A DNA stretch of 64,000 nucleotides from Stutzerimonas sp. S1 (GTDB lineage Bacteria > Pseudomonadota > Gammaproteobacteria > Pseudomonadales > Pseudomonadaceae), in contig NZ_JAOEIY010000007.1 of NCBI RefSeq assembly GCF_025966695.1, positions 138,918-202,917 on the forward strand. Direction: 5' to 3'. Below, in pieces: positions 1 through 64,000 of the stretch. Position 1 is the first letter of the stretch; the number at the start of each line of letters is the position of its first letter. Both the position numbers and the translations under genes were made by a program. Below the pieces are notes generated by a model that saw only the letters and a program-made list of their open reading frames with translations, was not told where the DNA came from and made no database searches.

Positions 1-1456
1 CCTCGAGGTCGAACTCTATGTCCTCCAGGCTGAGCTTGCCCGAGCCGATGCGGGCGTAGTCGAGGATGTCGTTGATCACCGTCATCAGGGAGTTGCCGGA
101 ACTGGTGATGGTGTCCAGATAGAAGCGCTGGTTGCGATCCAGCGGCGTCTCGCGCAGCAGTTGCAACATGCCTAGCACACCGTTTAGCGGCGTGCGGATC
201 TCGTGACTCATCTTGGCGAGGAAACGGCTCTTGGCCTCGTTTTCGCTGTGCGCCTGTTCGGCGGCCTGGCGGGAGCGGAAGCCTTCCTCCTTGAGTCGGT
301 TGATGCGATCGGCCAGCCCCAGTGACAGGGTGATCAGCTCGAAGGACACGGCGGCCTTGACCACCGAGGCGCCATACAGCCCGAGCAGCTCGAAACCCAG
401 CGAGCCGGCTGTGACGATGACGAAGGACGCCAGCAGTACGCCCCAGGCGAGGGTGTAGTAGAGCCCGTAGCGAACACCGTGGCGCCAGACGAAGGCGCCG
501 GTCGCCAGCAGACCGATGGAGGTGATGATCACTGTGATGCTGGCGAGGATGCTCCAGACATGCATGCTCAGCACTGCGCAGGAAGCGAAGCTGGCGAGCG
601 CCGCCAGCAGGGCCAGACGCAACCCGCGGTCCAGTCGTGGGAAGTGTTCGCGGGTATGCAGGAAGTGTCGGCTGAACTGGATCGCCACCAGGCAGTGGCT
701 GAACATCAGTGCGTACACGCCGACCGACGATAGCGCGCCGTTGTCGGCCAGCCATTTGACCAGCATGCCGTCGAACGCGAGGGCGAACAGACCAACATTG
801 AGGTTGTAGATCAGGTACCAGAAATAGGCCGGTTCGCGCAGCGAGGCGAACAGGAACAGGTTGTAGCAGAACATCGCGAACAGCACGCCGTAGAACGCCC
901 CGCTGAACCCGAGCAGTTCCTCCTGAGCGGCGGCGCTGGCGGCGTAACTGCTGAAGTACAGCGGCACGTAGAGCGTGCTGCTGGTTTTCAGGCGCAACAG
1001 CAGCGTCGTGTCGCCGGCTGCCAGCTCGACCGGGAACCAGAAGTCGGCGACCTTTACCGGCCGCTGGCTGAACGGATAACTGTCACCCGATAGCTGGCGA
1101 CTCAGGCTGCCGTCCGGGTGGCGCAGGTAGAGTTCGATGTGGTCGAGCAGCGGATAGTTGATCTCGATGAAACCGCCGAGCGCTTCGGCCAGACGGTTGT
1201 CCAGTTGCACCCGCAACCACCAGGTCGAATCGTTCTTGCCCTTGTTGACGTGGCGGCCGGTCAGGCGCTGAAAGCGCTCTTCCGGCAGCGTAAGCACCTC
1301 GTCGACGCTCAATTCGCCGTTCGGGTCTTCCAGATAATAGGTGTGGCTACCGAGCGCCTGGCGCGCGTCGGTCGATTCCAGCGCGGCAGGCACGAATGCC
1401 CAGGCCTGGGCCGACAGGCAGTAGAGCAGAATCGCCAGGCAGAGACGCGGCAACAT
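1..1456 (-). CDS. 7TM-DISM sensor histidine kinase, N-terminal part (runs off left edge)
   Basis: Inner-membrane sensor kinase; 485 residues are visible and the C-terminus lies outside the window. Residues 1-20 look like a signal peptide ([20 protein letters not shown]). A periplasmic domain of the 7TMR-DISMED2 type follows to about residue 170, then a block of membrane helices (7TMR-DISM), then a HisKA dimerisation domain with H-box [17 protein letters not shown], phospho-acceptor His418. RetS and LadS of Pseudomonas share this plan, often with receiver domains at the C-terminus, which cannot be seen here. It lies downstream of the NAGGN osmoprotectant genes on the same strand, separated by 192 bases. 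From memory, P. aeruginosa has a hybrid kinase at the same place. A role in osmotic sensing is inference. Start ATG at 1456 is chosen because the signal peptide begins there. Confidence 0.88.
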
Positions 1457-1648
1457 GGTCGGGTTCCGGGAGCAGTGCAGCAGAAAAAGCTGAAAGGCGG
1501 TCAACAGGTCGGGGAGCGTTTCTGGGTTCCTTCCCCAAAGGCCCTGGCTCGGGCCATCCATTGTGCCGCGCGGTTGCGGCGCTATCTTTGCCTAGGTACA
1601 ACGCGGGCGGCAACCCTGGCTTCGCCGAAGCTGGGAAGCCGTCACGCG

Positions 1649-2848
1649 TCATTGCGCGCGCTCGTCGGCATTGCGTCCGATCAGCGAGTCCACCGCCGGT
1701 ACGCGGGTATCGTTCTCCATCTGCGCATCGTGTTCCAACTGATGACTGAAGCGCTCCAGTGAATCCTCGGTGTGCTGAGCGTCGCTGGCGAATACTGGCG
1801 GGCTCAGCATATAGCCGCACAGCAGGCGACTCAGCGCCGCGAGGCTGTCGATGTGGGTGCGTTCGTAGCCGTGGGTGGCGTCGCAGCCGAAGGCCAGCAG
1901 CGCGGTGCGGATATCGTGGCCGGCCTCGATCGCCGACTGGGCGTCGCTGTGGTAGTAGCGGAACAGGTCGCGGCGTACCGGGATCTCGTGTTCACCGGCC
2001 AGCTTGAGCAGGTGGCGCGAGAGGTGGAAGTCATAGGGGCCACCGGAGTCCTGCATGGCCACGGTCACCGCGTGTTCGCTCGATGCCTGGCCCTTGGCTG
2101 CCGGTGCGATGTCGATGCCGACGAATTCGCTGACGTCCCAGGGCAGGGCGCCGGCGGCGCCGGAGCCGGTTTCTTCGGTGATGGTGAACAGCGGGTGGCA
2201 GTCGATCGGGGGTTCGCGGCCGCTCTCGACGATTGCCTTGAGGGCAGCGAGCAGGGCGGCGACGCCGGCCTTGTCATCCAGATGGCGCGCGCTGATGTAG
2301 CCGCTCTCGGTGAATTCGGGCATCGGATCGAAGGCGACGAAATCGCCAATGTTGACCCCCAGCGCGCAGGTTTCGTTGTGGCTGTAGGTGTAGGCATCGA
2401 GGCGCAGTTCGACATGGTCCCAGCTCACCGGCGCTTCATCCACCGCCGTGTTGAAGGCATGTCCGGAGGCCAGCAACGGCAGCACGCTGCCACGGATCAC
2501 GCCGGTATCGGTGAAGACGCTGACCCGGCTGCCTTCGGCGAAGCGGCTCGACCAGCATCCCACCGGTGCCAGCCCTAGGCGCCCACTGGGGTGGATTTCG
2601 CGAACGATCGCGCCGATGGTGTCGAGATGTGCCGCCACCGCACGATCCGGGCTGTAGCGGCGGCCCTTGAGGGTGGCGCGGATGGTGCCGCGGCGGGTCA
2701 GCTCGAAGGGGATGCCGATCTCCTTCAGGCGTTCGGCGACGTAGCGCACGATGGTGTCGGTGAAGCCGGTGGGGCTGGGAATGGCGAGCATTTCCAGCAG
2801 CACCCGCTGCAGGTAGTTGAGGTCGGGTTCAGGCATTTTCGCAGTCAT
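1649..2848 (-). CDS. NAGGN-system M42-family peptidase/hydrolase
   Basis: Predicted cytosolic metallopeptidase of the M42 aminopeptidase/glucanase type, 399 residues. Metal-site motifs are visible: AVAAHLDTIGA (about residues 75-85), RHLDDKAGVAALL, ITEETGSGAAGAL with the catalytic Glu pair, VGIDIAP, and a late YYHSDAQSAIEAGHD. It is the third member of the conserved osmoprotectant trio with ngg and asnO; its reaction in NAGGN metabolism is not established to my knowledge, and turnover of the dipeptide is a guess. The reading frame continues upstream, but ATG 2848 (MTAKMPEP) is where family similarity begins; the upstream part is a shadow of ngg. The C-terminal 45 residues are polar and look like a lineage-specific tail. 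Confidence 0.88.
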   Translation of the reverse strand: MTAKMPEPDLNYLQRVLLEMLAIPSPTGFTDTIVRYVAERLKEIGIPFELTRRGTIRATLKGRRYSPDRAVAAHLDTIGAIVREIHPSGRLGLAPVGCWSSRFAEGSRVSVFTDTGVIRGSVLPLLASGHAFNTAVDEAPVSWDHVELRLDAYTYSHNETCALGVNIGDFVAFDPMPEFTESGYISARHLDDKAGVAALLAALKAIVESGREPPIDCHPLFTITEETGSGAAGALPWDVSEFVGIDIAPAAKGQASSEHAVTVAMQDSGGPYDFHLSRHLLKLAGEHEIPVRRDLFRYYHSDAQSAIEAGHDIRTALLAFGCDATHGYERTHIDSLAALSRLLCGYMLSPPVFASDAQHTEDSLERFSHQLEHDAQMENDTRVPAVDSLIGRNADERAQ

Positions 2849-2933
2849 GAATGCTCCCGTCGGTGGCCGCTTGCGGCCGGGTGGATGCCGGAGCCGTGCC
2901 AGACCCGAGGCCGGCGGGCGGCGTGGGGTCGGT

Positions 2934-4676
2934 TCAGCCGGCGTTCTGGCTGAGCGGGAAAAGCAGGTCGATGAAACGCTCGGCGGTCGGCTGCGGCTGA
3001 TGATTGGCCAGCCCGACCCGCTCGTTGGCCTCGATGAACACGTAGTCCGCCGAATCCGCAGCAGACACCAGCAGATCCAGCCCCACCACCGGAATGTCCA
3101 GCGCCCGGGCGGCGCGCACGGCGGCCTCCGCCAGTTCCGGATGCAGCTGCGCGGTGACATCTTCCAGCGTGCCACCGGTGTGCAGGTTGGCGGTACGGCG
3201 CACCGCCAGCCGCATGCCCTGTTCCAGCACGCTGTCGAACTCGAGTCCGGCGTCGCGCACGCAGCGCAGGGTTTCGTCATCCAGCGGAATCCGGCTTTCG
3301 CCGCCGGTAGCCGCCTGGCGCCGGCGGCTCTGCGCTTCGATCAGCGCGCCGATGCTGTTGCGCCCGTCGCCGATCACCTCGGCCGGGCGGCGGATCGCGG
3401 CGGCCACGACCTCGTAGCCGATGACCACGATGCGCAGGTCCAGGCCGGGATGGAAGCTTTCCAGCAGCACCCGGCTGTCGAACTGACGGGCGCGGCGGAT
3501 CGCCTCTTCCACGTCCTCGGCGCTGCGCAGGTCGACGGCCACGCCCTGGCCTTGCTCGCCATCCACGGGCTTGACGACCACGCTGCCATGCTCGGCGAGG
3601 AAAGCGGCGTTGTCGGCGGCGTTGCCGGCCAACTGCTGGGCTGGCAGGCGGATGCCGGCGCGGGCGAGGGTGCGGTGGGTCAGTTGCTTGTCCTGGCAGA
3701 GGGTCATGCTCACGGCGGAGGTGAGGTCCGACAGCGATTCGCGACAACGGACCCGCCGGCCGCCCTGGGTGAGGGTGAACAGCCCGGCTTCGGCATCGTC
3801 GATGACAATCTCGATGCCGCGTCGGCGGGCTTCGTCGACGATGATCCGTGCGTAGGGGTTGAGCGTGGCTTCGGGGCCGGGGCCAAGAAACAGCGGCTGG
3901 TTGAAGCTGTTCTTGCGCTTGACGGTGAAGGTCGGAAGGTCGCGAAAACCGAGTTTGGCGTACAGCGCCTTCGCCTGCTGGTTGTCGTGCAGTACCGAGA
4001 GATCGAGATAGGCCAGCCCGCGGCTCATGAAATGTTCGATCAGATGGCGTACCAGCGCTTCGCCCACACCGGGTCGCGGGCAACTGGGGGAAACTGCCAG
4101 GCACCAGAGGCTCGAGCCGTGTTCCGGATCGTTGAAAGCCTTGTGATGGTCGATGCCCATCACACTGCCGATGATCTGTCCGGAGCTTTCGTCCTCGGCA
4201 ATCCAGTACACCGGGCCGCCTTCCTCGCGCGGCGTGCAGCGTTCCGGGTCCACCGGCATCATGCCGCGCGACTGGTAGAGGCCGTTGATCGCCTGCCAGT
4301 CGGCATCGTTTTGCGCACGTCGTACGCCGAAGCCGCGCACGCTCTTGCGCGCCGGGCGGTAGTCGGTGAACCAGATGCGCAGCGTATCCGAGGGGTCGAG
4401 GAACAGCTGCTGCGGTGCATGCGCGAGCACCTGGTGTGGCGCGGCGACATACAGCGCGATGTCGCGCTCGCCGGCCTGTTCGTTGAGCAGGTCGGCCGCC
4501 AGCCGCGCCGGGTCGGCATAGGTGTGCCCGATGAGGATGCGTCCCCAGCCGCAATTCAGCGTGACTGGCCCGCTCGGCTCGCTCTGCCCGTCCTCGGCGA
4601 AGCGTGCCTGCAGACGCTGGTAAGTCGGAGATTGCCCGCGCAACAGGCGCTGACCATAGGCTTGAGACTTCTGCAT
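2934..4676 (-). CDS. ngg: N-acetylglutaminylglutamine synthetase (GNAT-ATP-grasp fusion)
   Basis: Makes the dipeptide N-acetylglutaminylglutamine, precursor of the osmolyte NAGGN. The 580-residue protein has an N-terminal region of about 115 residues, then a GNAT acetyltransferase domain (about 118-270, with ALYAKLGFRDLPTF near its end), then an ATP-grasp ligase domain (about 285-580) with VVVKPVDGEQGQGV, the glycine-rich loop region, and the Mg-binding end VFIEANERVGLANH. The last part resembles cyanophycin synthetase. The fusion explains both chemistries: acetylation of Gln and ATP-dependent joining of a second Gln. It sits between asnO (93 bases upstream) and the M42 peptidase (85 bases downstream), all in one direction, so co-transcription is likely. 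ATG 4676 begins MQKSQAYGQRLL. Confidence 0.93.
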   Translation of the reverse strand: MQKSQAYGQRLLRGQSPTYQRLQARFAEDGQSEPSGPVTLNCGWGRILIGHTYADPARLAADLLNEQAGERDIALYVAAPHQVLAHAPQQLFLDPSDTLRIWFTDYRPARKSVRGFGVRRAQNDADWQAINGLYQSRGMMPVDPERCTPREEGGPVYWIAEDESSGQIIGSVMGIDHHKAFNDPEHGSSLWCLAVSPSCPRPGVGEALVRHLIEHFMSRGLAYLDLSVLHDNQQAKALYAKLGFRDLPTFTVKRKNSFNQPLFLGPGPEATLNPYARIIVDEARRRGIEIVIDDAEAGLFTLTQGGRRVRCRESLSDLTSAVSMTLCQDKQLTHRTLARAGIRLPAQQLAGNAADNAAFLAEHGSVVVKPVDGEQGQGVAVDLRSAEDVEEAIRRARQFDSRVLLESFHPGLDLRIVVIGYEVVAAAIRRPAEVIGDGRNSIGALIEAQSRRRQAATGGESRIPLDDETLRCVRDAGLEFDSVLEQGMRLAVRRTANLHTGGTLEDVTAQLHPELAEAAVRAARALDIPVVGLDLLVSAADSADYVFIEANERVGLANHQPQPTAERFIDLLFPLSQNAG

Positions 4677-4769
4677 GGTGCGTTCCTTGAGGCGTTGGTC
4701 ACGACCCTGGCGGCGCAGCGAGGCGCCGACCCGATTGCCGCGTGCCGGTGCGGCGGGTCGTGAGCGTTC

Positions 4770-6542
4770 TTAGAGGCCCTGTTCGCTCAACCAAAGGTTG
4801 ACCGCCGCCAGTTGCCAGAGTTTTGAGCCGCGTAGCGGTGTGAGCTGGCCGTCCGGGTCGGCCAGCAGCCGTTCGATCGCCTCGGGGCGGTAGAGTCCGC
4901 GATCCTGGCTGGGGTCGAGCAGCAGCTCGCGCACCCAGTGCAGTGTTTCGCCCTGCAGGTGCTTGAGCCCCGGCACGGGGAAATAGCCCTTGGGCCGATC
5001 GATTACCGCCGCCGGAATAACCCGACGCGCGGCTTCCTTGAGCACATACTTGCCACCCTCGGGGAGCTTGTAGCGGGCCGGAATGCGCGCCGATAGCTCG
5101 GCCACCCGGTAGTCGAGGAACGGCGTGCGCGCCTCCAGCCCCCAGGCCATGGTCATGTTGTCCACCCGCTTGACCGGGTCGTCGACCAGCATCACCGTGC
5201 TGTCGATGCGGAGCGCCTTGTCCACCGCGGCGTCGGCGCCGGGCTCAGCGAAGTGCTGGCGGACGAAGTCGGCGGAGAAGTCACCCTGCAGCCAGCGCTC
5301 CTGCATCAGCGCGCGATATTCGTCGTAGTCGCGATCGCGGAAGGCAGTGAGATAGGCCGCCACCGGATCGGCAGCGCCGTCCACCTGTGGATACCAGTGG
5401 TAGCCGGCGAATAGTTCGTCAGCGCCCTGGCCGCTCTGCACCACCTTGCAATGCCTGGCCACTTCCCGCGAGAGCAGGTAGAAGGCGATGCAGTCGTGGC
5501 TGACCATCGGCTCGCTCATGGCCCGGAAGGCCGCCGGCAGCCGTTCGAGGATTTCCTTTTCCTGGATGCGCAGCTGGTGATGGCGGGTGTTGTAATGCCG
5601 GGCGATCAGGTCCGAGTACTTGAATTCGTCGCCGCGCTCACCGCCGGCATCCTGGAAGCCGATGGAAAAGGTCAGCAGGTTGTCGCCGACGCCCGCTTCG
5701 CGTAGCAGGCCGACCAGCAGGCTGGAGTCGACGCCGCCGGAGAGCAGTACCCCGACGTCCACCGCAGCGCGCTGCCGAATGGCCACGGCCTCGCGCAGGG
5801 TGTCGAGGGTGCGTTGCTGCCAGTCCTCGAAGCTGTAGTCCTGCTCGTCCTCGCGCGCGCCGTACTCCAGTTGCCACCAGCGCTGCCGGGTGGTGACGCC
5901 CTGAGCGTCGATGCGCATCCAGCTGGCCGGCGGCAGTTTCTCGATGCCGGCGATGAGGGTGTCCGGTGCGGGCACCACGGCATGGAAACTCATGTAGTGG
6001 TTGAGCGCCACGGGATTCAGCTCGCCGGCGATATCGCCACCCTGCAGCAGCGCCGGCAGCGTGGAGGCGAAGCGCAGGCGCTGCCCGGTACGCGACAGGT
6101 ACAGCGGTTTGACGCCGAGACGGTCGCGGGCGATGAACAGTTGCTGGCTGTCGCGCTCCCAGATGGCGAAGGCGAACATGCCGTTGAGGCGCGGCAGCAG
6201 CGCCTCGCGCCAGGCGTGAAAGCCCTTGAGCAGTACCTCGGTGTCGCCGTCGGAAAAGAAGCGATAACCCAGGCCTTCCAGTTCGGCGCGCAGCTCCGGG
6301 TAGTTGTAGATGGCGCCGTTGAAGACCATCGACAGGCCAAGCGCCGAGTCGATCATCGGCTGCCCGGACGCCTCGCACAGATCCATGATCTTCAGGCGTC
6401 GGTGGCCGAGGGCCAGCGGGCCCTGGCTATGGAAGCCGCATGCGTCCGGGCCGCGCGCGGTCAGGTGTTGGGTGATGCGTTCAATCGCGGCCAGATCGGC
6501 CGGTTGGTTATCGAAACGAAGTTCTCCAGCTATGCCACACAT
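4770..6542 (-). CDS. asnO: N-acetylglutaminylglutamine amidotransferase (asparagine synthase family)
   Basis: Converts the C-terminal carboxylate of N-acetylglutaminylglutamine to the amide, giving the compatible solute NAGGN. The 590-residue protein begins MCGIAGE, so Cys2 is the nucleophile of a class II glutaminase domain (residues 1 to about 200). The synthetase domain follows, with the PP-loop SGGVDSS at 268-274 and SGQGADELFAGYHWY further on. This is the asparagine synthase B plan, but the neighbourhood (ngg and the M42 peptidase) identifies it as the NAGGN trio member and not housekeeping AsnB. An AAGGAA ribosome site lies just before ATG 6542. It is first in the operon, with a possible AlgU-type promoter at 6574-6601. 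Confidence 0.92.
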   Translation of the reverse strand: MCGIAGELRFDNQPADLAAIERITQHLTARGPDACGFHSQGPLALGHRRLKIMDLCEASGQPMIDSALGLSMVFNGAIYNYPELRAELEGLGYRFFSDGDTEVLLKGFHAWREALLPRLNGMFAFAIWERDSQQLFIARDRLGVKPLYLSRTGQRLRFASTLPALLQGGDIAGELNPVALNHYMSFHAVVPAPDTLIAGIEKLPPASWMRIDAQGVTTRQRWWQLEYGAREDEQDYSFEDWQQRTLDTLREAVAIRQRAAVDVGVLLSGGVDSSLLVGLLREAGVGDNLLTFSIGFQDAGGERGDEFKYSDLIARHYNTRHHQLRIQEKEILERLPAAFRAMSEPMVSHDCIAFYLLSREVARHCKVVQSGQGADELFAGYHWYPQVDGAADPVAAYLTAFRDRDYDEYRALMQERWLQGDFSADFVRQHFAEPGADAAVDKALRIDSTVMLVDDPVKRVDNMTMAWGLEARTPFLDYRVAELSARIPARYKLPEGGKYVLKEAARRVIPAAVIDRPKGYFPVPGLKHLQGETLHWVRELLLDPSQDRGLYRPEAIERLLADPDGQLTPLRGSKLWQLAAVNLWLSEQGL

Positions 6543-6573
6543 AAGTTCCTTACCGGTTGGTGCCGTTGGGGTG

Positions 6574-6601
6574 TGTGACTGGCGGGTCTCCCGTGAAGTT
6601 C
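6574..6601 (-). promoter_or_regulatory. Possible AlgU/RpoE-type promoter of the NAGGN operon
   Basis: On the minus strand a perfect GAACTT (6601 to 6596) is followed after 17 bases by TCACA (6578 to 6574), 31 bases before the asnO start codon. The Pseudomonas AlgU consensus is GAACTT, 16-17 bases, then TCtga. The -35 half is exact and the -10 half is partial. AlgU responds to envelope and osmotic stress, which fits the product of the operon. This is a match by eye. Confidence 0.45.
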
Positions 6602-6648
6602 AGGTTTTTTGCCCGATAGCTCGGTGCACGCGCAGTCGCCGCGCGTTT

Positions 6649-7503
6649 CTACAAGCGGAAACCTTCGACGATATAGTCGGCCAGTGTCTCGCTCACCGGC
6701 GACTGGCTGCGCGGGTTGCGCAGCAGCACGATGCTGCATTGCGGCAGGGCAGGCAGGCCCTCGGCCTCGCCAAGGATGCGCAGCTCCGGCGCGATCAGAC
6801 TGTGCAGCTGGGCCGTCACGGCCAACCCGGCGCCGACCAGTGCCATGATCGCCGCCAGGCTGGGGCTGGTATAGGCGATGCGATAGTCGATGTCCGCTGC
6901 ATCCAGCGCATTGCATACCCAGGCGCGGCAGAAGCAGCCGTTGTTGAACATCGCTAGCGGGATCGGCCGCTGCTGGTGCAGGTCGAAACCGGCAGCCTCG
7001 GCCCAGACGAAGCGCTCCTGGCGTAGCAACTGGCCGATCTCGGTGCCGGGCTCGCGCGTGACGATCGTCAGGTCGAGATCCTGACGCTGCAGCAGCTGGC
7101 TGGAGGGTTCGCAGTGCAGCTCGACCTGCACCAGCGGGTAGGCCTGGGCGAATCGGGCAAGGATGCCGGGCAGGAAGCGCATCACGTAGTCATCCGGCGT
7201 ACCGATGCGTACCGCGCCGACCATGTGCGGCTGGCGCAGCGTGGTCATCACCTCACCATGCAGTTTGAGGATGCGCCGCGCATAGCCGAGCAGTACCTGC
7301 CCTTCGGCCGTCAGGCGTACCTGCCGGCCGCTTCGTTCGAACAGCGGTCGTTGCAGCACGTCCTCTTCCAGCCGCTTCATCTGCATGCTGATGGCCGACT
7401 GGGTGCGGTTGACCGCATCCGCCGCGCGGGTGAAACCGCCGTGATCGGCGATGGCGACGAAACTGCGCAGCAGTTCGGTATCGATGCCGGGGTAGCTGGC
7501 CAA
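6649..7503 (-). CDS. LysR-family transcriptional regulator
   Basis: DNA-binding regulator of 284 residues. The N-terminal winged helix (about 8-67) contains LLRSFVAIADHGGFTRAAD and RTQSAISMQMKRLEEDV, followed by a linker helix and a periplasmic-binding-protein-like effector domain (about 90-284). The start is TTG at 7503: two in-frame TGA codons immediately precede it, the next in-frame ATG is inside the helix-turn-helix, and GGAGA lies upstream at a suitable distance. It is divergent from the DUF1127 gene, with 97 bases between. The effector and targets cannot be read from the sequence; regulation of the adjacent DUF1127 gene is a reasonable guess. Confidence 0.9.
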   Translation of the reverse strand: MASYPGIDTELLRSFVAIADHGGFTRAADAVNRTQSAISMQMKRLEEDVLQRPLFERSGRQVRLTAEGQVLLGYARRILKLHGEVMTTLRQPHMVGAVRIGTPDDYVMRFLPGILARFAQAYPLVQVELHCEPSSQLLQRQDLDLTIVTREPGTEIGQLLRQERFVWAEAAGFDLHQQRPIPLAMFNNGCFCRAWVCNALDAADIDYRIAYTSPSLAAIMALVGAGLAVTAQLHSLIAPELRILGEAEGLPALPQCSIVLLRNPRSQSPVSETLADYIVEGFRL

Positions 7504-7600
7504 TCATCAATCTCCAAGATGGGTTGCATCAAGACTATTCGTTGGATTGATCGTAGCGCCGGCAAGACACTGACGCCATCCCGAAATGGAGGGCCAGACC

Positions 7601-7837
7601 ATGAATCTTCAGCACAACGATCTGCATCTGCTGCGTCTGCCGGTAACGCGTCACGCGGGCTGGCTTGCGCTGTTGCGCGACGGCTGGCGGCAGCTGCGGC
7701 GCTGGCGTGAGCTGGCGCGTCAGCGTCGGCAGCTGGCGTCGCTGAGCGATGCGACGCTCAAGGACATCGGCTACAGCAGGGCGGATATCGAGCAGGAAGC
7801 CGCGAGGCCGTTCTGGGATGATCCGCTGCGCCGCTGA
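7601..7837 (+). CDS. DUF1127 small basic protein
   Basis: Small Arg-rich cytosolic protein of 78 residues. The conserved DUF1127 segment covers about residues 32-70: LRRWRELARQRRQLASLSD, then TLKDIGYSRADIEQEA. Members of this family in other bacteria include short regulators affecting RNA turnover, phosphate or metabolism, but this one has no assigned role. ATG 7601 is preferred over an in-frame ATG at 7586 because a GGAGGG ribosome site lies just ahead of 7601. It is divergent from the LysR gene, and its stop ends one base before the convergent permease gene. Confidence 0.85.
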   Translation: MNLQHNDLHLLRLPVTRHAGWLALLRDGWRQLRRWRELARQRRQLASLSDATLKDIGYSRADIEQEAARPFWDDPLRR

Positions 7838-7838
7838 G

Positions 7839-8594
7839 TCAGTGCCCGAGCAACAGTTTCTGTACACCCAGCGACAGGCTGACGGCTACCAGCATCAGTG
7901 CGAACAGCCGTTGCAGCACGCTGCTGTTGAGGTACTGCGCGAGGCGGTTGCCAGCGAGCACACCGCAGGCGCCGCCGGTGGCCAGTCCGCCGAGCAGGGC
8001 CAGCGGTGGCTGTGCATCGCTGAGGTAGAGGAAGAAGCCGCCACCGCTGACCAGGGCGATCACCGCCATCGAAGTGGCCATCGCGCTCAGCAGTGACAGT
8101 GGCGTGAACCAGAGCAGCGCCGGGACGACGAGAAAGCCGCCGCCCACGCCCATTAACCCGGAGAGCAGACCGACCCCGAGGCCGATTGCGACCAGTGCGC
8201 CGTGCCGTACTTCGGCATTTTCCCGCGCCGGTAGGCTGGCTCCGCGCCACATGCGCCACGCGGACCAGAGCACCAGCAGGCAGAACGCGATGATTAGCGC
8301 CTTTTCCGCAATGAACTCGCCAAGCCACTGGCCGGCGGCATTGCCCGGCAGGCCACAGATGGCCAGCAGTAATACCGGCTTCCATGCGACCTGGCGCTGA
8401 AATGCACGGGGGATCGCACCGATCAGCGCCGACATCGCGACGGCGCCGAGGCTGACGCCGATGGCGTCGCGCAGCGGCAGATGCAGGCTGAGCAGCAAAG
8501 GCAGGGCGACCAGCGAGCCGCCGGCGCCGGTCAGGCCGAGCAACAGGCCGAGCACCAGGCCGATGCCGAGTGCTTCGAGCAGCAATGCTTCCAT
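7839..8594 (-). CDS. TauE/SafE-family membrane permease
   Basis: Integral inner-membrane protein of 251 residues with about eight hydrophobic helices. The two repeats typical of TauE/SafE (DUF81) transporters are visible: GLLLGLTGAGGSLVALPLLL near the N-terminus and VGLLSGLMGVGGGFLVVPAL in the middle. Family members are proposed to export sulfite, sulfonates or related organic anions. The substrate here is unknown. It is convergent with the DUF1127 gene and lies downstream of the haem-c protein on the same strand, 121 bases apart, so a link to sulfur or redox chemistry is possible but only inferred. Confidence 0.88.
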   Translation of the reverse strand: MEALLLEALGIGLVLGLLLGLTGAGGSLVALPLLLSLHLPLRDAIGVSLGAVAMSALIGAIPRAFQRQVAWKPVLLLAICGLPGNAAGQWLGEFIAEKALIIAFCLLVLWSAWRMWRGASLPARENAEVRHGALVAIGLGVGLLSGLMGVGGGFLVVPALLWFTPLSLLSAMATSMAVIALVSGGGFFLYLSDAQPPLALLGGLATGGACGVLAGNRLAQYLNSSVLQRLFALMLVAVSLSLGVQKLLLGH

Positions 8595-8715
8595 CAGCGC
8601 CGGCCGGGGCCCGAGAGAGACGGTTGGATTGCGCTGGCGCAGGGGTTGCTCATCTGGTGCTCCGGTGGCAAGGCGGGTCGAGGCGGTGATGCTACCCGAT
8701 CCGCCTTGCCGCCGC

Positions 8716-9273
8716 TCAGCGCTCCAGTTGCTTGCGCAGACTGAAGGCGCCGCGCAGGTCGCCTTCCTTGAAGCCGCGCGCCTGATCCTCGGGATAGTGC
8801 TGGTCGAGAAGGCTGAGCAGTTCCGGCTTGATGTTCGGGCCGTGGCAGCCCAAGCAGGCTTCGCCGGTGCCGATCGCCTGCATGTAGCGGTACTCGTTGT
8901 TCACGACTTCACCATGACGGAGCTGATCCAGCGGCTCGCCTGCCGCGGCGCGCTGGGCGAACTGTTCGAGTACCTGGCGCTCCCAGGCATCCGGGGCATT
9001 GTCCGGATTGCGGACCTTGAGCGCGGTTCGGCCCACCTGCCACGGCGCCTTGCTGTGCTGCTCGGCGATGCCCGGGGCGAGCAGGTTGCAGGCTTCCACG
9101 GCCTTGCGTGGGCCACCCTCGGCGACGGCCTGTTTGACCGTGCCGAGCAACTGCTGTTGAAAGGGCGGAATCAATGCGGCCGCTTCGCTTTGCAGCTGCG
9201 CCGTGTCGACCGCCGGAGCGGCGTGCAGGCCGAGTGAGAACAGGCTCAGAAGCATCAGGGAATGGCTTTTCAT
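8716..9273 (-). CDS. Periplasmic haem c protein, Tll0287-like (DUF3365)
   Basis: Exported haem protein of 185 residues. Residues 1-18 form a signal peptide (MKSHSLMLLSLFSLGLHA). The body matches the DUF3365/Tll0287-like sensor domain, including EACNLLAPGIAEQHS and VRNPDNAPDAWERQVLEQF, and a single haem attachment site CLGCH lies near residue 138. Proteins of this type are small PAS-like c-type haem domains that occur alone or fused to signalling modules; this is the stand-alone form with no membrane anchor after the signal. ATG 9273 is preceded by GGAGA. The frame is open further upstream but without export signal or similarity. Its partner is unknown. Confidence 0.82.
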   Translation of the reverse strand: MKSHSLMLLSLFSLGLHAAPAVDTAQLQSEAAALIPPFQQQLLGTVKQAVAEGGPRKAVEACNLLAPGIAEQHSKAPWQVGRTALKVRNPDNAPDAWERQVLEQFAQRAAAGEPLDQLRHGEVVNNEYRYMQAIGTGEACLGCHGPNIKPELLSLLDQHYPEDQARGFKEGDLRGAFSLRKQLER

Positions 9274-9400
9274 CGGGCTCTCCAACAGGTGGTCACTATA
9301 GTGGGGGGAGTATCGTTCGATGGTCTGAAGAGCGCAAGATGCGCGGCATTGCCGCAGCCGGCTGTGCATGGTCGTCCGCCGCGCGACCGGCAGTCTTCGC

Positions 9401-11380
9401 TCAGCCGCCGCGGACGAGCTTGCGTAGCAGGAAGCGATTGGGGTGGCAGGCTTCGGCCACTTCCCGCGGCAGCGGCAGCGGTTCGCCATTCAGCCAGGCC
9501 GCCAGCAGTTCTCCCGACAGTAACGTGGTGATCATCCCGCGCGAGCCGTGTGCCGTATTGACATACAGACCGTCCAGCCAAGGGCAGGGAGCATCCGGTG
9601 TTCGCCGGGCGTTCTTGCCCAGCTCGGCATAGGTGCTGGCGAAACCTTCGGCGTCGGCCAACGGACCGACCAGCGGCAGGTAGTCCGGGCTGGTGCAGCG
9701 CATCGCCACGCGCCCGGCAAGGCTGGCGGCGGTGCTCGGATCGGCCTGCAGGCGTTGGTAGAGATCGGTCGAGACGCCGGCGAGCTGTTCAAGGTTGGAC
9801 AGATGTTCGGCTTCGCTCGGCGCGGCGTCGGTCTGCTGGAAGTTGAAGCTGGCACCCAGGGTGTGCACACCGTTACGTGCGGGCGCGACATAGCCTTTGG
9901 CGCACAGCACGGTGCGCAGCTGGGCGCTGGCCTCGGTGGCCGGCAGGCAGGTGATCTGCCCGCGGATGCGCTTGAGCGGCAGCCAGTCGCACTGGCTGAA
10001 GGCTGCCGCATCGGCGGCGCCGGCGAGCACCACCACGGGCGCCTCGACCAGCACTTGGCCGGCGCAGAGTGCCTGCCACTGTTCGCCATCGCGCTGCAGT
10101 TCGAGCACGTCGCGATGGCGTAGCAATTCGATGTTCGGTTGCGCCAGCAGCCAGCGGCAGACCGCAGGCGGGTGGGCCCAGCCAGCGTCCGGATAGAACA
10201 GGCCGCCGGCCGGCAGCGCCACACCGGCGAGCTGTTCGGCGTCGCGCTGCGCGAGCGCGTGCACCAGATCGGCAGGGAAGGCCGCCGCCAGCTCTTCCTG
10301 GCGCTCGCGTTCGCTGTCGTCATAGGCGATCTGCAGTACGCCGCAGGCATCCCAGTCCTGACCCTGTTGCAGATGACGCAGCAGCCGGCGGGTGTAGCCG
10401 AAACCACTGACCACCAGTCGCGACAGCGCCGTGCCGTGCGCTGACAGCTTGAGATAGAGCACGCCCTGCGGGTTGCCGGATCCTTCTTCGGCGGGCGCCG
10501 CGTGGCGCTCCAGGACCGTAACATGCCATCCGCGTGCCGCCAGGCTGGCGGCACTGGCGCAGCCGGCGAGCCCGGCGCCGATGACCAGCGCGCGGCGCTG
10601 TCGCGGCTGGAAGTCCGGGCGTGCATACCAGGGCTTCGACGTGATCGCCGGCGTGCCGATAAAGCGCCCACGCAGGATTTCGCGCTTATGGCCGAAGCCC
10701 GGTACGCGCTGCATGTCGAAGCCGGCCTCGCCCAGGCCGCGGCGGACGAAGCCGGCACTGGTGAAGGTGCCGAGCGTCGCGCCCGGGGCCGAGAGGCGGG
10801 CCAGCTCGGCGAACAGCGAGGGTTGCCACATGCCCGGGTTCTTCGCTGGGGCGAAGCCATCGAGGAACCAGGCGTCGACCCGTGCGTCCAGGCTCGGCAG
10901 GCAATCCTGCACATCGCCGACCAGCAGCGTCAGCACTACCCGGCCGCCGGCGAAGACCAGCTGCTGGAAGCCCGGGTGAATCGCCAGATATTGCTCCAGC
11001 AGTTGCTCTGCCTGCGTATGCAGCTGCGGCCATAGCGCCAGCGCCCGCGCGAGGTCGGCACGGGTCAGCGGATGTTTCTCGACGCTGACGAAATGCAGGC
11101 GTGCGCCGGAGGGCGCGACCTCGTCGAACAGCTGCCAGGCACAGAGGAAGTTCAGACCAGTGCCGAAGCCGGTTTCGCCGATCACCAGATGTCGGTCGGC
11201 GGCAAGCTCGGCGAAGCGGCGCTGCAGATCGTTCTGCGCGAGAAACACGTGCTGCGTTTCCGCCAGCCCCGAAGCGCGGGAGAAGTACACGTCACCATAG
11301 TGACGTGATTGCGGCTGACCGTTGTCGTCCCAGTCGAGTTCGGCGTGCTGGAAGTCGGGCGTTGCGGGGCGATCTGACAT
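9401..11380 (-). CDS. mnmC: Bifunctional tRNA wobble-uridine modification enzyme MnmC
   Basis: Completes 5-methylaminomethyl-2-thiouridine at the wobble position of several tRNAs. The 659-residue protein has an N-terminal SAM-dependent methyltransferase (MnmC2, residues 1 to about 240; GETGFGTGLNFLCAWQLF) and a C-terminal FAD-dependent oxidoreductase (MnmC1, from about 265; VIGAGLAGCASAASLAARG), which removes the carboxymethyl group. Length and domain order are those of the fused gammaproteobacterial enzyme. ATG 11380 begins MSDRPATPDFQHAELDWDD, as in family members. It lies 66 bases downstream of gacS on the same strand; read-through is possible, but no functional link is known. Confidence 0.95.
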   Translation of the reverse strand: MSDRPATPDFQHAELDWDDNGQPQSRHYGDVYFSRASGLAETQHVFLAQNDLQRRFAELAADRHLVIGETGFGTGLNFLCAWQLFDEVAPSGARLHFVSVEKHPLTRADLARALALWPQLHTQAEQLLEQYLAIHPGFQQLVFAGGRVVLTLLVGDVQDCLPSLDARVDAWFLDGFAPAKNPGMWQPSLFAELARLSAPGATLGTFTSAGFVRRGLGEAGFDMQRVPGFGHKREILRGRFIGTPAITSKPWYARPDFQPRQRRALVIGAGLAGCASAASLAARGWHVTVLERHAAPAEEGSGNPQGVLYLKLSAHGTALSRLVVSGFGYTRRLLRHLQQGQDWDACGVLQIAYDDSERERQEELAAAFPADLVHALAQRDAEQLAGVALPAGGLFYPDAGWAHPPAVCRWLLAQPNIELLRHRDVLELQRDGEQWQALCAGQVLVEAPVVVLAGAADAAAFSQCDWLPLKRIRGQITCLPATEASAQLRTVLCAKGYVAPARNGVHTLGASFNFQQTDAAPSEAEHLSNLEQLAGVSTDLYQRLQADPSTAASLAGRVAMRCTSPDYLPLVGPLADAEGFASTYAELGKNARRTPDAPCPWLDGLYVNTAHGSRGMITTLLSGELLAAWLNGEPLPLPREVAEACHPNRFLLRKLVRGG

Positions 11381-11446
11381 CTAGGAGGTCCTACGCGGGC
11401 GCGATGGGTGGAGGGGAGTGCGGTGTGGCACTCCCGGGTGGGCAAC

Positions 11447-14245
11447 TCAGCTGGCGATGTGCGCCGCGCGGCTCAGGCGCTCGATGGCGGCATCCAGCTC
11501 GTCGAGCGCGGCCTCGGCATCCGGGCTGTTCTGCTTGAGCAGCGTCTCGCTCTGCTGGCAGACATTGCGCAGCTGCGGGACACCGCAGTAGCGGGTGGCA
11601 CCGTGCAGGCGGTGCACGCGTTCGATCTGCAGCTGGCGGTCGCCGGACTGCCGTGCCTGTCGAATCGCCACGCGATCGTCGTCCAGCGAGCCGAGCAGCA
11701 TGCTCAGCAGTTCGGCAGCGAGATCGGCCTTGCCGGCGGCGAGGCGCAGGCCTTCCTCCTCGTCGAGTATTGGGAAGATCTGCTCCAGCGTCGGCGTCGG
11801 CGCCGGCAGCGCCGCGGGGCGGGATGGCGCCGGGGCAACCTGCTGCGGCAGCGCGGCGGGCTGGCTGCGCAGAATCAGGCCAGTCCACTTCAATACCACC
11901 TGCGCCAGCTGACGCTCGCTGATGGGTTTGGTCAGGTAGTCGTCGAGTCCGGCCTGCAGCAGCGCGCGTTTCTCGTTGGCCAGCGCATGGGCGGTGAGGG
12001 CGACGATCGGCAGCGGCGTGCTGCCCGTGCTGCTTTCCCACTGGCGAATTGCTTCGGTGGTCTGGCGGCCGTCCATGCCGGGCATCTGCACGTCCATCAG
12101 CACCAGATCGAAGGCGCGTTGCTTGACGGCCTCCAGCGCATCGGGACCGTTATCCACCGCAACGACCTCGGCGCCAAGATCGCTGAGCAGGGTCTCCACC
12201 AGCAGCAGGTTGGCCGGGTTGTCGTCCACGCAGAGCAGGCGCGGGGGGCGGCCGCTGGCTGGTTGGAGCGGCGCGGCAAGCACCTGCAGCGGGCGTACCA
12301 ATTCGAGCAGAACGCGCTGCAGCTTGCGCGTGCAGGCGGGCTTGCCTTGTAGCTGGGCGTGCGTGTGGCTGTCCGGCAGCGCGTCGCTGAACAGCGGCTG
12401 CTCGGTGGTCGGGCAGAGCACCACACACTTGCAACCCAGTGCCTCGAACTCGTGCAAACGTTCGCCGAGTTGCGCCGGCGCGAGTTCGCGGGTGGTGATG
12501 CCGAGCACGGCCAGGTCGATCGGCGCATCGCTGTCGCGCAGGGCGGCGATGCTCGTCTGCATCTGTTCCAGGCTGTCGAAGCACTGCACGCTGAGGCCGC
12601 AGCTCTCCAGTTGATGCTGCAGTGCCTGGCGCGCCAGCGGATGCTGCTCGAGCAGAGCAACACGACGCTCCAGCAGGGCGATGTGCGGGTGGTCCTCGAT
12701 GTCGTCGCGCGCCTTCGGCAGGCTCAGGGTGATCCAGAACTCCGAGCCTTCCTCGGGAATGCTGTCGACACCGATCTCGCCTCCCATCTGCTCGATCAGT
12801 CGCTTGGAGATCACCAGGCCCAACCCCGTGCCGCCCGGTTGACGCGACAGCGAGTTGTCGGCCTGGCTGAAGGCCTGGAACAGCGCACGCAGATCCTGGT
12901 CGGTGAGGCCGATGCCGGTGTCCTGCACGCTGATGCGCAGCTGCGCACGCTCGGCGCTTTCTTCCTCGACCATCGCGCGCACCGCGATGGTGCCTTCGTT
13001 GGTGAACTTGATGGCGTTGCTGACCAGGTTGGTCAGCACCTGCTTGAGACGCTGCGGGTCGCCGACCAGCGACAGCGGGGTGTCGCGGTAGACCAGGCTG
13101 ACCAACTCCAGCTGTTTGGTGTGCGCGGCGGGGGCGAGAAGGGTCAGGGTGTCTTCGATCAGGTCGCGCAGGTTGAACGGCACGCTGTCGAGCACCAGCT
13201 TGCCGGCCTCGATCTTCGAGAAGTCGAGGATCTCGTTGATGATGCCCAGCAGGTTGTCGGCGGACTTCTCGATGGTCGACAGATAATCCTGCTGGCGCGG
13301 GGTCAGGTCGCTCTTCTGCAGCAGATGGGTGAAGCCGAGGATACCGTTGAGCGGGGTACGGATCTCGTGGCTCATGTTGGCGAGGAACTCGGACTTGATC
13401 CGGCTGGCTTCCAGCGCCTCCTTGCGTGCCAGATCCAGCTCGATGTTCTGGATCTCGATGGTCTCCAGGTTCTGCTGCACGTCCGCGGTAGCCTGGTCGA
13501 TGCTCTGTTGCAGCTCTTCACGGGCGCTGAGCAGCGCCTCGGCCATGCGGTTGATGCCCGAGGCCAGTTCGTCCATCTCGTGGCTGCCCAGCGACGGCAG
13601 GCGGGTTTCCAGATGGCCGTCCTTGAGCTGGGCGACGGCGAGCTGAACGCGCTGCAGCGGCTGGCTGATGGTGCGGCTCATGCGCAGTGCGAGCAGGGCG
13701 GTGATGATCAGGCCGGCACCCACCAGTAGCAGACTGGTGAACAGGCTGCGATAGCCGCGCAGCAGCGTGCCGTGGTGCGACAGCTCCAGCTCGAGCCAGC
13801 CGATCAGCTCGCGGCCGTCGTTGCGTGCTTCCTCGCCGAGATTCAGGTCCTGGTGCAGCACCGGCATGAGAATGCGCGTGGTATCCAGGCTGCTGACCCG
13901 GGTCAGGCCTTCCGGATCGCCGGGCGGCGAGGGAGTGAGCATCTTCGGTCCGACGTGGACCCGCGGGTTGCGCTCGGCGTCGAGAATGGTCACCGCGCGG
14001 ACATCGTTCTGGTCGAGTACTTGGGCGAGAATGCGCTGCAGGCGCTTGTCGTAGCCGAGGCTCATTGCTGGCGCCGCCAGCGGCGCCAGCTGTTCGGCGA
14101 TCAGCACGCCGCGCTCGTCGAGCTGGTGGCGCATCTCGGAGAGCTGCATCCAGGTGAAGTAGGCACCCAGTGCAATGGCCAGCAGGGTGCTTGGCAGCAA
14201 CGTGAGTACCAGCACGCGGCCTCTGATTCCTAGGTCTTTCAGCAC
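11447..14245 (-). CDS. gacS: Hybrid sensor kinase GacS (BarA type)
   Basis: Global regulator kinase that phosphorylates GacA and so controls the RsmY/RsmZ small RNAs. The 932-residue protein has a transmembrane helix at about 10-30, a periplasmic region, a second helix at about 168-188, HAMP, then HisKA with His293 ([14 protein letters not shown]), an HATPase domain (QDTGIGL, GGTGLGL), a degenerate receiver-like stretch, a true receiver with Asp718 ([12 protein letters not shown]), and a C-terminal Hpt domain with His878 ([14 protein letters not shown]). All phosphorelay residues are present. The start is GTG at 14245, where the family N-terminus [11 protein letters not shown] begins. RetS-type 7TM-DISM kinases modulate GacS in P. 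aeruginosa; one of that architecture lies at the left end of the window. Confidence 0.96.
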
Positions 14246-14338
14246 AGTCCATTCCCGTGGTTTGCCAGCGCGCTAGTGTAGCGATTCGGCGGGGTGGAAT
14301 CTGCACGTGAGGTCAAGCCCGCGTGCCGTGGCGGGGTA

Positions 14339-14965
14339 TCAGTCCAGCCCGCGGATCTCCTTGCCGTTGAAATCCGGCAGCTTCCAACGAAAGCTCATGG
14401 CCAGCACGCGGAACAGGAAGCCGCTGCCCAGGGCCAGCAGGGTGGCGACCGAGGTGTTGATCTCCAGCCAGAGCAGGGCGACGTAGAACACGCCGGTGAA
14501 CAGCGCCACGGTGGCGTAAAGCTCACGTTGCAACACCATCGGTACCTCGTTGCACAGCACGTCGCGCAGCAGGCCACCGAAGATCCCGGTGATCACCCCG
14601 GCGAGTACCACGATCGACGGATGCGCGCCCATGCCCATCGCCACGTCGCAGCCGATCACGGTGAACGCCACCAGACCGAGGCCGTCGACCAGCAGAAAGA
14701 CCAGGCGCAGGCGGTGCAGATAGCGGGCGATGAACGCGGTGACGATGGCTGCGCCGATGGTGAAGGTGAGGTATTCCGGGTGGGCGATCCAGCCGACCGG
14801 ATAGTGACCGAGCAACACGTCGCGGGCGGTGCCGCCACCCAGCGCGGTCACGGTACCGAGCAGACAGATGCCGAACAGGTCCATGCCGCGACGCATGCCC
14901 ATGATGGCGCCGGACATGGCTTCAGCGGTAATCGCGATCAGGTAGATGGTGTGCAGAAGTTCCAC
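14339..14965 (-). CDS. TRIC/UPF0126-family membrane protein (YicG-like)
   Basis: Integral membrane protein of 208 residues with about seven helices. It contains two copies of the glycine-rich UPF0126 unit: TALGGGTARDVLLG and ITGIFGGLLRDVLCNE. The family is related to trimeric intracellular cation channels, and bacterial members conduct monovalent cations in vitro. The physiological role here is unknown. The start is GTG 14965, preceded by GGAGA; upstream sequence lacks similarity. It is divergent from the ArgP-like regulator, occupying the spot where ArgP-family regulators often face a LysE/ArgO exporter, so it may be that regulator's target. Confidence 0.88.
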   Translation of the reverse strand: MELLHTIYLIAITAEAMSGAIMGMRRGMDLFGICLLGTVTALGGGTARDVLLGHYPVGWIAHPEYLTFTIGAAIVTAFIARYLHRLRLVFLLVDGLGLVAFTVIGCDVAMGMGAHPSIVVLAGVITGIFGGLLRDVLCNEVPMVLQRELYATVALFTGVFYVALLWLEINTSVATLLALGSGFLFRVLAMSFRWKLPDFNGKEIRGLD

Positions 14966-15099
14966 GACGGTCTCCGTGCGCCGCTGCTGCCGAAGGGCGT
15001 CAGCGTGAAAGGTGCGCGATTATGGAGCACTGGCTGGCTTAAAGTGCTATCGCTAAGTATTTTTAGGCCATCCAAATATTTTCTTAATGAGTGCTGGCG

Positions 15100-16008
15100 A
15101 TGAACCTCGATCCGAAGCAGACCGAAGCCTTCCGCAGCGTCATCCGCACCGGCAGTTTCGAGCAGGCGGCGCTGCGTCTGCATCTGACGCCGCCGGCGGT
15201 TTCGCAACGGGTACGCGCGCTGGAAAGTGCTCTCGGCAGTGCCCTGGTGGTGCGCAGTCGGCCGTGTCGCCCCACCGAGACCGGCCAGCGTCTGCTGCAA
15301 TATCTCAAGCGCGCGACGCTGCTGGAGGCTGATCTGCTGGCTGAGCTTGCCGAGCGCAGCGATGCGCCGCTGGTGGTGGTGGCGGCGCTCAATGCCGACA
15401 GCCTGGGGACCTGGTTCTTCCCGGCGCTGGCCGAGGTGCTGATCCGCGAACGGGTGCTGCTCGACCTTACGGTGGAAGACCAGGATCACACCTACAGCCT
15501 GCTGGAGACCGGCCTGGCCATCGGCTGCATCAGCAGTGAACCGAAACCGATGCGTGGCTGTACCGCCAGTTCGCTGGGCAGCATGCGCTATCGCCTGGTG
15601 GCGTCTGCCGATTTCCGCCGCCAGCATTTCGCCCACGGCATGACGCGCAACGCTGCGCGCAAGGCGCCGGTGGTGGCCTATACCCGCAAGGACACCCTGC
15701 AGTCGTCGTTCCTGCTGCGGCGCCTGGGGTTGCCTGAGGGTGCCTACCCCTGCCACTACGTCCCGGGTGCCGAACCGCATTACAGCGCCATTCGCTACGG
15801 GCTGGGTTACGGCATGGTGCCGGAACTGCTGGTGAGCGATGCCCTGGCGCGCGGTGAGGTGGTCGATCTGGCGCCGGACGAGCCGCTGGATATCCCGCTC
15901 TACTGGCACACCTGGAAGGTGCAGTCGCCGCGCATGGAGCATCTGTCGCGACAGATCATCGAGGCGGCGCCGAAGATTCTCGGGCGGCCAGCGGGTGAGG
16001 CGGACTAA
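15100..16008 (+). CDS. ArgP/IciA-family LysR regulator
   Basis: LysR-type regulator, 302 residues from ATG 15100. The helix-turn-helix is at about 4-62 (QTEAFRSVIRTGSFEQAALR, HLTPPAVSQRVRALE), and the effector domain follows with the LGSMRYRLVAS signature of ArgP-type regulators, which in Escherichia coli sense lysine and arginine and control amino-acid exporters. A GTG at 15091 would add three residues and cannot be excluded. The 134-base divergent gap to the TRIC gene is AT-rich near the starts (around 15040-15085), suggesting shared promoters. The effector is unproven. Confidence 0.88.
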   Translation: MNLDPKQTEAFRSVIRTGSFEQAALRLHLTPPAVSQRVRALESALGSALVVRSRPCRPTETGQRLLQYLKRATLLEADLLAELAERSDAPLVVVAALNADSLGTWFFPALAEVLIRERVLLDLTVEDQDHTYSLLETGLAIGCISSEPKPMRGCTASSLGSMRYRLVASADFRRQHFAHGMTRNAARKAPVVAYTRKDTLQSSFLLRRLGLPEGAYPCHYVPGAEPHYSAIRYGLGYGMVPELLVSDALARGEVVDLAPDEPLDIPLYWHTWKVQSPRMEHLSRQIIEAAPKILGRPAGEAD

Positions 16009-16132
16009 TGCTGCGGCGCCTGCCTCCCGGCGAGTCCGGTCGCTGAGCCGCGGTGCCGCACTCGGTCTGCCCGCAGGCGGCTGTTGCCGGTATCATGTGC
16101 GCCTTTTCCACGCCGTGCGGTTCGATGACGCC

Positions 16133-17035
16133 ATGACTATCCATTACCCGACCATTGCCGATTGCATCGGCAATACGCCGCTGGTTCGTCTGCAACGCCT
16201 GCCGGGAACGACCAGCAACACCATTCTGGTCAAGCTCGAGGGCAACAACCCGGCCGGTTCGGTCAAGGATCGCCCGGCGCTCTCGATGATCAACCGCGCG
16301 GAACTGCGTGGCGACATTCAGCCGGGCGACACGCTGATCGAGGCGACCTCCGGCAATACCGGCATCGCCCTGGCCATGGCGGCGGCGATCAAGGGTTACC
16401 GGATGATCCTGATCATGCCGGACAACTCCAGTGCCGAGCGCAAGGCGGCCATGACCGCCTACGGAGCCGAGCTGATCCTGGTGAGCAAGGAGCAGGGCAT
16501 GGAGGGCGCCCGCGACCTGGCGCTGCAGATGCAGGCCGAGGGTCGCGGCAAGGTGCTCGACCAGTTCGCCAACGGCGACAACCCGGAGGCGCACTACAGC
16601 AGCACCGGCCCGGAAATCTGGCGGCAGACCCACGGCAGCATCACCCATTTCGTCAGCTCAATGGGCACCACCGGCACCATCATGGGCGTGTCGCGCTACC
16701 TCAAGGAGCAGAACCCGGCGGTACAGATCGTCGGCCTGCAGCCGATGGAAGGCGCCGCGATTCCCGGCATCCGCCGCTGGCCGCAGGAATACCTGCCGAA
16801 GATCTACCAGGCCGAGCGCGTCGATCGTGTTGTCGACATGTCGCAGGATGAAGCCGAAACGGTGATGCGTCGGCTGGCTCGTGAGGAAGGTATCTTCTGC
16901 GGGGTCTCCTCGGGCGGTGCGGTGGCCGCGGCGCTGCGCCTGTCGCAAGAAGTCGAACAGGCGGTGATCGTCGCGATCATCTGCGACCGCGGTGATCGCT
17001 ACCTCTCCACCGGCGTGTATGACGCGCCCAACTGA
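16133..17035 (+). CDS. cysM: Cysteine synthase B (O-acetylserine sulfhydrylase)
   Basis: PLP enzyme joining O-acetylserine with sulfide or thiosulfate to make cysteine or S-sulfocysteine. The 300-residue length fits CysM. The PLP lysine lies in EGNNPAGSVKDRPAL (about residue 43), the substrate loop is EATSGNTGIALAMAA, and the phosphate-binding loop is SSMGTTGTIMGVSRYL. The IGNTPLVRLQRL start is typical. ATG 16133 is used; the long upstream extension of the frame overlaps the regulator gene and is a shadow. A TATCAT at 16091-16096 could be a -10 box but has no good partner. It is followed by rlmD and relA in the order I recall from P. aeruginosa. Confidence 0.95.
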   Translation: MTIHYPTIADCIGNTPLVRLQRLPGTTSNTILVKLEGNNPAGSVKDRPALSMINRAELRGDIQPGDTLIEATSGNTGIALAMAAAIKGYRMILIMPDNSSAERKAAMTAYGAELILVSKEQGMEGARDLALQMQAEGRGKVLDQFANGDNPEAHYSSTGPEIWRQTHGSITHFVSSMGTTGTIMGVSRYLKEQNPAVQIVGLQPMEGAAIPGIRRWPQEYLPKIYQAERVDRVVDMSQDEAETVMRRLAREEGIFCGVSSGGAVAAALRLSQEVEQAVIVAIICDRGDRYLSTGVYDAPN

Positions 17036-17045
17036 GTCCGGCACT

Positions 17046-17071
17046 GCCGCCACCGGCTATGCGGTGGCGGC
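17046..17071. other. 10-bp perfect stem-loop after cysM
   Basis: GCCGCCACCG (17046-17055) and CGGTGGCGGC (17062-17071) pair perfectly around a six-base loop, ten bases after the cysM stop. There is no run of T after the stem, so it is a poor intrinsic terminator on its own. It could protect the cysM 3' end or attenuate read-through into rlmD. Confidence 0.55.
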
Positions 17072-17111
17072 GAGCCGATGCACCACCCTCCCTTGAAACA
17101 GGTTCAAGCCA

Positions 17112-18479
17112 ATGGCCAAACGTAGCGGCGCTCTGCGCTTTCAGCCCAGCGGCGGCGCGCGCAAGCCGCAGGTGCCGGTCGGCAAGAGACAGCAGCTGAG
17201 TATCGAACGGCTGGCGCATGATGGCCGCGGCATTGCTTTCGTCGATGGCAAGACCTGGTTCGTCGATGGCGCGCTGCCGGGCGAGCAGGTCGAGGCACGC
17301 GTGCTGGCGGCGCGCGCGCAGATCGTCGAAGCCCGCTGCGAACGGGTGATCGACGCCAGCCCGCAGCGTCGTCGTGCGCCTTGTCCGCATGCCGACCGCT
17401 GCGGTGGCTGCAATCTGCAGCATGCTTCGGCGGCCGATCAGCTGGCGCTCAAGCAGCGCACGCTGAGCGAGCAGTTGACCCGCTTTGCCGGTCTGCAGCC
17501 ACAGGTCTGGGCTGCGCCGCTGAGCGGGCCGGAGTTCGGCTATCGTCGCCGGGCTCGTCTCGCGGTGCGCTGGGACGCCAAAGCCGCGCGCCTGGAGGTG
17601 GGATTCCGCGCCACGGCCAGCCAGCAGATCGTGTCCATCGAACAGTGTCCGGTTCTGGTACAGCCCTTGCAGTCGCTGTTGCCGGGTTTGTTGGCAGCAT
17701 TGCGTGCCTTGGAAAAACCGCAGGCTATTGGCCATGTCGAACTCTTCAGCGGCACCGCCGAGGCAGTGTTGGTACGCCATACCGCCGCCTTGCCGACCGC
17801 TGATCTGGCGCGCCTGCAGGCGTTCGCCCGCGATCAGCACGCGCAGCTGTGGCTGCAGGGCGCGGGCGAGCCGGCAGCGGTGGAGCCAGTGGCCACGCTG
17901 GGCTATCGCCTGGAGCAGTGGCAGCTGGAGCTGGCGTGGCGACCAGGCGACTTCGTCCAGGTCAATGCGCCGGTGAACGAGGCGATGGTCGCCCAGGCGC
18001 TGGACTGGCTGGCGCCTGCGCCCGGCGAGCGGGTACTGGATCTGTTCTGCGGGCTGGGCAATTTCGCCCTGCCGCTGGCGCGGGCCGGCGCCAGGGTGAC
18101 CGGCGTGGAGGGAGTGGAGGCGATGGTCGAGCGGGCACGCACCAATGCGCAGCACAATGGTCTGGACGACGTGCACTTTTATCGTGCCGATCTGTCGAAG
18201 CCGCTGGTCGATGCACCCTGGGCGCGCGACAGATTCGAGGCGGTGTTGCTGGATCCGCCGCGTGATGGCGCGCTGGAGGTCGTTCGACAAATGTCGAGTC
18301 TCGGTACACGCCGCCTTGTCTATGTTTCATGCAATCCTGCGACGCTCGCCCGCGACGCCGCCGAGCTGGTGCAGCAAGGCTACCGGCTGACGCGTGCCGG
18401 GGTGCTCGACATGTTTCCGCAGACCGCGCATGTCGAGGCAATGGCGCTGTTCGAGGCGGCGGACAGGCGCACTCAGTGA
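17112..18479 (+). CDS. rlmD: 23S rRNA (uracil-1939-C5)-methyltransferase RlmD
   Basis: Methylates U1939 of 23S rRNA using S-adenosylmethionine. The 455-residue protein begins with a basic extension and a TRAM domain (about 25-85, [19 protein letters not shown]), then the 4Fe-4S cluster cysteines in [15 protein letters not shown], and then the methyltransferase fold with the SAM loop [15 protein letters not shown] and the catalytic Cys in [12 protein letters not shown]. This is the full family length. It lies 76 bases after cysM and 91 bases before relA, same direction. Confidence 0.95.
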
Positions 18480-18515
18480 TTTTCTTGGCAGGCAACCGGC
18501 CTGCGGTTTAACCGA

Positions 18516-18556
18516 CCGGCACGCAGAATGCCGGCGTGATGCGCAGTGACTGCGCA
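18516..18556 (+). promoter_or_regulatory. Two tandem hairpins in the relA leader
   Basis: CCGGCA (18516-18521) pairs with TGCCGG (18529-18534), and TGCGCAG (18540-18546) pairs with CTGCGCA (18550-18556) around a three-base loop. The second hairpin ends exactly where the purine-rich ribosome site GAGGGAAGG begins, 14 bases before the relA ATG. The position suggests an effect on relA translation or a weak attenuator; there is no direct evidence. Confidence 0.5.
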
Positions 18557-18570
18557 GAGGGAAGGTTTAG

Positions 18571-20814
18571 ATGGTACAGGTCAGAGCGCTTCAGCCGATC
18601 AACACCGACGGCAGCATCAACCTCGACAGCTGGCTCGATCACGTGCTGGGGATGGACCCGGCGCTGGATCGCGCGGCACTCAAGGACGCCTGCGAGTTCG
18701 CCCACGCGGCCGAGCAGCAGGCCAACGCGGCGCAGAATCTGTGGAGCGAAGGCACTTCCAGTTATCAGATCGGCCTGGAGATCGCCGAGATCCTCGCCGA
18801 CCTCAAGCTCGACCAGGACAGCCTGGTCGCGGCAGTGATCTATCGTGGCGTGCGCGAGGGCAAGATCCCGCTGACCGAGGTGCATCAGCGGTTCGGTCCG
18901 GTGGTGGCCAAGCTGATCGAGGGCGTGCTGCGCATGGCGGCGATCAGCGCCAGTCTCAATCCGCGCGAATCGCTGGTGCTGGGTTCCCAGGCGCAGGTGG
19001 AGAACCTGCGCAAGATGCTGGTGGCGATGGTCGACGATGTGCGCGTGGCGCTGATCAAGCTGGCCGAGCGGACCTGCGCGATTCGCGCGGTGAAGAACGC
19101 CAGCGACGACAAGCGCCAGCGCGTGGCCCGCGAGGTCTTCGATATCTATGCGCCGCTGGCGCACCGTCTCGGCATCGGCCATATCAAGTGGGAGCTGGAG
19201 GATCTGTCGTTCCGCTATCTGGAACCCGAGCAGTACAAGCAGATCGCCCAGCTGCTGCATGAGCGCCGGCTCGACCGCGAGCAGTACATCACCAACGTGG
19301 TGCAGCAGCTGAAAGACGAGCTGTCGGGCGCCGGCATCCAGGCCGACATCGACGGGCGCGCCAAGCACATCTATTCGATCTGGCGAAAGATGCAGAAGAA
19401 GGGCCTGCAGTTCAGCCAGATTTACGACGTGCGCGCCGTGCGCGTGCTGGTGCCGGAGGTGCGCGACTGCTACACCGCACTGGGCATCGTGCATACGCTG
19501 TGGCGGCACATCCCCAAGGAGTTCGACGACTACATCGCCAACCCCAAGGAGAACGGTTACCGCTCGCTGCACACCGCCGTGCTCGGCCCCGAGGGCAAGG
19601 TGCTGGAGGTGCAGATCCGTACCCACGCGATGCATGAAGAAGCCGAACTCGGCGTCTGCGCGCACTGGCGCTACAAGGGCACCGACGTCAATTCCGGCTC
19701 CGACCATTACGAAGAGAAGATCGCCTGGCTGCGCCAGGTGCTCGAATGGCACGAGGAGCTGGGCGATATCGGCGGCCTGGCCGATCAGCTGCGCGTGGAT
19801 ATCGAGCCGGATCGGGTCTACGTATTCACCCCGGACGGTCATGCCATCGACCTGCCCAAGGGCGCGACGCCGCTGGACTTCGCATATCGCGTGCACACCG
19901 AGATCGGCCACAACTGTCGCGGCGCCAAGGTCAACGGGCGGATCGTGCCGCTCAACTACAGCCTGCAGACCGGTGAGCAGGTGGAGATCATCACCAGCAA
20001 GCACGGCTCGCCGAGCCGCGACTGGCTGAACCCGAACCTGGGTTACATCACCACCTCGCGCTCGCGGGCGAAGATCGTCCACTGGTTCAAGCTGCAGGCG
20101 CGCGACCAGAACGTCGCCGCTGGCAAGACACTGCTGGAGCGCGAACTGAATCGTCTCGACCTGCCGCCGGTGGATTTCGACAAGGTCGCGGAGAAGGCCA
20201 ACCTGAAGAGTGCCGAGGACATGTTTGCCGCGCTGGGTGCCGGCGACCTGCGGCTGGCCCAGCTGGTCAACCTGGCGCAGCAACTGGTCGAGCCCGACCG
20301 CGACTTCGACCAGCTGGAGCTGATCCCGCGGCGTTCCGCGCCGCACAAGCCGGGCAAACGCGGCGACGTGCAGATCCAGGGCGTGGGCAACCTGCTGACG
20401 CAGATGGCCGGCTGCTGCCAGCCGCTGCCGGGCGATCCCATCGTCGGTTACATCACGCAGGGGCGCGGCGTCAGCATTCACCGTCAGGACTGCCCGTCGG
20501 TGCTGCAACTGGCTGGTCGCGAGCCGGAGCGCATCATCCAGGTCAGCTGGGGGCCGGTGCCGGAGAAGACCTACCCGGTGGAGATCTTCATCCGCGCCTA
20601 TGATCGCTCGGGCCTGCTGCGCGACATCTCGCAGATGCTGCTCAACGAGCGGATCAACGTGCTGTCGATGAACACCCGCTCGAACAAGGAAGACAGCACG
20701 GCGCAGATGACGCTGACCATCGAGATTCCGGGGTTGAATGCCTTGGGTCGCTTGCTCAGCCGTATCTCTCAGCTGCCGAACATTATCGAAGCCAAGCGCC
20801 AGCGGGCCACGTAA
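18571..20814 (+). CDS. relA: (p)ppGpp synthetase I RelA
   Basis: Ribosome-associated synthetase that makes (p)ppGpp from ATP and GTP/GDP when uncharged tRNA occupies the A site. The 747-residue protein has a degenerate hydrolase domain (the HD-type metal motif is missing around YRGVREGKIPLTEVHQRFGP), a synthetase domain (IYDVRAVRVLVPEVRDCY; EFDDYIANPKENGYRSLHTA, with the acidic EFDD signature of monofunctional RelA), a TGS domain (VYVFTPDGHAIDLPKGATPL), a zinc-finger/CC-helix region (AGCCQPLPGD) and a C-terminal ACT domain. ATG 18571 follows a strong ribosome site. The partner gene mazG lies downstream. Confidence 0.97.
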   Translation: MVQVRALQPINTDGSINLDSWLDHVLGMDPALDRAALKDACEFAHAAEQQANAAQNLWSEGTSSYQIGLEIAEILADLKLDQDSLVAAVIYRGVREGKIPLTEVHQRFGPVVAKLIEGVLRMAAISASLNPRESLVLGSQAQVENLRKMLVAMVDDVRVALIKLAERTCAIRAVKNASDDKRQRVAREVFDIYAPLAHRLGIGHIKWELEDLSFRYLEPEQYKQIAQLLHERRLDREQYITNVVQQLKDELSGAGIQADIDGRAKHIYSIWRKMQKKGLQFSQIYDVRAVRVLVPEVRDCYTALGIVHTLWRHIPKEFDDYIANPKENGYRSLHTAVLGPEGKVLEVQIRTHAMHEEAELGVCAHWRYKGTDVNSGSDHYEEKIAWLRQVLEWHEELGDIGGLADQLRVDIEPDRVYVFTPDGHAIDLPKGATPLDFAYRVHTEIGHNCRGAKVNGRIVPLNYSLQTGEQVEIITSKHGSPSRDWLNPNLGYITTSRSRAKIVHWFKLQARDQNVAAGKTLLERELNRLDLPPVDFDKVAEKANLKSAEDMFAALGAGDLRLAQLVNLAQQLVEPDRDFDQLELIPRRSAPHKPGKRGDVQIQGVGNLLTQMAGCCQPLPGDPIVGYITQGRGVSIHRQDCPSVLQLAGREPERIIQVSWGPVPEKTYPVEIFIRAYDRSGLLRDISQMLLNERINVLSMNTRSNKEDSTAQMTLTIEIPGLNALGRLLSRISQLPNIIEAKRQRAT

Positions 20815-20848
20815 GGCGCAGAACCGGCGGTGGCGCCGGTCGCGTCAC

Positions 20849-20948
20849 GGTGGATGAGTGAAGCGTCATCCACCCTACGAGGCAATACGGTTTTGGGCGT
20901 TTGGCTCGCGACCGAACCGTAGGGTGGATGTCGTTTTTTACATCCACC
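20849..20948. repeat. REP-like palindromic cluster between relA and mazG
   Basis: The 183-base gap holds nested inverted repeats. CATCCACCCTACG (20867-20879) is the exact reverse complement of CGTAGGGTGGATG (20918-20930). GGTGGATG (20849-20856) pairs locally with CATCCACC (20867-20874), and GGTGGATG (20923-20930) pairs with CATCCACC (20941-20948) across a T-rich loop. The GGGTGGAT unit recurs at 21843 and, degenerate, at 30588, as expected of a dispersed extragenic palindrome. It may also act as a transcription barrier after relA. Confidence 0.7.
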
Positions 20949-20997
20949 GCGATGCCATCAGCGTCCCTCACCAGCACTCGATTCGCTGAGGAATTCT

Positions 20998-21828
20998 ATG
21001 TACCAACTCAACGACCTGCTGCACCTGATGGCCCGTCTGCGCGACCCGCAGCACGGCTGCCCCTGGGACCTGCAGCAGAACTACGCGAGCATCGTGCCGC
21101 ATACGCTGGAAGAAGCCTACGAGGTGGCCGATGCCATCGAGAGCGGCGATTTCGACCATCTGCCCGGCGAGCTGGGCGACCTCTTGTTCCAAGTCGTCTA
21201 CTACAGCCAGCTGGCCAGGGAAGAAGGGCGGTTCGAGTTCGCCACCGTGGTCGATGCGATCACCCGCAAGCTGGTTCGCCGGCACCCGCATGTGTTTCCT
21301 GATGGTGACCTGTACGGTTCGCCCGAGCTGCCGCGCCTCGACGAGGCGGCGATCAAACAGCGCTGGGAGGAGATCAAAGCCGAGGAGCGCGCCGAAAAGG
21401 CCGCGGCGCCGGAACAGTTGTCGCTGCTCGATGATGTGCCGAATGCGCTGCCGGCGTTGAGCCGCGCCGCCAAGCTGCAGAAACGTGCGGCTCAGGTCGG
21501 CTTTGACTGGCCGGAGGCGCTGCCGGTGGTGGACAAGTTGCGCGAGGAACTCGGCGAGGTACTCGAGGCAATGAGCGAGAACGACCCGCAGGCCATCGCC
21601 GAGGAGTTGGGCGACCTGCTGTTCGTCGTCGTCAACCTGGCGCGTCACCTCAAGGTCGACCCGGAGAATGCCCTGCGTGCGGCCAACGGCAAATTCGAAC
21701 GACGCTTCCGCTTCATCGAACAGGCCTTGCGGGAAGCCGGGCGGCCCATCGAGAATTGCGACCTTGAGGAACTGGACGCCCTTTGGGGCGCGGCGAAGAA
21801 GGCCGAGCGGGAGCTTTCCTGCGGCTGA
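20998..21828 (+). CDS. mazG: Nucleoside triphosphate pyrophosphohydrolase MazG
   Basis: Hydrolyses (d)NTPs to the monophosphate and pyrophosphate and lowers (p)ppGpp during starvation in E. coli. The 276-residue protein has two MazG domains; the first holds EEAYEVADAIESGDFDHLPG and ELGDLLFQVVYYSQLA, the second EELGEVLEAMSENDPQAIAE and ELGDLLFVVVNLARHL, each giving the metal-binding E-E-x-x-E/D pattern. RHPHVFPDG lies between them. ATG 20998 is preceded by GAGGAATTCT. Its place after relA matches other gammaproteobacteria. Confidence 0.96.
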   Translation: MYQLNDLLHLMARLRDPQHGCPWDLQQNYASIVPHTLEEAYEVADAIESGDFDHLPGELGDLLFQVVYYSQLAREEGRFEFATVVDAITRKLVRRHPHVFPDGDLYGSPELPRLDEAAIKQRWEEIKAEERAEKAAAPEQLSLLDDVPNALPALSRAAKLQKRAAQVGFDWPEALPVVDKLREELGEVLEAMSENDPQAIAEELGDLLFVVVNLARHLKVDPENALRAANGKFERRFRFIEQALREAGRPIENCDLEELDALWGAAKKAERELSCG

Positions 21829-21842
21829 AGCCCGCTACTTCG

Positions 21843-21862
21843 CAGGGTGGATAGCGCTTCAC
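21843..21862. repeat. REP-like half unit after mazG
   Basis: AGGGTGGATAGCGCTTCA follows the mazG stop by about 15 bases. It shares AGGGTGGAT with the cluster at 20849-20948 and CGCTTCAC (reverse complement GTGAAGCG) with both that cluster and the copy near 30602. It is one arm only, so it looks like a degenerate copy. Confidence 0.45.
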
Positions 21863-21951
21863 GGATCGCCGACAATCCCGCCCGACGGAGCGCTGACGCC
21901 TCATCCCCGTCCCCCTGTCCACTTCGAATCCACGACGAGACGAGCCGAAAC

Positions 21952-22491
21952 ATGAGTCTTTCCCTCCGTGACCAGCTGCTCAAAGCCGGGCTGGTCAATG
22001 AAAAGCAGGCCAAGCAGGCCGTCAAGCAGAAGCAGAAACAGCAGCGCCTGGAGAAGAAAGGTCAGGTCGAGAAAGACGATTCCCAGCGCCAGGCAGCCCT
22101 GCAGGCACAGGCCGAGAAGCTCGCCCGCGACCAGGAACTGAATCGTCAGCAGCAGGAGAAGGCCGAGCAGAAGGCCCGCACCGCGCAGGTCAAGCAGCTG
22201 ATCGAAACCAGCCGCCTGCCCAAGCTGACCACCGACGACTACTACAACTTCGTCGACGACAAGAAGGTCAAGCGCCTGTCGGTCAACAAGCTGATGCGCG
22301 AGAAGCTGGCGTCCGGTTCGCTGGCGATCGTCCGCCATGGTGGCGGCTACGAGGTGATCCCGCGCGAGGCCGCGCTGAAGATCCAGGAACGCGATCCGCG
22401 GCGCGTGGTGCAGCTCAACACCCGCACCGAAGAGCCGGATGCGGATGATCCGTACGCCGCCTACCAGGTCCCCGACGACCTGATGTGGTAA
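21952..22491 (+). CDS. DUF2058 family protein (YaiL-like)
   Basis: Cytosolic, highly charged protein of 179 residues. The N-terminal half is a Lys/Gln/Glu-rich helix, probably a coiled coil (LLKAGLVNEKQAKQAVKQKQ onward to about residue 85). The C-terminal half carries the conserved DUF2058 core, including TDDYYNFVDDKKVKRL and AIVRHGGGYEVIP. The family is annotated as nucleoprotein/polynucleotide-associated enzyme in places, without a proven function. ATG 21952 gives the usual start MSLSLRDQLLKAGLV; the open upstream stretch is non-coding. Confidence 0.88.
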   Translation: MSLSLRDQLLKAGLVNEKQAKQAVKQKQKQQRLEKKGQVEKDDSQRQAALQAQAEKLARDQELNRQQQEKAEQKARTAQVKQLIETSRLPKLTTDDYYNFVDDKKVKRLSVNKLMREKLASGSLAIVRHGGGYEVIPREAALKIQERDPRRVVQLNTRTEEPDADDPYAAYQVPDDLMW

Positions 22492-22500
22492 GCCACCGAC

Positions 22501-22535
22501 GCCGACAGATGGCGGGATAGAACCGCCGCGTCGGC
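22501..22535. other. Two-step stem-loop after the DUF2058 gene
   Basis: GCCGAC (22501-22506) pairs with GTCGGC (22530-22535), and inside it GGCGG (22511-22515) pairs with CCGCC (22523-22527) around a seven-base loop. It begins nine bases after the stop codon. No T-run follows. It may be a Rho-dependent or mRNA-protecting 3' structure. Confidence 0.45.
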
Positions 22536-22588
22536 GCTCTACTGTCAGGACGCATCCGCTCCGGGTGCCTGCAGTGGAGGGCCGCAGC

Positions 22589-22747
22589 ATGACCAGTGCA
22601 TCGATTCCAATGGCCAGCAGCGAGGCGCAATACTGGCGCGCCGGCGGCGTGCCGGGCGATCCAGAGGAGCCGGGTGTCCCGGCGCAGCCGACCGAACCGG
22701 GCGAACCCACGGTGCCGGACCAGCCGCCGCCGGCGCCCGTGGCCTGA
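22589..22747 (+). CDS. Small Pro/Glu-rich hypothetical protein
   Basis: Possible 52-residue protein starting MTSASIPMASSEAQYWRAGG, whose second half is a proline-rich acidic repeat of loose P-x-E/Q-P units (VPGDPEEPGVPAQPTEPGEP). It is likely disordered and has no signal peptide or membrane segment. GTGGAGGG just before ATG 22589 is a good ribosome site, which is the main argument that it is real. An in-frame GTG at 22565 would extend it by eight residues. Function unknown; I do not recognise the family. Confidence 0.5.
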   Translation: MTSASIPMASSEAQYWRAGGVPGDPEEPGVPAQPTEPGEPTVPDQPPPAPVA

Positions 22748-22774
22748 AGAGAGGCAGACGATGCCGCCACCCGT

Positions 22775-24112
22775 TCACTCGCCGAACGGATAGGTATCCG
22801 GCATGGCCGTGTCGTCGAAGCGACGCGGGCCGATGGGGGTGACGGCGGTGGTCTGCTCGAACCACACCAGCGCATCGAACTGTTCGGCGAGAATCGCCCG
22901 GAAGTAATGACTCTGCCGCTCGGTCAGCGGCCGGTAGATCACGCCGATGGCGCGCTCCAGACGCGGCCGTGCCAGCGCCTGGCATAACTTCTGATGCGCC
23001 TCGCTGCGCCATTCGGTGAGTGAAGCCGGGTAGCCGGCGCGCAAGAACAGCTGTTCCCAGCTGTCCGGCCGCGAGGGCAGAACCTGCTTGACCTGCATCG
23101 GCTCGTCCCAATTGTCTGCCGCGGCCACCTCGCCGCGATCGGTGGCCATGCCGATCAACACCGCGTCGCGGCCATAGGCTGTTCGGCAGAGCTCGCCGAT
23201 GTTGAATTCGCCGCCCCAGCCCATCGAGGTGGCTGCCGCGTTGCCGATGTGCGAGTTGTGCGCCCAGACCACTGCTTTCGCCTCAGGGCCACGATGCTCG
23301 AGCAGTGAGCGCAGGGTGTCGAACATGTGGCGGTCGCGCAGGTTCCACGATTCGCTCGAGCCGCGGTACATGGCCCGATAGTAATGTTCGGCCGCCAGCA
23401 CGACGCGGGCGTTACGCTCGGCGTTGAAGAACTGTTCGCCGTCGTGGTCCGCGTAGTGCAGGCGCTGCTCCAAGAGCGCGCGCAACTGCTCGACCACGGC
23501 ATCCTCGCAGGACGGTGCGCCGAGCATGACCCGATGACCGTAGGCCGCCGGCTCCTCGTGCCAGGGGCTAAGGCAGCCATAGCGCTGGCGCGCGCTGCTG
23601 GCGGCCTGTGGATCGACCTGGTCGAGGTAGCGCAGCACCTCGGCCATCGAAGCGCCCAGGCTGTAGACGTCCAGGCCGCGGAACTCGACGCGCTGGGCGG
23701 CGGGCAGAGCGTCGTTGTGCAGGCGCAGCCAACGGGTGAACGCGGCCACCTCGCGATTGCGCCACATCCAGCTGGGAAAGCGTTTGAAGGCATCCTCCAC
23801 CCAGGCTGCCGGCTGATGCTGACGCACATGACGATCGATCCGCGCCGCGTCCGGCCAGTCCGCTTCGGCAGCCACGATGGTGAAGCCGTGGCGTTCGATC
23901 AGACGGCGGGTGATGGCGGCGCGCGCGCGGTAGAACTCCGACGTGCCGTGGCTGGCTTCGCCGATCAGTACCACCCGGGCATCGGCAAAACGCTCGAAGC
24001 TGTCGGCGAAACGCGGGTCGTCGACGTGTGGCAATGGCGTTGCGTGTTGCTGCAGAAGGCCCACCAGCTGCTCGTCGTTGAGGTCCGGGGAAACCTGGAG
24101 GGATTCGCTCAT
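22775..24112 (-). CDS. Erythromycin esterase family protein
   Basis: Soluble enzyme of 445 residues related to the Ere macrolide esterases and to the wider chromosomal family of succinoglycan-synthesis-type proteins. The active-site region VVLIGEASHGTSEFYRARA (about 47-65) supplies the Glu and His of the family, EADWPD follows, and a second His lies in VVWAHNSHIGNA (about residue 285). Chromosomal members often have no resistance role, and the true substrate is unknown. ATG 24112 begins MSESLQVSPDLNDEQL; the frame extends upstream without similarity. No partner genes are evident. Confidence 0.85.
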   Translation of the reverse strand: MSESLQVSPDLNDEQLVGLLQQHATPLPHVDDPRFADSFERFADARVVLIGEASHGTSEFYRARAAITRRLIERHGFTIVAAEADWPDAARIDRHVRQHQPAAWVEDAFKRFPSWMWRNREVAAFTRWLRLHNDALPAAQRVEFRGLDVYSLGASMAEVLRYLDQVDPQAASSARQRYGCLSPWHEEPAAYGHRVMLGAPSCEDAVVEQLRALLEQRLHYADHDGEQFFNAERNARVVLAAEHYYRAMYRGSSESWNLRDRHMFDTLRSLLEHRGPEAKAVVWAHNSHIGNAAATSMGWGGEFNIGELCRTAYGRDAVLIGMATDRGEVAAADNWDEPMQVKQVLPSRPDSWEQLFLRAGYPASLTEWRSEAHQKLCQALARPRLERAIGVIYRPLTERQSHYFRAILAEQFDALVWFEQTTAVTPIGPRRFDDTAMPDTYPFGE

Positions 24113-24304
24113 GGCTTGGCTCCTGCGCGCGGTCGGTGGATGACAGCGTAGCCGGTGCGGCGGGGCGGTCCAGCGCGCTGGTCGAGCGATTGTTGCCGGT
24201 GCGACCGAACTGAACCGCGTGACGCGATCTCTAATTGGGATACGACCGGTATCGGTGGCGCTTGTCGCCGGCCTGGCGCTTTGGATAACAACGAGGGGCA
24301 GCCA

Positions 24305-24538
24305 ATGACAACCTGGATCATCGCGTACAACAAAGACGGCAATACGGCGACGCTGAAGATCGAGTCTGCGCATCAGCCGGACATCGATGAAGCCGTCGAG
24401 CTGGTTACCCGCAAGGCCGAGCAGGACTATGCCGGGCAGGAAAGCGAGCACGAGCACGACCCAGATCTGGAGAACACGCCGGCCACTCGCCTGGCTGAGC
24501 GCTTCGGCATCACCATCACCGGCATCTCACAGGCCTAG
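24305..24538 (+). CDS. Small hypothetical acidic protein
   Basis: Predicted 77-residue cytosolic protein beginning MTTWIIAYNKDGNTATLKI. The N-terminal 20 residues read as two beta strands, the middle is acidic (ESEHEHDPDLEN), and the end is ATRLAERFGITITGISQA. A GAGGGG ribosome site sits six bases before ATG 24305. It is convergent with pdeM and the two stop codons share one CTAG. No family is recognised. A ribosome site and a plausible fold make it more likely real than not. Confidence 0.65.
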   Translation: MTTWIIAYNKDGNTATLKIESAHQPDIDEAVELVTRKAEQDYAGQESEHEHDPDLENTPATRLAERFGITITGISQA

Positions 24539-25203
24539 CTGCGCGCATCCGCCAGCGGCCATACCGCGCCGTCTCCGACCAGATAGATGCGCCGACCACG
24601 GTCGGCGCCGATCGTCATCGTCCCGGTAAAAGTGCCGAAGGCTGGTAGCAGACTGAGTCGTTCGCCGATGCAGAAGCACGGCAGGCGCAGGCGCTGGCGA
24701 CCGCGACCATGCAGCTGAAAGGCCGGGTGCAGATGGCCGGCGAGCACGTGGTGGGTTGGGTGCGGAGTGGGTTCATGCTGCAAGGCAAACGGGCCGAGCA
24801 GCAACGGCTCGTTGACCACCCTGAGGTTCAGTTCGGCCGGCGGGTCGCCGGCGCGGCGGTCGTGATTGCCGCGCACCAGGATGACGTCGAGCGGCGCATG
24901 ACGTGCCCGCCATTCGGCCAGACGTCTGTGCGTGGCGGGCGTGTGGGATTCGGGCGCGTGCAGGAAATCACCGAGAACGATCAGTTGTCGGCTGGGGTAG
25001 CGTGCCAGCAGGTCGTCCAGTTGGCGCAGATTGGCGTCGGTGGTGCCGTGCGGTACCGGTTGGCCGAGCCGGCGGTAGGCCGCGGCCTTGCCGAAATGGA
25101 TATCGGCGACCAGCAGCGCCTGCTGTTCGGGCCAGTAGATGGCCTTTTCGGCCAGGAGCCAGAGCGTGCTGCCGGCCAGTTCGATCGGCTGATAGGCGTT
25201 CAT
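24535..25203 (-). CDS. pdeM: Ligase-associated metallophosphoesterase PdeM (Pe)
   Basis: Calcineurin-like phosphoesterase of 222 residues, reported in the homologous P. putida cluster as a manganese-dependent DNA nuclease. Metal-binding motifs are in order: VADIHFGKAAAYRR (D-x-H), IVLGDFLHAPESH (GD), LVRGNHDRRAG (GNHD) and LAGHLHPAFQLHG (GHxH). It is the last gene of the Lae-Lig-Lhr-Pe set. ATG 25203 (MNAYQPIELAGS) lies seven bases after the lhr stop; an in-frame ATG at 25227 would overlap lhr. Probably acts on nicked or damaged DNA together with its three neighbours. Confidence 0.9.
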   Translation of the reverse strand: MNAYQPIELAGSTLWLLAEKAIYWPEQQALLVADIHFGKAAAYRRLGQPVPHGTTDANLRQLDDLLARYPSRQLIVLGDFLHAPESHTPATHRRLAEWRARHAPLDVILVRGNHDRRAGDPPAELNLRVVNEPLLLGPFALQHEPTPHPTHHVLAGHLHPAFQLHGRGRQRLRLPCFCIGERLSLLPAFGTFTGTMTIGADRGRRIYLVGDGAVWPLADARS

Positions 25204-25210
25204 AGGATGT

Positions 25211-27796
25211 CTATTCAGGGGCGTCATGGGCACGCTTGGCTTTCTTCGTGCGCGGCGTGCCGTCCTTGCGCGCACGTGGCTTGCGGGGGCGCGGGCTGTC
25301 GTGCTCGATGGCGATTGCCGTCTGCGGTTCCGCCTGATAGCCACCGGCCCCCGCGGCCTTGTCCAGCTCGGCGACCATGCGGCGGATGCGCTCGGCCAGC
25401 TTCTCCGAACTCAGGCTTTCGCGAAAACGTTCCACCAGCAGCGGGAAGGCTAGCGGGGTAGGGCGTCGCGGCAGCCGCAGATCCAGTCGACGCTCGCGCA
25501 GGCGCTGCAGCGTCTGTTCGAGCCGCTCGACATCCAGCTCCTGGCGCAGCACCTCCTCTTCGGCCTGGGTGAGCAGCAGATTGCCTGGGTCGTACTGACG
25601 GAACACTTCGAAGAACAGGCCGCTGGAAGCTTGCAGTTGGCGTGCGCTCTTCTGTGCGCCGGGATAGCCGGAAAACACCAGCCCGGCAATGCGCGCGATC
25701 TCGCGGAAGCGGCGTCGCGCTAGCTCGCCGGCATTGAGGCTGGCGAGCACGTCCGGCAACAGATCGTGCGAACTGAACAGTTGCGCGTTCAGCCAGCGCG
25801 GCCAGCCCACTTCGGTGGCCGAGAGCAGCTCCAGCCCGTAATCGTTCACGGCGATGGAGAAGGTGACCGGCTGGCGCTGGCCTATGCGCCAGGCGAGCAG
25901 GCTGGCCAGCCCTAGGTGTACGTGGCGCCCGGCGAATGGGTAAAGGAACAAGTGCCAGCCCTCGCGGGATTTCACCACCTCGGCCAGCAGGCTGGTTTCG
26001 TCGGGCAGCGCCGACCAGTCCTGCTGGACCCGCAGCAGCGGTTGTAGCAGGCGCATCTCGGTACTGTCGAACTCGCCGCGCGCAGCGGCACCGAACTGTT
26101 CGACCAGCGCATCGGCCAGTTCGCTGGAAAGCGGCATTCGCCCGCCGTTCCAGCGCGGGACCGCGGCCTTGCGGCCAGCGGCACGACTGACGTAGGCGGT
26201 CATGTTCTCCACCCGCACCAGCTCCAGCAGTCGGCCGGCGAAGAGGAATGCATCGCCGGGACGCAGGCGGGCGATGAAACCTTCCTCCACCGAACCCAGT
26301 GAGCGTCCACTGCCGCCCTTGGCCCAGAACTTCACCGTCAGGCTGGCATCGCTGACGATGGTGCCGATGCTCATGCGATGGCGCAGCGCAACGCGCCGGT
26401 TCGGCACCTTCCACAAGCCACTGTCGTCCGGCTCGACGCGCTGGTAGTCCGGGTATGCGGTGAGCGAGTGCCCGCCGTGGCGCACGAACGCCAGCGCCCA
26501 CTGCCAATGCTCGTCACTCAGCTCGCGGTAGGACCAGGCCTGGCGTACTTCGGCCAGCAGCTCGTCGGGGCGAAAACCGCCGCCGAGGGCCATGCTGACC
26601 AGATGCTGCACCAGCACGTCCACCGGCCGCTGTGGCGCGTTGCGGGGCTCGATGCGGCGTTCGGCGATCGCTCGCTGCGCCGCGGCGGCTTCCAGCACTT
26701 CCAGGCTGTGGGTGGGCACCAGGGTGACCCGCGAAGCGCGACCGGGGGCGTGACCAGAGCGGCCGGCACGTTGCAGCAACCGCGCCACGCCTTTCGGCGA
26801 ACCGATCTGCAGCACCCGCTCCACTGGCAGAAAGTCGACGCCCAGGTCCAGGCTCGAGGTGCACACCACGGCTTTGAGCGCACCCTGCTTGAGGCCCTGT
26901 TCGACCCAGTCGCGTACCTCGCGCGCCAGTGAGCCGTGATGCAGGGCGATCAGGCCGGCCCAGTCGGGGCGCGCATCGAGCAGTGCCTGATACCAGCGCT
27001 CGGCCTGCGAACGGGTATTGGTGAACACCAGCGTGGTGGCGGCGCTGTCGATCTGTGCGACCACCTGCGGCAGCATGCGCAGGCCCAGATGCCCGGCCCA
27101 GGGAAAGCGCTCGATGCTCTCGGGCAACAGGCTGTCGACCAGCAACGGCTTGTCGACGCGTCCCTGCACCAGACGACCCTCATGTGGATGCAGCAGCACC
27201 TGCAAGGCTTCCGGCAGATTACCCAGCGTGGCCGACAGACCCCAGACGATCAGCTGCGGATGCCACCGGCGCAGGCGGGCCAGCGCCAGTTGCAGCTGCA
27301 CGCCGCGCTTGTTGCCGAGCAGCTCGTGCCATTCGTCGACGACCACCATCTGCAGCCCGGCAAAGGCCTGGCGGGCATCGGTGCGGGTCAGCAGCAGGGT
27401 CAGACTTTCCGGCGTGGTGATCAGCGCGCTCGGCAGTCGACGACGCTGGCGCGCCCGTTCGGCGCTGCCGGTGTCGCCGGTGCGCAGGCCGATGCTCCAG
27501 GCGATGCCGAGTTCGTCGAGCGGCGCTTGCAGCGCGCGGGCGGTATCGGCCGCCAGCGCGCGCATGGGGGTAATCCACAACACGCTGAGTGGCGCAGGTT
27601 TGGGGGAACGGCTGGCGAGCTGGTCCAGCGCTGCGAGCCAGACTGCGTAGGTCTTGCCCGAGCCTGTGGTGGCGTGCAGCAGGCCGGATTCGCCGTCGCG
27701 CACGGCCTGCCAAACCTCGCGCTGAAACGCAAACGGCTGCCAGCCGCGGCTGGCGAACCAGCGCTCGCCGAGAGAGATCATCCGACCGTCGTTCAT
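25211..27796 (-). CDS. lhr: Ligase-associated DEXH helicase Lhr
   Basis: ATP-dependent 3'-5' DNA translocase/helicase of the Lhr-Core type, 861 residues. Motif I is [18 protein letters not shown] (near residue 45), motif II is the DEWH box in [14 protein letters not shown] (near 155), and motif VI is [16 protein letters not shown] (near 345). A winged-helix and beta-barrel Lhr-Core follows. The C-terminal tail is Lys/Arg-rich ([18 protein letters not shown]), apt for nucleic-acid contact. Its ATG overlaps the ligase stop by four bases (ATGA), showing translational coupling. The protein is shorter than the 1500-residue E. coli Lhr because it lacks the C-terminal extension, as in other ligase-associated forms. 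Confidence 0.94.
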
Positions 27797-29493
27797 CCGA
27801 GCAGGGCCTGCAAGCTGGCCAGCGTGTCGGCTTCCTCCACCGGCTTGTCATGCCGCCAGCGCAGCATGCGCGGGAAGCGTACGGCGATGCCGCTCTTGTG
27901 TCGGCTGCTGGCAGCAATGCCTTCAAAGCCCAGCTCGAACACCAGGGTTGGCGTCACGCTGCGTACCGGGCCGAATTTTTCTACCGTGGTCTTGCGCACG
28001 ATGGCGTCTACCTTGCGCATTTCCTCGTCGGTCAGCCCGGAGTAGGCCTTGGCGAAGGGCACCAGTCTGCGCGCGGGATCGCCCGGCTCGCCGTCCCACA
28101 CGGCGAAGGTGTAGTCGGTGTAGAGGCTGGCGCGCCGACCGTGGCCGCGCTGGGCATAGATCAGCACCGCGTCCACCGAATAGGGGTCGATCTTCCACTT
28201 CCACCAGACGCCGACGTCCTTGGTGCGGCCGACACCATACTGCGAGGCGCGGGCCTTGAGCATCAGGCCCTCGACCCCAAGGGTGCGGGAATGTTCGCGC
28301 TGGCGGGCGAGGGACTGCCAGTCCTCGCCCTGCACCAGGGGCGAGGTCAGCAGCGCCGGATGGTCGCACTGGCCGATGACCGCCTCCAGCTGACTTCGGC
28401 GTTCCAGGTGCGGCCGTTGCCGCCAGTCTTCGCCCCGCCATTCGAGCAGGTCATAGGCCAGCACGACCACCGGTGCTGCGTCGAGTACCTTGCTGGTGAG
28501 GTTCTTGCGGCCGATGCGCTGCTGCAGCAGGGCGAATGGCTGCACGCCGAACCTGCCCGGTGCGGCTGCATCGTCGGCTGTCTCGAACAGTACGGCGGAG
28601 GGGGCTTCGGCGGTTTTCCAGACGACGATCTCGCCATCCAGCACGGTGCCGTCCGGCAGGCAGGCTGCCAGGGCACAAAGCTCCGGAAAACGCTCGCTAA
28701 CCAATTCCTCACCGCGCGACCAGATCCAGATCCGGCTGTCGCGCTTGACCAGCTGGGCGCGGATGCCGTCCCACTTCCACTCGATGTGCCAGTCACCGGG
28801 CGGTCCGAGCAACGCGTCGAACCCCTCGACGTCGGCCTGCAGCGGGTGGGCGAGAAAGAACGGATAGGGTTGGCCGCCGCGCTGGGCGTGCTCATCGTCC
28901 GACTCGGCGGCGATCAGCGCGCGATAGCCTTCGGCGCTGGGGCGATGGGACAGATCGGTATAACCCACCAGTCGCTGCGCCACGCGCTTGGGATCGAGCT
29001 CGGCAAGGGCCGCCAGCGCGCGGGTGACCAGCAGCTTCGAAACGCCGACGCGGAATGCTCCGGTGATCAGCTTGATGCTGACCAGCAGACTCTGCCGGTC
29101 CAGCTCGGCCCAGAGCCGCGGCAGTCGGGTACTCAGTTCGTCCGGCGGCAATCCGCGCAGCGGCAGCAGCCGTTCCTGCATCCACACGGCTAGACCGGCG
29201 TCGGAGTGGTGCTCGGCCTCCGGCAGCAGCAACGAGATGGTTTCAGCCAAGTCGCCGACCGCCTGGTAGCTCTCCTCGAACAACCATTCGGGCAGCGCGG
29301 CCGCGCGCAGCGCCGTCTCGCGCAACAGGCGGCTCGGTACCAGCTGGCGCGGGCGGCCGCCAGCGAGGAAGTACACGGCCCAGGCCGCATCCTCTGCGGA
29401 GGCGTCGCGAAAGTAGTCGCGCATCGCCGCCAGCTTGGCGTTGCTCGAGGTGGTGGCGTCCAGGCGGGCGTAGAGGTCGGCGAAGGCTTTCAT
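27793..29493 (-). CDS. ATP-dependent DNA ligase
   Basis: Seals nicks with ATP through a lysyl-AMP intermediate. The 566-residue protein has an N-terminal DNA-binding domain (1 to about 205), an adenylyltransferase domain with motif I in [12 protein letters not shown] (nucleophile Lys near 239), motif III in [10 protein letters not shown], later motif [13 protein letters not shown], and a C-terminal OB fold with motif V KWKIDPYS. This is the large ATP ligase found with Lhr, Lae and Pe, not NAD-dependent LigA. ATG 29493 starts [12 protein letters not shown] and overlaps the Lae stop by four bases; the frame upstream of it is a shadow of Lae. Confidence 0.93.
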
Positions 29494-30506
29494 TCGGCAT
29501 CCTGCGTCGCGGCATCGTCCTCGTCGCCGTACTCGGTGTCGAACGCCTGGGCATCCAGTCCGCGCTCTTCGCGCAGGTAGCGCACCAGCACCGCGACCGA
29601 GCCATGGGTGACCATCACCCGTTCGGCGCCGGTCTGTTCGATCGCCCAGAGCAGGCCGGGCCAGTCGGCGTGGTCGGAAAGCACGAAACCGCGATCGACG
29701 CTGCGCCGCCGGCGTGTGCCGCGCAGCATCATCCAGCCGCTCGCGAAGGCGTCGGCATAGTTGCCGAAGCGGCGCATCCAGGTGCTGCCAGCGGCCGAGG
29801 GCGGAGCGATGACGATGCTTTGTTGCAGACGTGGATCGTGCTTCGCCAGATCGCCGGCGTACAAGGTCGGCGCTAGTTGGACTCCGGCCTCGCGGTAGAC
29901 CCGGTTGAGCGGCTCGACCGCACCATGCACCACCACCGGCCCGATGCTGTCGTCGAGTCCGTGCAGGATGCGTTGTGCCTTGCCGAACGCATAGCAGAAC
30001 AGCACGCTGGGGCGTCCCGCCGCGGCGTTGGCGCGCCACCAGTCGTTGATTTCGCGAAACACTCGCTGTTGCGCGGGCCAGCGGTAGATCGGCAGGCCGA
30101 AGGTCGATTCGCTGATGAAGGTGTGGCAGCGCACCGGCTCGAATGGTGTACAGGTCGCGTCCGGCTCGACTTTGTAGTCGCCGGACGCGACCCAGACCTC
30201 ACCGCGGTATTCGAGACGCACCTGTGCCGAGCCGAGTACGTGGCCGGCGGGATGGAAGCTCAGCCTGACACCGTTGTGTTCGATGGCCTCGCCGTAATCC
30301 AGGGTCTGCAACGGCATGTCCCCACCGATGCGCGCACGCAGGATGCCTTCGCTGGCACTGGTCGCCAGGTAATGTCCCATGCCCCAGCGCGCATGGTCGC
30401 CGTGGGCGTGGGTGATGACGGCGCGCTCCACCGGACGCCAGGGATCGATATAGAAATCACCGGGCGGGCAGTACAGGCCTTCGGGACGGGCAACGACAAG
30501 GTCCAT
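29490..30506 (-). CDS. Ligase-associated MBL-fold DNA exonuclease (Lae/Exo)
   Basis: Metallo-beta-lactamase-fold nuclease of 338 residues, related to SNM1/Artemis and CPSF-type enzymes. The zinc motif THAHGDHARWG (H-x-H-x-D-H) is near residue 35, followed by FHPAGHVLGSAQV, VASGDYKVEPD and a C-terminal FVLSDHADWPGL and VTHGSVAVL. It begins MDLVVARPEGLY at ATG 30506 and is the first gene of the four-gene repair set. Likely degrades damaged or single-stranded DNA ends before ligation; this is based on the family and not on the sequence alone. Confidence 0.92.
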   Translation of the reverse strand: MDLVVARPEGLYCPPGDFYIDPWRPVERAVITHAHGDHARWGMGHYLATSASEGILRARIGGDMPLQTLDYGEAIEHNGVRLSFHPAGHVLGSAQVRLEYRGEVWVASGDYKVEPDATCTPFEPVRCHTFISESTFGLPIYRWPAQQRVFREINDWWRANAAAGRPSVLFCYAFGKAQRILHGLDDSIGPVVVHGAVEPLNRVYREAGVQLAPTLYAGDLAKHDPRLQQSIVIAPPSAAGSTWMRRFGNYADAFASGWMMLRGTRRRRSVDRGFVLSDHADWPGLLWAIEQTGAERVMVTHGSVAVLVRYLREERGLDAQAFDTEYGDEDDAATQDAE

Positions 30507-30587
30507 GACTACGTGAGGTCGAGGGGCTTGTAGTGTTGGAGCCCGGCGCAGTGCCGCGAGTTCGTTGGCCAGGCAATCGCTGGCCTC

Positions 30588-30618
30588 TGTAGGGCGGAAA
30601 ATCGTGAAGCGTTATCCA
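30588..30618. repeat. Degenerate REP-like unit upstream of the Lae gene
   Basis: TGTAGGGCGGAAAATCGTGAAGC followed by GTTATCCAC resembles the GTAGGGTGGAT / GTGAAGCGTnATCCAC units near relA and mazG with substitutions. It lies in the 175-base gap between the Lae gene and the hypothetical gene at 30682. No promoter stands out in this gap. Confidence 0.4.
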
Positions 30619-30681
30619 CTGAGCGAGGTGCTGCGACGCCGCGGTGCTCCGGTAGAAGGCGGCGCCGTGACCCCGCGTCGA

Positions 30682-31248
30682 TCAGTCCACCAGCTTCAGA
30701 TGCGAAGTGTTGGGAACCGGTGCATCGCTGGCGCGGCGGCGTTCACCCATGTCACTGCCCACCGGCGCCAGGCTGAACTGCGACAGGTCCACGCGCGGTG
30801 CCACGGGCTCCGGACGGGCGTCCTGCAGGTCGACCCCGACCGGGGCGATGCCGAAGTCCGGCGCCTCGACATCGACGAAGGCCGCCATGTACTCGTCTCG
30901 CGGCGCCACTTTCAGCGCGCCCGGCGTGGTGCTCGAATTCCCGCTGTCCAGGGGAGCGGTCGCAGTGGCAGGGGCTTCGACGGCCGGTGGCGGCGCCAGT
31001 TCGATTTCCTCGACATCCACCGGCATCGGCTTGACTTCCACCTGCGCGCCGGCGCGTTCCATCGCCTGGCGGTACTTCTCCACCGCGGCGAAATCCAGGT
31101 TTTGCTTGATGACGACGCGCCGTCCGGAGAACAGCAGGGCGATGCGCTGGGCATCGGCCTGGAACAGTTTGGTCAGGTTGGCTTCGACCTGCTCGAGCCG
31201 GGCCCCGGGGAGCAGTTGGCCGGAAAAGGCGATCTCGTAGAGGCTCAT
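30682..31248 (-). CDS. Hypothetical protein with compact N-terminal domain and disordered tail
   Basis: Cytosolic 188-residue protein. Residues 1-72 form a compact alpha/beta domain (YEIAFSGQLLPGARLEQVEA, KLFQADAQRIALLFSGRRVV, AVEKYRQAMERAGAQVEVK). From memory, this type of domain is found at the N-terminus of assorted gammaproteobacterial membrane and soluble proteins, where the invariant LFSG turn stands out. Residues 73-188 are Pro/Ala/Asp-rich and probably disordered. No export signal is seen. It lies between the two repair gene sets on the same strand, 145 bases after the SWIM/SNF2 gene. No function can be assigned. Confidence 0.75.
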   Translation of the reverse strand: MSLYEIAFSGQLLPGARLEQVEANLTKLFQADAQRIALLFSGRRVVIKQNLDFAAVEKYRQAMERAGAQVEVKPMPVDVEEIELAPPPAVEAPATATAPLDSGNSSTTPGALKVAPRDEYMAAFVDVEAPDFGIAPVGVDLQDARPEPVAPRVDLSQFSLAPVGSDMGERRRASDAPVPNTSHLKLVD

Positions 31249-31393
31249 GGTGCTGTTCCTTCTGTGGCCGGTGCCCGTGCCGGCCTGGTGGAGTTGGCCC
31301 CGGTCGGGGCGATGTAACGGCGATGATCCGTCAAAGCGCGTCACGCCGCGATTGCTGGCGTCACAGCTTTGCGCTTCGCAGAGCGTAGCCTCG

Positions 31394-34300
31394 TCACGGC
31401 AGCGGCGCGAGTAGCGCGTCGATATCGCTCTGCTGCAACTGCCAGTCGCCCTGGCCGGCGCTGTCCAGCACGCCGGCGGCGAGTTCCGCCTTGCGCGCCT
31501 GCAGCTGCTGGATCTTTTCCTCGACGCTGCCGCGGGTGATCAGCTTGTAGACGAATACCGGTTTGTCCTGACCGATGCGGTAGGCACGGTCGGTGGCCTG
31601 ATTCTCCGCCGCCGGGTTCCACCAGGGATCGTAGTGGATCACGGTATCGGCGGCGGTGAGGTTCAATCCGGTGCCGCCGGCCTTGAGGCTGATCAGGAAC
31701 AGCGGCACCTCACCGTTCTGGAAGCGCTGTACCGGCGTGCGCCGGTCCTGGGTGGCGCCGGTGATCTGCACGTAGGGGATTGCGCGCTGGCGCAGCTCCT
31801 CTTCGATCAGTGTGAGCATCGAGGTGAACTGGGAGAACAGCAGCACGCGTCGTCCTTCGGCAAGCAGCTCGTCGAGCATCTGCAGCAGGCTTTCCAGCTT
31901 GCCGGAGTTGCCGCCGCGCGGGCGTTCGACGCCACCGTTGATCAGGCGCAGGTCGCAGCAAACCTGACGCAGCTTGAGCAGGGCGTCGAGGATGACGATC
32001 TGACTGCGCGCCAGGCCCTTGCGGTCGATTTCCTCGCGGACCTTGCGGTCCATCGCCAGACGTACCGTCTCATAGAGGTCGCGCTGTGCGGGCGTCAGGT
32101 CGACCCAGTGGACGATCTCGCTCTTCGGCGGCAGTTCGCGAGCCACGTCTTCCTTGCGCCGGCGCAGCAGGAACGGGCGGATGCGCGCAATCAAATGCTG
32201 CAGGCGGTCGTTGTCGCCATGCTTCTCGATGGGCGTGCGGTAGGTCCGGGTGAAGCTCCTGGCATCACCGAGCCAGCCGGGCATGAGGAAATGGAACAGC
32301 GACCACAGCTCGCCGAGATGATTTTCCAGCGGCGTGCCGGTCAGGCACAGGCGCTGCCGGGCGATCAGTCGGCCGGCTGCCTGGGCGGCCTTGCTGCCGG
32401 CGTTCTTGATGTTCTGCGCCTCGTCGAGTGCCAGCACGTGCAGCGGTTGTTCGGCGAGGCGTTCGATGTCCCGCGGCAGCAGGGCATAGGTGGTCAGCAG
32501 CAGGTCGTAGTCGGCAAGCCGGTCGAAATGCTGCTGACGACCGCTGCCATGCAACGTCAGCACCCGCAGTTGGGGTGTGAAACGCGCCGCCTCGTCCTGC
32601 CAGTTGGGAATAAGGCTGGTGGGCATGACCACCAGACTGGGGCGGTCGAGGCGGCCGGCCTGCTTTTCCAGCAGCAGGTGGGCGAGGGTCTGTAGCGTCT
32701 TGCCCAGGCCCATGTCGTCACCGAGGATGCCGCTGACGCCCAGTGCGCGCAGCGCCTGCATCCAGTTCAGGCCGTCCAGCTGATAGGGTCGCAATGTCGC
32801 GTTCAGGCCTTGCGGCGCCGCACAGGGTTGCCCGGCGTAGTCGCGCAGGCGCCGGGCAAACTCGAGCAGCTGCTCGCCACCGTGCCAGTCGAACGGCAGT
32901 GCTTCGAGCGGTCCCAGTCGCGCGGCGTCGAGTCGTGACAGGCGCAGGCTGTCGCTGATCGGTTGGTCACGCAGGTAGAGCTCGCCAAGGGTCGCGAGAA
33001 TCGGCTTCAGACGGCCGAATGGCAGCAGCACCTGCAACGGGCGGTCGTCCACCGCGCTGCGTTTGCCCAGCGCCACGCGCAATGTCTCGTTATCGCCGCG
33101 CTGCGCCAAGTTCTGCGGGGCGAGCAGGGCGGGGTTCTTGCGGATCACACTGAGCAGCACCGGTAGCAGGCTGATGCGCTCGCCCTCGACGATGATGCCG
33201 AGTTCCAGATCGAACCAGTTGTGCTCGGGCGACTCGTCCAGCTCGGCGTACCACTGCTCGACCGGCGTCAGGTCGTAGACGAAGCCGGGCTGGATGACGA
33301 TCTGCCAGCCCCGTTGACGCAGTGTCGGCAGCTGTTCCTCGGCGAAGCGCTGCCATGCGCTTTCGCTGGGCAGGTCGAACATTTCCGCCGAATCCTTGGG
33401 CAAGGCCGGGCTCTGGCGCAGCGCCGGGCGAAAGCCCAGTTGCTGCAGTTGCTGGCGCAGCGCCTGTTCGGCCACCGGCTGGCGGGCGATGCTCAATACG
33501 CGTTCGCCCTCGGCCTGGCGAAGACGCTGCTCGCCCTTGGCCTTGCCGTGGGTGGCGAGATTGCCGTAAACGAAACTGAGGCCGGCGCGGTGCTGCTGCT
33601 CCTTGACCATGCGCCTACTGGCCGGCTGATAAACCATCGCCTGATGGCTACCGAGCGCCAGGCGGGCGACGGGCTGCAGGTCGTCGATGCGCTGTTCCTC
33701 GGCTTTCGCGGGCGCCGGCAGCTGCGGCGCGATCTCGCTGAGCGAGAGACTGAACAGGCCCGCCTGGCTGGGCGGTACCGACGGCGCGTCGAGCAGGTGG
33801 CGGGCCAGCGGGGTCGACAGGCCGTGTTCGATCAGGCCGATCTCGTTCGTCTGCTGGTCCAGGTAGTACAACGGGTCCACGGCGGTGAGCGCTTGGCCCG
33901 CAGCGCCCTCCATCTCCAGGCCGGGGCGGAAGGCGCCCTGATGCTGCTTCCAGACGAAGCGGGCCGGCCGGCTGGGACCCGGGTGCAACGGCGGATGATC
34001 CCAGTCGAGAAAGGCGCGGCCGGTTTCCAGCAGCAGGCGCAGCGCTTCACCGCCATTTTCTCCGCTCAGAGCGAAGCCGTTGCCACGGGCCGGGGAAAGC
34101 GCCAGCAGCGCGGCGATATGCAGGTCCAGCGGCTGGAGGAACCGTGGTTGGCGGAACGCCGCCTCACGCATCGCATGATAGGGCTCGCGAGCGGCGATCG
34201 AGCCGTCCTCGCGCAGGCGGACCTTGAACACCTCGACATACAGCTCCGGCGTGATTCGGTAGTGCACGCATTGCTGCGGCCCATCGCGGCGGGCGTCCTC

Positions 34301-34675
34301 ACCGAGCGCTTGCGGCAGCAGCGAGAGCCATTGGCGCACCGTGGCCGGGAGTTCGCTATCCGGCTGTTCGGCAGCAGCTTCGGCGCCGCGCTGTGCCTCG
34401 CGTTCGAGGTGATGGATGACCGCCGCCGCGTGCTTGCAGGCAAGACCTACCGGACAGCTGCAGACGCAGCTGAGCCAGCCGCCCTTGCCGAGCATCAGCG
34501 ACTGCCGGTAGCGCTTGCTGCCAGTGCCCCGGCAGGTCGCTTCCACCAGCCCGTCATCCTCACGCAGGAGGGTGACGCGTTCCTCCTCGGCGTACTGCTT
34601 GCCCCTCGCCAGGGCGTTCTCGGAAAACGCCAGGCGCCAGGTCGGTGGCAGGTGGGCGAGAAAACCCTTGGCCAT
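31394..34675 (-). CDS. SWIM-domain SNF2-family ATPase
   Basis: Double-stranded DNA translocase of 1093 residues. A SWIM zinc finger is at about residues 68-88 (CVCSCPVGLACKHAAAVI, pattern C-x-C-x(n)-C-x-H). A long middle region without a clear domain follows, then the Swi2/Snf2 motor from about 625: GDDMGLGKTLQTLAHLLL (motif I, near 653), LALDEAQNIKNAGS (DEAQ box, near 750), and helicase C end YDPWWNPAAENQATDRAYRI then GQDKPVFVYKL. Bacterial members resemble RapA or Rad54-like remodellers. Three bases separate it from csiV, which follows mfd by nine bases, so it is probably the third gene of an mfd operon. Its client (RNA polymerase, nucleoid protein or repair complex) is unknown. Confidence 0.93.
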   Translation of the reverse strand: MAKGFLAHLPPTWRLAFSENALARGKQYAEEERVTLLREDDGLVEATCRGTGSKRYRQSLMLGKGGWLSCVCSCPVGLACKHAAAVIHHLEREAQRGAEAAAEQPDSELPATVRQWLSLLPQALGEDARRDGPQQCVHYRITPELYVEVFKVRLREDGSIAAREPYHAMREAAFRQPRFLQPLDLHIAALLALSPARGNGFALSGENGGEALRLLLETGRAFLDWDHPPLHPGPSRPARFVWKQHQGAFRPGLEMEGAAGQALTAVDPLYYLDQQTNEIGLIEHGLSTPLARHLLDAPSVPPSQAGLFSLSLSEIAPQLPAPAKAEEQRIDDLQPVARLALGSHQAMVYQPASRRMVKEQQHRAGLSFVYGNLATHGKAKGEQRLRQAEGERVLSIARQPVAEQALRQQLQQLGFRPALRQSPALPKDSAEMFDLPSESAWQRFAEEQLPTLRQRGWQIVIQPGFVYDLTPVEQWYAELDESPEHNWFDLELGIIVEGERISLLPVLLSVIRKNPALLAPQNLAQRGDNETLRVALGKRSAVDDRPLQVLLPFGRLKPILATLGELYLRDQPISDSLRLSRLDAARLGPLEALPFDWHGGEQLLEFARRLRDYAGQPCAAPQGLNATLRPYQLDGLNWMQALRALGVSGILGDDMGLGKTLQTLAHLLLEKQAGRLDRPSLVVMPTSLIPNWQDEAARFTPQLRVLTLHGSGRQQHFDRLADYDLLLTTYALLPRDIERLAEQPLHVLALDEAQNIKNAGSKAAQAAGRLIARQRLCLTGTPLENHLGELWSLFHFLMPGWLGDARSFTRTYRTPIEKHGDNDRLQHLIARIRPFLLRRRKEDVARELPPKSEIVHWVDLTPAQRDLYETVRLAMDRKVREEIDRKGLARSQIVILDALLKLRQVCCDLRLINGGVERPRGGNSGKLESLLQMLDELLAEGRRVLLFSQFTSMLTLIEEELRQRAIPYVQITGATQDRRTPVQRFQNGEVPLFLISLKAGGTGLNLTAADTVIHYDPWWNPAAENQATDRAYRIGQDKPVFVYKLITRGSVEEKIQQLQARKAELAAGVLDSAGQGDWQLQQSDIDALLAPLP

Positions 34676-34678
34676 GAT

Positions 34679-35197
34679 TCAGCGGCTCGCCTTGATCAGC
34701 AGGCCGAGGCTGTTGTGGTCGATGTAGCGCAGCTCGCCGGGACGTAGCCGGACTTTCTGCCGCAGTTGTTCGCTGGCGAGCAGTTGGCCGTACTCGCCGA
34801 AGCGATTGACCCAGAAGCGCGCGTCCACCTCCAGCCAGCGGCCCTGGCGCAGAACGAGAGTGCCCTGCAGGGGAAAATGCTCGAAGTGCGACTGGCCCTG
34901 GGCAAGACTCAGGCGGACGCTTTGATCGTCGAGGCGTTGCCGCCAGGTTTCGTGCAGCAGCACGCGATAGCCGTCGCTGGCATCCAGCCGGGTGGCCAGC
35001 TCGTCGAGTGCCGGGGCGCGTCGGGCTGCAGCCTCGAGCCGCGGCGCGGCATGTGCCCAGTCATGGGGTGCGCGTTGACTGGCCTCCAGCGGCGCGGCCT
35101 GGCGAAACAGGATGAGCTCGATCCGGTACGGTTCCTGCGCCACAACCGGTGGCGCGGTCAGCAGGGCCAGCAGGGCAAGACGACGTAGCGACTGCAT
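34679..35197 (-). CDS. csiV: CsiV-like exported protein
   Basis: Periplasmic protein of 172 residues with a signal peptide MQSLRRLALLALLTAPPVVA followed by QEPYRIELILFRQA, the start typical of the CsiV family. CsiV of Vibrio binds peptidoglycan and is needed for growth on D-amino acids. The C-terminal half contains GTLVLRQGRWLEVDARFWV and RYIDHNSLGLLIK. CsiV genes commonly follow mfd in gammaproteobacteria, as here: nine bases separate it from the mfd stop. The exact role in this organism is untested. Confidence 0.82.
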   Translation of the reverse strand: MQSLRRLALLALLTAPPVVAQEPYRIELILFRQAAPLEASQRAPHDWAHAAPRLEAAARRAPALDELATRLDASDGYRVLLHETWRQRLDDQSVRLSLAQGQSHFEHFPLQGTLVLRQGRWLEVDARFWVNRFGEYGQLLASEQLRQKVRLRPGELRYIDHNSLGLLIKASR

Positions 35198-35206
35198 GAG
35201 GCATCC

Positions 35207-38200
35207 TTACTCGTTGGGCGCGAGGCGTTCCAGCAGCGCTTCGAGGGTGTTGAAGCGTTCCTCCGGACGTTCCATCGGGACCTGGAATTTGAACAGCGTG
35301 GCGCCTTCGAACTTGTAGCGATTCGGCTGGCTCTGGATCAGCTTGATCAGCACCATCGGGTCGACCGAGGTATCGGCCGAGAACTCGATGCGTCCGCCCT
35401 GCGGGCCGGCGTCGATCTTGGTGATACCGAGCTTTTCCGCCTGCAACTTGAGCAGCGTCAGGCGCACCAGGTTCTTGGTCGGCTCGGGCAGCAGGCCGAA
35501 ACGGTCGATCATCTCCACTTGCAGTTCTTTCAGCCCGTCCTCGTCGGCGGCGTTGGCGATGCGCTTGTAGAGAATCAGGCGCGCATGCACGTCCGGCAGA
35601 TAGTCTTCGGGGATCAGTGCCGGCAGGCGCAGGTTGATCTCCGGGCCGCCACCCAGCGGCTGTTCCAGATTGGGCTGTTCGCCCTTGCGGATGGCCTTGA
35701 CCGCGCGCTCGAGCATTTCCATGTAGAGGGTGAAGCCGACCGCCTGAATCTGCCCGCTCTGGCCTTCGCCGAGCAGCTCGCCGGCGCCGCGGATTTCCAG
35801 GTCGTGGGTGGCCAGGACAAAGCCGGCACCGAGGTCCTGGGCGTTGGCGATGGCTTCCAGACGCTTCTGCGCATCATCGGTCATGGCCTTGCGTGGCGGC
35901 GTCAGCAGGTAGGCATAGGCCTGGTGGTGGCTGCGACCGACGCGGCCGCGCAGCTGGTGCAGCTGGGCCAGACCGAACTTGTCGGCGCGCTCGATGATGA
36001 TGGTGTTGGCGCTGGGCACGTCGATGCCGGTCTCGATGATGGTCGAGGCCACCAGCACGTTGAAGCGCTTGTGGTAGAAGTCGCTCATCACCTGCTCGAG
36101 TTCGCGCTCACGCATCTGCCCGTGGCCGACGGCAATACGGGCCTCGGGCACCAGCTCGGCGAGGTCGGCGGCACACTTCTCGATGGTCTTGACGTCGTTG
36201 TGCAGGTAATAGACCTGGCCGCCACGCAGAAGCTCGCGCAGCAGCGCTTCCTTGATCACGGTGTTCTGCTGCTCCATGACGAAGGTGCGCACCGACAGCC
36301 GGCGCGCCGGCGGCGTGGCGATGATCGACAGGTCGCGCATGCCGGCGATGGACATGTTCAGCGTGCGCGGAATCGGCGTGGCGGTCAGGGTGAGGATGTC
36401 CACCTCGCTGCGCAGCGCCTTCAGTTGTTCCTTCTGGCGCACGCCGAAGCGGTGTTCCTCGTCGATGATGACCAGGCCGAGGTTGTTGAACTTAACGTCG
36501 TCCTGCAGCAGCTTGTGAGTCCCGATGAGAATGTCGATCTTGCCTTCGGCGAGCTCGGCGATGGCGCTCTGCACTTCCTTGGCCGACTTGAAGCGGCTCA
36601 TCACCTCGACGCGCACCGGCCAGTCGGCGAAGCGGTCGCGAAAGCTGTTGTAGTGCTGCTGGGCGAGCAGGGTGGTGGGCACCAGTACCGCCACCTGCTT
36701 GCCGCCATGCACCGCGATGAAGGCCGCGCGCATGGCGACTTCGGTCTTGCCGAAGCCGACGTCGCCGCAGACCAGACGGTCCATTGGCTTGGTCGAGAGC
36801 AGGTCCTCGCGTACTGCGTCGATGGCGGTTTGCTGATCGGGCGTTTCCTCGAAAGGGAAGCCGGCGGCGAAGGTTTCGTAATCGACCTGCGGGTCCTTGA
36901 AGGCATAGCCCTGGCGTGCGGCGCGGCGGGCGTAGATGTCCAGCAGCTCGGCGGCGACGTCGCGCACCTGTTCGGCGGCCTTGCGCTTGGCCTTCTGCCA
37001 GGTTTCCGAACCAAGCTTGTGCAGCGGCGCCAGGGCGTCGTCGCTGCCGGTGTAGCGGGCGATCAGGTGCAGGCTGGCGACCGGCACGTAGAGCTTGGCC
37101 TCGTCGGCGTACTGCAGCAGCAAAAACTCCTGCGCCTGGCCTTCGATTTCCAGGGTAACCAGCCCCTGATAGCGACCGACGCCGTGATCGATATGCACCA
37201 CCGGTGCGCCTTCGCGCAACTCGGTGAGATTCTTGATGACGTTATCGCCGCCGTCGCGACCTCTCTCTCGCCGTCGGCGCTGCATGACGCGCTGGCCGAA
37301 CAGCGGGCTTTCGGCGACTAGCGCGACGTTGTCCAGCAGCAGACCTTCGTCGAGCGGCGCGATGGTGATCGCCAGGCGTTCCTGGCTGGCGAGGAATCCG
37401 GCCCAGCCTTCGACTTCTTGCGGCCGTAGCTTCAGACGAGCGAGCAGCTCCAGCAGCACCTCGCGGCGACCGGCGGATTCGGCGCTGAACAGCACGCGTC
37501 CTGAGTAGCTCTCGAGGAAGTGGCGTAGCTTGCCCAACGGCTCGCCGGCCTTGGCCTCGATCGCCAGCTCCGGCAGTGCCTGTGCAGCGAAGCGCTCGCG
37601 ACCGATGCCTGGCTCGACGTCCTGCTGGCTGGCGACCACGCGTGGCCACAGCTTGAGGCGGGCGAAGCAGTCTTCTACCGGCACGAACAGCTCGGCAGGC
37701 GGCAGCAGCGGCCGCTCGGGGTCAACGCGGCGCTCCTCGTAGCGGTTGCGCACGTCGTTCCAGAACTGCTCAGCGGCCTGTTCGATGCCGGGCAGCGAAA
37801 AGACCTGGCTGTCCTCGGGCAGGTAGTCGAAGAGCGTCGCAGTCTCTTCATAAAACAGTGGCAGGTAGTACTCGATGCCTGCCGGGGTGATGCCGGTGGA
37901 GAGATCCTGATAGATCGGGCAGCGGCGGAAATCGACGTCGAAGCGCTCGCGGAAGCGTGCACGGAAGCCGGTAACCGCCTCCTTCTTCAGCGGGAACTCG
38001 CGCGCCGGCAGCAGGCGGATCGACTCGACCTTGTCGATCGAGCGCTGATTCTCCGGATCGAAGGTGCGCAGCGTTTCTATTTCGTCGTCGAACAGGTCGA
38101 TGCGGTAGGGCAGGGCGCTGCCCATGGGGAACAGATCGATCAGCGCGCCGCGTACGGCGAACTCGCCATGCTCATAGACGGTGTCCACGCATCGGTAGCC

Positions 38201-38644
38201 GGCCGCTTCCAGGCGTAGGCGCATCTGCTCGACGTCAAGCTTCTGCCCGACATCCAGCACCAGGCTTGAGCCGAGCAGGAAGCGCTTGGGCGCCAGCCTG
38301 TGTAGGGCGGTGGTGATCGGCACTACCAGCACGCCGTGGCTCAGCTCCGGCAGCTGATAGAGCGTGGCGATGCGCTGGGAGATGATGTCCTGATGCGGCG
38401 AGAACAGGTCGTAGGGCAGGGTTTCCCAGTCGGGAAAATGCAACACCGGTAGCTCGGGCGCGAAGAAGGCGAGCTCTTCCTGCAGGCGTTCGGCGCTCTG
38501 GCTGTCGGCGGTTAGCAGGAGCGTGAAGCGTGAGGCGTTGCTGGCTGCTTCGGCAATCGCCAGGCTCAGCGCGGCTCCTGGAAGATTGCCCCAGTGTTGC
38601 TTGCCGCTGGCAGCAGGCAGCGGGGGAAGGCGCAAGACGGACAC
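35207..38644 (-). CDS. mfd: Transcription-repair coupling factor Mfd
   Basis: Releases RNA polymerase stalled at DNA lesions and recruits UvrA. The 1145-residue protein has a UvrB-like N-terminal part, an RNA-polymerase-interacting domain (about 480-545), and a RecG-like translocase with Walker A VCGDVGFGKTEVAMRAAF (near 625), DEEH box IIDEEHRFGVRQKEQL (near 726), and motif VI QLRGRVGRSHHQAYAYLL. The TRCF regulatory domain closes the protein. The start is GTG 38644 (MSVLRLPPLPAAS). It is first in the mfd-csiV-SNF2 array and divergent from gap. Confidence 0.96.
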   Translation of the reverse strand: MSVLRLPPLPAASGKQHWGNLPGAALSLAIAEAASNASRFTLLLTADSQSAERLQEELAFFAPELPVLHFPDWETLPYDLFSPHQDIISQRIATLYQLPELSHGVLVVPITTALHRLAPKRFLLGSSLVLDVGQKLDVEQMRLRLEAAGYRCVDTVYEHGEFAVRGALIDLFPMGSALPYRIDLFDDEIETLRTFDPENQRSIDKVESIRLLPAREFPLKKEAVTGFRARFRERFDVDFRRCPIYQDLSTGITPAGIEYYLPLFYEETATLFDYLPEDSQVFSLPGIEQAAEQFWNDVRNRYEERRVDPERPLLPPAELFVPVEDCFARLKLWPRVVASQQDVEPGIGRERFAAQALPELAIEAKAGEPLGKLRHFLESYSGRVLFSAESAGRREVLLELLARLKLRPQEVEGWAGFLASQERLAITIAPLDEGLLLDNVALVAESPLFGQRVMQRRRRERGRDGGDNVIKNLTELREGAPVVHIDHGVGRYQGLVTLEIEGQAQEFLLLQYADEAKLYVPVASLHLIARYTGSDDALAPLHKLGSETWQKAKRKAAEQVRDVAAELLDIYARRAARQGYAFKDPQVDYETFAAGFPFEETPDQQTAIDAVREDLLSTKPMDRLVCGDVGFGKTEVAMRAAFIAVHGGKQVAVLVPTTLLAQQHYNSFRDRFADWPVRVEVMSRFKSAKEVQSAIAELAEGKIDILIGTHKLLQDDVKFNNLGLVIIDEEHRFGVRQKEQLKALRSEVDILTLTATPIPRTLNMSIAGMRDLSIIATPPARRLSVRTFVMEQQNTVIKEALLRELLRGGQVYYLHNDVKTIEKCAADLAELVPEARIAVGHGQMRERELEQVMSDFYHKRFNVLVASTIIETGIDVPSANTIIIERADKFGLAQLHQLRGRVGRSHHQAYAYLLTPPRKAMTDDAQKRLEAIANAQDLGAGFVLATHDLEIRGAGELLGEGQSGQIQAVGFTLYMEMLERAVKAIRKGEQPNLEQPLGGGPEINLRLPALIPEDYLPDVHARLILYKRIANAADEDGLKELQVEMIDRFGLLPEPTKNLVRLTLLKLQAEKLGITKIDAGPQGGRIEFSADTSVDPMVLIKLIQSQPNRYKFEGATLFKFQVPMERPEERFNTLEALLERLAPNE

Positions 38645-38730
38645 GAGAAGGCGTGGCTCCGATCGAAAAATAGGCCGCCGGGATTGTAACTATCGAGGTG
38701 CTCGGCTGTCAGTGTTTCGTCCGCTGCAGA

Positions 38731-38759
38731 TTGCCGGCGCTAGGGTGCGCCGTCATAAT
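38731..38759 (+). promoter_or_regulatory. Sigma-70 type promoter of gap
   Basis: TTGCCG (38731-38736), a 17-base spacer and CATAAT (38754-38759) lie 43 bases before the gap start codon. Four of six and five of six bases match the -35 and -10 consensus with ideal spacing. It is in the 158-base divergent gap with mfd. Confidence 0.6.
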
Positions 38760-38802
38760 GTAGCCCCTTTTCTCAGCCCCTACATGTTGGAAGGAACTGC
38801 CC

Positions 38803-40254
38803 GTGACTCAGAAGCCCGACCAGTGTCTTGGTGAATGGATTGACCGCGAAGCGCTCGCCGAAGCGATGATTCCGCTGATTGGTCAGCTGTACCGTAACAA
38901 CAACGTGGTGACTTCGATCTACGGGCGCGGCCTGATCAATCGTTCGGTGATCGCCATCCTCAAGGCGCACCGTTTCGCCCGTCACCGCATTGCCGACGAA
39001 GCCGAACTGTCGGTGCATGACACCTTCCAGATCCTCAAGACCATGAGCGAGATGAACCTGGGGGCCGCTTCGGTCGATCTGGGCAAGCTGGTGGCCAAGT
39101 ACAAGGAAGCGGGCAACGGCCGCAGCCTCGAGCAGTTCGTGCGCGAGGAACTGGCTGAAGTAGCTGACAAGCGTCACACCGTCGCCGGCCGTAAAGGCAC
39201 CGACGTCGTGCTGTATGGCTTCGGCCGCATCGGTCGCCTGCTGGCGCGCATCCTGATCGAGAAGACCGGTGGTGGCGACGGCCTGCGCCTGCGTGCCATC
39301 GTCGTGCGCAAGGGCGCCGACAATGATCTGGTCAAGCGCGCCAGCCTGCTGCGTCGCGATTCGGTGCATGGTCCGTTCGATGGCACCATCACCATCGACG
39401 AAGAGAACAACACCATCACCGCCAACGGCAACCTGATCCAGGTGATCTACTCCAACGACCCGGCCTCGGTGGACTACACCCAGTACGGCATCGAGAACGC
39501 ACTGCTGGTCGATAACACCGGTAAGTGGCGTGACGCCGAAGGTCTCGGTCAGCACCTCAAGTGCCCGGGTGTCGCTCGCGTCGTGCTGACTGCGCCGGGC
39601 AAGGGCGAGCTGAAGAACATCGTGCATGGCATCAACCATGGCGACATCACCGCTGATGACAAGATCATCTCTGCCGCGTCCTGCACCACCAACGCCATCG
39701 TGCCGGTGCTCAAGGCAGTGAACGATCAGTACGGCATCGTCAACGGTCACGTCGAAACCGTTCACTCGTACACCAACGACCAGAACCTGATCGACAACTT
39801 CCACAAGGGCAGTCGTCGTGGCCGTAGTGCCGCGCTGAATATGGTGATTACCGAGACCGGTGCGGCTACTGCTGCGGCCAAGGCGTTGCCGGTGCTCAAG
39901 GGCAAACTGACCGGCAACGCCATTCGTGTGCCGACGCCGAACGTGTCCATGGCGATCCTCAATCTGAATCTGGAAAAGGCCACCAGCCGCGACGAGATCA
40001 ACGAGTACCTGCGCCAGATGGCCATGCACTCCGATCTGCAGAAGCAGATCGACTTCGTCAACTCGCAGGAAGTTGTTTCAACAGATTTCGTCGGCTCGCG
40101 CCACGCTGGTGTGGTGGACGCCGAGGCGACCATCTGTAACGACAACCGCGTCGTGCTGTATGTCTGGTACGACAACGAGTTTGGCTACAGCTGCCAGGTA
40201 GTGCGAGTGATGGAAGACATGGCCGGGGTCAACCCGCCAGCCTTCCCGCGCTAA
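38803..40254 (+). CDS. gap: Glyceraldehyde-3-phosphate dehydrogenase (long Pseudomonas type)
   Basis: NAD(P)-dependent interconversion of glyceraldehyde 3-phosphate and 1,3-bisphosphoglycerate. The 483-residue protein is about 150 residues longer than common GAPDH because of an N-terminal extension (residues 1 to about 130) before the nucleotide-binding start VVLYGFGRIGRLLARI. The catalytic Cys is in ISAASCTTNAIVPVLKAV, and YVWYDNEFGYSCQVVR lies near the end. This long form next to mfd occurs in P. aeruginosa. The start is GTG 38803, preceded by GGAAGGA. A strong terminator follows. Confidence 0.93.
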   Translation: MTQKPDQCLGEWIDREALAEAMIPLIGQLYRNNNVVTSIYGRGLINRSVIAILKAHRFARHRIADEAELSVHDTFQILKTMSEMNLGAASVDLGKLVAKYKEAGNGRSLEQFVREELAEVADKRHTVAGRKGTDVVLYGFGRIGRLLARILIEKTGGGDGLRLRAIVVRKGADNDLVKRASLLRRDSVHGPFDGTITIDEENNTITANGNLIQVIYSNDPASVDYTQYGIENALLVDNTGKWRDAEGLGQHLKCPGVARVVLTAPGKGELKNIVHGINHGDITADDKIISAASCTTNAIVPVLKAVNDQYGIVNGHVETVHSYTNDQNLIDNFHKGSRRGRSAALNMVITETGAATAAAKALPVLKGKLTGNAIRVPTPNVSMAILNLNLEKATSRDEINEYLRQMAMHSDLQKQIDFVNSQEVVSTDFVGSRHAGVVDAEATICNDNRVVLYVWYDNEFGYSCQVVRVMEDMAGVNPPAFPR

Positions 40255-40273
40255 GCGCTGCGCCAGTTGAACG

Positions 40274-40298
40274 AAACGGGAGCTACGGCTCCCGTTTT
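40274..40298 (+). terminator. Intrinsic terminator of gap
   Basis: AAACGGGAGC (40274-40283) pairs perfectly with GCTCCCGTTT (40288-40297) around a TACG tetraloop, ending in TTTT then GCTTTTT. It starts about 20 bases after the gap stop codon. This is a textbook Rho-independent terminator. Confidence 0.88.
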
Positions 40299-40430
40299 GC
40301 TTTTTGGTGGCTCGTCAGGACCGCATGAATCTTCCGCAAGTAGCCCGTCGTCCGCAGGTTCGCAGCGGTATCGCGTGGCGCCGTTATTCCTAATCCGCTT
40401 GTCCGCAGTCAAAAAACGGCGCGTCCCGGG

Positions 40431-40460
40431 TGGCCAGTCAAGGCACACCCCCCCTATAAT
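40431..40460 (+). promoter_or_regulatory. Promoter-like site of the nqr operon
   Basis: A consensus -10 box TATAAT (40455-40460) follows a C-rich run. The best -35 candidate is TGGCCA (40431-40436, four of six) with an 18-base spacer. It lies 134 bases before the nqrA ATG, implying a leader of about 128 bases. The exact -10 makes it credible; the -35 is weak, so an activator may be needed. Confidence 0.55.
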
Positions 40461-40497
40461 CGGGCGGATTTTTTACCTGGGTCCGCGGCATAGCGTC

Positions 40498-41932
<1,435 letters not shown>

Positions 41933-41935
41933 GGC

Positions 41936-43147
41936 ATGGGCATTCGCGCATTCCTCGACAAGATCGAGCACCATTTTGAAAAAGGCGGTAAGTACGAGAA
42001 GTGGTATGCACTCTACGAAGCCGCAGACACCTTCCTCTATCGTCCGGGCAGCGTCACCAAGACCACCGCGCACGTGCGTGACGGCATCGACCTCAAGCGG
42101 ATGATGATCACCGTCTGGTTGTGCACCTTCCCGGCAATGTTCTTCGGTATGTGGAACGCCGGTTATCAGGCCAACCTGATCTACGCGGCCAATCCGGAGT
42201 TGCTGCAGGCACAGTCCGACTGGCAGTTCGCCCTGACCGGCATGCTGGCAGGCTTTGATCCGGGCAGTCTGTGGGACAACTTTGTCCAGGGCGCAGCGTA
42301 CTTCCTGCCTATCTACGCGGTGACCTTCATCGTCGGCGGCTTCTGGGAAGTGCTGTTTGCCTCCATCCGCAAGCATGAGGTCAACGAAGGATTCTTCGTG
42401 ACATCTGTGCTGTTCGCGCTGATTCTGCCGCCGTCGATTCCGCTGTGGCAGGTTGCGCTGGGCATCAGCTTCGGTGTGGTGATCGGCAAGGAAGTCTTCG
42501 GAGGTACCGGCAAGAACTTCCTCAACCCGGCGCTGACTGGTCGCGCCTTCCTGTTCTTCGCCTATCCGGCGCAGATGTCTGGTGATGTGGTCTGGACTGC
42601 GGTCGACGGCTACGCCGGTGCGACAGCGCTGAGCCTCGGCTTCGCAGGCGGCATCGAGAATGTGATCAGCAACGGCATCACCTGGATGGATGCCTTCATC
42701 GGTACCATTCACGGTTCGGTCGGTGAAACCAGCACCCTGGCGATCCTAATCGGTGGCGCGGTGTTGCTGATGACCAAGATTGCCTCCTGGCGGATCGTTT
42801 CCGGGGTGATGCTGGGCATGATCGGTCTGAGCTACCTGTTCAACCTGATCGGCTCGGACACCAACCCGTTGTTCGCCATGCCCTGGTACTGGCACATGGT
42901 CGTCGGCGGCTTTGCCTTCGGCATGATCTTCATGGCAACCGATCCCGTCTCGGCATCGATGACCAATACCGGCAAGTGGATCTTCGGCATTGTCATCGGC
43001 GTGATGGTCGTGCTGATCCGTGTGGTTAACCCCGCCTTCCCGGAAGGCATGATGCTGGCGATTCTGTTCGCCAACCTTTGTGCACCGTTGATTGACCATT
43101 TCGTCATTCAGGCCAACATCAAGCGGAGGCTGGCACGTAATGTCTAG
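41936..43147 (+). CDS. nqrB: Na+-NQR subunit B
   Basis: Integral membrane subunit of 403 residues with about ten helices and a covalently bound FMN. The flavin threonine is in [12 protein letters not shown] (about residues 220-231), matching the SGAT-type site flavinylated by Apb[21 protein letters not shown] precedes it. The subunit also carries the Na+ path and a riboflavin site in studied homologues. It starts three bases after the nqrA stop and overlaps nqrC by eight bases. Confidence 0.95.
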
Positions 43148-43928
43148 TCAAAAAGAATCCACCGTCCGCACGCTGACGGTGGCCCTGCTGGTCTGCCTGG
43201 TCTGCTCCGTATTCGTCGCAGGCGCGGCGGTTGCGCTGCGACCAACGCAGCTGGAAAACCGCCAGCTTGACAAGCAACGCAGCATTCTGGCGATCGCCGG
43301 TCTCGGCGAGGCGGGTATGTCCGCCAAGCAGGTCAAAGCGCTCTATGGCGAGCGCATCGTCGCCAAGCTGGTCGATCTGGAAACCGGCAAGTTCAGCGAA
43401 GAGTTCGATGCGCAGAGCTTCGACCCGCTGGTCGCTGCCAAGGATCCGGCGCTGTCCTCAACGCTTGCAGGTGAACAGGACATTGCCTCGATCAAGCGTC
43501 GTGAGCGCTACAGCACCGTATACATGGTGGAAAAGGACGGCCAACTGGATACCCTGATCCTTCCGGTACGCGGCTATGGGCTGTGGTCGACCCTGTACGG
43601 TTTCATGGCGGTCAAGGGCGATCTGAACACTGTGGTTGGCCTGGGCTTCTACCAGCACGGTGAAACCCCCGGTCTGGGCGGTGAAGTCGATAATCCGAAA
43701 TGGCGTGGCCAGTGGCCGGGCAAGGAGCTCTTCGACGACAGCGGCAAACTGGCCGTGCAGATCGTCAAGGGCGGGGTAGACCCGCAGAGCCCCAAAGCCG
43801 ATCACCAGGTCGACGCACTGGCGGGTGCGACGCTGACCAGTAACGGCGTCAACAACCTGCTGCACTTCTGGCTGGGTGAAAACGGCTTCGGTCAATTTAT
43901 CGCTAACCTGCGTGCTGGGGAGGCTTGA
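43140..43928 (+). CDS. nqrC: Na+-NQR subunit C
   Basis: Subunit of 262 residues with one N-terminal membrane helix (about 10-30, [20 protein letters not shown]) and a periplasmic FMN-binding domain. The flavinylated Thr is in [15 protein letters not shown] near the C-terminus, within a standard ApbE target motif. [17 protein letters not shown] and [16 protein letters not shown] are family signatures. ATG 43140 overlaps the end of nqrB; the frame is open further upstream, but the similarity begins here. Confidence 0.95.
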
Positions 43929-43930
43929 GC

Positions 43931-44598
<668 letters not shown>

Positions 44599-44599
<1 letters not shown>

Positions 44600-45207
44600 T
44601 GGAGCATTACATCAGCCTGTTCGTCCGTGCCGTGTTCATCGAGAACATGGCTCTGGCGTTCTTCCTTGGCATGTGCACCTTCATCGCGATTTCCAAGAAG
44701 GTGGAAACCGCCATCGGCCTGGGCATCGCGGTCATCGTGGTGCAGGCGATCACCGTGCCGGCCAACAACCTGATCTACACCTATCTGCTCAAGAGCGGAG
44801 CGCTGGCTTGGGCCGGGCTGCCCGAGGTCGATCTGTCGTTCCTCGGTCTGCTGAGTTACATCGGCGTGATCGCGGCGATCGTGCAGATTCTCGAGATGCT
44901 GCTCGATAAGTACGTGCCCAGCCTGTACAACGCGCTGGGTGTGTTCCTGCCGCTGATCACGGTGAACTGCGCCATCATGGGTGGCACGCTGTTCATGGTC
45001 GAGCGTGACTACAACCTGGCGGAAAGTACGGTCTACGGCGTGGGCTCCGGTCTGTCCTGGGCTCTGGCCATCGCCTTGCTTGCCGGCATCCGCGAGAAGC
45101 TCAAGTACAGCGATGTACCGGAGGGCCTGCAGGGGTTGGGGATCACCTTCATCACCATCGGACTGATGTCGCTGGGCTTCATGTCTTTCTCTGGCGTACA
45201 GCTGTAA
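44599..45207 (+). CDS. nqrE: Na+-NQR subunit E
   Basis: Integral membrane subunit of 202 residues, homologous to NqrD and forming a pseudo-symmetric pair with it. Iron-ligand cysteines appear in [18 protein letters not shown] and [18 protein letters not shown]. Six helices are evident. It starts on the last base of the nqrD stop and is followed by nqrF after 15 bases. Confidence 0.95.
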
Positions 45208-45222
45208 GGACGGGATGAACTG

Positions 45223-46446
45223 ATGAGTTACGAAATTTTCCTCGCCATCGGCATGTTCACCGCCATCGTGCTTGCACTGGTGGTGATCATTCTGGCGGCC
45301 CGCGCCAAGCTGGTATCCAGCGGCGACGTGTCCATCGAGATCAACGGCGAACGCACGATCACCGTACCGGCTGGCGGCAAGCTGCTGCAGACGCTGGCGG
45401 CGAACAACATCTTCCTTTCGTCCGCCTGTGGCGGCGGCGGTACCTGTGCGCAGTGCAAGTGCATCGTCGAGAGCGGTGGTGGCGAAATGCTGCCCACCGA
45501 GGAGTCGCACTTCACCCGGCGCGAAGCTGGCGAGGGCTGGCGCTTGTCCTGCCAGACGCCGGTCAAGGCGGACATGAAGATCGAGGTTCCGGAAGAAGTC
45601 TTCGGTGTGAAGAAGTGGGAATGCACGGTGGCGTCGAACCCCAACGTGGCCACCTTCATCAAGGAGCTGACGCTGCAACTGCCGGAAGGCGAGAACGTCG
45701 ACTTCCGTGCTGGCGGTTACGTGCAGCTGGAATGCCCGCCGCACACGGTGAAATACAAGGATTTCGACATCCAGCCGGAATTCCGTGCCGATTGGGACAA
45801 GTTCGATCTCTGGCGTTACGTCTCCAAAGTCGACGAAACCACCATTCGCGCCTACTCCATGGCCAACTACCCGGAAGAGCGAGGACTGGTGAAGTTCAAT
45901 ATTCGCGTGGCGTCGCCGCCGCCGGGGCGAGACGACATCCCGCCGGGCAAGATGTCCTCGTGGGTATTCAGCCTCAAGCCGGGCGACAAAGTCACCGTCT
46001 ATGGTCCGTTCGGTGAATTCTTCGCCAAGGATACCGATGCTGAGATGGTCTTCATTGGCGGTGGCGCCGGCATGGCTCCGATGCGCTCGCACATCTTCGA
46101 CCAGCTCAAGCGCCTGAAATCCAAGCGCAAGATGAGCTTTTGGTACGGTGCGCGCTCCATGCGCGAGGCGTTCTACGTCGAGGAGTACGACAAGCTGCAG
46201 GCGGAGAATCCAAACTTCGAGTGGCATCTGGCACTGTCCGACCCGCTGCCCGAAGATAATTGGGAAGGCCCGACCGGCTTCATCCACAACGTGCTGTACG
46301 AGAATTACCTCAAGGACCATCCGGCGCCGGAGGATTGCGAGTTCTACATGTGCGGCCCGCCAATGATGAACGCCTCGGTGATCAAGATGCTCACCGAGCT
46401 GGGCGTCGAACCGGAGAACATCCTGCTCGACGACTTCGGCGGCTAG
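45223..46446 (+). CDS. nqrF: Na+-NQR subunit F (NADH dehydrogenase subunit)
   Basis: Entry point for NADH electrons, 407 residues. A membrane anchor lies at about 3-25. The ferredoxin-like domain carries the 2Fe-2S cysteines in [20 protein letters not shown] (about 69-88) with the fourth Cys in [12 protein letters not shown]. The FAD domain has [13 protein letters not shown], and the NADH domain has [19 protein letters not shown] and [17 protein letters not shown]. All cofactor motifs are intact. apbE starts two bases after its stop. Confidence 0.96.
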
Positions 46447-46447
46447 C

Positions 46448-47500
46448 ATGGCCCGAGCGTTACTGCGGCCTTTCAAGGCTGCTGCGCCACTCCAGCCCGT
46501 CATCGCTGTCGCTCTCGCGGCAGCCCTGACGGGCTGTCTGTTTCAGGACAAGGTCGAATCCTTCGACGGTCCGACCATGGGTAGCACCTTTTCGATCAAG
46601 TACGTGCGCAGCGATGGCGTGGCCGAGAAGCAGCAGCTGGTGCGCGAAACCGAAGCGATCCTGGCTGACCTTGATCGCCAGCTGTCGACCTATCGTTCCG
46701 ATTCGGATATCGAGCGCTTCAATGCCCAGCCGGCGGGGCGGTGTGAGGTCATGCCTGAGGCGGTGCGGCTGCTGGTCGATGCCGGCAAGCAACTGTCCGA
46801 GGAAAGCGATGGTGCATTCGATCTCACTCTTGAGCCGTTGCTCAATCTCTGGGGTTTCGGTCCTAACGGGCGCGTCGAGCAAGTGCCGGCACCGGAGAAA
46901 ATCGCCGAGGTTCGACACTATGTGGGCTATCAGCACCTACGGGTCGACGGTCAGAAGCTATGCAAGGATGCTGCGGTGGAGCTGGATTTCAACAGCATCG
47001 CAGCCGGCTACGCGGTTGACCGAGTGGCGGCGCGGCTACAGGAGCTAGGGGTGCGCAGCTATTTGGTGGAGATCACGGGTGAGCTTAAAGCGCAGGGGCG
47101 TAAGCCTGACGGCGCCTCCTGGCGGATTGCAATCGAGGCGCCGCGCGATGATCAGCGAGTTGCTCAGCAGATCATTGAGCTCGACGGCCTGGCGGTTTCC
47201 ACCTCCGGCGACTATCGCAACTATTTCGAGCGCGATGGCCGGCGGTACTCACATACGCTGGATCCGCAGACCGGCAGCCCGATCGAGCATAAACTGGCGG
47301 CAGTGACGGTGCTGGACGGCTCCGCGTTGCGTGCGGACGGGCTGTCGACGACATTGATGGTCATGGGTCCTGAGCGGGGGTTCGACTTCGCCAGTCAGCG
47401 GAACATCGCAGCCTTCTTCGTGATTCGCGAAGGGCAGAATTTCGTAACGAAAAGCACCCCGGCCTTCCAGCAGGTCGTCGGTGCGGGAGTAGCGCAATGA
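46448..47500 (+). CDS. apbE: FAD:protein FMN transferase ApbE (flavin attachment)
   Basis: Transfers FMN from FAD onto Thr of NqrB and NqrC. The 350-residue protein has a lipoprotein signal ending in the lipobox LTGC (Cys near residue 30), so it is anchored to a membrane on the periplasmic side. Family motifs are GPTMGSTFSIKYV, DFNSIAAGYAVDRVA, STSGDYRNYFERDG, HTLDPQTGSPIEH and DGLSTTLMVMGPERG with the Mg-binding Asp. Its place inside the nqr operon fits its substrates. It overlaps nqrM by four bases (ATGA). Confidence 0.94.
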   Translation: MARALLRPFKAAAPLQPVIAVALAAALTGCLFQDKVESFDGPTMGSTFSIKYVRSDGVAEKQQLVRETEAILADLDRQLSTYRSDSDIERFNAQPAGRCEVMPEAVRLLVDAGKQLSEESDGAFDLTLEPLLNLWGFGPNGRVEQVPAPEKIAEVRHYVGYQHLRVDGQKLCKDAAVELDFNSIAAGYAVDRVAARLQELGVRSYLVEITGELKAQGRKPDGASWRIAIEAPRDDQRVAQQIIELDGLAVSTSGDYRNYFERDGRRYSHTLDPQTGSPIEHKLAAVTVLDGSALRADGLSTTLMVMGPERGFDFASQRNIAAFFVIREGQNFVTKSTPAFQQVVGAGVAQ

Positions 47501-47730
47501 CGTGGTTACTGGTGTTTCTGGTCATGCTGATCGTTGTGTTCGGCATGGCTATCGGCGTGATCATGGGTCGAAAGCCCATCGCGGGTTCTTGTGGCGGTAT
47601 TGCCAATCTAGGAATCGAGAAGGAATGTTCGATCTGCGGCGGCAGCCGTGAGAAGTGCGAAGAGGTGAATGAAGCGAACAAGGGACAAGGCGACAAGGCC
47701 GCTTTGGCCTACGACGCCAGCAAGCGTTAA
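47497..47730 (+). CDS. nqrM: Na+-NQR maturation protein NqrM
   Basis: Small membrane protein of 77 residues needed to place iron in the NqrD/NqrE site. One N-terminal helix (LLVFLVMLIVVFGMAIGVIM) is followed by a Cys-rich motif, SCGGIANLGIEKECSICGG and REKCEE, giving four cysteines as in other NqrM (DUF539) proteins. It is the last gene of the nqr operon. The next gene, sthA, has its own 155-base upstream gap. Confidence 0.93.
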   Translation: MTWLLVFLVMLIVVFGMAIGVIMGRKPIAGSCGGIANLGIEKECSICGGSREKCEEVNEANKGQGDKAALAYDASKR

Positions 47731-47885
47731 CCCGCCTTCGCGCGTAGGTTCATAGTCGCTGAATCCCCGGCTGCGCCGCCGTCAGTGTGGCGGTTATCAC
47801 GTACCGTCCTGCGCAGCGTCTCTCCCTGGTTTGCAGCGAATTGGTTGACAGCGGCGCATGGCTCGCCGCGTTTTCAGGAGTGTAT

Positions 47886-49280
47886 ATGGCTGTCTATAAC
47901 TACGATGTGGTGGTGTTGGGTTCCGGTCCGGCCGGGGAGGGCGCGGCAATGAACGCCGTGAAGGCGGGACGCAAGGTCGCCGTGGTAGACAATCGGCCGT
48001 TGGTCGGCGGCAACTGCACGCATCTAGGCACTATCCCGTCCAAGGCGCTGCGCCATTCCGTTCGCCAGATCATGCAGTACAACACCAATCCGCTGTTTCG
48101 CCAGATCGGCGAGCCGCGCTGGTTCTCTTTCCCCGATGTGCTGAAAAGCGCAGAGAAGGTGATCAGCAAGCAGGTCACCTCGCGTACCGGTTATTACGCG
48201 CGCAATCGCATCGATACCTTCTTCGGAACCGCCAGCTTCGCTGATGAACAGAGTGTCGAAGTTGTCTGTCTCAATGGGATGGTGGAAAAACTGGTCGCCA
48301 ACCAGATCGTCATCGCCACTGGCTCGCGTCCGTATCGTCCGGCCGACATCGATTTTGGGCATCCGCGGGTCTACGACAGTGACACCATTCTGAACCTCAG
48401 CCACACCCCGCGCCGCATGATCATCTACGGAGCCGGCGTGATCGGTTGTGAGTATGCATCGATCTTCAGCGGCCTGGGAGTGCTGGTCGACCTGATCGAC
48501 AACCGTGACCAGCTGCTCAGCTTCCTCGACGACGAGATCTCCGATGCGCTGAGTTATCACCTTCGTAACAACAACGTGCTGATTCGCCATAATGAAGAGT
48601 ACGAGCGGGTGGAGGGGCTGGAGAATGGAGTGATTCTGCACCTCAAGTCCGGCAAGAAGATCAAGGCCGATGCATTCCTCTGGTGCAATGGCCGTACCGG
48701 TAATACGGACAAGCTGGGGTTGGAGAATATCGGCCTGAAGGCCAATAGCCGCGGTCAGGTGCAGGTGGACGAGTTCTACCGCACCGCCGTTGGCAACATC
48801 TATGCGGCAGGCGATGTGATCGGCTGGCCTTCGCTGGCCAGCGCGGCGTACGACCAGGGCCGCTCGGCGGCAGGCAGCATCGTTGATAACGACACTTGGC
48901 GCTTCGTCGATGACGTGCCGACCGGTATCTACACGATTCCCGAGATCAGTTCGATCGGCAAGAACGAGCGCGAGCTGACCCAGGCGAAGATCCCCTATGA
49001 GGTGGGCAAGGCCTTCTTCAAGAGCATGGCGCGCGCGCAGATTTCCTTCGAGCCGGTTGGCATGCTGAAGATTCTCTTTCACCGCGAGACGCTCGAAGTC
49101 CTCGGGGTGCACTGCTTCGGCTATCAAGCCTCCGAGATCGTCCACATTGGCCAGGCGATCATGAATCAGAAAGGCGAGGCGAATACCATCAAGTACTTCG
49201 TCAACACCACGTTCAACTACCCGACCATGGCCGAGGCCTATCGCGTCGCGGCGTTCGACGGGCTCAACCGGCTTTTTTGA
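47886..49280 (+). CDS. sthA: Soluble pyridine nucleotide transhydrogenase
   Basis: FAD enzyme moving hydride between NADPH and NAD+, lowering excess NADPH. Its 464 residues are the exact family length. The FAD loop is [16 protein letters not shown], the NAD(P) loop is [19 protein letters not shown], and the former disulfide region reads [18 protein letters not shown], where the second Cys of lipoamide dehydrogenases is Thr, the mark of SthA. ATG 47886 follows AGGAG. A TTGACA at 47845-47850 may be a -35 box, but the matching -10 is poor. Its place after nqr fits joint control of pyridine nucleotide balance, by inference. Confidence 0.96.
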
Positions 49281-49284
49281 GCGG

Positions 49285-49313
49285 CTCCGGCCGGTGGCCT
49301 GAGCCGGTCGGAG
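49285..49313. other. Stem-loop after sthA
   Basis: CTCCGGCCGG (49285-49294) pairs with CCGGTCGGAG (49304-49313) including one G-U pair, four bases after the sthA stop. No T-run follows. It probably marks the 3' end of the sthA message, with Rho or processing needed for termination. Confidence 0.5.
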
Positions 49314-49317
49314 ACTC

Positions 49318-49368
49318 CAGCGATTCCCGGGGGTGGCGCTGGCCGAACCGGGAAAGTCTGTGATCAGG
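49318..49368 (-). pseudogene. Possible remnant of a GDPD gene end
   Basis: Read on the minus strand this stretch gives LITDFPGSASATPGNRW, against LITDFPGVAVATLGTSR at the C-terminus of the intact GDPD gene that begins its 3' end at 49461. The DNA aligns without gaps over about 33 bases with roughly two thirds identity. Nothing upstream on either side extends the match into a full domain. It may be the decayed end of a duplicated copy or an old alternative 3' end; chance is possible. Confidence 0.4.
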
Positions 49369-49460
49369 TAGGTAAGGTGGGACAGCCGTAAGGGCTGCAC
49401 CGCCGTCGCGCCTCAGGTAGTGCTGCTGGCTCGTGCATGACCTCTTGGGTGAGTTTTGCG

Positions 49461-50201
49461 TTACCTTTTGACGCCCGTTCGGGATGTTCCGAGAGTGGCT
49501 ACCGCCACCCCGGGGAAATCGGTGATGAGGCTATCCGCGCCGAAATCGGCGAGTCGACGCATCAGCGCCGGCTCGTTTACGGTCCAGACGGACACATGCA
49601 AACCCTGTTGCTGGGCCTTCGCCAGACGCTCGGGAGTGCACAGCGTCCATTTCAACGCGAGCAGGTCACAACCATAGTGGCGTGCAACCTTCAGCGGATC
49701 GAGCCAGGCGTATTCGGCGACCAACCCGCGGGAGATTGCCGGGGCCAGGCGCTTCAGCGCCCGCAGGACTTCACGTGAACTCGAGGTTACCGTGATCCGG
49801 TCGAGCAGTTGATGGCGCTCAGCTAGCGCCTTGATCGCCAGTACCGTCCGCGCCGCTCGATCTCGCGATGCGCTTTTGACCTCCAGCTGCCAATGCTCGA
49901 ATGCGCAATTCTCGAACAACTCGGACAGCCTTGGAATCGGACAAGGCTGCTTCCAGCCGGGCCCGCCGAGACGCGCATCGTAGCCGGCCAATTCTTCTGC
50001 CGAATGCTGGGCGACCTTGCCGCGCCGGCCGGTGGTGCGTTTGAGCGTCGGATCGTGGATGACCATCAGCTCGCCGTCACGGGACAGGTGCAGGTCCAGC
50101 TCACAACGACTTACGCCGTGCTGCAGACATTGCTGGAAGCTCGTGAGGGTATTTTCCGGTGCTTCACCTTTGGCGCCACGATGGCCGTAGATCAGGGTCA
50201 C
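49461..50201 (-). CDS. Glycerophosphodiester phosphodiesterase family protein
   Basis: Cytosolic GDPD of 246 residues (UgpQ type) that hydrolyses glycerophosphodiesters to glycerol 3-phosphate and alcohol. Catalytic motifs are IYGHRGAKGEAPENTLTSF (His and Glu-Asn), CELDLHLSRDGELMVIHDPT (Glu, Asp, His) and a late KWTLCTPERLAKAQQQGL and SVWTVNE. The family end ITDFPG is present. No signal peptide is seen. The start is GTG 50201, overlapping the upstream stop by four bases (GTGA), so translation is coupled to the small exported protein. Confidence 0.92.
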   Translation of the reverse strand: MTLIYGHRGAKGEAPENTLTSFQQCLQHGVSRCELDLHLSRDGELMVIHDPTLKRTTGRRGKVAQHSAEELAGYDARLGGPGWKQPCPIPRLSELFENCAFEHWQLEVKSASRDRAARTVLAIKALAERHQLLDRITVTSSSREVLRALKRLAPAISRGLVAEYAWLDPLKVARHYGCDLLALKWTLCTPERLAKAQQQGLHVSVWTVNEPALMRRLADFGADSLITDFPGVAVATLGTSRTGVKR

Positions 50202-50500
50202 GGTAGGGACTGCTCCTGTGCAGTGATGGGGCGGTGATGGCGCACGCTGTTGATCACTCGCTCGTTCTCGAAATAGACCGAAAATTCACGATAATCCCAG
50301 CGAGTGATCGGTGGTTTGCCTACAGTTGGATGCTCTTCATCGGCCAGGCCGAAGTGTTCCAGCACGCGATTTTTGTGCTCGCCGCGGGCGGGCATGTCGA
50401 TCGTTGGTGTGCCTTGCGTGCCGATCGGAATGTGCAGTTGCTCGGCGAGTGACGACTGGCTGAGCGTAAACAGGAGAAGAAGGGCGGGCAGGCGCAGCAT
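50198..50500 (-). CDS. Small exported hypothetical protein
   Basis: Predicted periplasmic protein of 100 residues. MLRLPALLLLFTLSQSSLA is a signal peptide with cleavage before EQLHIPIGTQ. The mature part contains PARGEHKNRVLEHFGLADEE and RWDYREFSVYFENERVINSV, a compact mixed domain. Homologues are often labelled phosphodiesterase because of the neighbour, without evidence. ATG 50500 is chosen as the start of the signal peptide; the longer frame upstream overlaps the PilZ gene. It lies four bases after that gene's stop and overlaps the GDPD start. Confidence 0.78.
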   Translation of the reverse strand: MLRLPALLLLFTLSQSSLAEQLHIPIGTQGTPTIDMPARGEHKNRVLEHFGLADEEHPTVGKPPITRWDYREFSVYFENERVINSVRHHRPITAQEQSLP

Positions 50501-50504
50501 TGGG

Positions 50505-51074
50505 TCAGCTTCCTTGTTGATGATCTCGGGCCAGGCGTCGTTGCAGCGCCTGTTTCTGCAGGATATGCCGGGCCAGCAATTGTCGCTGTGCATCAGTCAG
50601 CGCTTCGAACTCGGTCCCCAGCTGGTAGTCGCCCTTATCAAGCGCCGCGCAATGGGTCACCCTGGCCTGTAGCGTCAGCCCCAGCGCCTGTGGCAGCAGT
50701 ACCAGCCTGAGGGTAAGGAGTGTCCCCAGTTCAACGGGTACATCATGGGCGAAGCTGACGCCACCCTCGGAAAGCACCACTGGACGCGCCGGGCCGATTT
50801 CTTTGAGCAGGTCCTGGGCAAGGGCCTGGCCGATGAGTTCGATGCGCTTGTTCTGCACCTTCAGGTAGTTGGCCAGGGTGCGGTTGCCTTCGGCGATCTG
50901 GCGCAGCAGGTGCTGGGCTTCGAAATCCAGCTGATGCAGTTCGGCGAGTAGGTCGAACAGCTGTGGTGATGCGCCGTCGGTAGAACGGTCCGGTGTGGGT
51001 GGGATGATTTCCAGTGCGATCCGATCGTCGATACGGTAGTATTCGCGGCGTTCTTCAATCTCTTGTGTCGGCAT
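50505..51074 (-). CDS. Atypical PilZ-domain protein (tPilZ-like)
   Basis: Cytosolic 189-residue protein. The N-terminus has the arginine motif ERREYYRIDDRIALEI, and a second PilZ-like motif LSEGGVSFAHDVPVELGTLL is near residue 110. Between them is an inserted helical stretch with heptad-like leucines (about 40-92: LAELHQLDFEAQHLLRQIAE, NRTLANYLKVQNKRIELIGQ), which resembles the tetramer-forming helices of tPilZ proteins such as one described from Xanthomonas. The Asp/Asn that usually precedes Ser in the second c-di-GMP motif is replaced by Val-Leu, so ligand binding is uncertain. It is first in a three-gene set with the exported protein and GDPD. Confidence 0.8.
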   Translation of the reverse strand: MPTQEIEERREYYRIDDRIALEIIPPTPDRSTDGASPQLFDLLAELHQLDFEAQHLLRQIAEGNRTLANYLKVQNKRIELIGQALAQDLLKEIGPARPVVLSEGGVSFAHDVPVELGTLLTLRLVLLPQALGLTLQARVTHCAALDKGDYQLGTEFEALTDAQRQLLARHILQKQALQRRLARDHQQGS

Positions 51075-51172
51075 GGCGAGCCCCGGTCAGCAGTGATTTT
51101 CAGAGTGTAACAGGGCCCAGGCAGCGCCAGCCGCATGCTCGTTTCCTACCTCGCCAGCGAACCCGTCGATCT

Positions 51173-52412
51173 ATGTTCAGACCGCTGTCCGTGTTCATCG
51201 GAGCGCGCTACACCCGCGCCAAACGTCGCAGCCTCTTCGTTTCCTTCATTTCGCTGACCTCCATGATCGGACTCGCGCTTGGCGTGCTGGTGATGATCGT
51301 CGTGTTATCGGTAATGAATGGTTTCGATCACGAGATGCGCACCCGCGTGCTTGGCATGGTGCCGCACGCCACCATCGAAAGCGCGGTACCAGTGGACGAC
51401 TGGCAGGGGCTGGGCGAACAGCTTTCTCGTCATCCACAGGTCAGTGCTGTAGCGCCGTTCATTCAGATGCAAGGGTTGCTGACGCATCAGGGGCAGGTCT
51501 CCAAGATTCTGATCAACGCAGTAGATCCGCAGGTCGAGCCCAAAGTCTCGATCATCGATCGATTCTTCCGCGAAGGTGCGCTCGCGGACCTCGCGCCCGG
51601 CGAGTTCGGCATCGTGATCGGTGACAAGGCCGCTCAGAAGCTCGGAGTGGGCGTAGGGGACAAGATTACCTTCGTCGCGCCGGAAGTGACCGTGACGCCC
51701 GCCGGGATGTTCCCACGCATGAAACGTTTCACCGTGACTGGCATCTTCCACGTCGGGGCGGGCGAGATCGACGGCTACGTGGCGCTGGCTAATATTGCCG
51801 ATCTCGCACGCCTGCACCGCTGGAAGCCGGGGCAGGTCCAGGGGTTGCGTCTGCGCTTCGACGATTTGTTCCAGGCGCCGCGGATTGCCTGGGAGCTGGC
51901 CGGCCAGTTGGACGGCGATTTCTACTCGCGAGACTGGACGCGGACCCACGGCAACCTCTATCAGGCGATTCGCATGGAGAAGGCGATGATCGGCCTGCTG
52001 CTACTGCTGATCGTTGCGGTGGCCGCATTCAACATCATCTCCACGCTGGTCATGGTGGTTACCGACAAACGTGGTGACATCGCCATCCTGCGCACGCTCG
52101 GCGCGACACCACGCCAGATCATGGCGATCTTCATGGTACAGGGCACCGTGATCGGTGTGGTCGGGACGCTGCTCGGGGCGGTGCTGGGCATTCTTGCAGC
52201 ACTCAACATCAGCGGCTGGATCGCTGCCTTGGAGCGCCTTATCGGACACAAATTTCTCAGTGCCGATGTGTATTTCATCGACTACCTGCCGTCGCGACTG
52301 ATGGCCGCGGATGTGATCCAGGTATGCGTCGCCGCGTTGGTCCTGAGCTTTCTCGCTACCCTGTATCCGGCCTGGCGCGCCGCGCGTACGCAGCCGGCAG
52401 AGGCGCTTCGTT

Positions 52413-52420
<8 letters not shown>
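51173..52420 (+). CDS. lolC: Lipoprotein-releasing ABC permease LolC
   Basis: Inner-membrane subunit of the LolCDE complex that extracts outer-membrane lipoproteins and hands them to LolA. The 415-residue protein has one N-terminal helix (about 24-48, [20 protein letters not shown]), a large periplasmic MacB-like domain, and three C-terminal helices ([20 protein letters not shown] onward). It ends [21 protein letters not shown] 51173 matches the LolE start (MFRPLSV); the frame upstream is non-coding. It overlaps lolD by eight bases. Confidence 0.94.
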
Positions 52421-53125
<705 letters not shown>

Positions 53126-53126
<1 letters not shown>

Positions 53127-54370
53127 TGTTCCGTCCACTGAGTGTCTACATCGGTAGCCGTTACACGCGGGCCAAGCGGCGCAATCATTTCATCTCGTTC
53201 ATCTCCCTGACCTCACTGATCGGTCTGGCGCTGGGAGTGCTGGCGATGATCCTGGTGCTCTCGGTGATGAACGGCTTCCAGCGCGAGATGAGTTCGCGAA
53301 TCCTTGGCATGGTGCCGCATGCCACGGTCTTCGGTACACAGCCGCTGGATGATTGGCGCGCCTTGCGGCAGCGGTTGCAGATACATCCTGAGGTGTTGGC
53401 CGGTGCGCCGTTGACACAGCTCGAAGGCATGCTGTCGTACAAGGGCAGCATGCAGCCGATACAGGTCAATGGCATCGAGCCGCAGGCCGAGGCTGGTGTG
53501 TCGATCGCTGCTACACGAATGGTCGCGGGCCGCCTCGATGACCTTAAGCCGGGCGAGTTCGGGGTGATTATCGGCATGATCACTGCGCGGCGCTTTGGGC
53601 TCTCGGTGGGGGACAAGCTGACGCTGATCGTGCCCGAAGTCAGCTCTACGCCCGGTGGGATTACCCCGCGTATGCAGCGTCTGAACGTGGTCGGTGTGTT
53701 CAAGGTTGGCGCAGACCTCGACGGCAGCCTGGCAATGATTCATCGCAGCGATGCTGCACAGATCCAACGCTGGCAGCCAGAGCAGGTGCAGGGTGTGCGG
53801 GTCAAGCTTGTCGATCTTTACCGCGCGCCGCAGGTGGCCGAGCAGCTGCTGGCTTCGCTGGGCGACGCTTATCGTGCCGAGGACTGGTCGCATACGCAGG
53901 GCAGTCTGTTCAGTGCGATGAAGATGGAGAAGACCATGATCGGTGTGCTGCTGATGCTGATCGTGGCGGTGGCCGCGTTCAATATCATCGCCACGCTGAT
54001 CATGGTGGTTGCCGACAAGCGGGCGGACATCGCGATCCTTCGCACTCTGGGCGCAACGCCCCGGCAGATCATGGCGATCTTCATGGTGCAAGGCAGCCTC
54101 ATCGGCTTCAGCGGTACGCTGATCGGTATCGTGCTCGGCGTACTCGGCGCGCTGAACGTGAGCGGACTAGTCGGTTGGCTGGAGCGCGTGACCGGCCAGC
54201 ACATCTTCAGCTCCGATGTGTATTTCATCAGCACGTTGCCGTCGGAACTGCGCTGGGAAGATGTCGCGATCGTTGCGCTGGTGACGCTGAGTCTGAGCTT
54301 TCTGGCAACCCTCTATCCGGCCTGGCGCGCTGCGCAGACTCAGCCAGCCGAGGCGTTGCGCTACGAATGA
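53126..54370 (+). CDS. lolE: Lipoprotein-releasing ABC permease LolE
   Basis: Second permease of LolCDE, 414 residues, with the same plan as LolC and striking similarity to it: [19 protein letters not shown] against [19 protein letters not shown] at the start, and near-identical last 18 residues. A helix at 24-48, a periplasmic domain and three C-terminal helices are seen. Which copy is LolC and which LolE follows gene order; the sequence alone does not decide it. It ends nine bases before the convergent DUF2062 stop. Confidence 0.93.
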
Positions 54371-54379
54371 CGCCGGCGC

Positions 54380-54895
54380 TCAGCGCCGGTCATTCTGCCG
54401 CTTGCGCCAGTTGCGACCGACCCACCAGCGCCAGTACCCCTGCGTACCGGCGTAGCCGAGCAGCGCAAAGCCGATCGCCATGACCAGCGAACCGAGGTAG
54501 AGCGGCTGCCAGTTGCTCTGCAGCAGCTGAGTTACCCACGCCAGGCTCAGCTCATCGGGCATGTTGACCGCAGGCGTATCCATCAGCCAGGCGCCCACCT
54601 TGTAGTTGCAATAGAACACCGGCGGCATTGTCAGCGGGTTGGTCAGCCAGACCAGGCCGATGGCGATCGGCAGGTTGGCCCTGGCCGGCAGAGCGCAGAT
54701 CGCCGCCGCGAGCATCTGCATGGGCATGGGAATAAGCGCCCAGAACAGGCCGATGGCCATTGCCCGGGATACCGAGTGGCGATTGAGATGCCATAGGTTG
54801 GGATCGTGAATCAGCGCGCCGAGAAAACGCAGGGACTTGTTAGTCTTGATGCGATCAGGATGCGGCATGTAGCGTTTGAAGAAACGACGCGGCAT
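54380..54895 (-). CDS. DUF2062 membrane protein
   Basis: Inner-membrane protein of 171 residues starting MPRRFFKRYMPHPDRI, as usual for DUF2062. About three helices follow: AIGLFWALIPMPMQMLAAAI, IAIGLVWLTNPLTMPPVFYC and LYLGSLVMAIGFALLGYAG. The C-terminus is Arg/Trp-rich. The WALIPMPMQM and NPLTMPP turns are the family signature. The function is unknown. It is divergent from comEC by 153 bases. Confidence 0.85.
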   Translation of the reverse strand: MPRRFFKRYMPHPDRIKTNKSLRFLGALIHDPNLWHLNRHSVSRAMAIGLFWALIPMPMQMLAAAICALPARANLPIAIGLVWLTNPLTMPPVFYCNYKVGAWLMDTPAVNMPDELSLAWVTQLLQSNWQPLYLGSLVMAIGFALLGYAGTQGYWRWWVGRNWRKRQNDRR

Positions 54896-55048
54896 GAAGG
54901 TTCTCTGGCGGGCTGAGCTTGTCGATTATGCCCCTATTTTGATGGTCGCGCCGACAGTAGTTTTGTCACATAAGTTCTATTGCCGCCGCGCGAAAATGCG
55001 GCGAGCGTTCCGGTATTTCTTTGGAAAGGATTCCGAGGAGGATCGACG

Positions 55049-57274
55049 ATGCGTGCAGGGATGCTGGCATTGGCCGTCGGCTTGGTTTTACCGCGTTTCT
55101 CTCCGGAGCTGCCGGCGTCGTGGGAACTGTTAACCCTGGCGATGCTGGGTATGGTCTGCGCGCTGCGTCCCGGCTGGCGCCCGCTGGCGTGCTTCTGCGC
55201 AGGCCTGCTCTGGGCGTGCATCCACTTCCAGACCGCGTTGGCCGAGCGGCTGCCGGTCGAACTGGACGGGCGCACGTTCTGGCTCGAGGGGCAGGTAGTC
55301 GGGCTGCCTGATGTTCGTGGCGATGTGGTGCGCTTCGAGCTGACCGATATCCAGTCGCGGCATGTCGGGTTGCCGTCGCGCCTGCGTTTGGCTTGGTACG
55401 ACGGCCCGCCTCTACGGGGTGGTGAGCGCTGGCGGCTGGCGGTGCGGCTTAAGCGTCCATCAGGGATGGTCAATCCGCAATCATTCGATTACGAGGCTTG
55501 GCTGCTGGCGCGCGGCATCGGGGCAACCGGTTCGGTCAAGGCTGGTGAGCGCCTGCAGGCTGCCGCCGGCGCGGGTGGCTGGCGTGACCGATTGCGCAGT
55601 CGGCTGATGGCAATCGACGCACAGGACCGGCAGGGCGCCATCGCAGCATTGGTGGTGGGGGACAGTTCGGGGTTGTCTGCGGCTGACTGGCGAGTGTTGC
55701 AGGACACCGGCACGACCCATCTGATGGTCATCTCCGGCCAGCATGTCGGCATGCTGGCCGGGCTTGTCTATGGAATGGTTGCGCTGCTGGCGCGCCTTGG
55801 TTGGTGGCCGCGGAGTCTGCCCTGGTTGCCTTGCGCGTGTGCGGCTGCGCTCGTCAGTTCACTTGGCTATGGTTGGCTGGCGGGTTTCGAGGTGCCTGTA
55901 CAGCGTGCCTGCATGATGGTCGCGGTGGTGTTGCTATGGCGACTGCGCTTCCGTCAGTTGCGCATCTGGCTACCGTTGCTGATCGCTCTTGACGGTGTGC
56001 TGTTGCTGGATCCTCGAGCGAGTCTGCAGGCCGGATTCTGGCTATCGTTCGGCGCCGTTGCATTGTTGGCACTGGTTTTCTCCGGGCGTCTGGGGCGCTG
56101 GTCGTGGTGGCAAACCCTACCGCGTGCACAGTGGGCGATGCTGCTGGGGCTGTTGCCGTTGATGCTTGCGCTGGGTCTGCCCGTCAGCGCGAGCGGGCCG
56201 CTGGCCAATCTACTGGCAGTGCCCTGGGTCGGCCTGACGGTGCCGGTCGCGCTGCTGGGAACATTGCTGTTGCCCTTGTCGGGAGTAGGCGAAGGCCTGT
56301 TGGGGCTGACGGGTTGGTCGCTGTCGATGCTGTTCCAGGTGCTGTCAGTTATTGCTAGCTGGCAGCCGGCTTGGTTCGCCGCAGGCTTGCCGAGCTGGGC
56401 TTGGTTGCTGGTTGCGCTGGGGGCAACGGTCCTGTTGTTGCCGGCCGGTGTCCCGCTGCGCGCGCTGGGCGTGCTGCTCTTGCTGCCGTTGCTGTGTCCG
56501 CCGCAGCAGGCCCCGGCCGTCGGGCGTGCACAGGTCTGGGTTTTCGACGTGGGGCAGGGGCTGTCCGTGCTGGTGCGTACTCGGGCTCACGCATTGCTCT
56601 ACGATGCCGGACCGCGGCGCGGTGATTTCGATACCGGCGAGCGAATCCTGTTTCCCTCCCTGCGCCGGTTGGGTGTCGGTCGTCTGGACCTGCTATTGGT
56701 CAGTCATGCCGACAACGATCATGCCGGTGGTGCCGAGGCCGTACAACGCCTGCAGGGGGCGCAGCGGGTGCTCAGTGGCGAGCCTGCGCAGCTGCCCCCA
56801 TCACTGCAGGCGGAACTCTGCGATTCATCGCAGGCCTGGCAGTGGGACGGCGTGCGCTTTGACCTCTGGCGCTGGCCGCAAGCGGCGGATGGCAACCAGT
56901 CGTCCTGCGTGCTGATGATCGAGGCCAGTGGCGAGCGCATGCTGCTGACCGGTGATATTGACACGCTCGCGGAGCGGGCCCTTGTGCAAAGCGGCAGACC
57001 CGTAGGAGCGCAGTGGCTGTTGCTGCCCCACCATGGCAGCAACAGTTCTTCGTCGCCCCCGTTCCTCGCGGCGGTGCGCCCGAGCGCCGCACTGATCTCG
57101 CGCGGCCGCCACAATGCCTTCGGTCATCCGCACCCGGCGGTGCTTGAGCGGCTCGGTTCCCGCGACGTTCGCTTATACGATACTGCTGCAACCGGTGCGC
57201 TTAAGGTTGAATTGGGGACGTTCGGCGCGGCGCAGGGTTTACGCGAGCAGCGACGATTCTGGCGGGAAAAATGA
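55049..57274 (+). CDS. comA: DNA uptake channel ComEC/Rec2 (ComA)
   Basis: Inner-membrane channel for transforming single-stranded DNA, 741 residues. The N-terminal part has membrane helices and an OB-like periplasmic domain, then the competence core with LMVISGQHVGMLAGLVYGMV and further helices, and finally a metallo-beta-lactamase domain (from about 500; FDVGQGLSVLV, LLVSHADNDHAGGAE) that may degrade the non-transforming strand. From memory, P. stutzeri comA is followed by exbB and both affect transformation, as arranged here. ATG 55049 follows a strong GAGGAGG site; the extension upstream is not needed. Confidence 0.93.
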   Translation: MRAGMLALAVGLVLPRFSPELPASWELLTLAMLGMVCALRPGWRPLACFCAGLLWACIHFQTALAERLPVELDGRTFWLEGQVVGLPDVRGDVVRFELTDIQSRHVGLPSRLRLAWYDGPPLRGGERWRLAVRLKRPSGMVNPQSFDYEAWLLARGIGATGSVKAGERLQAAAGAGGWRDRLRSRLMAIDAQDRQGAIAALVVGDSSGLSAADWRVLQDTGTTHLMVISGQHVGMLAGLVYGMVALLARLGWWPRSLPWLPCACAAALVSSLGYGWLAGFEVPVQRACMMVAVVLLWRLRFRQLRIWLPLLIALDGVLLLDPRASLQAGFWLSFGAVALLALVFSGRLGRWSWWQTLPRAQWAMLLGLLPLMLALGLPVSASGPLANLLAVPWVGLTVPVALLGTLLLPLSGVGEGLLGLTGWSLSMLFQVLSVIASWQPAWFAAGLPSWAWLLVALGATVLLLPAGVPLRALGVLLLLPLLCPPQQAPAVGRAQVWVFDVGQGLSVLVRTRAHALLYDAGPRRGDFDTGERILFPSLRRLGVGRLDLLLVSHADNDHAGGAEAVQRLQGAQRVLSGEPAQLPPSLQAELCDSSQAWQWDGVRFDLWRWPQAADGNQSSCVLMIEASGERMLLTGDIDTLAERALVQSGRPVGAQWLLLPHHGSNSSSSPPFLAAVRPSAALISRGRHNAFGHPHPAVLERLGSRDVRLYDTAATGALKVELGTFGAAQGLREQRRFWREK

Positions 57275-57345
57275 GAACGGCGACGGTCGGCGGCCTGGTG
57301 ACCCTATGCTAGAGTGGCGCCACTTTTCCGAGGGGGATTCATCTC

Positions 57346-57981
57346 GTGTGGGAGCTGGTCAAAGCAGGTGGCTGGATAATGCTGCCGATCATCCTGTGTT
57401 CAATCGTCGCGGCCGCGATCATCGCCGAGCGACTGTGGACGTTGCGACCGAGTCGCGTCACACCTCCGCATCTGCTCGGCCAGGTGTGGAAATGGATCAA
57501 GGACAAGAAGCTTAGTAACCAGAAGCTCAAGGAGCTGCGCGCCGACTCGCCCCTGGGCGAGATACTCGCGGCAGGCCTGGCCAACTCCAAACGTGGTCGC
57601 GAGATCATGAAAGAGTGCATCGAAGAAGCTGCCGCCCGGGTAGTGCACGATCTTGAGCGTTATCTCAACGCGCTTGGCACGATCGCGGGTATCGCTCCGT
57701 TGCTCGGACTGCTCGGCACCGTGCTGGGCATGATCGAGATCTTCAGTGCCTTCATGGGCTCGGGCATGGCCAACGCGCCATTGCTGGCAGGCGGTATCGC
57801 CAAAGCGCTGATCACCACTGCGGCCGGTCTCATGGTGGGCATCCCGGCTTTGTTCTTCCACCGTTTTCTCCAGCGTCGAGTCGACGAGCTGGTGGTCGGC
57901 ATGGAGCAGGAGGCGATCAAGCTCGTCGAGGTGGTGCAGGGCGATCGCGACGTCGATCTGGGTGACGAGGGCAAGGCGTGA
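57346..57981 (+). CDS. exbB: ExbB/TolQ-family proton channel protein
   Basis: Inner-membrane energy-transducing protein of 211 residues with three helices (GGWIMLPIILCSIVAAAIIA; GIAPLLGLLGTVLGMIEIFS; KALITTAAGLMVGIPALFFH), the MotA/TolQ/ExbB core. It pairs with the ExbD-like product of the next gene. No tonB or tolA is adjacent. It may power a TonB-like partner, or serve DNA uptake given the adjacent comEC and the P. stutzeri literature recalled above. The start is GTG 57346 after GAGGGGG; a TATGCT at 57304-57309 may be a -10 box. Confidence 0.9.
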   Translation: MWELVKAGGWIMLPIILCSIVAAAIIAERLWTLRPSRVTPPHLLGQVWKWIKDKKLSNQKLKELRADSPLGEILAAGLANSKRGREIMKECIEEAAARVVHDLERYLNALGTIAGIAPLLGLLGTVLGMIEIFSAFMGSGMANAPLLAGGIAKALITTAAGLMVGIPALFFHRFLQRRVDELVVGMEQEAIKLVEVVQGDRDVDLGDEGKA

Positions 57982-58406
57982 AGTTCCGGCGCAAACCGCG
58001 GGAGAACGTCGAAATCGGTCTGGCCCCCTTGATCGACGTGGTGTTCATCCTGCTGCTGTTCTTCGTTGTCACGACCACCTTCACCCGCGAGACGCAACTC
58101 AAGGTGGATCTGCCCGAGGCTGCCAGCGGCACACCGCCTCAGGAAAGCGAGATAAAGCAGCTGGAAGTCGTCATCGATGTGGATGGCAATTACTCGCTCA
58201 ACGGCAAGGCTTTGCTCAAGAGTGACCTGAACTCGCTGATGGCGGCACTGAACAAGGAGTCGGAGGGTGACAGCAGTCTGCCGATGATCATCAGTGCCGA
58301 CGGCAAGACGCCGCACCAAGCTGTGATTACGGCAATGGATGCAGCCGGCAAGCTGGGCTTCTCGCATCTGCGCATCACCACCGTCGAGGCGCAGGCAGCG
58401 CCCTGA
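57978..58406 (+). CDS. exbD: ExbD/TolR-family protein
   Basis: Bitopic membrane protein of 142 residues. One N-terminal helix, [20 protein letters not shown] (about 15-34), carries the essential Asp in LIDVVF that couples proton flow, and a periplasmic domain follows with [17 protein letters not shown] and [20 protein letters not shown]. The start is GTG 57978, overlapping the exbB stop by four bases. It overlaps lpxK by one base (TGATG). Confidence 0.92.
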
Positions 58407-59410
58407 TGTCGTTTATCGAGCGTCTCCAGCACGCCTGGTATCAAGGGCATCCGGCATTGACGCTGCTGGCACCGCTGGAGGCGATCTATCGCTGGGTGGT
58501 CGCTCGCAAGCGCCAGCGCTTTCTCGCGGGACGGGCCCAAGCCTACCGGGCTCCCGTGCCGATCATCGTGGTCGGCAACATCACTGTAGGTGGCACCGGC
58601 AAGACGCCGCTAATCCTCTGGTTGATCGAGCACTGCCGTGCACAAGGCATTCGGGTTGGAGTGGTCAGTCGTGGTTATGGCGCGACACCGCCGACGCTGC
58701 CGTGGCGGGTACGGCCGGAGCACTCAGCGAGCGAGGCGGGCGATGAGCCGTTGCTCATCGTGCAGCGTACCACCGTGCCACTGATGATCGATCCCGACCG
58801 CGCACGTGCGGTGCGAGCGTTGCTGGAAGCTGAGCCGCTGGACCTGATCCTCTCCGACGACGGCCTGCAGCACTACGGTCTGGCAAGAGATCTCGAGCTG
58901 GTGTTGGTCGACGCTGCCCGTGGCCTTGGCAATCGCCGCTGTCTTCCGGCCGGGCCGCTGCGTGAGCCCGTTGAGCGCCTGCAGGACGTGGATGCTGTGT
59001 TGCTCAATGGTGCTGCTGCAGACGAGACCGCAGGGTACGCCTTCTGCCTGCAACCATCGGCGTTGATCGAGCTGCGGAGTGGCGAATTCCGGCCGCTCGA
59101 CCATTTTCCAGCGGGGCAGTCGTTGCACGCCGTCGCTGGTATCGGCAACCCGCAGCGTTTCTTCGCCACGCTTGAGACGCTACACTGGCGCCCGATTCCG
59201 CATCCCTTCGCCGATCACGCCGCCTATAGTCCGGAGCAGCTGAGGTTCACTCCCGAGTTGCCGCTGGTAATGACCGAGAAGGATGCGGTGAAATGCCGGG
59301 CGTTCGCGCCCTCAGGCTGGTTCTACCTGCAAGTTCAGGCCGCGCCTTCGCCGGCGTTCATTGCCTGGTTGGATGGCCAGCTGGCTCGTTTGCTGCCTGA
59401 TCACATATAA
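58406..59410 (+). CDS. lpxK: Tetraacyldisaccharide 4'-kinase
   Basis: Phosphorylates the lipid A precursor DS-1-P at the 4' position at the inner membrane. The 334-residue protein has an N-terminal membrane-associated helix ([17 protein letters not shown]), the P-loop [18 protein letters not shown] (about 53-70), [18 protein letters not shown], and the catalytic [19 protein letters not shown]. All expected motifs are present. It is translationally coupled to exbD, and 45 bases precede the Trm112-like gene. Confidence 0.95.
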
Positions 59411-59455
59411 GCCGTCCGATCTGCAGGTGCAGTCGGCCGCTTCCAAGGACTGCGC

Positions 59456-59641
59456 ATGGATACCAAACTTCTCGATATTCTGGCCTGCCCCCTGTGCAAG
59501 GGGCCGCTGAAGCTGGCTGACGACAAAACCGAGCTGATCTGCAAGGCTGACGGTCTGGCCTTTCCGGTGCGCGAAGGAATTCCGGTAATGCTGGAAAGCG
59601 AGGCCCGTACGCTTGACGTGGACGAGCGCTTGGACAAATGA
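59456..59641 (+). CDS. Trm112 family protein (YcaR-like)
   Basis: Small protein of 61 residues starting [20 protein letters not shown], with a single CPLC pair and a later Cys in [20 protein letters not shown]. Family members are zinc-ribbon-like partners; in eukaryotes and archaea Trm112 activates methyltransferases, while the bacterial role is unsettled. A place between lpxK and kdsB is conserved in gammaproteobacteria. AAGGA precedes ATG 59456, and the stop overlaps the kdsB start (ATGA). Confidence 0.92.
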
Positions 59642-60402
59642 GCATTGCTTATACCGTCGTTATTCCCGCGCGTTATGCCTCCAGCCGTCTTCCCGGCAAG
59701 CCTTTGCAGGAGATCGCGGGTAAACCGATGATCCAGTACGTCTGGGAACAGGCGCGCAAGAGCGCCGCCCAGCGGGTGGTGGTGGCTACCGATGACCAAC
59801 GCATCCTCGACGCCTGTGCCGGCTTTGGCGCCGAGGCGGTGCTGACACGAGTCGAGCACAACTCCGGGACTGACCGCTTGGCTGAAGTGGCGAACCTGCT
59901 TGGGCTGGCGGCCGATGCCATCGTGGTCAACGTACAGGGTGATGAGCCCTTGATTCCACCCGCGGTGATCGACCAGGTGGCGGCCAATCTGGCGGCGCAC
60001 CCGGAAGCGGCGATGGCGACTCTGGCCGAACCATTTACCGATGCGGACACGTTGTTCAATCCCAACGCCGTCAAGGTGCTGGCGGACATCAATGGTCTGG
60101 CGCTGACCTTCAGCCGCGCGCCGCTACCCTGGGCACGAGATGCGTTTGCCGAGCGCCGCGATGTGCTGCCGACCGACGTTCCTTACCGCCGCCATATCGG
60201 CATTTATGCTTATCGTGCTGGTTTCCTGGCGAATTTTGTCGCCTGGGGGCCCTGTTGGCTGGAGAACACCGAGTGTCTGGAGCAGTTGCGTGCGCTCTGG
60301 CACGGCCAGCGCATTCACGTGGCTGATGCTGTCGAATCGCCGCCAGCTGGCGTGGATACGGCGGAAGACCTGGAGCGAGTCCGGCGTTTGCTGGGGCATT
60401 GA
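59638..60402 (+). CDS. kdsB: CMP-KDO synthetase
   Basis: Activates 3-deoxy-D-manno-octulosonate with CTP for LPS inner-core synthesis. It has 254 residues. The nucleotide-binding start [20 protein letters not shown] is near residue 7, and [15 protein letters not shown] and [13 protein letters not shown] contain the substrate and Mg-binding residues. [18 protein letters not shown] follows. It is translationally coupled to the Trm112-like gene by a four-base overlap. Confidence 0.96.
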
Positions 60403-60404
60403 GC

Positions 60405-60869
60405 ATGAAGGTGTTGTTCGTCTGCATGGGCAATATCTGCCGCTCGCCGACTGCCGAAGGCGTCTTTCGCCAGCAGGTACAAGCGGCCGGGGTGCAAGCG
60501 CTCGTCGAGATCGACTCGGCCGGTACCGGGGACTGGCACGTGGGCAAAATGCCGGATCGTCGTGCCTGTCTGGCAGCGAAAAGCCGTGGTTACGACATCG
60601 GGGCGTTGCGCGCGAGACAGGTTGCTCCGGAGGATTTCGAGCGCTTCGATCTGATCCTTGCCATGGATCACGATAATCTGGCGCATCTGCAAGCGTTGCG
60701 CCCGGTGGGTGCGCGTGCCGAACTGGATCTGTTCCTGCGCCGCTATGGTGTGGGTGGCGATGTCGTGCCGGATCCGTACTACGGTGGTACGGACGGTTTC
60801 GAACAGGTACTGGACCTAATCGAACAAGCGTCGCAATCGCTCCTCGATGAAGTTCTGGAGCGCCTGTGA
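60405..60869 (+). CDS. ptpA: Low-molecular-weight protein tyrosine phosphatase
   Basis: Cytosolic phosphatase of 154 residues. The CX5R loop is VLFVCMGNICRSPTAEG, with nucleophile Cys7 and Arg13 counting from ATG 60405, and the general acid Asp is in VPDPYYGGTDGFEQ. The substrate is unknown; in Gram-negatives such enzymes often act on bacterial tyrosine kinases for exopolysaccharide, but none is in the window. ATG 60405 is preferred over TTG 60399. It overlaps murB by four bases. Confidence 0.93.
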   Translation: MKVLFVCMGNICRSPTAEGVFRQQVQAAGVQALVEIDSAGTGDWHVGKMPDRRACLAAKSRGYDIGALRARQVAPEDFERFDLILAMDHDNLAHLQALRPVGARAELDLFLRRYGVGGDVVPDPYYGGTDGFEQVLDLIEQASQSLLDEVLERL

Positions 60870-61885
60870 CCCTGCAGATCAAGGAGCAACGTTCGCTCAA
60901 GGCCTTCAACACCTTTGCCGTCGAGCAGCGGGCGCGCCTGTTCGCCGAGGCGCACAGCGATGCCGAGGTGCGGGAAGCGCTAGCGTTGGCGACGCAACGC
61001 GGGCTGCCACTGCTAGTGCTCGGTGGTGGCAGCAACCTGCTGCTGACACGCGACGTCGAGGCGCTAGTGCTGCGTATGGCCAGCAGCGGCAAGCGCATTC
61101 TCACGGAGCGGGACGGTAGTGTTCTGCTCGAGGCCGAGGCGGGTGAGCCTTGGCATCCCTTCGTGCTCTGGACGCTGCAGCAGGGACTGATGGGGCTGGA
61201 GAATCTCAGCTTGATTCCCGGAACCGTTGGGGCAGCGCCGATCCAGAACATCGGTGCCTATGGGGTGGAAATCAAGGACACGCTGGCCGGTATCACTGCG
61301 CTGGATTGCGAGACTGGCGAATTGCGCGACTTCACTCCGCAGGAGTGCGCCTTTGCCTACCGCGACAGCGTGTTCAAGCACCTGCCGGGGCGCTACGTCA
61401 TCCTGCGGGTGCGCTTCCTGCTGCAGCGGCAGGCGCCCTTGCATTTGGAGTACGGACCCATCCGCCAGCGCCTGGCAGAGCAGGGAATCGAGGTACCGAC
61501 AGCGCAGGATGTCAGTCGAGCCGTTTGCGCCATTCGTAGTGAAAAGCTGCCGGATCCGTGCGTACTGGGCAACGCCGGCAGCTTCTTCAAGAACCCACTA
61601 GTACCGCAGGCGTTGGTCGATCGATTGCGGAGCCAGTACCCGGGCCTGGTGGTCTATCCGCAAGCGGGCGATCAGGTCAAACTCGCCGCCGGTTGGTTGA
61701 TCGAGCAAGCGGGTTGGAAGGGCTTTCGAGAAGGCGATGCCGGCGTCCACGGTCTGCAGGCGCTGGTTCTGGTCAATCACGGTCACGCCACAGGTGAGCA
61801 GCTGTTGCGGCTGGCTCGACGCATCCAGGCGGATATCGCTTCGCGGTTCGAGGTCGAGCTGGAGATCGAGCCGAACGTCATCTGA
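60866..61885 (+). CDS. murB: UDP-N-acetylenolpyruvoylglucosamine reductase
   Basis: FAD enzyme that reduces UDP-GlcNAc-enolpyruvate to UDP-MurNAc in peptidoglycan synthesis. The 339-residue length is that of type I MurB (as in E. coli). FAD-binding PLLVLGGGSNLLLTRDVEA and LIPGTVGAAPIQNIGAYGVE are near residues 50 and 115; the tyrosine and arginine are in FAYRDSVFKH, and the proton donor Ser is in LGNAGSFFKNPLV. The start is GTG 60866, overlapping the ptpA stop. It is the last gene of the lpxK-murB array and convergent with the next gene. Confidence 0.96.
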   Translation: MTLQIKEQRSLKAFNTFAVEQRARLFAEAHSDAEVREALALATQRGLPLLVLGGGSNLLLTRDVEALVLRMASSGKRILTERDGSVLLEAEAGEPWHPFVLWTLQQGLMGLENLSLIPGTVGAAPIQNIGAYGVEIKDTLAGITALDCETGELRDFTPQECAFAYRDSVFKHLPGRYVILRVRFLLQRQAPLHLEYGPIRQRLAEQGIEVPTAQDVSRAVCAIRSEKLPDPCVLGNAGSFFKNPLVPQALVDRLRSQYPGLVVYPQAGDQVKLAAGWLIEQAGWKGFREGDAGVHGLQALVLVNHGHATGEQLLRLARRIQADIASRFEVELEIEPNVI

Positions 61886-61905
61886 GGCGACTGTCTTAGT
61901 TGAGC

Positions 61906-63510
61906 TCAGTCGATTTTTGGTTCGAAACTTTCCGCCTGCGCCATTTGCCACATCCGGGGGTAGAAGTCGCCCTGCAGGTTATCGGCAAGCAACTCCCCGG
62001 GTTCGAGGAAGGTGTGCAGCTGCGAAAATAGCTTGATCTCGGTAGCTGACATCCTGCGCACCAGATGCTTGGCTTCCAGCTGTTCAGGATGCGACAGACC
62101 CGCAGCCGCAAGCATCTCGGACAGCGCCTTCAGGGTGTTGCGATGAAAGTTGTAAACCCGTTGCGCTTTGTCCGGTACCACGAGCGCGCGCTGCCGCAGG
62201 GGATCCTGGGTGGCAACGCCGGTGGGGCATTTGTTGGTGTGGCACGACTGCGACTGAATACAGCCGATGGCGAACATGAAGCCACGTGCCGAGTTGGCCC
62301 AGTCGGCACCGATGGCTAGCACGCAGGCGATATCGAAGGCGCTGACGATCTTGCCGCTGGCGCCCAGTTTGATGTGGTCGCGCAGGTTCAGCCCCACCAG
62401 GGTGTTGTGTACGAATAGCAGTCCTTCGCGCAGTGGTACGCCGATGTGGTTGGTGAACTCCAACGGTGCGGCGCCAGTGCCGCCTTCCTTGCCGTCGATG
62501 ACGATGAAGTCCGGCAGGATTCCGCTCTTGAGCATTGCCTTGGCAATCGCCATGAATTCCCAGGGATGACCCAGACACAGCTTGAAACCCACTGGTTTGC
62601 CGCCGCTTAACTCGCGCAACTGAGCGAGGAAGGTTAGCAGCTCAAGTGGTGTGGAGAAGCTGCTGTGGCTAGCCGGCGAGACGCAGTCTCTGTCCATAGG
62701 GATGCCGCGGGTCGCGGCGATCTCGGCGGTGATTTTGTGCTTGGGCAGAATGCCGCCGTGGCCGGGCTTGGCACCCTGGCTGAGCTTCACTTCGATCATC
62801 TTCACTTGCGGATCTTGCGCCTGGCGCGCGAAACGCACCGGGTCGAAGCGCCCCTGCTCGTCGCGACAGCCGAAGTAACCGCTTCCCAGCTCCCAGATCA
62901 GGTCGCCGCCATGCTCGCGGTGATACTGGCTAATGCTGCCTTCACCAGTGTCGTGAGCGAAACCACCGAGCTTGGCGCCTTGATTCAGGGCTCGAATCGC
63001 GTTCGCGCTGAGCGAGCCGAAGCTCATCGCCGAAATGTTGAAGATCGATGCGGAGTAGGGCTGGTGGCATTGTGGGCCGCCCACCGTGACACGAAACCCT
63101 TGGGGGTCGCTATGCGGTGCGGTTCGGATGGAATGCCCGATGAACTCGAAGCCGGCGCCGTAGACATCGGCCAAGGTGCCGAAGGGTTTGTCGGCAGCCT
63201 CGTTCTTCGCGCGGGCATAGACCAGTGAGCGTTGCGCGCGAGAGAACGGTAGTGGATCGCTGTCGTTCTCCAGGAGGTACTGGCGGATCTCTGGGCGGAT
63301 GGTTTCGATCAGATAGCGCAGGTTGCCGAGGATTGGATAATTGCGGCGAATCGCTTGCTTGGGTTGCAGCAGGTCGAGCGTGCCGATGGCGCTGAGTAGC
63401 GCAGTAATCAGGGTCAATCCCCAGACCTGCTCGAGCCAGGGAAGGCTGAGCAAGGTAAATGACACGCAGAACGCATAGAAGGCATAGCGGTTCATCAGCG
63501 ACAGGTTCAT
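61906..63510 (-). CDS. FMN-binding glutamate-synthase-like protein
   Basis: Membrane-anchored protein of 534 residues similar to domain 2 of glutamate synthase large subunits. Two hydrophobic helices lie at the N-terminus (YAFYAFCVSFTLLSLPWL and VWGLTLITALLSAIG). The body is an FMN-binding barrel (MSFGSLSANAIRALNQGAKL, DFIVIDGKEGGTGAAPLEF) with an iron-sulfur cysteine set in CIQSQSCHTNKCPTGVATQ. It has no glutaminase domain and no small subunit nearby, so it is not a complete glutamate synthase; its substrate is unknown. Of two ATGs, 63510 is preferred because AAGGA then sits at a usable distance; 63516 directly abuts it. A hexanucleotide array lies just upstream. Confidence 0.87.
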   Translation of the reverse strand: MNLSLMNRYAFYAFCVSFTLLSLPWLEQVWGLTLITALLSAIGTLDLLQPKQAIRRNYPILGNLRYLIETIRPEIRQYLLENDSDPLPFSRAQRSLVYARAKNEAADKPFGTLADVYGAGFEFIGHSIRTAPHSDPQGFRVTVGGPQCHQPYSASIFNISAMSFGSLSANAIRALNQGAKLGGFAHDTGEGSISQYHREHGGDLIWELGSGYFGCRDEQGRFDPVRFARQAQDPQVKMIEVKLSQGAKPGHGGILPKHKITAEIAATRGIPMDRDCVSPASHSSFSTPLELLTFLAQLRELSGGKPVGFKLCLGHPWEFMAIAKAMLKSGILPDFIVIDGKEGGTGAAPLEFTNHIGVPLREGLLFVHNTLVGLNLRDHIKLGASGKIVSAFDIACVLAIGADWANSARGFMFAIGCIQSQSCHTNKCPTGVATQDPLRQRALVVPDKAQRVYNFHRNTLKALSEMLAAAGLSHPEQLEAKHLVRRMSATEIKLFSQLHTFLEPGELLADNLQGDFYPRMWQMAQAESFEPKID

Positions 63511-63520
63511 CGGCATCCTT

Positions 63521-63556
63521 GTGTCTGTGTCTGTGTCTGTGTCTGTGTCTGTGTCT
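63521..63556. repeat. Six tandem copies of a hexanucleotide
   Basis: The plus strand reads GTGTCT six times in perfect succession (AGACAC on the minus strand). It ends directly next to the AAGG ribosome site of the glutamate-synthase-like gene, so it lies in its 5' untranslated region. Changes in copy number would alter leader length but not reading frame. Confidence 0.97.
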
Positions 63557-63581
63557 GGCAGCGCAGGGACGGGATGTTGCG

Positions 63582-63593
63582 CCTGCTAGCAGG
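63582..63593. promoter_or_regulatory. 12-bp perfect palindrome upstream of the repeat
   Basis: CCTGCTAGCAGG is self-complementary and lies about 70 bases before the start codon of the glutamate-synthase-like gene. It could be a regulator site near the promoter or simply chance. No clear -10/-35 pair was found beside it. Confidence 0.35.
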
Positions 63594-63659
63594 ATACTGG
63601 CAATTGCTCCTTTGGTCGGCTGAGCGCTTTGGGGCGGCGTCGAAAGCGGTTCGGCAATA

Positions 63660-63687
63660 AAAAAGGGACGCCGAGGCGTCCCTTTTT
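63660..63687. terminator. Bidirectional intrinsic terminator (rne side)
   Basis: AAAAAGGGACGCC (63660-63672) pairs perfectly with GGCGTCCCTTTTT (63675-63687) around a two-base loop. Read on the minus strand it follows the rne stop by about 15 bases and ends in a run of T. It can also act on plus-strand transcripts. Confidence 0.88.
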
Positions 63688-63702
63688 CCTTATCGCTGCG
63701 GA

Positions 63703-64000
63703 TCAGGCTTGAGGCTTGTCCTTGCTGTCCTGCTCGCTTTCCTGTGTGACCTCGCTTTGCTCAGGCGCTACAGGACGTTCTTCTTCGGCAGCCGGTTTGA
63801 CTGCCTCGCCTGTCTCTTCGGTCTCGCTGGACGCAATAATTTCTGGTTCCAAGCGCTCCTCAGTCTGAGCGGCAGCATCCGATTGTTCATCGGGCTGCTG
63901 CTCGGCAGCAGCGGCTGGCTCCGCGGCAACGATCTCCGGGGCGGCCGGTGGCTGCTGTGCAGCAGATTGAGCCTCACGTGCCGCTTGTTGTTCCGCTGCG
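63703..64000 (-). CDS. rne: Ribonuclease E, C-terminal tail (runs off right edge)
   Basis: Only the last 98 residues are visible. They are rich in Ala, Glu and Gln and lack hydrophobic clusters (AAEQQAAREAQSAAQQPPAA near the edge; VTQESEQDSKDKPQA at the end), as in the disordered degradosome-scaffold tail of Pseudomonas RNase E. Identity rests on this composition plus position: rne lies next to murB, ptpA and kdsB in P. aeruginosa as I recall it. The catalytic half is outside the window. A strong terminator follows the stop. Confidence 0.75.
   Translation of the reverse strand, partial: AAEQQAAREAQSAAQQPPAAPEIVAAEPAAAAEQQPDEQSDAAAQTEERLEPEIIASSETEETGEAVKPAAEEERPVAPEQSEVTQESEQDSKDKPQA

Follow-up and report, generated by a model that had tools for sequence, protein, structure and literature searches.

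Does the sensor kinase that lies directly behind the genes for synthesis of the compatible solute NAGGN control that synthesis, or does it serve another regulatory network from a shared address? The window, that is, the whole stretch of 64,000 nucleotides analysed (G000:C20:138918-202917), opens inside the kinase gene, and all the genes described here lie on its minus strand. The 5' part of a 7TM-DISM hybrid histidine kinase (codons 1-520; open reading frame and Pfam domains) occupies positions 1-1561. Upstream of it stand an M42-family peptidase (1649-2848, with its ATG at 2848 or 2836), ngg, encoding N-acetylglutaminylglutamine synthetase with GNAT and ATP-grasp domains (2934-4676), and asnO, encoding N-acetylglutaminylglutamine amidotransferase (4770-6542). 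The three are adjacent and score above the curated cut-offs of TIGR03106 (571 bits, cut-off 398), TIGR03103 (913 bits, cut-off 569) and TIGR03104 (965.7 bits, cut-off 570), so they constitute a NAGGN biosynthesis system. A LysR-type regulator lies directly upstream of asnO (6649-7503; Pfam, LrhA-like, with the NCBIfam LrhA model at 206 bits against a cut-off of 530), a position that such a gene holds only in some loci of genus g1. It is followed by a TauE/SafE permease (7839-8594; Pfam), which flanks the site in many relatives, and by a gene with DAO and Methyltransf_30 domains (Pfam) that we take to be the tRNA modification gene mnmC (9401-11380). In several relatives whose locus maps show no NAGGN genes beside the kinase, the kinase has this gene as its immediate upstream neighbour. 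The last gene of interest, at 11447-14245, encodes a GacS/BarA-type unorthodox kinase (Pfam, NCBIfam) with sCache_4, HAMP, HisKA, HATPase, receiver and Hpt domains, a candidate partner that matches the BarA model at 817 bits, below its cut-off of 890. Hence, open reading frames, Pfam and TIGR models bear out the preliminary description in its anatomy, namely a 7TM-DISM kinase directly downstream of asnO-ngg-peptidase on the same strand, with a GacS kinase nearby.

The window edge cuts the kinase after 520 codons and the remainder was read from the flanking DNA, giving a minus-strand frame of 957 amino acids (L004:9606-12479). DISMED2 (72-204), 7TM (219-419), HisKA (443-508), HATPase_c (555-670) and receiver (822-937) domains are all over the Pfam cut-offs and define a 7TMR-DISM hybrid histidine kinase; the Pfam scan of the 957 residues found no Hpt domain. 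The true start is likely Met-36 (window position 1456), as judged by eye from the signal-peptide-like start that follows, and for this reason the distance to the peptidase is given as 192 nt, instead of the 87 nt counted from the first ATG. The predicted structure of the sensor (pLDDT 82.8, pTM 0.65) has the RetS periplasmic domain as its top structural match in the PDB (Z 15.4, rmsd 2.6, 133 residues), and a sequence search of the PDB likewise ranks this domain first (E 1e-5), in support of the RetS-like architecture noticed earlier. Seven phosphorelay residues are invariant wherever the 105 aligned rows of relatives have letters, H453 in 104 of them and the others in 103, the rest being gaps.

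The proteins nearest to the kinase in its own genome are RetS, GacS and L167, a DISM kinase that lacks a receiver. L166, with two receivers and a match to RetS PDB chains at 357 bits, is the RetS of this genome. It shares DISMED2, 7TM, HisKA, HATPase and receiver domains with the kinase, is 30-31% identical to it across most of its length and contributes the nearest receiver. However, RetS is encoded by a separate gene of the same genome, the sensors are only 22% identical, and the kinase has a single Pfam receiver where RetS has two, so it is not a further RetS. The closest sensor in the genome is that of L167 (34%), a DISM sensor kinase like LadS, to which we attach the label LadS-like as a name of our own; it differs from the kinase in being a separate gene of 670 amino acids without receiver. 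Trees of receivers and of catalytic cores from the own genome were drawn from a midpoint root and gave long-branch warnings, RetS being among the long rows. In the former the kinase receiver pairs with the second receiver of RetS (98/95), and GacS and the hybrid kinase L169 come next in an unsettled branching order (86/87). In the latter the kinase falls in a group of 15 rows with GacS, RetS, L169 and L175 (85/94). Both the catalytic and the receiver domains are thus related to those of GacS and RetS, with a support for the core that is moderate and a core group that includes L169 and L175 as well. The stretch between ATPase and receiver gave a weak match to the corresponding region of GacS, with a probability of 42%, three receivers reaching 0.2-11%. 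Of the 13 Hpt matches in the genome, GacS, a lone frame of 136 amino acids and L169 hold one each, and the rest fall in frames of 599-2381 amino acids.

The linkage was counted in 148 genomes of the family, which is Pseudomonadaceae going by its named members. The ngg gene was counted when over its cut-off, and the kinase ortholog was called at sensor matches of at least 331 bits, the next class reaching at most 182 bits. By these thresholds 103 genomes carry ngg and 61 the kinase (some kinase match at E 1e-10 is present in 109); as raw genome counts, uncorrected for descent, 51 have both, 10 the kinase only, 52 ngg only and 35 neither. The kinase is downstream of ngg on the same strand in 48 of the 51 genomes with both, again ignoring kinship, and apart from it in three, and the linked arrangement is present in 8 of the 19 sampled genera. 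Among the 32 linked family loci read, the end of the peptidase gene and the start of the kinase are 61-593 nt apart, save for 3.2 kb in G007; genus g12 has several loci with a gap of 61-63 nt. Named relatives gave a similar arrangement: among the best 80 of 165, a choice that biases these loci to close relatives, the NAGGN genes are directly upstream in 75 and not in 5. Two of the 75 are cut by contig ends (L199, L225) and were scored as NAGGN-bearing on the presence of M42, or of ngg and M42; the best two of the 80 are from Stutzerimonas, with 85-86% identity. In 12 of the 48 linked genomes, two of them on short contigs, the pair is kept without mnmC within 12 kb, and it is therefore fairly cohesive. 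The association of kinase and ngg across genomes, uncorrected for descent, and the persistence of the pair away from mnmC leave room for a functional tie.

Outside the family ngg was found in 12 genomes of the order sample (194), 10 of the class sample (321) and 20 of the phylum sample (349); the match in G573, from the class sample, is partial and does not reach the cut-off. The sensor search found no kinase ortholog in any of these 42 genomes; in 15 it picked up remote DISM proteins, the best at 168.5 bits and 29%, all of them away from ngg. The 194 order genomes yielded orthologs from the family alone, the best other match being one of 169.6 bits and 30% identity. Twenty loci were also read for a NAGGN-adjacent kinase outside the family, and only L088 has a hybrid-kinase-like match, on the opposite strand. 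The neighbourhood survey that the preliminary description had proposed thus upholds the conserved linkage within the family and fails to find it beyond, an outcome that the description itself had said would count against its reading. Missing from 52 of the 103 family carriers of ngg and from all 42 outside, the kinase is not a member of the NAGGN system; ngg in turn is missing from 10 of the 61 kinase carriers. The linkage is real in the family, and it is neither universal nor obligatory.

How the two modules come apart can be followed in the 74 loci mapped from 69 genomes. The site is usually flanked by mnmC on one side and by the cynX/SDR/SSS genes on the other. The NAGGN trio occupies it without the kinase in some genomes (for instance G008, G071 and G088), and neither module is there in others (G100, G061, G124). 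In genus g5 all nine kinase loci lie directly behind mnmC with no adjoining NAGGN genes, two of the genomes (G058, G066) having ngg elsewhere; G033 of genus g17 has the same appearance. The g5 and g19 branches together carry the kinase behind mnmC or TauE without NAGGN alongside. G127 retains mnmC, TauE, a peptidase remnant (residues 257-388) and the kinase. In a FastTree tree of 105 of 125 kinase rows, the other 20 being identical in the compared stretch, the presence of NAGGN beside the kinase changes eight times, once separating g5 plus g19 from the rest and seven times at single tips (G033, G063, G127, L212, L214, L227, L233); as the tree is rooted at its midpoint, a gain of the adjacency cannot be told from a loss. 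At G033, G063 and G127 ngg is missing from the whole genome, and at the four L loci, three of which are from MAGs (L212, L227, L233), the statement covers the locus. A dacB-type gene that precedes asnO in relatives stands before the kinase instead at G063, L212 and L227, and because of this shared flank the seven tips may represent five to seven events. The dacB of G063 is about 97% identical to that of its NAGGN-bearing neighbours, and by this resemblance its event looks separate.

The kinases without NAGGN alongside, except for a broken frame of 512 amino acids in G105, are near full length and have all seven checked phosphorelay residues intact. Pairwise dN/dS was 0.13-0.14 for three g5 pairs whose genomes lack ngg, 0.05-0.22 for eight pairs of a kinase without and a kinase with adjoining NAGGN, and 0.07-0.24 for seven pairs in which both have it, the pairs sampling six of the seven tips (L233 left out). 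Since such values average over both lineages, recent losses prove little and the g5 pairs are the cleaner test. Intact residues and low dN/dS indicate that, in the pairs tested, selection maintains the kinase even without NAGGN.

Published work gives two candidate counterparts. In P. aeruginosa the NAGGN genes are PA3459-PA3461, repressed by the divergent MarR protein PA3458, according to PMC8070244. The sensor/response-regulator hybrid PA3462, so described in PMC2246019, is numbered directly after them; it is by this numbering, not by sequence, that it resembles the kinase and that the P. aeruginosa arrangement named in the preliminary description fits. The same report gives a colony-variant phenotype in TBCF10839 and a wild-type one in PAO1, in a phenotype literature that is thin (PMC2246019), and two other papers list the signal as unknown (PMC5812489, PMC10333789). 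The main text of PMC8070244 makes no mention of PA3462, and PMC8175716 predicts it as a likely member of the GacS network.

The other counterpart is HrgS (Avin_34990) of A. vinelandii, a species without ladS. PMC11330419 presents it as a hybrid kinase with a functional relation to GacS, one not reported in Pseudomonas. In the A. vinelandii-like genome G056, which has three nifH-family genes as expected for A. vinelandii, one with an in-frame stop, the kinase ortholog is at 3.573 Mb, behind asnO-ngg-M42. It is the only gene found with both kinase and receiver matches between 3.45 and 3.67 Mb, the other matches there being a lone receiver and a kinase without receiver match. By interpolation from locus tags, Avin_34990 would presumably lie near 3.54 Mb, on a scale that is off by about 29 kb for RetS, whose tag comes from PMC11330419. 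HrgS thus resembles the kinase as a hybrid related to GacS whose map position fits the ortholog, and on that position it probably belongs to the PA3462 group. For both proteins the orthology is putative and goes by neighbour numbering or map position. The literature search found no paper joining 7TMR-DISM, Pseudomonas and osmotic, and no link among PA3462, HrgS and the NAGGN operon.

An AlgU/sigma-E-like predicted promoter, GAACTT-N17-TCACA, lies 5' of asnO at 6574-6601 (minus strand, pattern match). The consensus used is taken to be that of AlgU/sigma-E. The pattern occurs in 32 of 134 asnO upstreams, mainly in the genus of the window, with 0.7 expected from mononucleotide shuffles. An AlgU-like promoter of the kinase itself was looked for in 125 kinase upstreams and occurred in none (0.4 expected). 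Between window positions 1300 and 1900 the kinase strand has neither a sigma-70 promoter-like site nor a terminator, the one terminator-like site being on the opposite strand (0.5 in shuffles). Read-through from asnO could raise the level of the kinase under stress.

Relatives keep either module without the other, and for that reason the kinase is more likely an extra input to the GacS network than a dedicated NAGGN switch. The reading that we favour, with a confidence only somewhat above even, is that it serves the GacS multikinase network as an accessory hybrid kinase, belongs to the PA3462 group and is probably equivalent to HrgS, and that it adjoins the NAGGN genes without being dedicated to them. 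The direct evidence consists of the domains, the conserved residues, the nearness to RetS and GacS and the retention without NAGGN. The RetS-type periplasmic jelly-roll and seven-helix bundle would sense an envelope or extracellular cue. The kinase would autophosphorylate on H453 and pass the phosphate to D872 of its receiver, residues that are both conserved. Having no Hpt of its own it needs one in trans, most likely that of GacS, in the manner of LadS, for which PMC4866733 describes the relay H1 to D1 to GacS H2, or else a lone HptB-like one. Through this relay it may tune GacA/Rsm output, with an effect on Rsm RNAs. The place behind NAGGN would be an address that the two share, maintained perhaps because they are co-transcribed in part or belong to the same stress physiology. 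The nearness of GacS in the window is not used as evidence, since a GacS probe matched neither in the named loci (the best 80 of 165) nor in the other mapped loci, many left flanks being too short for the gene to appear.

The preliminary description had proposed instead that the kinase responds to osmotic or cell-wall cues and governs compatible-solute synthesis, here that of NAGGN, which it could do directly or by way of some response regulator. The same-strand position directly downstream of ngg in nearly all genomes with both, the short gap in genus g12 and the twelve genomes that hold the pair away from mnmC speak for such control. The genome counts, locus maps, tree and dN/dS values, which show carriers of each without the other and a kinase under constraint where tested, lower direct control as its main role. 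The linkage stops at the family, both in the ngg-positive genomes and in the order sample, eight proteins scanned around the locus have a response-regulator domain only in the kinase and GacS, asnO has here an AlgU-like element of its own, and a MarR repressor governs the operon in P. aeruginosa (PMC8070244). We consider this control rather doubtful. The question that the description had raised of cross-talk with GacS gains from the own-genome trees and from the prediction for PA3462 (PMC8175716), so that the description as a whole is partly supported, its GacS half better than its NAGGN half.

A pure address effect, with both modules sharing a changeable site between mnmC and cynX/SDR/SSS without functional tie and the kinase in a role unrelated to GacS, would explain why either module is found alone at the site, why some genomes have neither there and why the g5 and g19 kinases lie behind mnmC or TauE; but the pair also stays together in genomes without mnmC in the vicinity, the receiver and core of the kinase group with those of RetS and GacS, and the published prediction for PA3462 (PMC8175716) points to the GacS network, which makes it unlikely. 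The kinase might also feed the HptB branch and not GacS itself, given the grouping of its receiver with the second one of RetS, the ability of HptB to interact with RetS (PMC11330419) and the presence of the lone Hpt; its catalytic core falls with GacS and RetS alike, and we regard this destination as distinctly improbable. A bolder form of the GacS reading, in which NAGGN synthesis and Gac/Rsm output are jointly driven by water or envelope stress, the kinase being co-transcribed from the asnO stress promoter, which would raise the dose of a GacS-input kinase in a family-wide and overlooked arm of the network, is an improbable one too. If the accessory-kinase reading is true, a further input kinase, widespread in Pseudomonadaceae, would be added to the GacS network, for which the question of inputs is an old one, and the three literatures on PA3462, HrgS and the NAGGN operon would be joined. 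The locus also advises caution in inferring function from conserved adjacency alone, as the adjacency is common, yet either partner is retained without the other.

The DNA immediately 5' of asnO (6547-6571, minus strand) is a conserved leader, CCCCAACGG...CCGGTAAGGA, considered also as a structured element; a fold of 63 nt was weaker than shuffles (z 1.72). Its element CCCCAACGG is found in none of 19 asnO upstreams outside the family (60 nt) and in 101 of 115 unique upstreams within it (250 nt).

The translation start of asnO is immediately preceded, at positions 6547-6571 of the window, by a nearly invariant leader, CCCCAACGG...CCGGTAAGGA, whose first element was counted in 101 of the 115 unique asnO upstreams of the family (250 nt each) versus none of 19 outside the family (60 nt each). 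It may be involved in translational control. In other genera than that of the window, as exemplified by the asnO upstreams of loci L133, L244 and L126, a dyad-like motif, CTTTGACNTGAAA, is also found 5' of the gene; of the 115 unique upstreams, 39 contain it, against an expectation of 0.0. This motif is a putative binding site of a repressor of the MarR type, for instance PA3458. The gene located 5' of asnO in the window, on the same strand, encodes an LrhA-like LysR regulator (6649-7503), which according to the locus maps occupies this position in only part of the Stutzerimonas loci, whereas PMC8070244 places a divergent MarR gene at the corresponding position of P. aeruginosa. The regulator beside asnO seems to have been exchanged from lineage to lineage.

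In genome G011 the ngg of the kinase locus is split into two frames (L117, contig C1, 1182231-1183851) and a second, intact copy is located at 2.67 Mb. G028 carries two ngg loci, both intact.

The genome of the window encodes, in addition, a LadS-like DISM kinase of 670 amino acids (L167:1426-3435, contig C11) that is devoid of receiver, a trait that PMC11330419 reports for the P. syringae LadS as well. Outside the family, genome G211 of the same order (family f28) yielded unusually many matches to the DISM sensor of the window's kinase, 38 at E 1e-5, and numerous first-look candidates were obtained as well from further f28 genomes.
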